Origin: Liolophura sinensis
Taxonomy: Eukaryota > Mollusca > Polyplacophora > Chitonida > Chitonidae
DNA length: 64,000 nucleotides
Reading direction: 5' to 3'
Assembly: GCF_032854445.1 (NCBI RefSeq)
Contig: NC_088300.1
Span: 30,485,608-30,549,607, forward strand
The stretch's first letter is position 1. Every line of letters starts with the position of its first letter. This document shows, in pieces, positions 1 through 64,000 of this stretch. The notes beneath the pieces are model-generated. The model was not told the DNA's origin. It worked only from the letters and a program-made list of their open reading frames with translations, and did not search any database. The position numbers were made by a program, and so were the translations under genes.

Positions 1-1019
1 TTCAGCCCGGATTCCTTGTTTATTATACATAATTTGGTATTTGACGTTATACAAAAGCACTCCATTATTCAAAGCGCAGGGAAGGGCTTCATCCAGGAAC
101 CGTAGGAAAATCCACAATCGACGTTTCAGAAACAGAGTTTCAGAGCATTACTCTTTTTACTTTTGCAAAAATGACAGATGTATGACAAAAGGATTGTTCA
201 TGGCTTAATTTTAAAACGCTGACTCTGTTTTCGTATCAGAACTAATCTCTTACAAACGTTAGACATGCTCGTGAGAAGATTCCAATCGTGTTATTTTGTA
301 TGAAGTCTTAGTATTCCTCAGTTGGGATTTGGCAGCTCAGAATTAGTTTTCCTCTTGCTGAGCGAGATAATCCAAATCCTTACATTTGGAACGCGAACTT
401 ATGACGTGAATTCATTGAAATTTATGTCTTCGTTTATAACGCCACACTTGATCAAAAGAACAAAATATTGACACGAGGATTTCCAGATATTTGAAATTCT
501 ACAAACCTTATTCCCATGTGAGCAAGTTACGTAGCTGTTACTGACAGTAATGGGCCAAAAGCGTTTGACCTTAGAAAGAAGGTTCAAATGAATCCTATAG
601 GGTGATAGCCAGGACGTTTTTGATGCCCCATATCACTGTGATATCAGCCACAAACTAAATTGAATGCATGAATGACAACATGACTTCACGCCATGTGGGT
701 AATATTTCAGCTTTTTCTGTAGCCGAGAACATCCCATTTCCTATATCTGAATCTGTGTTGATTTCTATATGACAGAGATGAAAATGTCCAAATTCAAGAC
801 TCAGAAAAGAAACTCTCAAAAATCAGATCACAAACTAAACTTTAACTAAAAAACACGTTTACAAATTATATTGGTACTTGTAAAGAAAAAACTATACCAT
901 CTTATATAGCAATCAAAAAAAGAATCTGTAAGGTTCTGCCGAAAGATTAGAGCTTTAAATCACAAAATAATTCTACGATTAGGTAGAACAATTAACAGGG
1001 ATGCTACATGCATATATTG

Positions 1020-1645
1020 ACAAGAGGAAGACTGATGTCTTAAGCCGGCGAAGATCGAGCTTATGACTGGGAGCAATTGAGTTTTTGGCGACGGGAAGCA
1101 ACTAGGGGCAACTGGGAGCATACGGTCGGACGCTGGTCGATCTACGCGCGCTTGCAATCACCGAAAACTGCTGACTCGGAGTTGCTCGGAGTATAAGCTC
1201 ATCAATTTGTGGGGGCTTAGCCCGTGCTTGTACGACGACATAGATAAGTCACAGACAAAGCAAATGGTGTACACGGTGAGTGTAACGAGGGAGAGGGCTA
1301 TAATTAACACAAATGATTAAAATTGTCGTTCCTTTCACTGAATGGCGGTACAAAGTGAAAAGCTGGAATGAAAAGACAAGAACATTTTCCAAGAAACCTA
1401 AAACTTCGAAAGAAAAGACAACTTTAAGACATTGCATCAATTACATCCACGTATCACATAAAAATACCGTTGCTAAGTGTCTGCTCACAGTCGCCATACC
1501 GAAACTGAATCTGATCAGGCGCCGCCAGTTGCTCACGATCGTAAGGTTGTGTCAAACTTTTCCACTTAAGTGCCGCGCGTAGGTCGACTGCGTCGAGTTG
1601 GACCCAGTTGCTTACGATGGCAAGTCGACCTACGCACTGCTTTAC
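1020..1645. repeat. Repeat region with inverted GTCGA-CTACGC motifs
   Basis: GTCGATCTACGCGCGC near 1136 has an inverted partner, GCCGCGCGTAGGTCGAC, near 1571, and a direct partner, GTCGACCTACGCACTGC, near 1625. Phrases such as CAGTTGCTCACGATCG and CAGTTGCTTACGATGG also recur. It looks like an old interspersed element; class unknown. Confidence 0.4.
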
Positions 1646-1699
1646 AATCTGTATTACCCTTCTGATTCATATTTGTAGGATTCCAACCCGTTTAATAAG

Positions 1700-1830
1700 C
1701 AGGTCAGGTGGTTAACTCGCTAGTACAGCGCCGAGACCCAGAAGCCTCTCACCAATGCGGTCGCCGTGAGTTCAAGTCCATCTCATGCTGGCTTCCTCTC
1801 CGGCAGTACGTGGGAAGGTCAACCAACAAC
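1700..1830 (+). repeat. SINE fragment, family A (tRNA-derived head and body)
   Basis: Contains GTTAACTCGCTAGTACAGCG, then CCTCTCACCAATGCGGTCGC and CATGCTGGCTTCCTCTCCGG. This is the tRNA-like and central part of the family A SINE seen many times in the window. The 3' tail is missing. Confidence 0.85.
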
Positions 1831-2084
1831 ATACGAATCATTTACAATGGGAGAGTAGCAGTCAGTAAGCATATACAAGTTCATTAACGGGTATATCCTA
1901 CTCTTCACTCAAATGCTAGTAGCTGAACGTTTACATTAGGCCATGTAAGACGCTTGTGTTTTGGTTTTAATTATAAATATTAAATCACAACTTTTCCAAA
2001 ACAAATAAAGGCACATAGGCCTAATGTAGCATGCATGGATGAGGACAACAAATCTTGGCTGCACATAGTTTTTATACGCCCACG

Positions 2085-2430
2085 CCATTAGGCGGCGCGT
2101 ATTATGTTATAGCGATTTTGTTCGTCTGTCCGTCTGTTCGCCTCTCTATATGTATTCGTGTCCGGGCTTTAACTCCAACAGTTTTCCACACAGGGTTTTA
2201 ATTTTTGGTGGATATATAGATGACAATGTGTCATGACTTACCTTTGTCCATTTTCGCTTTTATTATGGTAACCAGATGGTCATTTTCCTTATTCATACTA
2301 CATAAATAGAAATGATTTCATGCCCGAGCCATAACTCGTTTTCCGCATAAAGTTTTCATTTGTGGTGGACACATTTTTCCACTCGATCGGTTGTCATTTC
2401 AAACAAATGGATTTGTTGGGGCGTATGTTG
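2085..2430. mobile_element. MITE-like element with TATACGCCC / GGGCGTAT ends
   Basis: The segment begins TTTTTATACGCCCACGCC and ends TTGGGGCGTATG, so its ends are short inverted repeats. Inside are phrases such as GTTCGTCTGTCCGTCTG and no open frame. This form resembles non-autonomous DNA elements common in mollusc genomes. The family is not named, and the exact ends and target duplication were not established. Confidence 0.5.
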
Positions 2431-2671
2431 TGTTCACCTGAATTCATGTTAGTAAATATTTCAGTAAAGATTTACTCATGACAGGTAAAAGTTTACCATG
2501 ATAAATGTTTACCTTTTATATGAAATGAAACTTTACTGAATCGGATGCAGCCTATCTGCATTTAACGCTTAGGAGAAAATGTTAACAGTGCGGTTGTATG
2601 AGGATCGTAAATAACATAAGAATAATCCATATATATAATTTTTTATTCATTTATATTACTTGTTATATGAG

Positions 2672-2861
2672 TTATTTATTTATTTGATTGGTGTTTTACG
2701 CCGTACTCAAGAATATTTCACTTATACAAAACCTTCTCACGTACGGCCGGAGAGGAAGCCCATATGAGCTGGACTTGAACTCACAGCGACCGCATTGGTG
2801 AGAGGCTCTTGGGTCATTACGCTGCGCTAGAGCGCTAACCAACTGAGCCACGGAGGCCCTC
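2672..2861 (-). repeat. SINE, family A
   Basis: Starts with the reversed tail TTATTTATTTGATTGGTGTT, continues through ATATTTCACTTATAC, and ends at the tRNA-like head (CAACTGAGCCACGGAGGCC). Part of the body is missing. Confidence 0.92.
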
Positions 2862-3583
2862 GATTGTTAGTTGACCCTGCGATCATATACAACAGCGGTC
2901 AGTTTTATGGGAGAGCACCAGTTAAGCCACTGACGAACTTGCCCACGTATACCATCGAGACTTGTACACTGTATTAATTGTGGAAGTCTCCTACGAACGT
3001 TGACAGCACCAAAAGCCCCGTCTACCCAGTCTTACGAACAAACTGAATGGTTAGAACTCATTCTCAACTTTTATGATGTTATGTAATATGGCCTCTGATG
3101 AGCTTCTAGACAAGCAAGCTTTAAAACACTTTAAAGATGATATCCTCAAGAATTTTTGAAATTACAAACACCTGTAATTTGCAGTTTTCTACAGAAAAAA
3201 CAAAACAAAAGCACTTTCCGAATATTTCGAGCAAGAACAATAGCCTATCAGCTTGGAAGTGAGCCGGTGATTTCAAGATACTCTGTCCAAGTCCGGACAT
3301 GCAAGTTTTGTGCCTCTTTAGCACTGAGCCACATCCCGCTGAATATAATTATTAACCATATATTGGTGGAAACAAAACTATAGCCATCAGGTTAGACATT
3401 TACATTTCTGTTACGCGTCAGCCGAAAGACGCTTCACTGCGTCCTCTGACAAGATACCTGTATCAACACACTTTATTTATCTACGGTTCCAAGGAATTTG
3501 TCTTGGAAATTGTTTGCAGTGTCGCTGAACTCTGGCTCGAAAACATGTGCATGTATGGTTTTCCACGGCATGATATCAAACTA

Positions 3584-3586
<3 letters not shown>

Positions 3587-3650
<64 letters not shown>

Positions 3651-3690
3651 GGTGTGTGTGGGCGTGTGTGTGTGTGTGTGTGTGTGTGTA
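3587..3690. repeat. (AT)n then (TG)n microsatellite
   Basis: About 30 AT units (3587-3648) are followed by a GTGTGTG-type run to 3690. It makes low-complexity open frames in both directions, which are not genes. Confidence 0.98.
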
Positions 3691-4460
3691 ATCACAAATA
3701 ATCACAGAAAATTGTTCTGAGGTCAATGACCTAAGTGTTAGGGTTGCTGTTGCTCTCAAAACAAGTAGTACTGAGCAAAAATCATCAATCGACCTAATTT
3801 TGTGTATAACGTTACACATAGACGAAGCGCGTACCACGGCAAAAATTCTATACACGTGAGCCTTTAAGGTCTATCTTGGATCCAACTTAACTTTTCTACA
3901 CTGCTACGCATCAATGATCGAAAATCTCTCAGAGACTTGGAAATTTAATGTCGTCAAGTACATGCCTGAGTAACTTTCTTGACTGCCATGCTCTTGAGAC
4001 CTCGACTCGCCAATTTACTTTGTGTATACAGATAAACGCAATTCGTTTTATTCTTTATTGTCTCATTGTATTTTGAATACTTGCATTTACTCTCTGACCG
4101 TCGTGCGCATGTCAGATATGTAGTAATGCAAATAATGTCCTAATGATCAAACAAGTGCGATACGGATTTCGTCTCCAAGCAGTAGTCCTCCATTGTTCCC
4201 GCTGTTAAGTAGGTCGTGGTGACCTACTTTAACACTCACATATTGAAGGTAAGTTTGAAACGCATATACAGTCGCCAGTGTATGTGACGGATGCATGGCG
4301 AGTTTTCTGTCAAACGATAGGGTCCTGTTCTTCGTTGTATAGTTGCTATATACGCTACATATCTCCAGGCGTTCAACATCATTGGGTTTATCAATATAAG
4401 CCCTGCGTTTCTGCGAGAGTTCCACCTTCGCCACGGTAGTAAGGTTCAAGAAACTTCACT

Positions 4461-7400
4461 ATGATACTGGACATTCTTTCTGCAAACCTCACGACGGTGC
4501 TCATCTTCGTTATAGCTTTCCTGCTCGTCTGGCGAACTCTCCGTCGCCCGGCCGGGAATCTGCCCCCGGGCCCCTGGCCCCTACCGATCTTTGGCAATCT
4601 CCTGTCTCTGGGTGGGGCGGACTCGCGGAAAAGTCTGGAAGCCCTCCGAGAGAAGTACGGAGATGTGTACACACTGTACATTGGTAAACACCCCAGCGTG
4701 TACGTCCACGGCTACGAGAACGTGAAGGAAGTCCTTGTAACAAGGGGAGACGACTTTGTTGACCGGCCCCAGTCATTGAAACTGGTGCAGGAGGCGGAGG
4801 GAAAAGGTATCGATTAACTACGTCTGTATACGTTAGAAATCAAATAACTGGCAGTTAAATCATGAAATCAAAAATGCTGTTTTGTGTGGCCTGGGGGAAG
4901 GGGGAGGGGGTACGAGGCGCGTATGCGTTGATACTTTATTAAGCATATACCTGAACAGTTGGAATAAAACCCTATGTGCGGTAAATTGACAAGTGATCGA
5001 AATTCACCAGTAATACGTGCCATTATTTACCAACTGTTACACTTTACTCTCCCTGCTGTGTAGTCTTTTATGTTGTATTCCTACACAAATCAGGACTCTA
5101 CTGGTGGACTAAGTATCCCCAAGACCCATGGCTTTTTTTAAATGTGACTGTGTATTAATTATGATGATAACACAGCATTTTGAGTTTTTATAGTCTTGCA
5201 CCAAACATCACTGCATTTTTAACCTAATTCTGCCAAAGACATGGTGCTAGGGGATGTATACGTTGCTACTTTTCAAGCATGTAGACCTACATGAACAGTG
5301 GGAATAACACCCCAACTGTTATCTGTGACCATTTGCTAACTAGCACACTTACTTCACTGCTTTAGTTTTGTTCTCTGCGCTGTAGTTTTTTTCTCTATAT
5401 CTGTGAAGTCCAAATGTTTGTTTATGCATATTTTATCACCTGTGACGTTTATTACTGTTTCGACATTCTACTTAGCATTTTGTAACAAACTGATCCTGAT
5501 AAAGCGTTGATACTTGACGCCTATTGTTCCTGGCAAATTCCTCCCGATACATGAAATGGCGGGGTCGAATGCAAATGTCTGAAAAATCTGCGATTTAGCT
5601 TGGATAAAGAACAGCACATGTCCTATGATGACGCACTGACACAATTCAACAATAATCACGCAATCTTTTGTGACACCGATCACAGTTTAAAGATAAAAAC
5701 TTAAAAATATATATATATATGCTAAATCCTGGGTTGTGGACCAAATATGCAATGTTGAAGCATAGGCACAAATCATCACGTGCTCTTGGTTGCCCCATAA
5801 ATGACCCTTTCTGCGCATGAGTAATAACGCTCTCTCGAAGTCGTTAGCTGGCCTATATGGTATGGTTGGCATGATTGACAGTTCCATATTTCTGCTTAAT
5901 TGTCTTCCAGTTATAACGCTCAGGGCTCAATTTGTAGCTCTGACATAGGTCTCTATATTATTACACCTTATAATTTGATACAACAAGTTTGCATAGATCA
6001 TTCTGGTGTTCACTGTACACAAATTTACTTGTACAAACAAAGTACATGTTGTTGTTATGAAAAGCAGGTATTATGCCTCAAGTGGAAACGGAACTGTGGT
6101 ATATCGTATGAGAAAGATGATATGCCAGTTACTACACAAACCACCTTGTCATTAACATGCTTCCTGCTGTTACAATTGCAAACAACATCAAAAATTGCCG
6201 TAAGCCAGCGCTTCAGGCATTCTAGCAGGATATGTATGTGGTACATGCGGTTGTCAGATCAGCTTAATTCTTATCGTTGAAAACATTAAATCCACGGTGT
6301 ATAACTGTGCATTATTCAATGGTCTTGATGGGAATTTAAACCTCTAGAAAGCGACACATTTAAATATAAACTGTTAATCTAAAGCATCTTCTAAAGCATG
6401 ATTTGAGTTCATTCAGAAAGAGACACGATTTCTTCAAGTTTGTTGTTCCCGTTAGGCCATATAACATGAGCTGTTTCCCAAAATGAATAGCGTTCATCAA
6501 CTATATAGCCTTGTCCCACACTGAATGTACTTGTACATGAAGCTATATAAACCCAGGGAGAGGCACGAGAAGGAATATAATTGACATATCATATACATTT
6601 TATCAATAATAATGATAATATGCAGACAATACTTGGTGCAAATACCGAAGTTTTACCTTGACGTGGTACAAAACACAGCCTCTTTACACAAATAAGATCA
6701 TGTCATTGTGACCCAGACAACACTGGTTAATTAATAACACAATGTAATAATGAACACTGTATAGGATGATTCATGGCTCAGTTAGTTCTTGGTTTTTTGT
6801 TGTTTTTTTTTAGGGGGGGGGGGGTGTTTTTTTTTTTTTGCTGTCTATTGAGGTTGAAGATTTCACTCTGATTGTTGTGAATAAAATAGCGGGGTGTGCT
6901 TGACGACTGAAGCCTGAAACGACAGACGCAACTATTAGTTATGTTATGGTGGAGTATAAATATCTCTGAGATGCCGTGCTCCGTATCTTAGTCATAACAA
7001 CACAAGGAGTAATTCTGACAACTGCACAACAAGATTAATCAACTCCAGCTACATTAGTTGTTTTTTCTTTTTTTTTTTTTTTTGAACTTTACTATATATA
7101 GGCATGCTTTTGGTTTTACGTCGTACTTAACAATTTTGAATCATACGACGAAGAGTCATGAGGTGTGTGAACATACGCTGTGCGTCCTCGTGGCACGGTG
7201 AGTCCACGCCGCCAGTGAGGTATCATGCCGCAGACACCAGACATTACACCCCACCAAGTCACAGTGGCATTATACTGACACAGAGCCAACCAGTCCTGTT
7301 TCCTAGCTCAAACCTTTCAGTGTTGAGCGCCAAGCGAGGCAGTAACAAGTACCCTTTTTATACCCATTTACTTTTTACTTGAACTTTTTCGTTACTTTAC

Positions 7401-9469
7401 CAGGTATTTTGTTCACGTCCGGTAAAGTATGGCAAGAACAGAGAAGATTCTCGATTCAGGCGCTAAAAGATTTTGGCTTTGGGAAACACGACCTCCAGGT
7501 GAAGATCCAGGAGGAAGTAGAGGTTTTGGTGAATCGCATCAGTGACCTTCAAGGTCAACCATTTGACCTTCACGACCTCATCCACATCTCGGTCTCCAAC
7601 GTCATCTGCTCTGTTGTGTTCGGTACCCGATTCGAGCATGACGACAACGAGTTTAAAACCTACGTGGACATGTTGGACGAGAATTTCAGGTTGACGGAGA
7701 CAGCCATCTTGGGTTTACTGATTCCGTTTTCTTACTTACTCCCCGGAGATCTGTTCCACATGAAGAGGCTAGAAGAAAACAAGCATATACTGAAAAGTTT
7801 TATCACCAACTTGATCCAGGCTCACAAGGAATCCTTTGATCCCAACAATCGAAGAGATTTCATCGATGCGTATATGAGGGAAGCGAGAGAACGACAACAA
7901 CACGATCCTGAGACAACGTTATCTGGTAAGCTGATGTGAAGAGTATATAACGCTACTGTGCCCTTCAGTAATGGGAGTAAAGTTAACACATGGGCAACGT
8001 GCATATTTATGTCTAGATGAGTAATCTCATGTTTTTCGACAGATGGCTTGTCAATTCTAAATTTTCATTTAGATAGGTTAGAACAAGGTCCTCGAGCTAC
8101 ATTCGCGCTAGACTACCGTGTTTACTTTTCTGTAAGTTTCTGTTGATTTTATATTTTTGCATTACTATATAACGACATACTAGCTAAATCGCGAAATTAA
8201 GACTTGATCTTCAGGTATTGTCCTCTGTTTTCACTGGATAAAACCTCGTATCGTGCACAAATATGTAGATGGAAAGTAGAACAAACTGGTCGTGACCTCA
8301 AAGGCGAAATAGTATCCGAATTTAAATGCATTCGCTTTTTTATGAATAGTCATTCTAACACCTAGTTTTGATATGTCCGCGGAGAATAATTAACTTGAAA
8401 CATTCAGGCAATTTTTGGGGCGTGGGGGAAGGGGTGTCTATTCTAACCCTGTTTGACGCACATATTTTGAAAATCTTATCGATCTTTCTGTCTTTCTTTC
8501 CTTATTCTTCCTCTGATTCCGCCAGAGGACCAGCTCGGTGCTGTGATAAGTGACTTGTTTGCGGCCGGAACTGAATCCACTTCGACAGTTATCCGCTGGG
8601 CGGCACTTCTGATGCTGAAATACCCGGATGTCCAAGGTCGTGTGAGACGGGAGATAGACTCTGTGGTGGGCGGTCGTCTGCCTTCTTTGGCCGATCGACA
8701 GCATTTACCTTTCACCGAAGCCACAATGATGGAGGTGTTGAGGTATACAGATATAGCCATGGCGGGCCATGCGACTGTCCGAGACTTAACCTTCCATGGG
8801 TACAACATTCCTAAGGGAACAACCGTGATGCCGTGTTTTCATTGCGCTCTTCACGATAGGAACTACTGGAAACACCCTGATATTTTCAACCCTGACAGAT
8901 TTTTGGACGATTGGGGACATTTTCGGAAACCTGAATCTTTTATCCCGTTTTCAGCAGGTTAGATCTTTGTTCAAAGTCAGCCATTCATCTGGCCTTCATT
9001 TTGTCCGCAACAAATAAAGTGAACATAGCACATATTATATTTTCTGCCGTCCCAAAAGGTGTTGTACCGGAGACAAAAATAATGGATGAGAGCAAAACTA
9101 ATGGATCTTTTTATTTTACTTAAGCAACGCCCAAATAAATACCGTTCAAAAATATTAACCTCGTCTGTGCACATTACCATTCAAAGTCCGAACACTAAAG
9201 TTACTAAAGTTTAAACTTTTTCACTGCGTCAGAGAAAAACCAAACTCGTCTAAACCATGCTGACCATATCATTGTTGTCTTCCACAGGCCGGCGGGTATG
9301 CTTGGGAGAGTCGTTAGCCAGGATGGAATTGTATCTTTTCTTTTCCGCCATCTTGCAGCGTTTTGAACTTCGGCTACCAGATGGCGCTGGTGAACCGGAT
9401 TTGACGCCTGTCATTGGCATAACTAGAATGCCCAAACGCTTCGAAATGATTGCAAAGTTACGCCATTAA
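4461..9469 (+). CDS. Cytochrome P450, clan 2 (CYP2-like), complete, 4 exons
   Basis: Membrane-anchored haem monooxygenase, expected in the endoplasmic reticulum with NADPH-P450 reductase; substrate unknown. Coding exons are 4461-4806, 7404-7925, 8526-8957 and 9288-9469. All introns are GT-AG and phase 1, giving 493 residues, typical of the family. Visible in order: a hydrophobic N-terminal anchor (about 1-24), the proline-rich hinge LPPGPWPLP (about 34-42), the helix-C motif KVWQEQRR, the oxygen-binding I-helix motif AGTEST (303-308), ExxR (E359 to R362), PDRF (412-415) and the haem loop FSAGRRVCLGE, with Cys438 as the thiolate ligand. The last intron splits the haem loop after its first glycine codon. 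Oddity: between ExxR and the beta1-4 region the stretch IAMAGHATVRD is about two residues shorter than usual and lacks the common VPH proline. CYP2 against another clan-2 family cannot be settled by eye. Confidence 0.95.
7108..7375 (-). repeat. SINE-like element, family C, in P450 intron 1
   Basis: TTTTGGTTTTACGTCGTACTT tail, then TCATACGACGAAGAGTCATG and GTATCATGCCGCAGACACCAG. Related copies lie at 13986, 17280, 16735 and 52150. It ends about 30 bases before the exon 2 acceptor (7404). Confidence 0.8.
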
Positions 9470-10110
9470 TCTGTCTATAACTTTTTTTCGAAATCGGCCA
9501 TTTATCACAATCTTGTTATCTTCCTTATGATACTGTTTTTACATTAAAATCCTTATGTTGATTTCCTGTCGGCAGATTTTGCAAATTATAATGACTTTAA
9601 ACTAGACATGACATTAAACCTTTTGTAACTGTGGGAATGTACGTAGAACTGCTTGTAGGTAATGAGAAACTACTTATTGCTTTTTGTGTAAACTTATTAC
9701 TGTAAGAATAAGATCGAAATATTGACGAGTTATTTGTTTGGGTTGAATACTTGCTGAGACCTTTGTGTAGTGTAAAGTGTAGGACCATATTGTACTGTCG
9801 AGTTCCGTATGTATTTCTGTAAAGATTTAAGCTCTTCTAATATAGTTTAGGAAAAATTCATGTTGAATTAAATACAAATTTTCAAAATACTGCTGTGAAA
9901 GTTTTCATCTCTTTGATCGGGGTTGATATATGACTTTGATATGATATTCCTGATGGCTGACTCTAAAGTTTGAAAACCTTTCGACAGTGTATAATTAGAG
10001 CAGATTCTTTGTTACTTCGTTTTTGGTAATTATTTATTGGACCTACTGCAACATTAGAAGGAAAGCTTAGGCTAGATTAAGTTGGTTTTTTTTAATTTTT
10101 AAAGCGATAC

Positions 10111-10270
10111 TCGTGGCCTCCGTGGCTGAGGGGGTCACGCTAGCTGGGCGCTCATGCCGTACGCGGGAAAGTCCTCCAGCAGTCTGTGGATGGTCGTGAG
10201 TTTCCTCCCACCATAATAAATAAGGACATACTCAAGAAGTTCACTTATAACGACGGTGGTCAGGTTTATG
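10111..10270 (+). repeat. Diverged SINE, family A
   Basis: GGCCTCCGTGGCTGAG head, GTGGATGGTCGTGAGTTTCC body and a trace of the TTCACTTATAACGACGG tail. Many deletions. Confidence 0.75.
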
Positions 10271-10520
10271 GGCTGAGAATTCCAAAGTGCCCGGAGTAAA
10301 CCACCGATATCCGCTAGGTATCTGACAAACCTCCGGACTTAAGGACAGCCGCTGCAGTAAGAGCTGGATGCGAACTCACGATCCCACTGTAGGGCGAAAA
10401 CAGCCAATAAAGCTGCATTTATAATTCACCTGTTCAGCAAATCTGTGGCGAGGTGATGTACATTCTCTGTCCTAGAACATTGGCATGTGGTCAAGAAACT
10501 ATCCCTTGCCTCTCCGAGCA

Positions 10521-10690
10521 TTGCTTTGACGTCGGGGAAAGTATGCCAAGAACAGAGACGATTATCGGTGCACGTGCAGAAAGAGTTTGGGTTTTACAAA
10601 ACAGAGATTCTGGTGAAGGGATATTCTCGATACTGGAGACTTCCTCATGCCTTCCGAATGAAGAGGATTAGGCTGCTAGTATTTACGAAA
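10521..10690 (+). pseudogene. Fragment of a P450 exon 2 (duplicated and broken)
   Basis: About 1 kb downstream of the intact P450 lies a piece that matches its exon 2. The reading TSGKVCQEQRRLSVHVQKEF parallels TSGKVWQEQRRFSIQALKDF of the functional gene. After ILVKG the match jumps to FRMKRIRLLVF, equivalent to FHMKRLEENKHIL, so roughly 235 bases of the parent exon are missing. The helix-C tryptophan is now cysteine. I see no matching exons 1, 3 or 4 nearby. The piece is still open for about 76 codons, but with the deletion and no haem exon it cannot make a P450. It suggests a former tandem array of P450 genes here. Confidence 0.8.
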
Positions 10691-11693
10691 CTACGAGCAA
10701 TAGAGCTTCTGGCATAAAAGTTTTGTATGCTTGAGAGATTGCCATTGGGGAACAGACATTTATTGTAACATCTGGATGTTATGAAGATCCATTTACCTAT
10801 ACTCCCTAAGCTTGTTGTGGACCTGGGCTTGTCATTGGGCTTGTCAAACCAATGTTAAAGTCTTATAGCATAGAGAGTAAAATTAGAGCAGCGACAACAG
10901 TGTGATACTTGGATAATAGTCATATGTACAGCCAGGGAAATACATCCTCATGAGAATTAACCTGCGTTAGGGTTTTATTCTGACTGATCATGTAGATGCT
11001 TAAATAGTAGCAAATTACATACTCCCTTATCATAATGGCTTACTGAGAATTAGGTGAAAGAAAATTAATGATGTTAATTGCAATGACAAGAATTCTGTCT
11101 GAAGTTAGCTAGTATACAATGATTTATGTCAAAAGTAATTCTTGAACTTCACCTTTACCAGATATCGCTGGTGGACAGGATATCACCAAAACGCATTGAT
11201 CACAAACATTAGTAATCACGTCGCGCCGTTAACTGAATAAAACTACGAAAAAACGAATCTGTCTCACAAAGTGAATTTCCCAGGGTATCACACAACGCTA
11301 ACGTGTTAACTGAAGATACAGATCAATTGTTTTGTTCATCTGAATGACTGAATGAATATATCACTTGAATTTTATTGACTTCCTCGTTGATATTCCAATC
11401 CCAGCTGCACCCTTAACCGGCAAAATCCATCCTTCTGTCAGTTAACTTCACTTAATTGGAGTTATCCTCTTCACGACCAGTTGGACACACAATGTTTTTG
11501 TACCAGTCGAATTACGTTTTCACCAATTAGTGAGTGAGGTCGACTGTAGCTTATGCACTTGTTTGACTTTCCATATGCGACCAAGTCCAATAAGTAGAAT
11601 CTGATGCCCCATTTTTCAGCGTTAACAGCACGCCGAGTCATGGCATATATGTATCACCTTCAGTTAAACGTTTAGAATCAATCTGTCTTCACC

Positions 11694-11910
11694 GGCCCCG
11701 ATAGCACAATTGGTAGAGCGTCCGCTTCGAGAGCGGTAGATCCTAAGACCTTAAAAGAGGAAGTTGTATCAGCAGCAGCACTAGATAAAAGAACGGTGGA
11801 AATCCGTTCTGCAACAAGGATGCACTGCACTCTAAGTATTCCTTCGTCGTCATATGGCTGAAAAATTGTTAAGTACGACGTTATACCCCAAGCACTCAGT
11901 CAGTCTGTCT
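11694..11910 (+). repeat. SINE, family B (GGCCCCGATAGC head)
   Basis: The head GGCCCCGATAGCACAATTGG then AGAGCGTCCGCTTCGAGAGC is tRNA-like with A- and B-box character. The tail includes CGTCATATGGCTGAAAAATTG and ACGACGTTATACCCCAAGC. It is a SINE and not a tRNA gene, since related copies lie elsewhere in the window. Confidence 0.85.
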
Positions 11911-12164
11911 TGATCGGTCTTAATTTTCTTTGAGAAATGTTGAATTGACCGGATGAGCAAATAGCAGTTATTAAAACAATAGCCTTGCAAATGATAGATC
12001 ACTTTATCATGTTGATTTGGTCTATAGGCTAACAAAGCAAAATACTCGAACTAAAAAGAAACGTACCGTCTACCATTATTACATAAATCGTCCACTATAT
12101 GTCCAACTGTTGTCCTTTCTGTACAAATGAGACCATTTTTATCGGAGAATGACAGGAAATCGGA

Positions 12165-12390
12165 GAATGACAGGAATTGTGGCAACCCCTATTTAAATAA
12201 ATTACGCCTATTGAAACAATAACTTCACCAGGGGTTGCAGTTGCAACCCCTAATGAAAAAATATTTCAATGATGGTTGCAACTGCAACCCCTATTGAAAT
12301 AGTTTTTCATTAGTGGTGCCCCTATTGAAGTAATTGTTTCAATAAGCACTTTGTTTTACATTTATGACCCTTATTGAAATAAGTTGACTT
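12165..12390. repeat. AT-rich fold-back repeat with GGGGTTGCA palindromes
   Basis: GGGGTTGCA-GT-TGCAACCCC (12232-12251) is a perfect short palindrome. GGTTGCAACTGCAACCCC follows 40 bases later. CCCTATTGAAATA-type phrases repeat around them in both orientations. The element type is unknown; no open frame. Confidence 0.6.
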
Positions 12391-13985
12391 GACACCAAGT
12401 TTTTTTGAATCTTCTATTTGTTAGTACTGTGTAAAATTGTAATATTGCTAGGTTTAATATTCAAAGGAGTTTGTACATAGGTTCAAGGTGATAAGTATTT
12501 TATACGATTTCTTGTGAAACAGAAATTTATTACAAAGTTGTGCTGTGCAACAGAGATGTCCACATACATGTGGTACCATTTTTAATACTTTATATGTGGT
12601 ATTATTGTTTCGTGGGTCTCATTTGTTTCTGTCCTTGTAAAGAATAAACCACAGAGGTGCATGTGATCAGTGAACAAATTCAATAGTCGCCCTTCCATCG
12701 TCTGCTCCTTAGCATAGAGTAATTTACATTTTAATATTCAGTGGCTTGCGGTAGATCTTATGCTTTCCAGAAACTCCCACTGCAAATTTGCCCCTATTCA
12801 GATTCGATTATGTCTTATCTGTTGCATTGTGTGTAAATAACTATTCTTGATTGTTGATGAAGCGAATCTCTTTAATGACCTCTGCTAATTTGTGAACATC
12901 ATTAGTGATGTTTATTTTTGCTAGTTAAAAGGTGACTTGATAGCAGAAAGACTATACTTGTACTTCATTGTTTAAGTATAAATGAGCATGAGGTTGAAAA
13001 GGCGTCAGTAGCGCTGAGAAATTCAGTTTCTTTAATTCGTTTTATTTGTTATCTCAAAAAAGTATGCCGGCTACAAATGCTGCCGCTTAACATAAAATGC
13101 TCTTTAAATACGTGATATTCTATCAATTTAGAGAGATAATACCTTGGAACTGTAATATTACAAAGGTGTGAAATACATCAAATGGCGAGTAGAATATGCG
13201 CAAAAGTGTCCCAATGAAATAAATCTTCTTTACTTCAACAGGGGTTGAACATTTTCTTAAGCAAGGGTCCCTGATCATGATCTGGTAATTAATGGACGAA
13301 GCTGAATGTGTTTTCAACCATGTAAGTACAGAGCTTTACGTGCTAACCAGCAAGTGTCATTTTGACAATTGTTTAGTTTGCTTTAACTTCTTGTGAGGCG
13401 TTGCGCCTTGTTATAAACCAAGCCTAGCCACAGACAGTTGGGACCAGAGTCAGCTGGTGCGGTCCCATTTATCCCTAAACTGGTCCTCTCCCAGACAGAG
13501 TATTAATCGTCTGTTGAAAGTCAGAACACGTTTTCATGGATTAACAGCTTTGTGTGTAGGCAATTATAGACGCCTTTTCTCCCAGGGATGGTGCCTTGGA
13601 CAGCCAAAGAGGATTCATGCGACATGTATACCAAATCCGTATTAGTGACTTTGTCCTGCTTCACAAGTACGTTTTATTATTTGACGCTGGGTTGGACCTA
13701 TGCCGAAACGAAGTTTAGTATTTATTTTGTAGGGACTGTCGTTGATATTACAAGTTTTACTTTGCCTCACTTATAATAAGGACAGTTCTCCAAACGACAT
13801 TAACTCGGGTTTGGTCTGCGGTGTCAGGATAAAACGGGACCCTCATACATCAATCGCGGATGAAGTTCTGGACAGAAACCTTCATGACGTGTCACCCTGG
13901 AAGCTTTGTATGCGTATTTGTACCGTATGTCTGTGTGTGTCGGGTATTACGTCCTACTGAGCAATTTTTCAGTCACATAAACAAT

Positions 13986-14340
13986 GAATGAATGATTATG
14001 GCTTAACGCCACATCGCAATATTTCAGCCATATCGTGGCGACATAAACAATGACGAGGAGTCATATACTCTGTCTTTTTACACGAGGGCACGCCGTCAAA
14101 GTGTTGTCGTCACTGTAGTATCATGGCAGACATGACACTCCATCCAGTCAAATTGTACTTACAGCGGATCATCCAGTTCTGTTTCTTTGCTCTAACCTCT
14201 CAGTGCTGAGCGACACGCGGAGTAGAAATCAGTATCATTTTTAAAGTCTTTGGTATAACCGCACCCGGATTTGACTCAAGGTCTCTCGATTTCTAGAGGG
14301 GCTGAGGGTAATGGCGGATTAGTTAAAGGCCTTCTGTGTT
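13986..14340 (-). repeat. SINE-like element, family C
   Basis: Shares GTCATATACTCTGTC, GTAGTATCATGGCAGACATG and CTCTCAGTGCTGAGCG with the copies at 7108 and 17280, in the same orientation. Confidence 0.8.
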
Positions 14341-16085
14341 ATGATCACTTGTTCTGACAAAGATATATGAATCGTATCTTGGTTACCAGTTTGTTATCCT
14401 TCATCCACAAAGCTCAGGACTGGCAGTTTGCCCTAATATTTTTCAGGAAAGTGCATACATGTCCAGAACTGACCTTTTCACAACAAACATATGTCTCTAC
14501 ATAAGAACCTGATATTTTCATAGGGCGTCAGCATAAATATTGTCTTCATTGGTATACACCCTAACACCAACTGTGGTTGGCCGATGTCACCGACGATTTT
14601 TCACCTAATACACGAACCCATTACTGCTGTCCGAACAGCTTGTAAAAGTGATGTGCCAGATCAAGTAGGGACCTGCCAGTGCTGTCCCTGTACCATACAT
14701 TCTCAGATCGGCAAAAAAGCCATGCAGTATCGAACTCATGAGCAATAATAAATCCGCTTTCATTCGAATCCAGCTCAAATCGGTTTCACGTCAAGGCATA
14801 TAAAGAATTTAACGAGGTGCGCTACTTTGTTGGGCCAAACAGACCACGTGACTCGGAAAATCTCGCTCACAGTGTATGTTGGAATATTGCAGTTGCACGT
14901 GATAATACGTGAAAAACCAGTCCTGTACCTAATTCGAGCAAGGATATCTCCCACCACATACCTGGCTACAATTTCAACTAATATATTCTCTGTATAATAG
15001 CACCCAAAGATACATAGGTCTACGACACGTGTTATTACCATGTTTGGACTTCATGAATATATAACAACTTTCACACGCGAAATCCCGATTCGCCATACTT
15101 CACAGCTCTGACATGGACATTAAATTGTGTCATGGACTCGGTTATACGTACTAGTTACCCCGAAGCGTTGGCGATTCACACACTTTCTTCCTACTGAAAT
15201 CCACGAACGTTCTCAGCGTTCACGGCAACCATTCAATAACTGGATACTTCATGTCACTTTTTGTACAGTTGCTCGTTTGTCTTCGCACAGCGTTGTGTAA
15301 GTAAGCCATATTCTCGTGACTGGTAAAACTGTACTGCCAATGCTACTACAATATATTGCCTGGTGACAGGAGCCGGTGTCTTTGAATATCCACAACGATC
15401 TTTCTTTTTTCCCTTTTTTATACGTTTTCGCAAAGGGATATCCTTACATTAGCCAATTCGCCTGTCCTGAAACCAAAAGCAGCCATACATCTTCATATCA
15501 TGCAGTTCAACCACTATCTCGCTGCAATAATTATAGGTCCGTTGCCTATGATGTCGCGTTCTGACCCAGCGCACGCTGTTTTAGTCGCGGTCGTAAAGTC
15601 AGAGATCCGTCATATACCTGAAGAGGCCGGTAGACCTAATTGCCGTTAAATAAGTGGAAAATTCGTCAACACAGAATTATTTGAAACGCTAATGAATCAA
15701 TCAATGCTCTGATAGAGTTTTCAGATTGAGTATGAAGATTTTTATTTTCTTATATATGCATTTGCGGGAGGGTGGGGGTCTATATTAAAACGTCATTGAA
15801 ATTAAATATTTGGATTACATACGATGGACAGGGCTTGCCCGCAGACAAGCCTTACCTCAACGGATTTTTCAGTTTGAAGTTAAACACACGTGGATGTTTT
15901 GCTGAACAAGGTCGTTCTAATTGAATTTCCGGTTTCTGTCACAAGATGATATAGCAACAGCAAACACAGTTCATATATACAACCATAATGCAGTGGCAAT
16001 ATCACCTAATCACATTCATTCTGCAGGTTTGGGCTGTGCTATATAGCTCGCCAGTTAAAATTAATTTTTCAGCAGAATATCACCT

Positions 16086-16410
16086 TAAGTGAGTGAGCGC
16101 TTGGGGTTTAACATCGTACCCAAGACATATGACGACGAATTCATCCTTAGAGTACATGTAATGTGCCGCCTTGTTGCAGGACAGGTTTCCACCGCTCTTT
16201 TATATAGTGATGCTTCACTGAAACGCCTTACCCAAGGCATGTAAGCCACCCCGCCCGAGCCGTGTCAACCAGTCGTTGCACCATCCCCTTCATGCTGAAC
16301 GCCAAACAACTTCCTCTAATAAGGACTTAGGTGTGACTCGACCCAGGATTGACCCTGGATCTACCGCTCCCAAACCGAAAGCTCTACCAACTGTGCTATC
16401 GGGGCCGGTT
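16086..16410 (-). repeat. SINE, family B
   Basis: Reverse copy: GAGCGCTTGGGGTTTAACATC tail to CTACCAACTGTGCTATCGGG head. Near full length. Confidence 0.88.
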
Positions 16411-16734
16411 TGTCACCTTAAGTGCGGCCTATATAATCAGACGTGTCACACAAATAAACGTGCCACAGCAAAAATAATGTCTGTCCATTTTTCATGGTGA
16501 TGTATCATTCAGTCGTTATAAGACTTTGTTTTCAGTCTACCTTGAATCATTCGGAAGACGCTGTCCACAAAAACTGGAGGTTGATAATCAAGGATTTCCC
16601 AGTTTCACCTTCTGCCAAATAAAATTGTTGTGAAAATAACTCTTGTATCTCTTCTACCTGTTTATTTTGATTTAGGTCCGCTTCGGTGGCCGCCTCGAAA
16701 TCGGGAGATCTGGTCACACTTTAATTTTAAAATG

Positions 16735-16925
16735 GAACTTGTTGCTTTCTCCTTTGGCGCTCAGAACTGGAAGGTTAGAAGAGTGGTTGGCCCAGTGACA
16801 GTATAATGTGATTAGGTGGGAGGTCATATTAGGTGTATTTGGCGTGATACTTTAGCGCCGGAAGCTGTTTGTCGTCATATGCCTGAAAAATAGCTAAATA
16901 CGATATAAAATCCCAAGTATACATA
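16735..16925 (+). repeat. SINE-like element, family C
   Basis: CAGTGACAGTATAATGTGATT and TCGTCATATGCCTGAAAAATA with tail AAATACGATATAAAATCCC; plus-strand orientation. Confidence 0.75.
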
Positions 16926-17279
16926 CATTTTGCTCTATAACTACGTCACGCAATAATGATCACATTCAGTTACACAACAGGCACGGTACGTACCAATATC
17001 CCAAGTTTTGTCACTTGTCCCAATACACAAATGACAACGTGAATAGAACTTCGCTGTGTAGTCGACTGCGATCCTAGAATGGATTATCCAGTCATTTCAA
17101 CTAATCCGCTATTAACATGTACTAGTGTTCACAGGTTGTCTTCAACGCACGCTATACTGTACATCACTAACGACCTCACGAGCCTTACCGACCATATATT
17201 GTCACCACGGCTTGAAAGGCAAGTACCTTTAACCACAAGGCAATGATCCGCTTCACCACCAAAGATGTCTGTAAGCATG

Positions 17280-17590
17280 CTTAGTGTTTTACATCATACC
17301 TAACAGTTTTTCAGTTATATGACGACGAGAAGTCATTCGGTGTGTGTATATATTCTGTGTTTCCTAGTAGAAGGACGAGTCCACGCTGCAAACGTGCTGC
17401 CGCCACTGCAGTATTATTCCGAAGATACCAGACATGACAACCCACCCAGTCACATTATACTGACAAGGGGCAGTGCTCAGTGCTGGGGCACCAACAAGTA
17501 CCGTTTTTAAGTCTTTAGCATGACTTGACCCCAGTTTGATCTTAGGTCTTCCAATTTCAATGTGAATGCTCTAACCATTAGGCCATCGAA
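17280..17590 (-). repeat. SINE-like element, family C
   Basis: TTAGTGTTTTACATCATACC tail, ATATGACGACGAGAAGTCAT and GTATTATTCCGAAGATACCAG body, ending in a tRNA-like CTCTAACCATTAGGCCATCG. Confidence 0.8.
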
Positions 17591-18263
17591 GCGTGTACAC
17601 AACGAATCAGCCCAGACAGTATGACGGTCAAGACCTCAGCCTTGACCTCAGCCCAATTCCCTTCAACAAACAAAATATGAAACTTAATTCCAGGATAAAG
17701 ATCTCTGACAAACTTATTTACGACAATAAGATAACCAAAATATCGTAGCAAAGAGTAATAAATTCTGTTTTGCAAGCAAAATGGTACAACGTGAGATATC
17801 GAAACTATATAATACATACAACAATAAAATATGACAAAACAAATGTAATTGTTGGAGTAACGCGTACTAGGGCAAAGTTACATATAATAAATTAAACATG
17901 TGTTGGACCAACTTTTGTAATCCGGGTCCAAACTAACTTTTAATAGTTAAGGTGTGATTGGCTGGAAGCCACCAACCCTCTGATCAACGAAGTCGGATGT
18001 AAACAATGACAAAGATTGTCAGCTTCCTGCCATGCTGTGGTGGAATCATTTAGGCTCCGCCCAGTTTTCCTCTACAAATAAACCGGTCCTCATACATTCA
18101 AAATATTGTTGTGTGCAGCGTAAAACACTAATGACTAATGTATATAACAAATACACACTCAAATTTTTTCTTAAACAGAATACCTGCGAGGTAATCTTAA
18201 CCATTGTAAAGGCACACCGAGACACTACTTGCCCTGAAAAATCATTAAAATCAGAGACATCAA

Positions 18264-18507
18264 CAAATTTATATCTACCATATGAGTCAGTTTCCCAAAT
18301 GAACCAGGTAAAACACACTATATTGTACGTTAATACAATCTTATACAAACTTACGTAAAATATGTATACTTTTCATAGTCTATATCAAATTTATATCTAC
18401 CATATGAGTCAGTTTCCCAAATTATCCAGGTAAAACACACTATATTGTACGTTCATACAATCTTATACAAACTCACGTAAAATATGTATACTTTTCATAG
18501 TCTGTAA
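18264..18507. repeat. 122-bp tandem duplication
   Basis: The segment starting CAAATTTATATCTACCATA at 18264 is repeated at 18386 with only a few substitutions (for example AACCAGG against TATCCAGG). It lies 1.1 kb beyond the SETD3 stop, in sequence with no recognised gene. Confidence 0.93.
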
Positions 18508-19575
18508 CAAGGACAAACATATTATGCTACTCCTTTTCCCAATTGGAAAAGTCACGGTAAACATTAAATGACGGAACAATCTAAATATAGGTGCAGATAA
18601 ACATAAATGGCAATTCTCCAAAATCTATTCACTTATGAGATAAGCATCACAGCATACTAAGACACGCTGTTCAAAAAATGTGTTAAAAGTTAAGCCAGAG
18701 TTAACCTATAATATCCTAGTACCAGTTTCATTCTAACAGAAATCAAATGGTACTTTAGTTTGGGCTAAAGTTAATAGCATTAGTCATAATACACTTTTGC
18801 ACAACTGGCCTCAAGAGTACCCATTTTACAAAATGCTTGTATGAACTAGTAAGTACCGTGACCCTGTTACGGCTGCAATGTACATGTAAATCAGACGAAC
18901 AAAGTCCGCTTTGAAAATCAGGACCAAGTAGTTCTACTTTATATTCTGGGGCCTGGATCACAAAGGTGCCTAAGATTTAGTCTTCATGTGTGGTATTGTG
19001 CCTAAACTAGGATTTGAACATAAATTCGACTTTTTTTTATAAGTCTAAAACAGCTTTCAGCAGACAGATTCTGGGGTCGGTTATTCAAGAGTGCAATAAA
19101 AGTTCAGATAGGCTTAAATCTTAATACCAGTCATGGCCTAATATAAAAATGATGAGACTTTAGTCCACGCTAAACTGCTAATGCACCTTTGGGCCCTGGT
19201 GCCCTGACCATTTCCTCAACATGCCATTGCTAATTTAATGGACACATATCTGCAAAGATTGCCAGTGACACACCTTACCAACTTCTTGGCATTGCTCAGG
19301 GTTTGATGTCTAGAGTACAGTGTATCAGGCCACTTAACCAGCAAGAGGCCATTAAAAAGCTATTTCGCAAGTGAAACGACTGAGATGAGTTCAGGTAACA
19401 TCTACTAATGACCACAGAGCAATTTATATGTGACAGTCACCCTGGAGCAGAATAAGCAAACATTTTTAATGGCAACTAAACAGGTTTAGGCACTGTACAG
19501 GAGAATTTTTTGAACACAACTTTGAAACACATTAACCATGTCTTTGTTGCCCCAGTTTGGCTAAAATAATAATCA

Positions 19576-22500
19576 TCACTGTTTCAACGGAAGTCTTTCC
19601 TTTATTTCCTTAGTATATTTGATAGCGTTCATCAAAAGTTTCTTCTCCAGGTAGCGCAGCAAAACAGCAGAGGTCTTTGCTTCTGACAAATCCTGGTTCA
19701 GCATTTCCTCGTCTTCCTGAAGGTCAAACACAGACACCACAAATCAGACACATTATCACCTACAAAAGGTCAAAGATAACTTCCTGGCTCACAGCTGAAG
19801 CCAACATATTAAAGGCACTCATGTCAACATAAGGACAAACTGGCTGCAACATCTTCCACAGTCAACATCAGCACTCAGTCTCTTCGTTGAGTGATTGACT
19901 CAAGTTAAAGGTAATAGAATGTCAAATATCAAGCCAATTGATGGACTGACCAACTTAAAGACCTGCTGGTTGTAGCTAAAAATATCCAGAGCAGTGATAT
20001 TATCAGATCTAAACTTTTGCCCCAAAGTGCATTTCAAAAGGCAAATAAATGCAATAAAATGTTACTTTTGGAGCATAAGCTTACATTTTTCTAGAGGAAT
20101 ATTCTCCTCATTTCCAAATAAACCTCTAAACACCATTCTAAGGTCATTAGAACACTCAAAATCAAGCAAAATGTGCAACCTATTCTTAGGAGAAAAGGTC
20201 ATTTTCCGTATGTGGACACTCATTTGACAGTTAGTGGACATGTATAAAGTAACCTAGCACAAGGTTGTTTCTTAAAGCTACATTTAATGATTTTTAACAA
20301 ATACCAAATGTTCTAAAAGCCTACCTGTAAACTTGTGGGGTACATCTTTAAGAGCAAGGAGGCCCTGGTGTCCAGGAAGTCCCAGGCTTTGAGCTCCAGC
20401 TCTGGGGACAGGGGTGATACAGCCCTGCCCAAAACCTCCAGTAGCTCAGGAGATTCCTTGTTCTGGAAGGTCTTCAGAGACTCTGAAGAAGGGAAGTCAA
20501 TGCACATGTACACTTGAAAGAAGTACAAGTTTTACAATGAACTACATGTTGCACTAAAGGCTGTCAAAAATATTCCAGTAAATAGAACAGTACAGATCGG
20601 TATTTCTGAAAGCTGAGCTAGGAAGAATGAATTGGATATCAGATCTCTCTAAAGTTAACCTATACTGGATATGGGCTAAATATGTCCGTGATTTTATAGG
20701 CTATGTTTAATAATAAACATACACATATATATATATAAAATCATTGTGGTGACATGGACAAAGCCAGATATTTAATAAGAGACGCATAGGGTATGTATTT
20801 ATTTATTTGATTGGTGTTTTACACAGTACTCAAGAATATTTCACTTATACGACGCTGGCCACCAGTATGGTGGAAGGAAACCGGCCAGAGCCTGGTGAAA
20901 ATCCACGACCATCCACAGGCTGCTGACAGACTTTCCCACATATGGCCAGACAATAAGCCAGCATGAGCTGGAATTGAACTCACAGCGACTGCATTGGTGA
21001 GAATCTCTTGGGTCATTACTCTGTGCTGGCGTGCTAACCACCTCAGCCACGGAGGCACACGAAATGCTTAAAGCCTGGCTTGTCTTGATACTTGTTAAAT
21101 GGACACCTGGCATAACACTATGGTAACTTTCTGTTAGCTGGACTGACTGTCATACCCTCATCCATGACGAATATCCTGAGGAAGGTTAATAACTCTGTGT
21201 CCACAGCCTCACTGCCCATGTGTAAGGAGAAATTCCTAGAGCTGAAGACAGACAAACACAGATATTCTGTTGGATTGATGGAGTGTTTAATTAATCAGCA
21301 GTGACCAAATATTTAGCTTTATTCCATGGCTGGAGGTAACAACTCCATGTCTACAGTAATCCAATGATCTCTGTTACGTGTATGACACACTTTCACCCAT
21401 GTCTACAGTAATCCAATGATCTCTGTTACGTGTATGACACACTTTCACCCATGTCTACAGTAATCCAATGATCTCTGTTACGTGTATGACACACTTTCAC
21501 CCATGTCTACAGTAATCCAATGATCTCTGTTACGTGTATGACACACTTTCACCCAGAGAGCCAGCCACAAGTGTACATGCGTGTCGTACTGGAGAAAGAC
21601 AAGCCATCAAGCAAGCTTGATCCAAGATGTCAGTAGGCTTACAACCATTTTTGATCGTATATTAACATCAAGGATACGACTGGAGGTGAACTTAAAAAAA
21701 TTCTTTGCCCGAGGCTGGGAATGAACCAAGGCCTCGTACATAAGCTAAATTAAAAAGCAGTCATCTCAACTGTGGCACTGAGAAGAGTGAAAGCAAGGGA
21801 ATCTCAAACATTTTTTGTCCAAGGCAAGGATCGAACCACCGCCTGGTGCATTCCACCCTTCAAAGGCAAGTCTCTTAATCAAAACCCTAATAGGGTGTAC
21901 TGAAGAATTTTCACCATGCAACTGTGCATATGATGGCAATGTGGTTTGTGAGCGACGGACACCCACAGTAAATTTTAATCAACTACTGACTTCTGCCAGG
22001 TGAAAGGAAAACCAATTGATTCAAGATACTGTTGAATCAGCGACATCATGAATGGAGTTTGCCACATAATGGAGTCAGTCAAGTCCTGGAAAACCCACAC
22101 TAAAGATGGCTAGAAACAAATGCATCACTCACCTCAACATCCCTATCCTTCCTAACAGTTCAGATTTCAAACCAAATAATGGGTCATTTTTACTGATTCC
22201 TACAAGGCAAAGTTTGCAAAAATGTACATACACAATAATACATTGAATACGTCAGACAATTCAAACTGGAAATACATGTAGGAATAACCTGAAAGTGCAG
22301 TGCAACTCTCAAGTGTATGCACCATGCCACAAACCGTCAAGTTTGTAATAACAAATTTTCATACAGAAACATGGAGTATATATTAATAATAAAAACAAGC
22401 AGAATTTTTGTCAGGAAAAGAATATCACAGATTTCATGAAAAAAATTTACTTCATTATAAATATGGAGTACATTTACTCAGTTCACCGGCTTAATTTCAA

Positions 22501-25500
22501 AACAAGGGGGATAATCCATTACAGTTTTCAACTTTCCATTCCGTTTAGAGTAGTGTCCCCTAACATACGTCATTGTTGTCCAGGTCTTCAAAAGTGTTGA
22601 TAATTCTAAATGGAAGAATTTGCTCACCTAATTTTATACTCAAGCTGTCGTGTTCATTTTCTTTATACACAAAACCATTGTGGACAAAAAACTCTCCATT
22701 TGACCTGGCACCATAAAAAATAAATATCTACAAAAGAATAAACAATGAAGACATTATGCTACATGTAGGAACGATGGTGCTGACTTTTAAACAATGACTG
22801 GCCATAGGAAATACAAGATGACTTACAAATTGCACAATGTATTGTTTTAGGACTAGTAAAATTACCTGTTGATCGGTGAGAAAGTCCTTCATACAGAAAC
22901 ACTCTCCTCTATCCTGTTCCAAGTTAAAGTCTGTGGACAACTGAAAACAGAGAGTATCATTTTGTTTTTTTAAATACATGTCTTTCACAAAACATTTTTT
23001 TGTTGAACACATTTTCTGTTATACTCACTGATGAAAACTCTTGTACACCAGCCTTGTTTTATGGAAAAAAGAACTACATTTAGCCATGTTCTTATGGTAA
23101 ATGCCTAAAAGGTGCCAATGTCAGAATTTTTGTAAAGCTATCTGAATGCATGTCAATTACAAAAGAAGGAAACACAATTTCAAAACAAGAAATACAAATT
23201 TTTTTTCTCAATTTACTAAGAATCTACTGGAAATATTTTGTGTCTTACTTAGCATGTTGATCTGATATAATTAAGTAATTCATGACCTGTTCACATGAAG
23301 TAGTCATTACTGTGAATCATACAAATGTATCAATTACATAAAGAAGTGGTCTTTCAGCTCTACAATTTATCTGGACATTATATCGACTTAGTTTTCTCAC
23401 CTGTCCATTTTGATGATTGCACATATCCCAAAGGGGAATGAGTCCATATGTCATGTGACCACCATCCACTGATGGGATTGGATTTTGCCTTGTCATCACC
23501 GTGGAAACTGCCCATCTACATAGTAAAGAACATATCAGATGAAAGGATAACATACATGCCTCTCCCACAGGGGAGCTTTCCTGCACTGAAACTATAAATT
23601 TTCCGTTCAAAGTAAATCTGAATTTTAGGCAGGGCTGTATAAACCTCCATGTAGTAAGACAGAACCATTAGTCAGAGTTGGATTTGAGCCATCAACCTCA
23701 TTGTTCAAATGTTGATGGAAACCATCTTCAAGAAACATGTCAAAATCCCAACAGGCATAAATTTATGTTATTTGACTAGTGTTTTACGCCACTGACAAAT
23801 ATTGGACTTATGTGACAGTGGCCAGCATTACGGCCACTTTGTATAAAAAATTACCTGTAGTCATCATAGGTGAAGATATCTTTAATAGGAAGTTTGGCTG
23901 CCAATGGATTTGTCTGAAAAAATACAACAAAATTCACATTATACTTTCATTTAATATTATGTAGAACTACCAGGAAATCTTTTCATTATTTTTCAATTCC
24001 ACTTTCATATTGGTGCTGACCCCTTTGATTCTATGTACCAGTTTTGACAGCCACTCTTTGATCCACCTGTTTTTAACAATACCCTTTGACCCATCTATCA
24101 CTCTACTCTTTGATCCAATCTAACTGTTTACTCTTTGATCCTATATACATTTTTAAAATACTTCTTGATCCTATCTACCAGTTCTGATACTCTTTGATCC
24201 TATCTATCCATTTAAATATTGTTTCATCCTGTTTATCTGCTTTATTACTCTTAGATCATATCTACTCATTTACTCCTTCATCCTGTTTTTAAAATTTTTT
24301 CTCCTGCCTACCAGTTTTGATACTCTTTGATCAAATATACCTGTTCTAATACTATTTCATCTTATCTACCTGTTTTAATCCTTTTGATCATTTCTGCCTC
24401 CTATCTACATGATCTACCTGTTTACTTTGTCATCCTATTTACCTGTTTTAATCCTTTTTGATCACATCTGCCTCCTATCTACATGATCCACCTGTTTACT
24501 ATGTCATCCTATTTACCTGTTTCAATCATTTTTGATCATATCTGCCTCTTATCTACATGATCTACCTGTTTACTCTGCCATCCTATTTACCTGTTTTAAT
24601 CCTTTTTGATTACCTTATATGATCATAAAAATCGTCCATGATTAACATGCCCATTTTTCCTGATTCTGAGAGTTTGATTGAGTTTAGATAGCTGTTTTGA
24701 GGTTTGCTTGGAACATGGGATGACATTCTTCTGGAAAATTGTAAGTTTCAGCACCAAAAAAAAAATACTGTGTGACATTTATTTGCCTCTAAAATTGCAC
24801 ATTTGTGAGTGAAATTTGAGGTCATTGAGGGTATATATGCGTCCTATCTACCTGTTTACTCTGTCATCCTATCTGCCTATGTTACTATTTTTTATCCTAT
24901 ATACCCGTTTTAGTACTCTTTGATCCTATCGACTCCTTTCCCCTTCATCCTATATCACATGTATCTACACAGATGTGCATGCTGCATCATGGAGATTCTC
25001 ACCTGAAGATGTCTGTAGAAATAAGCGTATTGTCTTGTGATGTTTCTGAACTGATTGATCGCCTCACCTGAAATATGTAACACCAATACAGAAATGTGTA
25101 ACACCAACATAGAAAAGTGTAACATCAACATAGAAACATGTAACACCAACATAGAAACATGTTACCATGAACACGGAATTATGTAATAATAAAATACAAA
25201 TCCACAAAGACAAACCATGGTCAATATTACAGTGACCAAGGGCCCGTTTCACACATTGGGTGCAGCATTACATACCTACCCTTGTGACATAATACATATA
25301 TCACTGATCAGCATAGAAATCATGTGCATGTAACTCATTGGTCTTCTTTGTGAAAGAAGCCCCCAGAAATTCCAAACAAAGAAGGAAACAATGTATCTTT
25401 TACACTGTCATTTAGGAAAAGATGCAGAATTTGGAAGAAAGAAATTTTTGACTATACTTGACATAAACCAGGGGTCACTATCACAAAACTTCAGACTCAC

Positions 25501-28394
25501 ATTTCTTGTAATTTTTACATAATTGGCCTCGTCCATAGGAAATAGTGCCATAAGTCATGGCAAGGAAAGTTACGAAAAACTGATTTACAAAATTTCGTGA
25601 AATTTCCATTTAGCTGTGTTACTTGTACATTACCTTGGGTAGGTGAGCCCTTTAACAGCTGCAGGTCATCTGTGCTGAAGTACAGGGGTGTATTGTAGGA
25701 GCTGGGTAAGATGTCCACAAACAGGTAAGGAAAACATAATTCATAATTTCCTCGTGCTTCCACCAGACCAGTCTAATTTCCACGGACACTTCGTCTTGCA
25801 ATGTAACACCAGCGTCACCAGTTTGTGTTAGGGGAAGCTCAAAAAATTCGGCTTGAGTGTAATCGAGAATACGATAGCTTTGCCTCTCTTGACATCCATT
25901 TTTCAAAAAAACACATGTCTCTCCAAAACACCCTACAATTTCCCAAAATATCCACACTGAGGTTTTTTGACAGTTACAAGATATTCTAAACTTAATGAGT
26001 CATTGTTAAAACACATTCTGCATGAAAGCATTAAAATCACTAAACACTAAAAAGACTCTAAACACTAAATTATTTATTTTATTTATTTGACTGGTGTTTT
26101 ACGCCGCTTTACTCATACAAAAGTGTCCAGCATAATGGTGGGAGGAAACCGGGTGGAGCTTGGGAGAAACCCACCACGGCTCATAGTTTGCTAGCTCACC
26201 CTGCCACATACAGCTCGACAAGAAGCCAAAAGTGACTTCAACGATTGCATTGATGACATAGCCCTGTGTCTCTGTGCTGTGCGGGCATGTTAACCACTCA
26301 GCCACAGAGGCCCCAACCACACACAAGAGAAGTATTAAGGATACTGATATAGGGAGCCCAGAAGGAGTTTTCTCTGTATTTCTCACACAGCAGGTGCAGA
26401 GAGAGGGCCACATTAGGCATGCTCTGCAGAATCTTGTCATCTGACATAAACGGGCCTGAAACAAGATAACATTTCAATTTCAGAATGAGACATTTCAGAT
26501 TGCTTTTAGAAACTCTAATAGCTCAGCCTATAAACTCTTCAGAGGTGTCAATCAAAAACATGCAGTTCACCAATCACAAACATACAACATACAACATTTG
26601 GTTCAGCTAAGGTACTGACTTTGAGGTGAATGAATGACCAACAATGTCTGCAAGGCAAAGCTTGCAATATGAACACATACCTAAGGGCGATAACTTTGCT
26701 GAGTCTAAGGTCAACATCAGTTTTCTTGGAATGGAAAGGAACAGATCTGCTGTCTAAACAAGGAAGGAGAAAATCATTAAACTTACACAAGGCACATATA
26801 CACATTTAAGCACTTTCGCAATTTTTCTTGATAAATTTTTATAGCCACATGGACAAGGTGTAAAACAAATGTAAACTAAATATAATGAAATGTATTCAAT
26901 TTTAAAATAACAACAATTCTGCTCCACCTTGCTTGTAAATGCTTACCTTAAAATCTTTTTCTGCCTTCAAGCCATATCCATAACCTTTAAACTCACAAAT
27001 GCCAACATTCGTTGTATCCACTCCATGAGTATTTAACCAATCAAGAAAGGCCTGGATATTTTCTGCTCTATTTTGTGAATGCGTCCCACTTCCTGTATCA
27101 AAGATAAATATGGACAAGAACACTGAAACAGTTTGCCTTTGAAAAAGTTTTAAAAAAATGCACAATAGACAATACAACTGACAAATTTATATTTACATAC
27201 AGGGATAGTTAGAGATCTTTGATCCAGAACTGTATTCATTTGGTCAGTTTTAAAAACATTCTCCATAGAAATGGTTGATGTTTGAAAAGTTACCAGAACA
27301 GTTAAGATCAACCATGTGTACTAGCTCGTGACAACTTTTCAGAGCATCTTTAACGACCTTCAGAGTAACCTTGATGTAAACTTAATATCACACCCGTTTG
27401 AAGCTGCTCCACACGCTCAATAACCTGGCGAAGTTCAATAAAGTCATCCCATTCTTTTGCTCCCATACTCAAAGGTTTGGTACAGACTGCAAGTATGCAA
27501 GAAAAAACACACATGTAAGTTCAATAAACCAGTCTCAATGGGCAATATTTCTCAGTTTTCTCTCAGCTGAAGGAATACACCAAGTGTTGGTGTCATGAAT
27601 GGTGTCTTCAGCATTGTATTGTTGTGAGGCAACATCTGTTTTAGCTGCTGGGTTGGCCCGACCACAAACAATTTGAAACTTGTTACTAGAACCTCAAGCA
27701 TGTTAAGAATCAATCACATTATCAAAGCTATAGCGAATTCTACCTTCTCTTTAAAAATTTAAAAACATTTTTAAAAAAAAGCTGTAAAAATATATAAATG
27801 CACATTACATAACATACATATATGTATTTTTATAAGACTTCAGAAATATTTTCAGTTAGTGCTATGAGGTTGCAGTGTCATGTAAAGGTAAACTGACTAA
27901 GTATAATAGAACATTACAAAAGACTGACTCAGGAAGCCTATTACTTTCTAAAGTATCAGTTTCGGTTAAAATACATTCAACATTTGACCTGAGGTCAATG
28001 CTTACCAAAAATGGATTCTCCCACAGCATGACAAACCCTTTAACAATTTTCGTGTTAAAATCAAATTTCACTAGACTCAATTGGAGACTCTCAGATGACT
28101 AACATGTAATAAAAAGGTCAAAACAGCACTAGGACACATCATCAGTTCCCCACTGCAGTCGTTTATGTCACCTATAAATCTTATGTTTGATATATAAGTG
28201 AAAATGGACAGATCAGAGATGGACAGACAGACACCAACTCCTACGACAATATATTAAACCACTGGTTCACAACAAGACTTACGGTCCAGCACTTTATCTA
28301 TGCAGTCCTTCAGTTCTCGTTTCTGCGCCCGATTCAAGCCGCTGTTGTCGGCACCTCCCGCATCGCCTCGAGGCTTTCGGTTTTTACGCCCCAT
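19576..28394 (-). CDS. SETD3: SETD3, actin-histidine N-methyltransferase, complete, 15 exons
   Basis: Class VII SET-domain enzyme that methylates a histidine of actin (His73 in vertebrates) with S-adenosylmethionine. Coding exons, 5' to 3': 28394-28283, 27486-27394, 27092-26947, 26753-26681, 26455-26345, 25714-25634, 25067-25003, 23913-23855, 23515-23401, 22940-22866, 22727-22628, 22199-22133, 21241-21156, 20482-20325, 19716-19576. They total 1,482 nt (493 residues). Landmarks: KEWDDFIELR; start of SET at GICEFKGYGYGLKAEKDF; LFLSIPRKLMLTLDSAK; NTPLYF; RQYAYFYRH; WAVSTVMTRQNPIP with Asn258 (human Asn256); LIPLWDMCNHQNG with Asn280-His281; IFIFYGARSNGEF with Tyr315 (human Tyr313); then the Rubisco-LSMT-type substrate-binding region including WDFLDTRASLLLKMY. 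The constant two-residue offset to the human enzyme supports the model. The protein ends about 100 residues short of human SETD3, lacking its acidic tail. Intron 5 looks U12-type with an odd 3' end. Confidence 0.96.
20793..21058 (-). repeat. SINE, family A, in SETD3 intron 13
   Basis: Near full-length copy in reverse: TTATTTATTTGATTGGTGTT, then ACGACGCTGGCCACCAGTAT, ending ACCTCAGCCACGGAGGC. Confidence 0.92.
21345..21556 (-). repeat. 52-bp tandem repeat, 4 copies, in SETD3 intron 12
   Basis: CCATGTCTACAGTAATCC starts at 21345, 21397, 21449 and 21501 with almost no divergence between units, so the expansion is recent. It lies about 100 bases upstream (gene strand) of the exon 13 acceptor at 21241. 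Confidence 0.95.
23769..23842 (-). repeat. SINE tail fragment, family A
   Basis: ATTTGACTAGTGTTTTACGCC followed by GTGACAGTGGCCAGCATTAC, the 3' part of a family A SINE, directly before SETD3 exon 8. Confidence 0.75.
24000..24960. repeat. Degenerate TGATCCTATCTACCTGTTT repeat in SETD3 intron 7
   Basis: From 24000 to 24640, and again from 24835 to 24960, short phrases (TTTGATCCTATCTACC, CTGTTTTAATCCTTTTTGATCA, CTGCCTCCTATCTACATGATC) recur irregularly. A clearer unit of about 70 bp is visible from 24390 to 24610. It is old and diverged compared with the other arrays. Confidence 0.8.
25075..25170 (-). repeat. About 20-25-bp tandem repeat just upstream of the SETD3 exon 7 acceptor
   Basis: Plus-strand units like GTAACACCAACATAGAAACAT occur about four to five times. 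On the gene strand they make a T-rich stretch leading directly into ATATTTCAG|GTGAGG, the acceptor of exon 7 (25067). Confidence 0.8.
26070..26315 (-). repeat. SINE, family A, in SETD3 intron 5
   Basis: TTATTTGACTGGTGTTTTACG tail, GTGGGAGGAAACCGGG body, and head ACCACTCAGCCACAGAGGCC. It lies inside the candidate U12 intron. Confidence 0.9.
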
Positions 28395-28719
28395 CCTGCC
28401 CTAACGGTTCAACCTGCAGACAGATTCACAACATACATCAGCTGGATCTTACTCTTAGCTCCAACTCTGCTGCTCAAAGCCACAGGTATATGATTGAATA
28501 TTTTATGATAAGTGGAAGTGCAGAAAAAAGTGTTGTCTAGATAAAGTTACTTCAAGGAAAAACACATCAACAGGCTTGGACACAGCTAAGAAATCAGTAG
28601 TTGCGGAGTGGGGTAACTGTTATCGAGCAATGTAGTTGTGAGGGTTATGAAGAGAAACATCCCCAAATGTGACAGATCCACGGTAAAGAACATCTTACCG
28701 CTGTCAAAGCAAAGCTTAC

Positions 28720-28952
28720 CTGGGGGCAGATTCTCAAAGGGGTCATAGCGTTCTCCCAGCCTAATCACCATGACCTCGCATGCAGGCAGCATACATTGCC
28801 TTGGTATTTGCAACTGGCGTAACTTAACGACCCCTTCCAGAAACAGTCCCCTGTTCTCAGGTTGGTCTAACCGAAACTAGTCCATGGCAATAACCAAAAT
28901 GGACAAATAAAAGGACACTTTCAGGGTCTACAGTACTGTGGCCGCCATCTCG
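28720..28952 (-). promoter_or_regulatory. Probable SETD3 5' end: YY1-type motif and 5' UTR exon
   Basis: Reading leftward, the motif CGAGATGGCGGC (28952-28941) fits the YY1 site often found at or just after transcription starts. About 220 bases downstream is a good donor, CCCCAG|GTAAGC (exon end 28720). The SETD3 ATG at 28394 is preceded by an acceptor, CTGCAG|GTTGAACC (exon start about 28413), so a spliced 5' UTR exon is likely. Several short upstream ATGs lie in this exon. The transcription start itself is inferred. Confidence 0.4.
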
Positions 28953-29262
28953 ATACCTGTAACTCACAAACTGCAATGGTATAGGCTCGGAAAATCTGAT
29001 TAATTTTCACAAACAGATGCGTTAGTTAATTACCTAGACCACACAGCTGACTTCAATTTATGCTAGGGAAGATTAAATACCCCATGTGAACAGCCGTAAA
29101 TGTGCCTTACGGTCAATCAAACACATCTGGGTCTGTTTCTCTCCCTAACTCTCGTAACTGCTTTGGTTAACAAGAGTTACCTCACTAAGAAACTAAGAAA
29201 TCAGCTGTGAATTTTTTATATTGGGTGAACTTAAGTTGTAAGGATGGCTAGCAGCTTCTGCT

Positions 29263-29265
<3 letters not shown>

Positions 29266-29327
<62 letters not shown>
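29266..29327. repeat. (TA)n microsatellite
   Basis: An uninterrupted TA run of about 30 units, 300 bp upstream (gene strand) of the presumed SETD3 promoter. Confidence 0.98.
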
Positions 29328-29328
<1 letters not shown>

Positions 29329-31385
29329 AGCCACCCCTACTCCATCCAGATTGTTTCAGGAGACTATGCTACATGTATTTTAAAATTCTGTCAATCATGA
29401 ATGTCAGAATGTTACAAAAGCACAGAGTCAGCAATGCTTAGATACTGGATTTTGGGCTAGCATGGACGACACTAAGGGTGTTTACAATTAAAAACACGTG
29501 TCCACATGAGGATCAATGACGTTATAATAAAGTCGAATAACTTCACACAACTGGCTAGGCTAGGCTGGCGACACCAGTGTTTTCGTATCATCGTAAGTGC
29601 CCTACATGTACACAGTTCATGGAGAACTCCCAAATCCGGTCCATGAGTGTGCAGAGTGTTACAGGCAAGATGAACATCCTCTTTAATTAAAACTCCACAG
29701 TTCAGGTACATGCATCACAGATACAGTATATAATTTGTCACAGTATTTTTTGACTATCAAAAGCCAAAAACCTGGCTCTGTAAAACAACTTGTAGTCGAC
29801 TGCACCGTAATGTGATGAGCTACAGCGCAAACACTGTTCAAAGTTAACATGCAAAAGACTCTAAGACCAATGACCATATATGGTCCCTGGGTCCATTTTC
29901 TAAACGAAGCCAGCGTAGTGCAGGCTAGCGTGCACATTTCCAGCAACACACACGGTACATTATCTGACCACATTCCACGTTACATACCGCCACAGGACAC
30001 TCGATTTCTCCTTAAATGTATTCGCTAACCCGATTTCAAACTTACCACCCTGTCTAAATTCAAATTATCACTTCTAACGCTTCCAAACCACCGAAGTTTT
30101 GACAACCTATTAACCCATGTGTACATCGATGGAAAGTTCTCAGATATGCGGGGATTCGTGTCTGTAATCAATTTGAAACCCATTACACCGAAAAACTCCG
30201 AAACCCGGAGAAGGAAGAGTTCGCTTTTCTTCCTTCGAAAATGTGATATAAAGGGAGATAAATCTTTTGTGCATTGTCTCCGCATAATCCATTTCGCGTT
30301 GGCATTACAAGGGTTATGTAGTAAAATCGCGATCAAGAACGGAATAAATGCACAGAGGCATGTCCCAGTTAAAAAAAAAATCTTTTAGAGTTATCACGCT
30401 ATACAGTTCTGAAGAAAGTAGCCTACCGGTTAAATGTTAGTATGCCAAATTGTTATGGATGGTTTTAGCATTTAGCGCACTGGAGTAAACAGCCGCTCAT
30501 AACTAATTATCGATACCATACAATATCGTATGATTGTTTTAAAATCCATCACGTTTTTGAAATATTAGGCACAAATTTTCCTTGACGGTCATTCTTGGCA
30601 GAATGGGGGGGGGGGGTAAATAGACCGGTAAGCTTATTGTTGTTTATTGTTTACTCTACAGATAATCTCCGGTACAGAGTTTATTTGTTATCCCATCCCT
30701 CCCCCAAAATGACACGGGATAAAGCGAATCACAAAGGCATGATATGTATGAGAGAAATGTTTTTTCTTGGAAGGAAAACATGCATGCATCTATTAATTTG
30801 CTCTTCAGAAATGCAGTCTTGATAAGTTAGACTACCAGCACCAAATGTGCGCTTTGCTCCACTATAAACAAACATATACAGGCCTAACTCATCCCAGAAA
30901 TTTATTTACCGCTAAACGAGAAGAATAAGAGATTCTAGCTAATCATTTGAAACGTTATCATTCACAAAAAAATCGAGAGCTGATGAGATTACTGGTTTAA
31001 AATATGCCTTTTCCCACTAAAAAAGCAAACAGAACTGATGCCACATTAGAGAACGGGCTGTGTTTACAAAAATGATATGCAGGTAAAGTGAACCGCAAGT
31101 CATCTCTGACAAACCCGGGGACCAATTTCATGATCGCGTAAAATCACGTAAATACTGGTCAAAACCTCAAATATTGAACCTTCTTACATGCTATTCACAC
31201 CTGTTCTGGAGACATTTTAATTTCACATTGCAACTATAATTTATAGAACTATTCAGAAGTTTCACCTATACAACAGTTTTAAAGACATAATTCGACGACT
31301 GTTGATTTCAAAAGTGTCGGCAAACGAAATGAAAAACAAAAGTTTTAGATAGATTGGGAGAACAATGAGCAAATGCAAAAGTTGG

Positions 31386-31530
31386 ATTGGCTGGCCAAAT
31401 TTTAGCTGATTGGCTGTTAAGAATGATAAATGATTGGATGAAACGTCTTAACACTGACTTGTGATAGATGGAATTTTCAATCCCCCGTTGGGAGTATAAA
31501 AGGGGCCCCGTCTCCAGGTTCGCCCATTGA
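31386..31530 (+). promoter_or_regulatory. TATA-type core promoter with three inverted CCAAT boxes
   Basis: ATTGG (CCAAT on the other strand) occurs at 31386, 31409 and 31433, spaced 23-24 bp. It is followed by TATAAAAGG at 31495-31503 and a GC-rich stretch. A start about 25-30 bases after the TATA box would fall near 31525. Transcription would run right, into the 32-bp array. No conventional coding gene follows. This is inference from motifs; there is no expression evidence. Confidence 0.5.
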
Positions 31531-31561
31531 CGATCAAAGTGATAGAGGAATATGTGAAACA

Positions 31562-32397
31562 CCGTCTTTTGTGATGGAGAAAAATGTGAGACTCCATCCT
31601 AAGTGATGAACAAAAATGATATCATCCTTTGTGATGGGAGGAAAATGTGTGAAACAATACTTTGTGATGGGGGGAAATGTGAGCCACCACCCTGAATGGA
31701 GGAAAATGTGAGCCACCATCCTGAGTGACGGAGGGAAATGTGAGCCACCATCCTGAATGATGGAGGAAAATGTGAGCCACCATCCTGAGTGATGGAGGGA
31801 AATGTGAGCCACCATCCTGAGTGATGGAGGAAAATGTGAGCCACCATCCTGAGTGATGGAGGGAAATGTGAGCCACCATCCTGAGTGATGGAGGAAAATG
31901 TGAGCCACCATCCTGAATGATGGAGGAAAATGTGAGCCACCATCCTTTGTGGTGGAGGAAAATGTGAGCCACCATCCTGAGTGATGGAGGAAAATGTGAG
32001 CCACCATCCTGAATGATGGAGGAAAATGTGAGCCACCATCCTTTGTGGTGGAGGAAAATGTGAGCCACCATCCTGAGTGATGGAGGGAAATGTGAGCCAC
32101 CATCCTGAATGATGGAGGAAAATGTGAGCCACCATCCTGAGTGATGGAGGGAAATGTGAGCCACCATCCTGAGTGATGGAGGAAAATGTGAGCCACCATC
32201 CTGAATGATGGAGGAAAATGTGAGCCACCATCCTTTGTGGTGGAGGAAAATGTGAGCCACCATCCTGAGTGATGGAGGGAAATGTGAGCCACCATCCTGA
32301 GTGATGGAGGAAAATGTGAGTCACCATCCTGAATGATGGAGGAAAATGTGAGCCAAATGTGAAAAACTATCTTGTGCAATTGAGGAAAATGTGACAC
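31562..32397. repeat. 32-bp minisatellite, about 24-26 copies
   Basis: Unit on the plus strand: GATGGAGGAAAATGTGAGCC followed by ACCATCCTGAGT. Inner units are nearly identical, differing at GGAAAA/GGGAAA, GAGTGATGG/GAATGATGG and TTTGTGGTGG. The outer units (31562-31720 and 32340-32397) are diverged, as expected for an array that grows from its middle. TTTGTGGTGG variants sit about 96 bp or multiples apart, hinting at a three-unit higher-order repeat. All three minus-strand frames are open for over 200 codons because 32 is not a multiple of three and the unit has no stop on that strand. Confidence 0.96.
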
Positions 32398-33164
32398 CAG
32401 CTTGATCTTTTGTCTGCAGTTTTATGTCTGGAGGTTGGGGGCTCCGCTCCACCCACCATGATGCCAGTCATAGAAGTATTTCACTCATATAAGTGAAATA
32501 TTCTTGAGCCGAAGACCATTTCTCAGAAGGACTTAAGACAGTCGTAGACTTAGACCCGTCTTAAATTATAAAATTTTCGGCCTCACTGTTTCTCAAAACC
32601 AACTGACACCCTTGACAAGACACAAGGTGTCGTGGGTCGGTAGTAACAATGAAAAACCTGCAAACATGTTGGCAAATGTGCCACAGACGCCGCAATAAGC
32701 ACCTGTCAAAACATTATGCCCGTTTCTGTAACCCGCTACAGAAAAGTATTTGCGCACTTTCATCAAAGCTTATGCTGTTGTCTGTACATCAGTGCATGAA
32801 CATTTTTCACCTTTTTTCACTGAAGAGTCCCAGTGCTTGTCCAAAACTAGGTCGCTGATACCTGGTAGAGGTTATGCATGAAAGTAAAAAAGTTGGTGCA
32901 TTGTAAATGCCCTACGCCATCATAAAGTTAAGACACTTCTGAAAAATGGCTCCCACATACATTAAATAAATAAGTCTGGAAGTCAGACATTAAATCTGTC
33001 AAAGGGCAGTAATTTTCATACATTTTTTTCTTGACATTAATATCCATTAAATATTCTTGAATAAAGTGTAGAACTTGAATTAAACAAACAAAAAAGAAAA
33101 TCAATAAAATGAATTTTGTGATAAAATATCACAATCAGTTAGTGCTCTCCAGTAAAACAACTTT

Positions 33165-33535
33165 ATGCAGATGGGCAACCTGCCGATGGTCTTGTTTTCT
33201 CCCACCATAATTGGGGGCCTCCGTGGCTCAGTCGGTTAGCGCACTAGCGCAGCGTAATGACCCAGGAGTCTCTCACCAATGCGGTCGCTGTGAGTTCAAG
33301 TCCAGCTCATGCTGGCTTCCTCTCCGGCCGCAAGTGGGTAGGTCTGCCAGCAACCTGTGGATGGTCGTGGGTTTCCACCCACCATAATGCTGGCCACCGT
33401 CGTATAAGTGAAATATTCTTGAGTATGGCGTAAAACATAAATCAAATAAATAAATAAATAAATCCCACCATAATTCATTTATCCCCGTCACATAAGTGGA
33501 ATATTTTTGAGTACAGTGTAAAACACCAACCAAAT
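33165..33535 (+). mobile_element. Nested SINEs: family A copy inserted into an older family A copy
   Basis: An old SINE (CAACCTGCCGATGGTC ... CCCACCATAATTC ... CACATAAGTGGAATATTTT ... AAAACACCAACCAAATA) is split by a younger, nearly complete copy at 33213-33463, which starts GGGGGCCTCCGTGGCTCAG. The 12 bases CCCACCATAATT flank the insertion on both sides (33201-33212 and 33464-33475), a perfect target-site duplication. Confidence 0.9.
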
Positions 33536-34079
33536 ATAAAGCTGGGCCAGACTTGACACCATGGAGAAATTATGGGTTACAATGTCCAGTGGCAACTACA
33601 TCGTAGGACATTTTGAGGACTGGAACATACATGTATTTAAGATACCTTCGATAACATGGACGTTGTGGATTCACTAATTCACAAAGCAAATCTTTAAATA
33701 AAAATAAAAAAATGATACTCTGTTCAATTAATATGCAGCACAATTAAATATACAAAAACAAACTGGCAAAGACAGCAAGAAGAATGCAAATCCTGATTTC
33801 TTGGGAATACATTTATATTAAATGCACATGTAGTCAAAGTTATGGTGTGATAAAAGTTACATAAATGATGTATGTGCACTTCAAACATACATATATGATA
33901 ATGTGGACAATGGACAATGCAATATTGAACAAAATGACATCCAGGAACAATAAACCCATATCTCCATTCAGGAGTCTGGAGTGCACTGTAATCTCGAAGT
34001 TAAATTGACAGATATAAATCTTCATAGTATGGGTACAACTTCCACATGGAAATTCACTTGATAGATTTGGCTTCTTCTC

Positions 34080-37000
34080 TTACGATGATTGCATAAAAAT
34101 CTGTAAAAGGAAATAAAAACTCGTCAATAGAAATGATGAACATCTGTTGAAATCATTGACGTTAAAAATGATCTTGGTTCTGTTTTAGTCCAATGTGTAA
34201 TAAAGAACTGTGTGTAGAATAAACCCAGTTTTACACAACCTACACAATTTAATGATCCTCCTCCAACAGGAGAAGCTACATGAACCTCAGAACATTTATG
34301 TCAAAACAACTCTCAAATCCTCTCTAATGGGGAACAGGCCATAACTACCTTATTCTTCAGTTTCTAATGATACTCAACATCATCAAAGCATAGTTTTTAA
34401 AACTTATAAGGCAGACTTATCCCGGGTTATTCAGACAATATTCTCACTGCCACTTGGAGGCACAAGTTAAACAGTAATGCCTTAATGTCTACCATCTCAA
34501 TCCCTTCAAGGAAGGTAACAATATTAGCGGTACCTGTACTTTGAGTTGCTCCGACTTGCCATGACAGGCAGCCCTCAGGTGAGCTGCGACTGTAGGACAC
34601 TTCTCCAGGTATGTATCAATTACTGCACCTGCCTCCTTCATCCTGCACACAAATCACAACCACATTTCACAGTACATGTCTTCTGCCATTTATAGGCCAT
34701 TAATCTTGCACGCTCAATCCCAACAAATGTATTTTAAAAGAAAACTCTTAAACCATATTATTTTGTGTTTTACTGACCGGCACACTAAAAACCTGCGCCC
34801 AAATGGAACCAAAATAATACAGAAAATCTACCGTTTTACTTTCTCCGATCTTGATATTTTTATGACTTTTCAAAGATTTCTGATCATGTAAATATGTCTT
34901 TAAAATGTAACATTGCTGGGACAGTCATTTCTCACAAATTAGATGATTTGTTAGGGGTTTTATTCCTGCCTTCGACATATTTATGTTTATTCATTATTCT
35001 TTATTTTATTTATTTTTAAGATATATTTTGACTGTAAAGCAACAATTGGGGGCCTTCGTGGCTCAGTTGATTAGCACGCTCGAGCAGCGTGATGACCCAG
35101 AAACCTCTCACTAATTCGGTCCCTGTGAGTTCAAGTCCAGCTCATGCTGGCTTCCTCTCCTGTGGGTATCCTCCCACCATAATGCTGGCCGCCACTGTAT
35201 AAGTGAAATATCCTAAGGAACAGTGTAAAACACTAATCAAATAAATAAAATAAAACAACAATTTAAACTAGAGTGGCTTAACTCTGCAAAAAATCAGAAT
35301 TTTACAGATTTTTGCTAATCATATTCATCATTACTTTGTTCTCATCAGCAAGCAGACAACAGATCTAATTATAGGTTCACATTATTGCTACCCCAACACA
35401 CGTCCATCTTCTACTGGCTTTTTTATCTTTGAAGCTTTGTAATTTCATAACGACAAATCAAGAAAAATTAACCGTAACTGTTATAAGGACAAAAGGCTTT
35501 GCTTATATATAACTGTGCCTTTATAAGGGTGCAGTCAAAAAGATCGCAGCAGAAGTCTCATAAAAAGATGGCAGCAGGAGAAAAGCCACTAAAAAACTGT
35601 CTGTAATAAATATGTTCACTTCATGATTTTTTTTTTTTGGATATTTTTTCACAGAATTAAATGCAGTCAAATATTGGAATTGATAAAGCGGGTTTTGTGG
35701 GTCATACTGCCAATGGCATGATACTCTGATGTCATTTCACCTTTTTTCCTTGCTACTCACCAGCAAGCTAATTTTTCGGAAAGGTTCATTATGTAACCTT
35801 TCACTTTTGGGGAATATTAAAGAGCAATTCCATCTTTAAGGCCTTTCAAAGTGGGGTAAACTTCTTGTGACATCAGGGTACCTAAACACCATCTATGTGG
35901 TTCATAAAGTCCAACATAAAAGTTAAGCCTCTTTTCAAAAAAAAAACAGTATCTCAAAAAAAAAAAGGAAGAATATGTACAAATCGCTTTCAGAGTCTTA
36001 CATCATTTTTAGCTTTCTGTCATTTTAACTCAAATCTTTTTAAGACATGTCACTTCAAGAATACGCTCATGACATTTGAGGCAAAATGTACAGAAAAATG
36101 TTCATTTTCAAGATACTTAAGTTATTCACAGTAAAAAGCATAAATTTTAACAATTCAGTTCCTCTTTAAACTGGAGTAGCTCTTCACAGTTGCAATAATT
36201 ATGTCTACCGTCTTAACTTTGTCAACTTGTTCAGTTTTATTGATAAAACATAGCATGACCCAAAGTTCACAGGAAATGTTCCAGCAGAGAATCACCCGGT
36301 TTCCTCCCACTATTATGCTGACCGGCGTCATAGAAGTGAAATATTCTTGATAAACACCAATCAAATAAATTCAACATTAAACAGATACTGGTCTATCTAC
36401 ACTAATATAACTGAATGGCACAGAACAGAGATGACTGATGCAAGATTTTTTGTTATTCTGAACTTTGCTTTATCAGCAGAAATAAAGTTTACCTCCGGAA
36501 AATGTGCATTAACATGTCTTATCATTTTTACCTGTTGTGATTATGAAGGTGTTCAACCAACCCTTGGACATCCTGCTTTTCTATCAAATAGTTAATAAAG
36601 GCTTGTTGTCTCTCTGACCCATATATCTTATCATAACTGTTTGTCATCTCTCCAAACTGAAAAAGAATGTTCTCCACCTAAAACAAAAAGGTGGGAAAAT
36701 AGTTAATTACCCTAATGACCTAAAATTTTCCCCAACAAAATGCATTTTCAGAGGCTAATAAATGTCAATGTATTATTTTTGAAAGGTACAATTTTCAGTA
36801 GAATATCATCCCATGTTACCAGGCAACTTCAAAGCACCTTCTAAAGTAAAAAAAAACTCTCAGAATCAGAAACAATGGGCAAGTTAGTTATGGATGACAT
36901 TTATGGTCATTTAGGGTACCAAACTGGGTGGGTCATCGCTGAAGGACAGAAGAGATATTGATTCAATGCCAGCCGAAGATGGGTATCACAGAAATTTTCT

Positions 37001-40000
37001 TGCCTGCTCTGGCACTGTTGTGGCAGAAAGATATCATGAGGATATCAATGACCTATTAGGTACATGTAGTGTTACATGAACTTCCCTGGAGGTATCTTGT
37101 CTTCCACCAATATCACATATGTATTAATATCACCATCTCAAATTTGTGTGCCACATGTGGGAAAGGTTTGTCAGTTACTTACCAAATGCCAGTGGTTTTC
37201 TGCAGTGCTATCCTTGAAAGTGCTATCCTATCTGGCTTATTGATGTACTGATGCACCAATAGAGTAAAATTTCTGACAACTGACAATGTCTCTTGCTCAG
37301 CTTGTATAAAGGAAAAGAAGATGACCTAAACGCCTGTGTACTGGTATTTTTTTCTTTTCTTTTGAATGAATGAAATCTGTTTTAAAATTATCCAGCAAGA
37401 GTAAGGTTCGAAACAGGGTATTTACTCCTACATGCACCTGTAACTATTCGTTTTTTCATGACCGTCACAGACTTGAATCAGTGGTTACAGCAGATACCCA
37501 TGTTTTCAGTTATAGTAACTACATGTATAAAGGGAATGTGTTTGCTCAGACACATCTGGATTTAGCAAGATTCAAAAATTGACCATTACAATGTAACATA
37601 CATGAAAACTTACCCGAGAAATCATCGTAGCCGACAATCCTTGTTCTTCTGCCATTCTGAGATTGTCCACGACAGCTTCAAGACCTGCTGACATCACCAT
37701 CTGAAGAAAAGGTGATTTCTTTTGACAACCATTAAGACAAAACAAGCAAATACAGGAATATCCAGTTTAGCATTTCATGACTTTACACAACTCAGTTAAT
37801 GCTTTCCATTTCTACCACCTTTTCTTATTCTAGATATGTTTATAAATGTATTCATGTAGGTATATGGTCTGTGGTAAAGAAATCAAGTGTTAAATCATAG
37901 GCCAGTCAGTCCAGTGCTTGTTTAAATCTACTGTAATTCTTCCAGCTTTTTGCATTTTTGCAAGGTGTTTATTCAGACATATTCTGAAATTATTATTATG
38001 TGTAGACTGATAATATGACACTTTTTGTGCAGCCCTGAAATTGGCCAATCCAACCAATGTAGTTTTGTCTCCAAAATCAACTTAAGAATGTGCATAATTT
38101 GTATTGACATTTGCTCTTTTATATGCGAAAATGTTGAGGTAAAATTCCCCAGACTTTGGACCAATGGACAAGGGTTAATCTTGAGCCCTTGTGATGATGG
38201 GTTAATCTTGAGCCCTTGTGATGATGGGTTAATCTTGAGCCCTTGTGATGATGGGTTAATCTTGAGCCCTTGTAATGATGGGTTAATCTTGAGCCCTTGT
38301 GATAATGGGTTAATCTTGAGCCCTTGTAATGATGGGTTTTGTTACCTTGACCTGCTGTATTTGTTGGTCCTGATCCAACATAAAGGTGACACAGCCCAGG
38401 GCACAGCTGTACATCTCTACACGGTTACACAGCTCACATAAAGCAGCCAGATCTAATTCCTCCGAAACGGGACACCTACAACAACAACAGCATGGTTATC
38501 AGACTTACAGCACAAAAGAGCCATCTCCACTACCCTGTTTCCCCTCCTACTTGGGACAGTTGCAGGGACAGCACTACTGAGTGTTTTGTTGTTTTTTGTG
38601 CATAAATGTATGTTTCGAACTACACGATGCGTTATCTTGTTTTATGTATACTGATGTAGTTATTGATAGGGCTCTGAATAACGTTTCCTTTAATTTGTTT
38701 TCTCTGTGAATTCCTTGGGGAAGAACAATTTTATTGTAAATTGATTGAGCTATCTTCAATAAATAAAGACATTATAATTCAACTCTAGACAGCTTGCAAA
38801 AATTGTGATATCCAATTCTTCTGACACACAGGACCTGCAACTACCAAAATGGATTTCTATTTTTATTTTTAGGAGGCAAATAAAGAAAATTTCAATAAAA
38901 TATGACATATTTATTACCGTGTGCATATGACACTGTTAATATCAGGGGGTTTTAATTTTTAGTACTGAAAATCACCTTACACCACTCAGAGTTTCAAACG
39001 ACTAACTTTAAGAGTGAGGCGCGAAATGACCAGCAATATATATACATGTGAAATGTCTTGGAGAACTATGCTATCCACAGGCCTCCCACAAACACTAGGA
39101 GGTCTACATCAAACGTGTGAATCCCAACATCAATATTACTGTTACCTAAAACCACTTTCTAAATGAAATCTACCAATATGATAAGTTCAGCACAGAAAAC
39201 ATAGAGTATTACACTGTATGTACGATAGTACAATGTATATGTCAGATGAAAGACCAAGTAACAGGTAAATAGTTCGACTTTTATTTTCTTGGAATTTTTC
39301 CAAGTAAAAAACATTTTCAAACATCAAATTCTAAAGTGGTCAGTTTGCCTCGGTGAGATCGCATTCACATTTTTGGCTTGAAAGAGATCACTTGAAGGTC
39401 TGCAGAAGTCCTACAGTCCAAGGAACATATATTTAGGATCTACACGTCCAAGTATAGGACTATTTACCAAATTAAAACAAAGCCAATGATATGAGATATA
39501 CTTCAGTTGTTATCACACTTACCTAACATGAGGTTATCCAATAAAATCACCCTTCTCCACCCCCAACCCTCCTCCACTACCTTCCTCAACACAACCAGTT
39601 AAGCAGACAAAGTTTCACAAATTGTTACAATGCAAATTAAAATTCATCTTTATATTTGCTTTACTTTTGCAGAAGATTAATGGCGCGAGCACATTCTTGA
39701 ATCTGTTCAGCTGGCAATGGAGGTAGACCTAAAGAAAAAAAAAAACTAAAAATTACCTCAATATCCAATACTAATAAGTTTTAATCTTTCACAGGAAAGA
39801 AAGGGCATAATGTGAATTTAACACCCAGAAGGCTGCTCATGTGGGCTGGTACATGAATGCATTATTTCAGTAGCAGATAACTCTACAATAATGTAACACT
39901 AAGATGGAAAATATTTCAGCTTATAAACTCACTCATGCTCAAGGGCCTGAGACCTCAACATATTACATGCTGCAGTCATAAATATTAAAGAGGATTTTTC

Positions 40001-43000
40001 ATTGCTTATAGTACGTTTATATTCATTTGATTTCAAAATCCTGCGGTTTCGAGCCGATGCACAAATGCTACCAGGTTACCGTCTATATACAGATAACTCT
40101 GCCACCTCTACATGCCATCCTAAACAGAGTTTTGAGGAGCTCATCACTGTAGGCATTGAGGAATTGATTTGACGTTAAAAACTCATCAGTGTATCCGTTA
40201 GCTTAACAGAACAGCAGTAACCTGACGAACCAATTTGATCTTTCATCAGATATCAATAAAATCTCCACGTGACATTGCTTCAATATAAATCCTCAAAGTG
40301 CCCCCATATTAAACTCTGGAACTAAGCTAACAACACTCATCTGACACACTGTGCCAACTCTCTCACAATACATTGCCTAAAGCATACAACAGACTGCGTC
40401 AGCTCACCTTTGTTAAGGAAGCTGACGAGTACGTCCTGCCAGACTTTGGCCAGTGATGGGATTTGCCACAATTCACGGATGCCACTGATTCGGATCAGGG
40501 AGTTCTCCAGCTTCTGGCTCTGTGGAAGTAAAGAGAGCTTTTGCTGATAAGTACATGTAGATGCTTAATGGAGCTGAGATAAAAACACAACATATTGTGA
40601 GGAAATAGATTTGATTTGATTGGTGATTTACGCCTTACCCAAGAATATTTTACTTTTACGATGGCGTCCACCGTTTTGGTGGGAGGAAACCAGGCAGAGC
40701 CTAGATGCATTCTTGCTGGCAGACCTGCCCATGTATGACCAAAGAGGAAGGCAGCATGAGCTGGATTTGAACTCACAGCAAGCATGACCTGGATTTGAAC
40801 TCGCAGCAAACACACTGATAAGAGCCCCTTGGGTCATTGCACTGTGCTGGCACGCTAATCACCTTGGGCACAATTCTACAATGTATCTGAAATCCTGCCA
40901 TATTGTTAGACAAAAAAAAAAAAGAAACCAAACATGTAACATAATAAAAGATTTACAACATAAAGAGTAAAACTAGAGCAGCAATGACAGTGTGGTAGTG
41001 GCCAAACTGTCACATGTAACTGGAGACATGGGTGCTAAAGGGCCTCCTGTCAATTTACCTCAATGTTCGTGTAAATGGCAGTACAGTAGCAAACTGTAAG
41101 CCTTCCAGTACCATTGCCTAAGCAGAATTGGATAAATAAAAATGCAGAGATGTTAACTACAATTTAATGAACGTCACTGGTCTAGAATTACTCAAAATGT
41201 TGTGTTGTCATCACATTTAACACACAATAACATATCGAACTTTTCTGTTGGACACCAACCTTACCCTGCCAAACATCTACAATTTCTGCAATTAATATTA
41301 CAAATATTAATCAGTGATCATTCTTACCATGCCAAAGGCTTGTAATTTCTGCAAAACACAGCTCCACAAGTGAACATCAGCAATGTTATAATCCAGACAA
41401 ATGTCACACACTAACTGTACGGCCTGAGGGGAAAGGAATTAAAGTTTATTTATTTATTTACTTGATTGCTGTTTCACGCCATACTCAAGAATACTTCACT
41501 TATACGATCAGGGCCAGCATTATGATATGAGGAAAGCCTTGATCATCCACGGCCGGAGTGGAAGCTGGATTAGAACTCATATCGACTGCGTTAGTGACAA
41601 GACTCCTGAGTCAATGTGCCGCAGAATTGAAATGCATCATGAATATCAATCATTCTCATGATAACAATGTTTTTCCTTCAATGTATTTCAGTTCATTGTA
41701 GGATAATTCTGACAAAGCCAATGAAGGTCCATGCTTTTAAGAGCAAAGGCATGTTAGAAAAATTTGTTAAATTGAATGTATCACAAAGTTACACTAATCA
41801 CACATCTCAGCCATAGAGCTTAGGACTCATTAAATAATGACCCAGCAGTTTCACAGACATTTTGATGACAAGAAGAGCTAACAGGTCAAATATGTGAAAT
41901 TTGAGAAAACACATGTACCGGTAGATTAAAATCACATCTATGGTAACCACTGATAAACTGTATTGGAACTGTCATATATAATACTCTATTGTACTGAATA
42001 TTCCATGACAGGAGAGTCATTTAACAGAATGTCAGACAATGTGATGTTTGACAGACCTCCTTTAATAGATGAGCTCAGCTAGTTTTCTAAATAAATAAGT
42101 TATAAATTACTCCAGTTTTTAAAATTTTGCAATGAGGTATGGACGCTTGTTCAACAATGCTGCTAAAACAGTTCTGTTCAAAAATTTCAGCAGAACTGTA
42201 GACTTACAACTTTCTTGTGACTGTGTTTCTGCCAGACGGCCTTTACCAGGGCATGTTTGTTACACTGTGTAAAACTGTCCAAGCTGTGCTGAATGTTCAA
42301 ACTGTCCAGGTCCACCAGATACATCAACACCTGCAACTCACACCTGGGCAACAACACAAACAGATTTGTTCAAACTGCCCAGGTCCACCAGATACATCAA
42401 CACCTGCAACTCACACCTGGGCAACAACACAAACAGATTTGTTCAAACTGCCCAGTTCCACCAGATACATCAACACCTGCAACTCACAACTGGGCAACAA
42501 CACAAACAGATTTGTTCAAACTGTCCAGGTCCACCAGATACATCAACACCTGCAACTCACACCTGGGCAACAACACAAACAGATTTGTTCAAACTGCCCA
42601 GGTCCACCAGATACATCAAAACCTGCAACTCACACCTGGGCAACAACACAAACAGATTTGTTCAAACTGCCCAGTTCCACCAGATACATCAACACCTGCA
42701 ACTCACAACTGGGCAACAACACAAACAGATTTGTTCAAACTGTCCAGGTCCACCAGATACATCAACACCTGCAACTCACACCTAGGCAACAACACAAACA
42801 GATTTGTTGTATGGAGTTAATAGCTGGATAAGACGCTGCCAACACGTGAAAAATCCCAGACATGTATTATAATAAACAACATTACTACCCTTTTTCTTTC
42901 ATGTTCGATTTTACATATCACATCATATTTCTATCTATTTTTTTTTGAATAGTGTTTAGATGCACAACAATATATTAAATGATAACATGTTAAACAATGC

Positions 43001-46000
43001 CAAATGATCTAAAGGAGTGTTTGAAGCGAAAAAACATGTCAGCAAAACCTGTTTTACCAAAAACACAAACCATACATACAAAGAGCAAGTCATCATGGAA
43101 TTTATTACAAAAAACAGGGATATACTTGAAAAAAATATGTGAAAGAGCAAGTATAGGATAGATATACATGACATTTTTTCAAATCATACAAAAATACAGA
43201 AAGGCAAGGTCTAAAAACATAGGGTTCCTCTCTGATTATATGTTGGAAGGCTTTCCAGCAACCAGAGGATGGTTGTGGGTTTCCTCTGGGCTCTGCCTTG
43301 TTTCCTCCCATCATATGCATGAAATATTCTTGAGCGCAGCGTAAAACACAAATAAATAAATAGGCATAAAACACCAATCAAATATTTATTTATTTATTTA
43401 TTTGACTGGTGTTTTATGCTGTACTCCAGAATATTTCACTTATACGACAGCAGCCAGCATTATGATCCAATCAAATAAATAAATAAATGCAATCATAGGG
43501 CACACTGCAATTCCTCAGATAAAACCTTATCTGATACCTTAATCAAACACGAAAGTTTTCGGCGTCTAAACAGACTAATACCCTTGGAATATATGCCTGA
43601 ATCATCATCACATAATCATGAGAGTCCTAGACAGTACTGTAGAAATACAATTGTTTATCAACACTGAAACACTGAAAGTGGAGGGTATCTGTAAAACATC
43701 AAAGCAACAAACAACATCTCTTTCCTACCTGGTTTTAACTGCTGGCTTTCCACACACACGCTCAATAGTAGCATCATCTGCTAGTTCCAGTAAACATCGC
43801 AACGCTCTCACCAGACATTTGTTACTCTGCATCACACTATCCGTCTGTGCACAACAACAACAGCATCATTATAGTAATAATACATCAGACTAAAATCAAG
43901 TCATCCATGACAGGCCCCAACACATGAACATTAAAACTGAACTGCACACTTCAGTTCTGTAGATTTTTCTCTTCAAAATTCGAAACAAAAATTCTCAGAA
44001 AGCTTGGCATAATGTACATAGATGCAATGCTTCTCAGATAACAAGAGGGAATATTATTTCCAAGAACAGTACAAGATCAGAAATTCATTTCAGAAAGTAA
44101 AGAAAGGCATTTTGGGGGACAGTATTGGGGGAATGGTAAGTGCTGACAGCCCTCTGGCAGGTAAAGAGGCAAATAATTTTAACACAGAAGATTTGATGCC
44201 AAAAACAACGAGAATAAGAGACAAGTAAGCTTACTGGAGAAGTGTTGAAGAAATGGAACAGGAACTGACAGCTAAACTCTTCCGTGTAGAATCTCAATAG
44301 GTACATCACCCTAAATAAGAGTAATACACACAGAACACGGTGAACATCTGAAAATACCTCAGGTCAGAACATACTCAAAGTTGATAAACAAAAAAGCAGG
44401 ACACTTGCAAATGCTATACAGTGCAGTGAAATTCATGCAAAAATAATAATAAAAAAAAAAAGATTCCTCTATTAATGTACAATCTAACTGCAGAATTCAG
44501 TCTGATTCTACATAAACAATTTTCTGATCAGAGCCACATGTTTCCCTCTCTCAACGAATAAATAATTTTACTTCATAGCAGTAAAGCTAAACACAAGCCA
44601 ACAAAAGGTTTGGACAAGAGTTACCTACCTTCTGAGGGAGGACTCTTCATCCTCAGAGACAGGCTCTTCTTTTGCAAAGTCCATATTTGTGAATGTAAAA
44701 TTCATGGTCTGGAAGAGGGAAAAAAGATTACGTCTTTCGCAGCTGTGTTGGAGTACATCAGTGCAGGTGTTAAGAGGGTAACAATACCATTCTGGCAGTT
44801 ATTTGGTAACGAACTCCTGCATTATGCTGCTCACACTGCCATTCAGGGAGAGCAGCAGTTAACAGTGGTACAAACCACATAACACTTTGTGTTCTTTTTA
44901 TCAGTCTGCAGTATTTCACTTGAATTACAAACTTGATATAATAAGCAATCAATTATTGTTCTACAGTTTTAACAGGATCTCCAAAATTCTCATTCTCTAC
45001 TAATACAGGAGACTTACTGCGTCCGTATCCTCCTCTGCCCTGCTCTCCCCTCCTAAACACTCCAGGATCAAATCATTCACAATCTTCTCCAGCTGAATCG
45101 AGTTCACTGCAGCAATCTTCTTGGCCATTTCATGAATATCTACCAATGGATGGACTCGACATGAGGAACAGAGACAATGTCAGTCTTTGTATTACTATAA
45201 TTGTTCAATTTTTTCACATGTTTGCAAGGCGTTTATTCAGACATATTCTGAAGGCATTACTCTGTGTAGACCAATACAATTATACTTTCTGTGAAACCCT
45301 GAAATTGGTCAATCCAATAAATGTTTCCGAAATCAAAACAGAAATGTGCATGAATTGTACTGAAAGTTGCCCCTTCATGTGCACAAAAGGTTGAGAAATT
45401 AGATTACTATGATTTGTGCAATAAAATAATAAGCTGATATTTTCTATGGAGATTTTCAACCATTATTAACTTGACATTTTGTCACTAACCAGGTTTGGCC
45501 CCATCTCGTTCGTCCTCATGTTGCAGAATGCTGGGATGCATGTAGAGCTTGTGAAGGAGAGCTTTAGGGTTGTTAGCCAGCTGTACTAGCTCTGGCTGAG
45601 TCATGCTGGCTTGATACAATATCCTCTCTGTGGCCAAACGCTGGTACAGCTCAGAAAACTTGATATGGGTAGCCTTGGCTCGCTCTTTGCTGGATGTCTA
45701 AAATTGAATTATATGATGACAAACCAAAAGACTACAAGGTAAAGAGCACATACATATGAAGTAAGCATGGTCAGCAGAAAGTTCATTAAAACTCTATCTG
45801 ACAACGCTTGACTTTACAGTATTTATTTTTATGCAGTCAACATATTGGTTGTGAATTACATCAACTGTCTTCTTTCCCTTTCTCTTTATGATATGGCTGA
45901 GATATTGTTGATGTGGCGTGAAGCCATTATCATTCATTCATTCATTTCAATCATTCCCTTTCACGCGACGATATGAATGTTTTCACAAAGATAAAACCAT

Positions 46001-49000
46001 TTTTTCAAGAGGGATCACTAAGTGTGGCAACATACCAGTTTTAAATAAAATGAAAGATTGAGAAAAATGTAAATACATGTAAATGTAGAATTACTTACAC
46101 CTTCCTCAGCCGCCTTGTACCACTTCATTGCATAGCTTATACCCTTCTCCAGGGCTACCAGCTTCTCAACACCTGCAAGTACAGTTATACAAAATAGGAT
46201 TTTCATTTGTCTGAATGTTTGAACTCTACTGATGAACATCCTGCCATCAACCTTTTTGGATAGAACAAGCATTTGCATTGTCCGCATCGATCAGTAGCAG
46301 ACACAACAAGCCATGAGTACTCACCAACAGGCAGTATTAAAATGACGCAGGAGATACAGCATACCTTGAGTACTCACTGACTGGCAATACAGAAATCACG
46401 TAGGAGATACAGAATGCTGTGAGTACTCACCAACTGGCAATTCACAAAATCACAAAGGAGATACAGCATGGCATCAGTACTCACCAACTGGCAGTAGAGA
46501 AATCACAGAGGTGACACAGAATACCATGAGTACTGACCAACTGGCAATACAGAAATCACGTAGGAGATACAGCATGCCATGAGTACTCACCAACTGGCAA
46601 TTCAAAAATCACAAAGGAGATACAGCATGGCATCAGTACTCACCAACTGGCAGTAGAGAAATCACAGAGGTGACACAGAATGCCATGAGTACTCACCAAC
46701 TGGCAGTACAGAAATGACGGAGGAGATACAGCAGGCCATGGCCATCTCACAGTTTGACAGTTTGACCAGCATCTCCTCTACCTTCCTCAGCATTTCCATG
46801 CCAGCCTCGCTCAGCTCCCAGCTAGATGGGCTGATCTTAGAGGCATCTGTCCCCGCCATCAGGCGGAAGGAGTTGTTCTCCTTGTACTGTACTACTGTGT
46901 TCTTGATGGCTGCCATGTACAGGTTGTCCAGGGGGATCTAGGAGACAACAGAGATTCCATGTTAGTCTGCAGGCACAGCATGTAGGCCTAGTTTACAACA
47001 CGAAATGGACGAAACTGATTTTTATTGCTATGATCAAAGAGTTTTCACCTGCACAATAGTTGTCAGCTACATGGGTACTTAAAACTGGAGAGCCTGTTGG
47101 AACCACCAGCCTCAACTTTTGCAATTAACTAACAAACTTTTCCTCATGTGATGCATACACTTTCACTTTCAGATCAACATCACTGTGTATTCCACAGTGG
47201 CAACAGGAAAGCTCTGATTAACAATGTTCATGTTAGACTACCCAAACGAGCCTACATCAACTATTGACTGCTAATTTTCTCAGAGGCAGGGCTGAACCAT
47301 TGCCTTGTGTGAAAGGCCTATTCAAACAAAACATCCTAACCCTGCTACAGACATGTCCATATTTCAATGAGGGCTGCATGTGAAGTACATGAGCCTGGCG
47401 TTTGGAGGGGGTGCTCCATGAAGAGATTTTTTTTGGCATTATTGTTTTTTCTTTGTTTGTTTTAACAGAGATGCATCATTTGTTATTAATGTCGCCAGGT
47501 GTTGAATCTCACCTGTAACAATTTAGCCATTGGGATCCACTGTGTCACAGTACCATAGTTCAGCTCGGGTTCTGTAAATAGTTACACAACCAATACATAT
47601 AATCTCACACATACAACCATAAATTCCTCATGTACAATACACTTCACACATAAAAACCATGACCTGAGAGTACCACTGCTTAACAGTTTCAAATGTGAAG
47701 CCATAAAAGACAAGATTGACATGCTTATGGGAAGAAGTACACAGTGACACAGACCCCAAAAAATATCTCACATACAAATGACAGATTTGACCCTTGTACA
47801 ATATAAATTTTACACACAAAAATTCTGACCTCCAAAAACTAATGTTTGACGTTTTCAAAGGTGACTTCATAAACAAGAAGAAACCAAATAATGATATGTT
47901 TGTGGGAAGAGGCACACAGCTATCAAACATATGACATTTTCCAGACTGTAATATATTTTCTTAAAACAAAATATTTTTTAGGAAAAGGGTGAAAACAAAC
48001 TTAACAGTGCTACATTTTTGTCTGACGTGTTTGGTAAATAAACAATGTTTAAACAGGAATTCTTACGATGACAAGGAACCCGCCATTTTAGAGCAACCAA
48101 AACACAATATCAATGAGAGTACGGGGGATGTAAGCAGAAACAGACGCGTGCCTCACTTATAGAAATAGCCGGCGCCTCGTTGGCTTACACTGATACCATA
48201 GCAGTGATTTCGACTGTCTGAACAGCATGGGGCTTAATTTGAACTGCGATATCTTTGTCGTGCAACATCACAAAAATTAAAAGCTATGCTTTCTAAACTT
48301 CCTGCAGGATACTTTATTGATGCATATATACATTTGGTCCAGTATTGTCCTTTCTTTTAAACATCTATAATCAAATAAAAGATAGACTGCACTGTCCACA
48401 GAAAAACATGCTGATGTTTCACACAGTTCAAAGCTATAATTATGTCATGCATAATCAACAGACAAAGGGACTACACTTTAATCTTGAACTTATCTTGAGC
48501 AGATGGTCATTCAGCTCAGAAATACTTCTTCTGGAATGTAAAAAAACTACAGGTACTTACTGATAATGCTCATGGGTTTGTCTGACATTAGAGGGGGGTA
48601 TGGTAGCCTATCCTGTGACAAGGGATGAAGAGACTCCAGTCCACACACTAACTGTAACACCACCATACACCTTTATGTCATAAATTTACAGTAACTTTTT
48701 AAGTGTATAATAATACATAAGAATAACAATAAATAATAAGACATATTTCATCAGTCAAATATTGTGGAGGAGAAAGGTAAGATCGCCACTATATAATTTT
48801 TCAGTTTGTTAGTTTTGGATATTTGTACTATAGATATCTGATACTGTGTCCCATAATGCACTGCACGTAACAGACAGTGATCATTAATATACAGGGTTAT
48901 TTGAGTAAGACAATCATGTTACACTAACTTACCTCTTCAGACTCCTGCATAATGCTGTACTTAATCTCTGCCTCTGTGGGAGGGACACAGCGTTGGTAGA

Positions 49001-52000
49001 TCTTCAGGTACCACAGCAGCTCTAAGCCCTGGAGAGTAAAACAGGCACATAGCCTGGTCACATGCGTGTAGTAAGATTTCTTCACAACTATGTGTACAGA
49101 CTTTCCATGCTAAAGCACATCCACCCTTGACCAAATGATGAGTTCCACCAAAGGGTTAATACTCCGCTAGGCACTATTACAACGTGAAATATATTTGTGC
49201 CCCATTTGGCAATAGTGGAGAAAAGTTTACAAAAAACAACCAGCTGGCTTTGGATCCAGATGAGAACTATGACCAAAATGTAATAGATTGGTAGTAAACC
49301 AGAGGCAAAGCAGCGCGTAAGGTTTCCTCCAAGTCTGGGCATCATGTGCTAACACACAGACAGGCCAATAAATAAAATGGTGTTCGAGGTGGTGAGCACA
49401 TCAGTGCGGCGCAATGACCCAGGAGCCTCTCACGAATGTAGTCGTCGTGAGTTCAAGTCCAGCATATGCTGGCTTCCTCTTTGGCCGTACGTGGGAAGAT
49501 CTCCCAGCAACCTTCAGATGGGCGTGCATGAGTTTCCTCCAGACTCTGGTTTCCTCCCACAGTAATGCTGGGCGCCGTCATATAAGTGAAATAATCTTGA
49601 GTACGGTGTAAAACACCAATCAAGAATATAAATAAATAAAATGCTGGTAAAAAAATAACAGAAGTTCCATGGTACAATATAAAAATATAGTAGACACAAA
49701 ATACAGAAGATTTTAGTTTGTGAAATTCTTTCTACAAAGAAACTCCAAAAACGAAAGTTGAAGCATGTGACCCAACAGAGCGATCTTAAACTCACTTTCT
49801 GCGCCTTGGCATTGGACACAGGTGACAAGGATAATATCTCCTCTAACAGGAACTGAATCACCTCATAGTTGTAAGGGTTCACCTATCGGACAGAAAGCAA
49901 CAGGTGTGAAAGCAAGAAATCGTTTATGCATATCTCAGACTGGCCTGCAAATTCTCACATGTAAGTATTTTATTATCTGTGTACCTGGTGTTTCCAAAAA
50001 TGTAAACGATTAGTCACCTCCCTGCAACAGTTTTATTAGCATCAACAAATATTGGGAGCACCCAGTGAAAGATAAAACTTCTCCACTAATCCATATATAC
50101 TTGCTGAAACCATTTAGGCTCAACCCATTATGCAAAAATCATTTGCTCAGCCGAACTAAGAGTTCTGCAAGTAAATATCACTTTGTGGGGGTGGGGGGGG
50201 GGGGTCAGCAGATTTTCCAAATTTTGAGGGCTGACTTATAGTTTTAAAATTTGCTTCTTGTTATGAATAAATAATAACGTTATCAGGCAAAACAATATTT
50301 CACCCAATCATTTTCAGTTTTTACCTGTTCCAAAAGTAAAGTATGTAATCTCTCCTCCAATACATCAGGTAATTTCACTTCCTGCATAGCTAACCTAGCT
50401 CTCTCTAACTGAGCTTGTTGTTGTTGCTGACCTGCCAGGTCATTTGGAAGTGGGGGAGGTGTTAACAGTAAATGGTTAATGTACATCAGCAAACCTTCAT
50501 CTTCTTCAATCTGAAATGACCTGATGAACAAGAAATAATACAAAAACACTCACAAAAAATAATAAAAACACCCAACCTGCGAGTCCATCATAAAAATGTT
50601 GGCATTAGGAAGGTAAAGAAAATTCTACTGGGCAGATGCTCATGTATACCGAGCTTATTAATTTTAGCTATATATAAATAAGAAATTGCAAAGTAAAATG
50701 CATTATAAATGTTCAAACATTTTCCCACCTTAATGCAAGACATCGAACACTTGGAAAGTTGGTATTTTCTTTGAGATTACAATTTCCAACACACCCTCTT
50801 TCGATAAAAATAGAGAAAATATCACAAATTTCTATCTATTCAGGATGCCTATATGAAACAAATATTGCTTTTTCACCTAAGTGGTGGAAGTGAACAAAGA
50901 TAGGTAACAAACCTGCAGTAGTCTTTAATTAAATCAATCGTGACAGATTCACATTGAGCCATGGAAGGCAGCAACTTTGTCTTCTCACTGGACGGTGCCA
51001 TAAATGCATCTCGGAAGTTGATCTGACAACATAACATGACATGAAGACAAAAATGTAGTGGGTTTTCTGAGAAATGCTGACAACAATAAACACATATGTG
51101 AAGATAAAAACACTTGCAAAAATATACATTTTTTTTTACACATACATACATGCTAACTACACATGGATACGACCTAACACCTGCTCCCGGTATGTCTCAC
51201 AACTCCTGATTGGCTGGTGAAGTCAAACCTTAGTAACAATCAGATCTGATCTGTTATATCTGAATACACAATTTACTGTATTCATTACAGCCAATGACAT
51301 TTCCCAAAACATGCAAGAATTCAACAACTGTGGGCAGACTGTGAAAAGCAGATGTTCCTTCAGATGTACATGTATATATAGTTCAAGGTCAGTACAGGAA
51401 GCAGCTGAGTTATGTGACATTAGGGACTGCTGTTGACACAAGTATTTCATGTCAACATACATGAACTCCCTGAATAATACTATCTTTATTATATTTAAAT
51501 GTATATGAACCTCAAACTTCTTGTTTATGCTAATATGCCAGTAATTCGATCATGATAGTGACTTATATACCTTAATATGTACATGTAAAAAACTTTGCAA
51601 CAATACACAATGGACCTTTCTATTACCATTACCTTAATTTTGCTCAATCTGTGACCCCAGGTGGCGTTTTTCTCCAGCTCCTTAAACTTGGCTAGCGCCA
51701 TGGGATCCCTGTAAAGGCTGCTCAAGGCTATCCCCACCCTGGACACAGACTAAAATAACAAGAGACAGAATTATTCAGAAAGTCTGGCACCAGTAAAATC
51801 TTTGCTAGATTAGTTCATCAAAATTCCATGAAAACATTTACAGTATACAGACATACACACTGGATATGGAATATAAGCAAGTTATGTCCATGACTGTGTC
51901 TAACTGTAGTTTTATCTTCTGATACCTACCATGATCATCTTGTAGTTGTGTCTGGCAGCAGACACACCTTTCTTCAGCACGGTCACACTGACCTGTCTGG

Positions 52001-55000
52001 GCAGACTGGTCAGATAAGCTAAAGCCAGTCTGTGGTCAACATGACTTTGATGTAAAACCTGCAGGATAAAACAATGTTATTTGGCACCACACATCTGCTG
52101 CAAAAGATACACTACTGCTCATATTAAGTGAAAGCATACTAAACAAACTCATAATTTCATTTCCAAGTCGAGAGAACCAGGATCATACCATAGACAGCTC
52201 TGAGAAGTGAGAGCAAGGAAACATGACTGGTTAACCCAGTGTCAGTATAATGTGATTGTCATGTCTGGTGTCTTTGCCATCATATTTCAGTGAAGGCAGC
52301 ACTTTGGCAGCATGGACTCACCCTGCCACAAGAATACACAATACATGCACACACGCCTGTTGACGACTCATCGTCATATGAGTCAACAATTGCTAAGTAT
52401 GACGTAAAACCCCAAGCATACAACCATACATTCATATCTTCACGTATTGTTTCATGTATTATTTCTTTAGAATTTTGATAAGGATATACTTGTGAAAAGT
52501 TTTAGGTATATCACTATAAAAAACAGTCTTGGGTAAAGATTGCAAATATCAGTAACACTACATAGCTACAGCAATATTTATATATATTATAACGGTCCAC
52601 ATTTTCCAATACTTTCTCATTCACCACTATTTTGTGAGTCTAAGCTACAGAAAAGCACGGAATGTTTGCCAGCTACCTGGAAAACTTCCTAACATAAGGC
52701 CACAACCGAACCACATGAACTTGAAGGCAAATGTATGAATATCTCATTCAACGCATGGACCACGTACATCAATAGACTAAAGCATCTGATGTCAATCTCT
52801 TGCATCTGGTGGCACACTGACATCTAACTGGATGCATCAAAAACCATTCACTGGCTCCTGTTCTACCCTTGTTCTTGTGGTGTTAAGCCATAATCATTCA
52901 CTCATTCATTCAAACATGATGCATTCATGGACAGTGAACAAACCTTAGACAACAACGCAGAGGTGAGCTCTCTACACTTGGACAGGCCTTTGGTGAACAA
53001 CTGAAGGTGGGCATCATCAAACTGGAATTGAAAGAAAGAATTCAGGAATATAAAGCATGAAAACTACATGTGTATCTACTTACTTACAATATAGTTTACA
53101 TTCATATTTCTGCCGTCACAATTTCTGTACCTTCAGAATTGTGAAATATAGGCCCTGTAATCCTGGTGAATTGTGCTTCTTGGCAGGTCCTTTCTTGTGG
53201 ATAATGATGTTGTATCATCCAGAAAAAAAAACATCATGCAAAGCTTGACTAATCCATTCAACTGATCCACAATAAAATCTGATTCCTTTCTTTTATTTTG
53301 TCGCATTTTTTTCTTTTTTTACAGACCAGTAAAACAGTAACAATTCTGCAGGATCAGGGCCCACTTTCACAAACTGTAATCAGTTTCTGTAACTTTCCTT
53401 ATAAATGACATTGCCTTATGGTTCTATAACAGACGTCTTTCATGAAACAAGCTACGAGAAATATGATTTTCAAAGTTTTGTGAAAGTGAGCCTTGAGTCT
53501 GTTTTCACAGTGCTTGACAAAAGACATAGTTACCATAGTAACATGCCGCATACCATACACTGCCATGGCTGTTATACAATCAACCATAAATACAAGAATA
53601 GCTTAAAGCATACAGCCCCTGGCTTCCATTCTGCTCTTTCTGATCAGCAGCATGCTGTTACATTCACTTTATTTATTTGTCTGATTTTTGTTTAATGCCA
53701 TGCTCAATACATTATTTCACTGAGATGGCGGTCAGTTTTATGGTTAAAGGAATGGGTGGGGCGCCCGGGGTAAAACGCAGAACACTGGCAAATTACTCAC
53801 AAACTTTCTCAGGTATACATACCATATTGGTGGAAGACAAGAGATCCTCTATGACTGCTATTGTCACCAAGGCTCTATAAAAAGTGAGAGTGGCGGCCAA
53901 ATGCCCAGGAAATCTACAAATCCACAAATTCCCTGTTCAAGTTCAGGATTGAACCTTGTTACATTAATCTATTAAAGCCTCTGATATTCATTAACCACAT
54001 TATGATATGTTTACCAGTGGATAAAACATGAAACTTACAGATGAAAAAGTGTGAAAAGTTAGTTGTAAATGTGGTCTTCAATATTTTTTTCTACTTTTCA
54101 ATAAAGAGAAAAAGACACTTGAAAATAATTTTTGTCTGGTGGGCATTTGGAGCCACCTCTTGGTATATACTGCCTTTGTGTAATAATGTTATAAACACAG
54201 ATGTAAAACAGGTATAATACATTTGTACTGGAATTTGGTCTTGTCAGGTAACAAATGAGTTCAACCTGGATTTTGATCATATTTATACTTTTAACAATAA
54301 ATAAATATTATTATAATTCAGGTTAATGTGTTCGGATATAAACAACAAATTTACATTCAAATAAATTTATTAGACATTGCATCACATCCTTTTTTAGAAC
54401 ATTATTATGCAAAGACAGCATATACCAAGAGGTGGTCATAAATATGCACTATACAAAAATATTTTCAAATACCCTTTTCTCTTAACAGAAAAAAAAAGTA
54501 TATTAAAGAGCACATTTGACATAAGTTTTCACGCTCTTTCATCTGACTTTGGCTTCATTTTTATGTTTTCTTTTCCTTTAACCAACCAGGCACACCTTCT
54601 CTTCGTTCTGGTACAGCAGACAGCGTAGAGCAGTAGCCATCATCTGCCGGAGACACTCCACGGACAGGCCCAGGTGGCCATTTTTCTGCAGGTATACGAC
54701 CAGGTTATGAGCACTGCTAGCTAAGTCTAACATGCCCTCTGTCTTCTCTTCTTCCGTCTTGGGGTGTGCGGAGAATGAATGCTCTGAGAAAATGCAAGTT
54801 TTTCATTTATGTTAAGGGGTAAATGTTGTGAGGTTTACACATTCATATATGCATGTTTATTGTTATGTATTATGCGAGAGAGTAAAACTTGTAGGCAGTT
54901 GGCACAAGTACCCAACTGCCTGTGGTCCCTAATATTTGCACACTGCTTTCAACACAATATTTGGTCTATTGCCTTTATACAGGGATTGCCCAATTTGAAG

Positions 55001-58000
55001 GTAGAAGGCATGACCTGACTCAGGATTGATCCCAAAATCCCAGGTGAATTCTTCATTGTAGCCATGACAACAGCTCAGGAGTTCATACTGTAGAGGTTGT
55101 TTGTACACATAGCAAGCCAAAAATTTAATAACTTTTTCTTTCAAATTGAATATTTTAGTAATTTACGGGCCCTCATATTTCCATATAGCATATTTTACCA
55201 TTTCATTTTCGATGTATATTTCAAATAATGCAATACCACAAATCTCAAATTCCTGTTAACACAGTAGTCAATTACTGCATTCAAATTGTTGTATCCCATC
55301 ACCCAGACTTTTTCTAGTTTTCATTTTATTATGAAAAATCATCAAAGTTATTGTCAAGCAGCATATTTGTGCTCATTCTATAAATACAACATGCGAAAGA
55401 TTTCTTTCTTTAAAAAATATTATAATTAGTTTGGGCAGTCAACTTGTAATATATAAAGCAAACTAGATCTTTTGCCAACAAAAGTCATTAACCTTAATCA
55501 AACAACTTGTACATAGCCAAAAAGTTCAGAAGCAAAATAAACCGGAGAAGAAACGAAGATGGCATGGAACAGCCTTTCAGCTTCTGGTTAAGGTGATTAA
55601 ATTGAGTTTTTCCACAAGTATTGAATGACAGACTCTAAAAACAAGCAAAATATTGAATAACAAACACATACAGGTCGATATCAACTCATCCAGACAACTC
55701 ACCTACAAGTCCCATGTGAGAGCTGGTAACACGGGCAGCTAGAGGTAAAGCCAGGGCAGAATCTAAGACCAGGGCATCCTCTCTGAACACAGTATCCAGA
55801 TTCCATACAGCGTAAGGGTCCTGGGATGTGGCATCTCCCATCTGTAATAAACACTGGCTACCGATATCATGTAGGACTTATACTTAGGCGAAATCAATTT
55901 TATTTATCAGTTTTACAGGTGAACTGACACTTACTAATCCAAAAATGGAAATATGTATAAAACTGAAAATCCACCTCTTCATTTTGTCTGACCTCCATAT
56001 GATTTACCTGTTTCTCAAGGCTTCTCACTCAAGTAAATAACAGGAAAAATTGCTGAGATTACCCAAATTTCCCATAAATCACCCAATTTTTAAATTTTAT
56101 TTGTTTGTTTAATACTCTCCTCTGACATTGAAAAAAAGATGTATTCTGTGATGACAACAACATTTTGAATGGGTGTGTCCTTATGACATTTCTAACTTAT
56201 AATACAAGGATTATTCTCTCTTTATCTTTAACATGTTTGAACACAGACTGATGTTTTAGTGTATTTCATGTAAAGTTTACTATGTAAAATGCACTTTCAG
56301 GAGCACATACAGGCCTTAAAATGCCACTTTTGAAGCCAATACTTAGGTTTTTCTGATTAGAAATTAATCAAACTTCACAAATAAATTCAAACTGGCCATA
56401 TAAGCTCAATATTTACCTGTTCAGATAGGTCATAGTCACCTGCCTCACACTGACCACACAGTCTGCAGGAGAGATCTGTCACTTTACACAGCTCCAAGCA
56501 TTTCCCAATTAACTCTGTCAAATGGCCAACATATCAGAAATATATGAGCTCAAGCACAGCTCAATAGAATAAATATACATACATGTAAGTTGCATGTGTA
56601 AGTGGTAGAATACATATACATACATGTAAGTGGTCTTAGAATTGAGCTACATGCTGATGCACATCAAGGACCAATTGAAAGCTTTTTTGGTCAAAAACGA
56701 AATATATGCAGCATCTTATAAAGCAGTTTCATCACTCTGCCTGGCCTAAGAATCCACGGCAAACAAACAGTGAAGACATACATCGACATGGTAAATGACG
56801 TAGCATTGCGACAGCTTTGTAAGTTGTGCCCCTGAATGCTACTTTAACAGCTTATCCATGTAAAGAAAATGATTCAAAGTGATACATGATTCTATATTTC
56901 AGTTTAATTTAAACCAATTTCAATAGAATTTTCCCAGGAGTTTTCAAGAAAGTGGTATAAAAAAAAAAAAAAAAAAAGGAGATTAAAAACAATGACCTCC
57001 ATGTCACTGGTGTAGATTTTCAGACAATTTACAACGACAGAAGGAAGGACGACAGTGCCAGAAAACTTTCAATTACTTCACTTTAATTACACTTTTCTAA
57101 TGAGATTGTCATCAGAATGGCAATTTCTGACCTGGGCATATTTGGGCTGACAAACTGGCTTGATCTAATCGACGACAACATCAACAATATGAAACTTTCA
57201 AACCTAAGAGAGCTCTCAATTTAACTCTTTCAACATAAATAAATCAACTAGTTTCCATATTAACACCAAACCTGTGGTAAAAGCCTAAGCGGACACCAAC
57301 ATCATCACTGAAACTGCCACATTTTCCTCTCAAAATATCTCATCTACTGTCTAACAGTAATTGTCACGAAGCACTATTTGTTATACATGTATTATGGCAC
57401 AGGTGCTGTTATCAGAATTTATGCTTAGTGTACCTGTGGGGCAAAGGATGACTGCCTGAGAGGCAAGAGTGTTGAGAACGGGCGGTAGCCGGCGAAGCAC
57501 GTCTATGGGTGGACTCTCTAATGAGGCTAGGTTATCCTGAAGTACACACAGCGTCCTGGCCACATCATACATCACTCTGCCTGTCTGTGGGGTGGGCTCA
57601 GTGTCCAGTAGCATCCTGACAAATGACAACATCTATACAGTTATTCATCACTCTGCCTGTCTGTGAGGTGTACCCAGTGTCCAGTAGCATCCTGACAAAT
57701 GACAGTGTCCAGTAGCATCCTGACAAATGACAACATCTACACAGTTATTCATCACTCTGCCTGTTTGTGAGGTGTACCCAGTATCCAGTAGCATCCTGAC
57801 AAATGACAACATCTATACAGTTACTCATCACTCTGCCTGTCTGTGAGGTGTACCCAGTGTCCAGTAGCATCCTGACAAATGACAACATCTATACAGTTAT
57901 TCATCACTCTGCCTGTCTGTGAGGTGTACCCAGTGTCCAGTAGCATCCTGACAAATGACAACATCTATACAGTTATTCATCACTCTGCCTGTTTGTTAGG

Positions 58001-61000
58001 TGTGTCCAGTGTCCAGTACATAATGAAAACCTTTGATGACACTAGATCTTACCTGCAAAGGTCTATAGCAGTGTCAACTTGTGCACTTCTGGCCGCCTTT
58101 AACACCAGCTGACCCAATAGCTGGGGACGTCCCACCTGGAGCACATCTGCCAGTCTGCAAAACAACAGACGAGGCAATGTATGAGTCATAATGCAAGAGA
58201 TGGCAATGCAAGGGTCATGATGCAAGACATGGCAATGTAACTGTCACAATACAAGACATGGCAAAGGAAAGGTCATGATTCCAACATGACAATGTAAGAG
58301 TCATGATACAAGAGATGGCAATGTAAGGGTCATGATGCAAGACATAAGAGTGTAATTGTCATGATACAAGACATGGCAATGTAAGGGTCATGATTCAGAC
58401 ATGGCAATGTAACTGTCACAATACAAGACATGGCAAAGGAAAGGTCATGATTCCAACATGGCAATGTAAGAGTCATGATACAAGAGATGGCAATGTAAGG
58501 GTCATGATGCAAGACATTAGAGTGTAATTGTCATGATACAAGACATGGCAATGTAAGGGTCATGATTCAGACATGGCAATGTAAGTGTCATGATACAAGA
58601 CATGGCAATGTAAGAGTCATGATGCAAGACATGGCAATGTAAGGGTCATGATACAAGACATGGCAATGTGAGTGAGTGAGTGCTTAGGGTTTAATGTCAT
58701 ACTTTTTTCAGTCATATGACAACTAAGAACTCTTTAGAGTGCGTGTACGTGTAATGTGTCTCCTTGTTGCACGACAGATTTCTGCTCTTTTATCTAGTGT
58801 TGCTTCACTGAGACGACTTAGAGAGGGCAAGTAAGCCGCTCTACCCAAACCATTATACTGATATGGGTCAAAGTCATTGCACTATCCCCTTAATGCTGCA
58901 CGCCAAGTGAGGAAGCGTCTTCTTTTAAGGTCTTAGGTGTGACCCAATCCAGGACTGACCCTGGACACGGACGCTCTACCGAGCCATCGGAGCCAGTGGT
59001 GATGTAAGAGTCATGATGGCTACCATTAATGCTTCCCGGTCGGGAAGAACCAAAGTAATCCAAATCTATTTTTAGATATATTTTCTTTTGCTCCTTTGGG
59101 CTGCCCTTTTTCGTTTCTTTCTGCTTGTACAGTGGCAGCACTTTGTAGCAGAGGCTTCAAAGTTTCATTCCAGGTATAAATTTGTGTACTTTTCAGAGAA
59201 TAGTGGCAGACGCACACTAGACAAAAGTAGTGGAAAGTGCCGTTTGCTCTCCATGGGTGGGTTTGACCGCTATCTGCTGTTTGTCAAATTTGTGAAAAAT
59301 GTCATCGTTCAACTCCTAACAGGAATTTAACTGGTGGTGTGTCAGGGGTTGAGGATTAACAGGCCTGGAGCTTTTGGGACTCAGCAAAACACAGCAAAAT
59401 ATGAATGTGTCACAATAGATAAAAAAGACTGTTAGAATTATGATTTCAGAAAAGACAATTTCAGGGATCTGATAGGTAAAAAATCTTATAAATCAATGGT
59501 GACGAGCAAAAAACAGTGTATACTCCTTATGTTGAATATTATAAACTAAAATGAAGTATAACAACACATCCTCACAATATTTTATCTCACTTTGTACTGT
59601 CAATTTAAAAAAATTTAAAAGCACTGGATCTTACCTGAACAGCTTGTTGTAGCACAGTGCATTCTGAAAAAAAAAAAAAACATAAAGAAAAAATAAGCCA
59701 AACAACAAAGCCTCAAGCAGATATATGTACTTGCACTCTACAGACATGATTGTGGTGAACCAAGAAAATAGCTGAAATTTACTATCATAGCCCAAAAAGG
59801 CCGGGGTCCAGGGGCCGCCTAGGCCCCGTAAGCTGGAAAAATCTGCGGAAAACAGGTAAATTAATCGAAAACTGAACAAAGAAAAAGCGGAATTCCGCTA
59901 AAAAGCGGAAAAAAATCATGTCTGACTCTAGAAACAGCTCTGCACATGGAGCCCTCAGTGGCCAAATGAACTAAAAGCTTCATCCAGAAGCCGACTGATT
60001 GTTCAGCAATGAGGTCCAAGGTTTAAATCCAGCTTCTGCTGGACTGGATGGGGATTAAGAGGTTTGTCAGGTATATGGTGAGGTTTTGTTTTTCGCACCC
60101 TAAATCAGGCCGCTGTTATATGAGTGATATGCTCTGAAGTAGTTGAGCAAATCAGTGCATCAGTGACCAGACAACTAACATGTATGTATTGTATAAAGTA
60201 GAGAAAGCTATGTTAAGAATATACGGTCCCTTGTCAAATGGATTATTAAATGTGCCCATGACAAGACGCTCACCATTTGCTGATTTGTCCTAGAGAACAT
60301 GTCCTGTATGTGTTTGGCCAGCAGGGAATCTCGCTGCACCTCACTTCTGTAATCATTCAGTTTGACCACCTCCTCAAACTCTGTCTAAAAAGTACAGAAA
60401 AAAGGTATGATACACACCTGACACGTAAGGCTTCACAGAGTTGGCAAGTGTTGAGGTTTTCACTGATGACAAATTAAACTGACCAAGAATTCTGTGAGAA
60501 ACTCAACAGCAACAACTTCCTCAACAAAATACAAATGTATCACAGGCCACCATCAGAATAGCTTAGCAACTTTGAAAATGTGATCAAAAATGATAAATGT
60601 ATGTGAGCCCCCAAACTTGGGTCTGTTGGTCTAATCTGTACAAACAAAAAATAGTAAGGAAAACATGCAAGGAATAACAAGCTTACCTGTAGGGTGGCAA
60701 GACTGTCAAATTCATGCTTGGCATCTGCATATTCCTCCACATCAAGACGATCTTAAAGACAAAATAAAATCTGACCTTTAACACAACAATGTAACCATAC
60801 ACATCAACGTACATTGTACACACCCAAACCAAAGTTAGCAAGACGTCTAACCAGACTAAGACACCACCAGCATCACTATAACTCACCCTCAGACAGACAT
60901 ACATACACATAGTACCGTATGTCACAAGAGCACCAGAAAGCACATGTAGATGGTGCAAAATTATCGGCTTCAACTCCAAACTATGTCCTGGCAATTTTAC

Positions 61001-63720
61001 CCGAAGGTGAGTTAATACTGATGTACAGATTTTAGAGCACCAACACTTTCCTTCATCAAAACAGAGATTTATATAGTTCAAGCACATATTTTGCAGTTCG
61101 TTTACCTTCCCGTTTTCCGTAGTAAATGTTAACGATGTAAAAGACGATATTATTTTTCATCTTTATCCTGATCACCATCCCCTTTGGGCTTCAGGTGACT
61201 GCTCAACCATCAAGAACCAGACACAGAAGCTCAGGAATCCTGAGAGACACTTGCTAGATGGACTATATGTGTAAGACTACAAAGCCATTCACAAATAGAT
61301 TGTGTCCAACATATTTATGGGTTATTTTTCAAAAGGTTAAAGGAGAAGAAAACTTAAAAAACACTACAGGCTGAAAAGCGGACATTTTTTCTATCTGGTG
61401 GTGCCTACTGCATAATTTTGCGATTTTTCCCACCATACACGTAAAGCCTGAATACGGCAAAGCTGGCATAAATCGCTGAGTCCATCTCGTCCTCCATCTT
61501 TAACACCCTGTAATTTATGCTGGGGGTGTGTTGCCCTCTCAGCCAATGAGAGTTGTTCAAACTGGCGGTTTGTTCGCGTAAACTTGGAACCTACGTCCAA
61601 CATTCCGGTTTCTCGATTGTAAAGCGGAAAAACGAACTGTACTTTTCGCTACTTTCTGGGAAGAGTTCTACCAGAAATGTACGAAATGCACTTTGGCGGT
61701 TTCCGACGACAATTCTCCTCCTCACACAGAAGACTTCAGGACTAGTTCTTAGACAAAATAGAGTCGCCCACAGCAGATTTTGGCGCTGACTTTATTTATA
61801 ATTTATCAACTTAATGTACATATTAGAATTTTTTTATGGCTTGCACCTGTGAGGAACTATATACTCTTTTCAATGGTATTTCATTGATATTTAAATTTTT
61901 TTTCTCCTTTAAGGTGTGTTTTCCTCAGACTCTGTCCGGTTTCCTCTGACCATAATGCTGACCACTATCACATAATGGAAACATTCTTGAGTACAGTGTA
62001 ACACCAATCAAATAAATAAACAAAAGGTTAAGAGTATCTTAGGAAAATCAAGTTCAGAACATTTGGGAGCCTTTCACAAAACTTTGTGACAGACACACAA
62101 ACCTTTGAGGAGCTCTGTCAGGTAGGAGCAGAAACTGGAGCCTGCAGCAGCAAACTGTAGTCTTCCTTTCTCCTCCACCTGTAACAATCAGTGGTGTGTT
62201 TAATACAAATTACCTTGATTTGGAAAACATCTGGCCAAAGAAGACAAATCCTGATTGTTCATGAACTGACTGTGTATTATTGTAAGACTTCACAATATAT
62301 GTATCTTGGGCTATAATTAACAAAAACAGTTTTAATATAGAAACTTAATATAGAAAATCTTATTTTTCTCAAAACAATAAACGTTCTTAAAATTTCAGTA
62401 TTTTTTCTTCTTTGTTTTTCATGCTGATGTTAATGTACCAGTACCTTTGGCTGCCAGCGGATAGGTTCATTCAGGATAACCTGGGCGTAGGTGATGAGAC
62501 GTTTTGCACAGGTCTCTGACAAGTAAGTGGGTAGTGACCTCACCAAGGAAACGGCCTCATGTTCCTAGAATACAGAACAGCACAAGGCAATCCATAAATC
62601 TGACAACAAAACACAGATAGCTTCGCAATACATGGTTGTGAGAGCCCAGTTCTTTCAGCATTCCATACTTTCGAAAAAGAACGCAACAAAAATTAACTTT
62701 GGCTCTGTGAAGAAACAAAAAACTGACAAAAAGACAATGTGCATTTTTTTTTAATCATAATTCCTTCTGTTATCTTCATGAGTCATTGCTATCAAACATA
62801 TTTCCCTGTTTCACAAGCCATGTATTGCTCCCCGTCACACTGATGCACTAGAATATGATGTAGCTTATTATTATTCCTGAGAAAATTTGTTATTTCATTG
62901 TAAGTGCCTACCATTATACATAACAAAGGGTATTAATTAAGTACTCTGAAGATTTTTTTTTGGCTTAAAATCCAACTGCAAAAACTTTATAGTATTTTTT
63001 ATTTTTGCACACAAAACTCCAGCGAATTCAGTGTGACATGGTTGCCTAGGAGATACAGAGAACAAAGCTACAAACCCGATCTCCCTCCACCAAGAAGCGT
63101 AGTCTAAAGGCATAGACGTCCACCTGATGAGAACGGTCTAATCTCTTCAGCTCTATGATCCGCAAAGCGTCTTCCACAGACTGGCTGCCATCTTTCTTCA
63201 GAATGAACTTCATAATACGCTGAAATCAATCAGCGGTGTCAGCAGATCATCTTATCTTGCAGAAGAGCCACTTTTTTTTTTTGTTGTTACTATGGGTTAA
63301 CTGTATTTATAAATACCTTAGTCTTACAGATTATGCACCAGTAAATGTAACCAGTGAAATAAAATCTCTATTTTCGTCCATTTCATTAAAACTGACAAAA
63401 ATTCTAAAACCATGCACACACCAAATTCAAACAACAATAAACACCTAAGTAACCAAAAAAAAAGGGTTAAAAATGCAAATGGCAATTCTTCGTCACACTT
63501 TACTGCCTTATATACCTGTAAGGGAAGAATTGCTGAGCATGGTGTTAAAACAACAATCCAATAAGTAAATAATGTGTTAGTAAAGTGTAGAAACAGATGT
63601 CATTGACTTACAGAGAGATCATAGTCCCCCAAATCCTCCACCTTGATCTTCTTCAGCTCATACTTCAACAGAATCTCTTTGATCCGTGTGATATTACACT
63701 GCTCCTTCAACAGCTTAACT
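34080..63720 (-). CDS. KNTC1: KNTC1 / ROD, kinetochore RZZ-complex subunit, C-terminal 1,380 residues (5' end outside window)
   Basis: KNTC1 (Rough Deal) forms the RZZ complex with ZW10 and ZWILCH. RZZ builds the fibrous corona on unattached kinetochores and recruits Spindly-dynein and Mad1-Mad2 for the spindle checkpoint. Thirty-seven coding exons can be joined with every splice phase consistent: 4,143 nt after one leading base, ending in TAA at 34082-34080. Human KNTC1 is about 2,200 residues, so about 800 N-terminal residues lie beyond 64000. Segments matching the family: DPYAVWNLDTVFREDALVLD; VDHRLALAYLTSLP; VNPYNYEVIQFLLEE; a Rod_C-type region with LYMHPSILQ then PDIHEMAKKIAAVNSIQLEK; SLRRVMYLL; LDSLNI and WQKHSHKKV; LWSCVLQKL; ELWQIPSLAKVWQ. 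The C terminus is IFMQSS. An insertion near Q-rich QQQQQ (exon w17) looks lineage-specific. No clear AATAAA was found after the stop. NBAS, a Sec39-fold relative, was considered but fits less well. Confidence 0.94.
35047..35262 (+). mobile_element. SINE, family A, with target-site duplication, in KNTC1 3' region
   Basis: GGGGGCCTTCGTGGCTCAG head to AATCAAATAAATAAAA tail, flanked by CAACAATT-type direct repeats (about 35040-35047 and 35255-35263). It lies in the intron between exons w35 and w36. Confidence 0.9.
36290..36371 (+). repeat. SINE tail fragment, family A
   Basis: CGGTTTCCTCCCACTATTAT through GAAGTGAAATATTCTTG to CACCAATCAAATAAAT. Confidence 0.8.
38174..38345 (-). repeat. 27-bp minisatellite, 6 copies, starting at the donor of KNTC1 exon w33
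   Basis: GTTAATCTTGAG recurs at 38174, 38201, 38228, 38255, 38282 and 38309. The array ends against the donor of w33 (GTCAAG|GTAACA, exon end 38346). The unit on the gene strand, GCTCAAGATTAACCCATCA, resembles the exon-intron junction itself with the GT lost, so it may be another duplicated boundary that has decayed. Confidence 0.9.
40611..40868 (-). repeat. SINE, family A, in KNTC1 intron before w31
   Basis: TTTGATTGGTGATTTACGCC tail to GCTAATCACCTTGGGC head, with a small internal duplication of AGCATGACCTGGATTTGAAC. Confidence 0.9.
41445..41630 (-). repeat. SINE, family A, partial
   Basis: TTTATTTACTTGATTGCTGTT tail, ACTTATACGATCAGGGCCAG body; it stops before the tRNA-like head. Confidence 0.85.
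42296..42806 (-). repeat. 73-bp minisatellite, 7 copies, copying the 3' splice site and start of KNTC1 exon w29
   Basis: Units begin (as TTCAAACTG on the plus strand) at 42296, 42369, 42442, 42515, 42588, 42661 and 42734, each exactly 73 bp. Read on the gene strand, each unit is 25 nt of intron end (a T/G-rich tract ending GCCCAG) followed by 48 nt of exon w29. Copy variants repeat with a three-unit period: copies 1-3 and 4-6 match in order (TCC, CCC, then CCCAGTT with AACTGGG), and copy 7 resembles copy 1. A branch-point-like CTATTAAC lies just upstream of copy 7. Because 73 is not a multiple of three, the plus strand shows long but meaningless open frames. Confidence 0.97.
43222..43492. repeat. 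Inverted pair of SINE fragments, family A
   Basis: A plus-strand tail (CCTCCCATCATATGCATGAAA ... ACACCAATCAAATA) meets a minus-strand tail (TTTATTTGACTGGTGTTTTA ... CAGCCAGCATTATG) tail to tail at about 43384, followed by another CCAATCAAATAAATAAAT. Such a pair could fold into double-stranded RNA within the KNTC1 pre-mRNA. Confidence 0.8.
46311..46740 (-). repeat. 53-bp minisatellite, 8 copies, copying the end and 5' splice site of KNTC1 exon w22
   Basis: Marker AGTAC (plus strand) recurs at 46316, 46369, 46422, 46476, 46529, 46582, 46635 and 46688, a spacing of 53-54. The last copy overlaps the true exon end (46697) and donor GTTG|GTGAGTAC. The seven intronic copies keep exon-like sequence and most keep the donor; the copy at 46529 has GTCAGT instead, and those at 46369 and 46316 have changes just before it. 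Confidence 0.95.
49378..49640 (+). repeat. SINE, family A, in KNTC1 intron 18
   Basis: GTGGTGAGCACATCAGTGCG, CAATGACCCAGGAGCCTCTC and ATAATCTTGAGTACGGTGTA, near full length. Confidence 0.9.
52150..52430 (+). repeat. SINE-like element, family C, in KNTC1 intron between w13 and w14
   Basis: CAGTGTCAGTATAATGTGATT, ATGGACTCACCCTGCC and CGTCATATGAGTCAACAATTG with tail AGTATGACGTAAAACCCC. Confidence 0.78.
53665..53885 (-). repeat. Diverged SINE, family A
   Basis: TTTATTTGTCTGATTTTTGTT, then ATGCTCAATACATTATTTCAC and GGCGGTCAGTTTTATGG. Strongly decayed. Confidence 0.6.
57571..58015 (-). repeat. 76-bp minisatellite, about 6 copies, copying the 3' splice site and start of KNTC1 exon w9
   Basis: ATCACTCTGCC starts at 57571 (inside exon w9), 57647, 57751, 57827, 57903 and 57979. 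The spacing is 76, except one gap of 104 caused by an extra 28-bp piece. On the gene strand each unit carries TTGTCATTTGTCAG|GATGCTACTGG, the true acceptor plus first codons of w9. Complete decoy acceptors give exon starts at 57691, 57719, 57795, 57871 and 57947; the last partial unit lacks one. Confidence 0.95.
58176..58668 (-). repeat. About 28-bp minisatellite in the intron just upstream of KNTC1 exon w8
   Basis: Plus-strand units such as GTCATGATACAAGACATGG followed by CAATGTAAG repeat about 17 times, with variants (GATGCAAGAC, GATTCAGAC). The array begins about 20 bases upstream of the acceptor of w8 (exon start 58154) and ends at a SINE. Each unit on the gene strand supplies pyrimidine-rich sequence. 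Confidence 0.9.
58668..58998 (-). repeat. SINE, family B, in KNTC1 intron between w7 and w8
   Basis: GTGAGTGAGTGCTTAGGGTTT tail, GCTTCACTGAGACGACTTAG body, and head GACGCTCTACCGAGCCATCG. Confidence 0.88.
59770..59935. repeat. GC-rich fold-back element in KNTC1 intron between w6 and w7
   Basis: GGGGCCGCCTAGGCCCC (stem with a five-base loop) is followed by AGCGGAATTCCGCT, a perfect 14-base palindrome, then AAAAAGCGGAAAA. This compact GC-rich patch stands out in AT-rich intron and probably comes from an interspersed repeat. Confidence 0.5.
61915..62027 (+). repeat. SINE tail fragment, family A
   Basis: TCCGGTTTCCTCTGACCATA, ACATTCTTGAGTACAGTG and CACCAATCAAATAAATAAA. Confidence 0.85.
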
Positions 63721-64000
63721 CTGTAATCAAACATTTATAATATCTCTATTAAATAAAGTAGAAGTTGTTACCCAGACCAAGAATACGTTTGGCACCAAAA
63801 AATGACACAATGCCACTGTATAAACATCTATACAAAATTTGCTTGTCTGATAACAATTAAATTATGCTAGTTGAGTTGTGCACTGCAATGGCTGAAAACA
63901 TTTGGCTAAAGTGCAGCATATATGAAATGAGCATTCATGTATATGTACATTGTGATAACAAAGAAAATAAGAGAAACAAAACAGAATTTTGTCATCAGAT

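Follow-up and report, generated by a model that had tools for sequence, protein, structure and literature searches.

Tandem copies of splice sites in the KNTC1 gene of the mollusc Liolophura sinensis: probable near-neutral mirage minisatellites

The window, which is the whole stretch of 64,000 nucleotides analysed here, comes from contig NC_088300.1 of Liolophura sinensis and carries the gene KNTC1 (Rod) on its minus strand. The joined translation of the C-terminal exons, a rough model, matched chain R of 7qpg at 8.1e-40. This human chain is kinetochore-associated protein 1, and the joined KNTC1 exon model was aligned with it up to residue 2213. The KNTC1 translation also matched the Pfam family Rod_C at 2.4e-45. 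At the junctions 43729/42343 and 46697/46172, the alignment to 7qpg_R was gap-free, which indicates a conserved KNTC1 protein without an extra block at these places. A preliminary description of the locus had named the gene as KNTC1 and had placed the repeated border at the start of exon w29, and these matches together with the gap-free junction support both assignments. On the plus strand, the translation of 4000-9000 contains exons that we take to be cytochrome P450-like. The features around exon w29 are as follows.

43729..43844, minus strand: KNTC1 exon w28, whose donor directly follows 43729 (7qpg_R alignment, gene finder, site score)
42816..42820, minus strand: TTAAC resembling a branch point, 36 nt upstream of the acceptor at 42781 (motif scan)
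42296..42806, minus strand: array A, seven 73-bp units, each joining the last 25 nt of the intron to the first 48 nt of the exon (TRF, unit comparison)
42369..42806, minus strand: the six decoy units of array A (splice-site scoring)
42707..42781, minus strand: example of a 75-nt cassette, followed by a 71-nt potential intron (open reading, gene-finder choice)
42208..42343, minus strand: KNTC1 exon w29, 136 nt, whose start lies in the final copy of array A (gap-free 7qpg_R alignment at the junction, Rod_C, site scores)

The intron between w28 and w29 (43728-42344) is 1,385 nt long with array A included. TRF called the array at 42294-42808 with a period of 73, 7.1 copies and 96% matches, and seven acceptors were located, with exon starts at 42781, 42708, 42635, 42562, 42489, 42416 and 42343. 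The seven tandem copies and the composition of the unit were thus as first described, whereas the interval of 42208-42810 previously given for the array was too wide, because it includes the rest of exon w29. The unit order is a' b c' a b c a, and the units differ pairwise at 0-4 of 73 sites. The units at 42708 and 42489 are identical, as are those at 42562 and 42343, and the units at 42635 and 42416 differ at one site. These identities confirm the claim that copies 1-3 correspond to copies 4-6, so that a second-order repeat of 219 bp holds. The short stretch AACA is common to the intron flank CATACAACAAATC, the unit junction TTTGAACAAATC and the exon TTTGAACATTC.

A search of the whole assembly found array A at a single place. 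The published assembly that matches it closely was made from HiFi reads with a mean length of 8,347 bp at 14x, as given in PMC11068029. We consider it extremely unlikely that array A is an assembly artefact, for which nothing speaks beyond the repeat itself. The HiFi reads reported there are many times the length of the 511-bp array, the differences between its copies, at most 4 in 73 sites, follow an order, and similar arrays (B, C and D) occur elsewhere.

Array A is indeed not unique, since arrays B and C lie in KNTC1 and array D lies in another gene. The features of arrays B and C are the following.

46697..46937, minus strand: KNTC1 exon of which array B repeats the 3' end (7qpg_R homology, gene finder)
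46299..46740, minus strand: array B, 53-bp units, eight copies of exon end plus 5' splice site, mostly GCCAGTTG/gtgagtac (TRF, site scores)
57434..57615, minus strand: KNTC1 exon of which array C repeats the 5' end (placed by frame and gene finder; taken alone, its 7qpg_R stretch is not significant)
57599..58018, minus strand: array C, 76-bp units, one of them shortened, of acceptor and about 46 nt of exon start (TRF, site scores)

The eight donors of array B, which repeat the end of exon 46937-46697, are spaced 53-54 bp apart and scored 5.0-7.2. In most units of array B, CCAG stands 3 nt ahead of the donor, and 3-nt microexons are formally possible. In array C, the decoy acceptors are at 57947, 57871, 57795, 57719 and 57691 and the true acceptor is at 57615; the array C acceptors scored 7.1-7.6. 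Four of the five decoys share changes that are absent from the true exon, and the fifth is shortened there. Array D (L018:5539-6132) lies outside the window, about 187 kb from array A, and has 11.2 copies of 53 bp with 97% matches. It holds 11 copies of a 5' splice site, GTGATG or GTTGATG/gtaaga, after an exon. The exon at array D matched Pfam PF15874 at 3.5e-6, with 27.6 bits where the cut-off is 27, and a PDB search with it gave no match. All four arrays are tandem copies spanning an intron-exon border. An authentic border joined to an exon of a conserved protein was found by homology and frame for array A, by homology for array B, and by frame and gene finder only for array C.

The matrix used for scoring splice sites was a simple one. 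It was derived from 227 donors and 227 acceptors of predicted exons, themselves found with splice matrices, rather than from RNA-proven sites. The decoy and true acceptors of array A scored alike, at 7.5-9.3. Branch points follow the rule yTnAy. The previously proposed branch point upstream of the 5'-most copy was recovered as the TTAAC before 42781, but it lies about 474 nt from 42343 and not 440 nt. TTGAT, which also matches yTnAy, was found 54 nt upstream of each of the other six acceptors; therefore, a near branch point is not necessarily lacking at 42343.

Each of the six decoy acceptors, joined alone to w28 and to the donor 42208, led to a stop after one unit, and of the seven acceptors only 42343 stayed open in the same joining. 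The claim that only the copy at 42343 is readable was therefore borne out. It had also been proposed that the decoys are either ignored or yield unproductive transcripts. These two outcomes are not the sole options, since cassettes keep the frame and AG/GTGTGA is a possible recursive site. If decoys were used in a regulated manner, array A might act as a poison array whose early-stop transcripts lower the level of KNTC1. The stops in all six decoys and the decoy acceptor scores, similar to the true one, are compatible with such a role, but RT-PCR of comparable repeats in amphioxus suggested undisturbed splicing, as far as reported in PMC3087553, and we regard this role as very unlikely.

Exon w29 starts with GTGTGAGT, and its acceptor is thereby fused to a donor-like sequence. 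Four of the six decoys begin with AG/GTGTGAG, and the other two begin with AG/TTGTGAG, in which no GT follows the AG. The zero-nt donor CAG/GTGTGA scored 8.2 bits in three decoys and in the true copy, which exceeds 91% of the 227 predicted donors, and the acceptors beside it scored 9.3. An acceptor directly followed by a plausible donor (6.3-8.2) was found in four decoys and the true copy. With the acceptor fused to a donor, a further round of splicing could remove a decoy, in the manner of ratchet points. The acceptor 42781, which is nearest to the w28 donor and has the best branch-like motif, would then be used first, AG/GTGTGA would serve as a new donor, and one or more further steps would follow until 42343 is reached. 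Normal mRNA would result, and array A would be a ladder of ratchet points. We consider such recursive removal conceivable but rather doubtful. The layout of acceptor, donor, short exon and later donor resembles that of the Drosophila ratchet points with RS-exons described in PMC8605326, and just two of the 227 predicted exon starts reach a donor score of 8.2. However, the ratchet points in that description sit in long introns, whereas the intron here, at 1,385 nt with the array, is not long. The GT after the AG is missing in two decoys, and the 42781 copy, with TAG/GTGTGA, scored only 6.3 bits. Exon starts with GT are also not rare: 26 of the 227 predicted exon starts begin in this way, 10 of these score at least 6, and 3 of the 16 KNTC1 exon starts checked also begin with GT. 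Moreover, the composite AG/GTGTGA is already given by what the true exon encodes (TGT GAG), and no selection is needed to explain it.

A second donor-like sequence, GTGAGT at +2, is present in all seven copies, the six decoys included, and scored 6.0-6.6; the upper value corresponds to about the 67th percentile of the 227 predicted donors. The TGA of GTG-TGA falls inside this GTGAGT. A copy extended by 2 nt into its successor measures 75 nt, or 25 codons, and is a cassette that keeps the frame. All 12 enumerated paths with at least one cassette kept the frame, or 13 of 13 when the direct path is included, and the gene finder chose a path with three added cassettes. Some transcripts might accordingly be imagined to carry one to three 75-nt cassettes, which would create KNTC1 isoforms with 25-residue repeats. 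Besides the open paths and the choice of the gene finder, this is favoured by the finding that none of the 227 predicted exon starts has GTGAGT or GTAAGT within 0-3 nt, compared with all seven copies here. Nevertheless, no such block appears in the alignment to the human chain 7qpg_R, 71 nt would be a short intron, and the zero-nt donor beats the +2 donor in three of the six decoys. The gene finder runs its models through other arrays too, namely B, C and a 32-bp array at 31538-32355; its choice of cassettes thus shows only that the sequence signals permit them, and it weighs little. We believe that exon creation of this kind is decidedly unlikely.

We also asked how often minisatellites hold exon borders. 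TRF was run on 314 kb (the window and loci L002-L026), and arrays with a period of 20-260, at least 1.9 copies and a score of at least 90 were kept, giving 51 arrays after merging. The arrays were collapsed, genes were predicted by a home-made Viterbi finder, and the arrays holding a predicted junction were counted. At the loosest threshold, a junction was present in 8 of the 51 arrays, where 8.0 were expected by chance (P 0.57), and stricter thresholds gave 7 against 6.7, 5 against 4.9, and 5 against 3.6 (P 0.29), all from a noisy gene predictor and with low power. An earlier count, in which exons were cut off strictly and arrays were collapsed less well, had given 1 of 51 against 3.2 expected, and it was replaced because it missed arrays A and C. 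The eight junction-holding arrays are A, B, C and D and four doubtful ones (31538, 68863, 224880 and 266608). The border arrays in the 314 kb therefore number four, one of which is in the 250 kb outside the window. For KNTC1 alone, three of six arrays lay on borders against 0.65 expected (P 0.017), a post hoc count over a self-chosen span of 36600-58700 with 30 exons, part of which are proven by homology. A kinase search meant to supply exons for an unbiased border count yielded no loci. No general preference of minisatellites for exon borders is demonstrated. For now, the chance placement of abundant minisatellites in genes, tolerated as one border stays whole, suffices as an explanation.

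Further repeats were seen near exon starts. A 29-bp minisatellite with 17 copies at 58173-58669 stops about 18 nt short of the start of a KNTC1 exon at 58154. At 25070-25162, the pyrimidine-rich end of an intron is made up of a 21-bp repeat, immediately ahead of a predicted exon (start 25067) that lies upstream of SETD3-like exons. A 32-bp repeat with acceptor-like stretches resembling TTTTTTACAG was found at L004:2925-3024 (joined position 86925-87024). Although TTTTTTACAG is repeated in it, this array was not counted as a border array, having no proven exon.

As a separate observation, COX1 matches in the assembly were confined to two contigs: of the eight matches, seven are on contig C99 at steps of about 15.4-15.6 kb and one is on C632. 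In the assembly, contig C99 resembles several mitochondrial genomes strung together head to tail. Under the invertebrate mitochondrial code, COX1 has an open frame of 512 residues with 12 TGA, 7 AGA and 1 AGG codons, a pattern that agrees with a mollusc but is not specific to molluscs.

With a probability of roughly 0.75, we believe that array A is a mirage minisatellite straddling a 3' splice site, that it is near neutral, that the mature mRNA uses 42343, and that arrays B, C and D are alike. The array may have started with a single tandem duplication between short matching stretches such as AACA. Slippage or unequal exchange would then have produced three units, after which the 219-bp block was presumably duplicated. 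The array would be close to neutral because one complete border remains joined to the body of the exon. In the mature mRNA, w28 is probably joined to 42343, because exon-wide pairing with the donor 42208 gives the closest acceptor the advantage. The choice of a wrong acceptor would lead to a stop or could be followed by re-splicing at AG/GTGTGA. Two findings speak against the neutral reading: the strongest branch-like motif precedes the 5'-most decoy and not the working copy, and our own gene finder preferred the path with three cassettes.

If array A were instead a working ladder of recursive or cassette units, as the sequence signals alone would allow, KNTC1 transcripts would go through several of its copies, most of which are an acceptor fused to a donor, and would be either restored exactly or enlarged by in-frame blocks of 25 residues. 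We think that this is unlikely. Were it true, mutation of the minisatellite would determine both the splicing path and the length of the protein made by a spindle-checkpoint gene, and many such arrays would be present in mollusc genomes, from which new introns could arise. Arrays with seven to eleven nearly identical splice sites offer a natural way to test how the spliceosome selects one of several equal sites, and also whether intron gain is fed by tandem duplication.

Several known systems can be compared with these arrays. In Drosophila, ratchet points with RS-exons are described in long introns (PMC8605326). As in that description, a donor adjoins the acceptor AG in array A, and a short exon with a second donor comes after it; in contrast to it, array A is tandem, lies in a 1.4-kb intron and is known here from sequence. 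The potato RdRp gene is described as having gained an intron via duplication of an intron-exon structure, and ATP2A1 is another case of tandem duplication (PMC4974935). Array A is similar to these cases, as far as they are presented there, in that tandem duplication supplies both AG and GT, and potato also copied an intron-exon structure. Unlike them, array A has seven copies, and a new intron is only potential.

The closest counterparts are the mirages named in amphioxus, where the globin genes BflGb6 and BflGb9 carry minisatellite-like copies of intron-exon borders (PMC3087553). According to that report, AG/GT signals are retained in many but not all repeats, RT-PCR suggests regular splicing, and the BflGb6 mirage has six units in one haplotype and three in another. 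The lancelet genes PGBD5, Adh (Adh3) and troponin C also have mirages (PMC3902484). The arrays of L. sinensis share with the amphioxus mirages, as described in these sources, the tandem copies of a 5' or 3' intron-exon border, the AG or GT retained in many copies, the single authentic border joined to the exon, and units of tens of bp to about 160 bp. They therefore belong to an already described kind, namely mirages. In a limited literature search, no report of mirages or border repeats in molluscs was found, and the descriptions that were found (PMC3087553, PMC3902484) come from lancelets; within the literature searched, this is possibly the first such case noted in a mollusc. In contrast to the amphioxus mirages, the three arrays of KNTC1 occur together in one mollusc gene, and array A has an ordered higher-order repeat of three units and an acceptor fused to a strong donor-like sequence. 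A single mollusc gene thus carries minisatellites that duplicate both 3' and 5' borders, as a counterpart to the earlier descriptions from lancelets.
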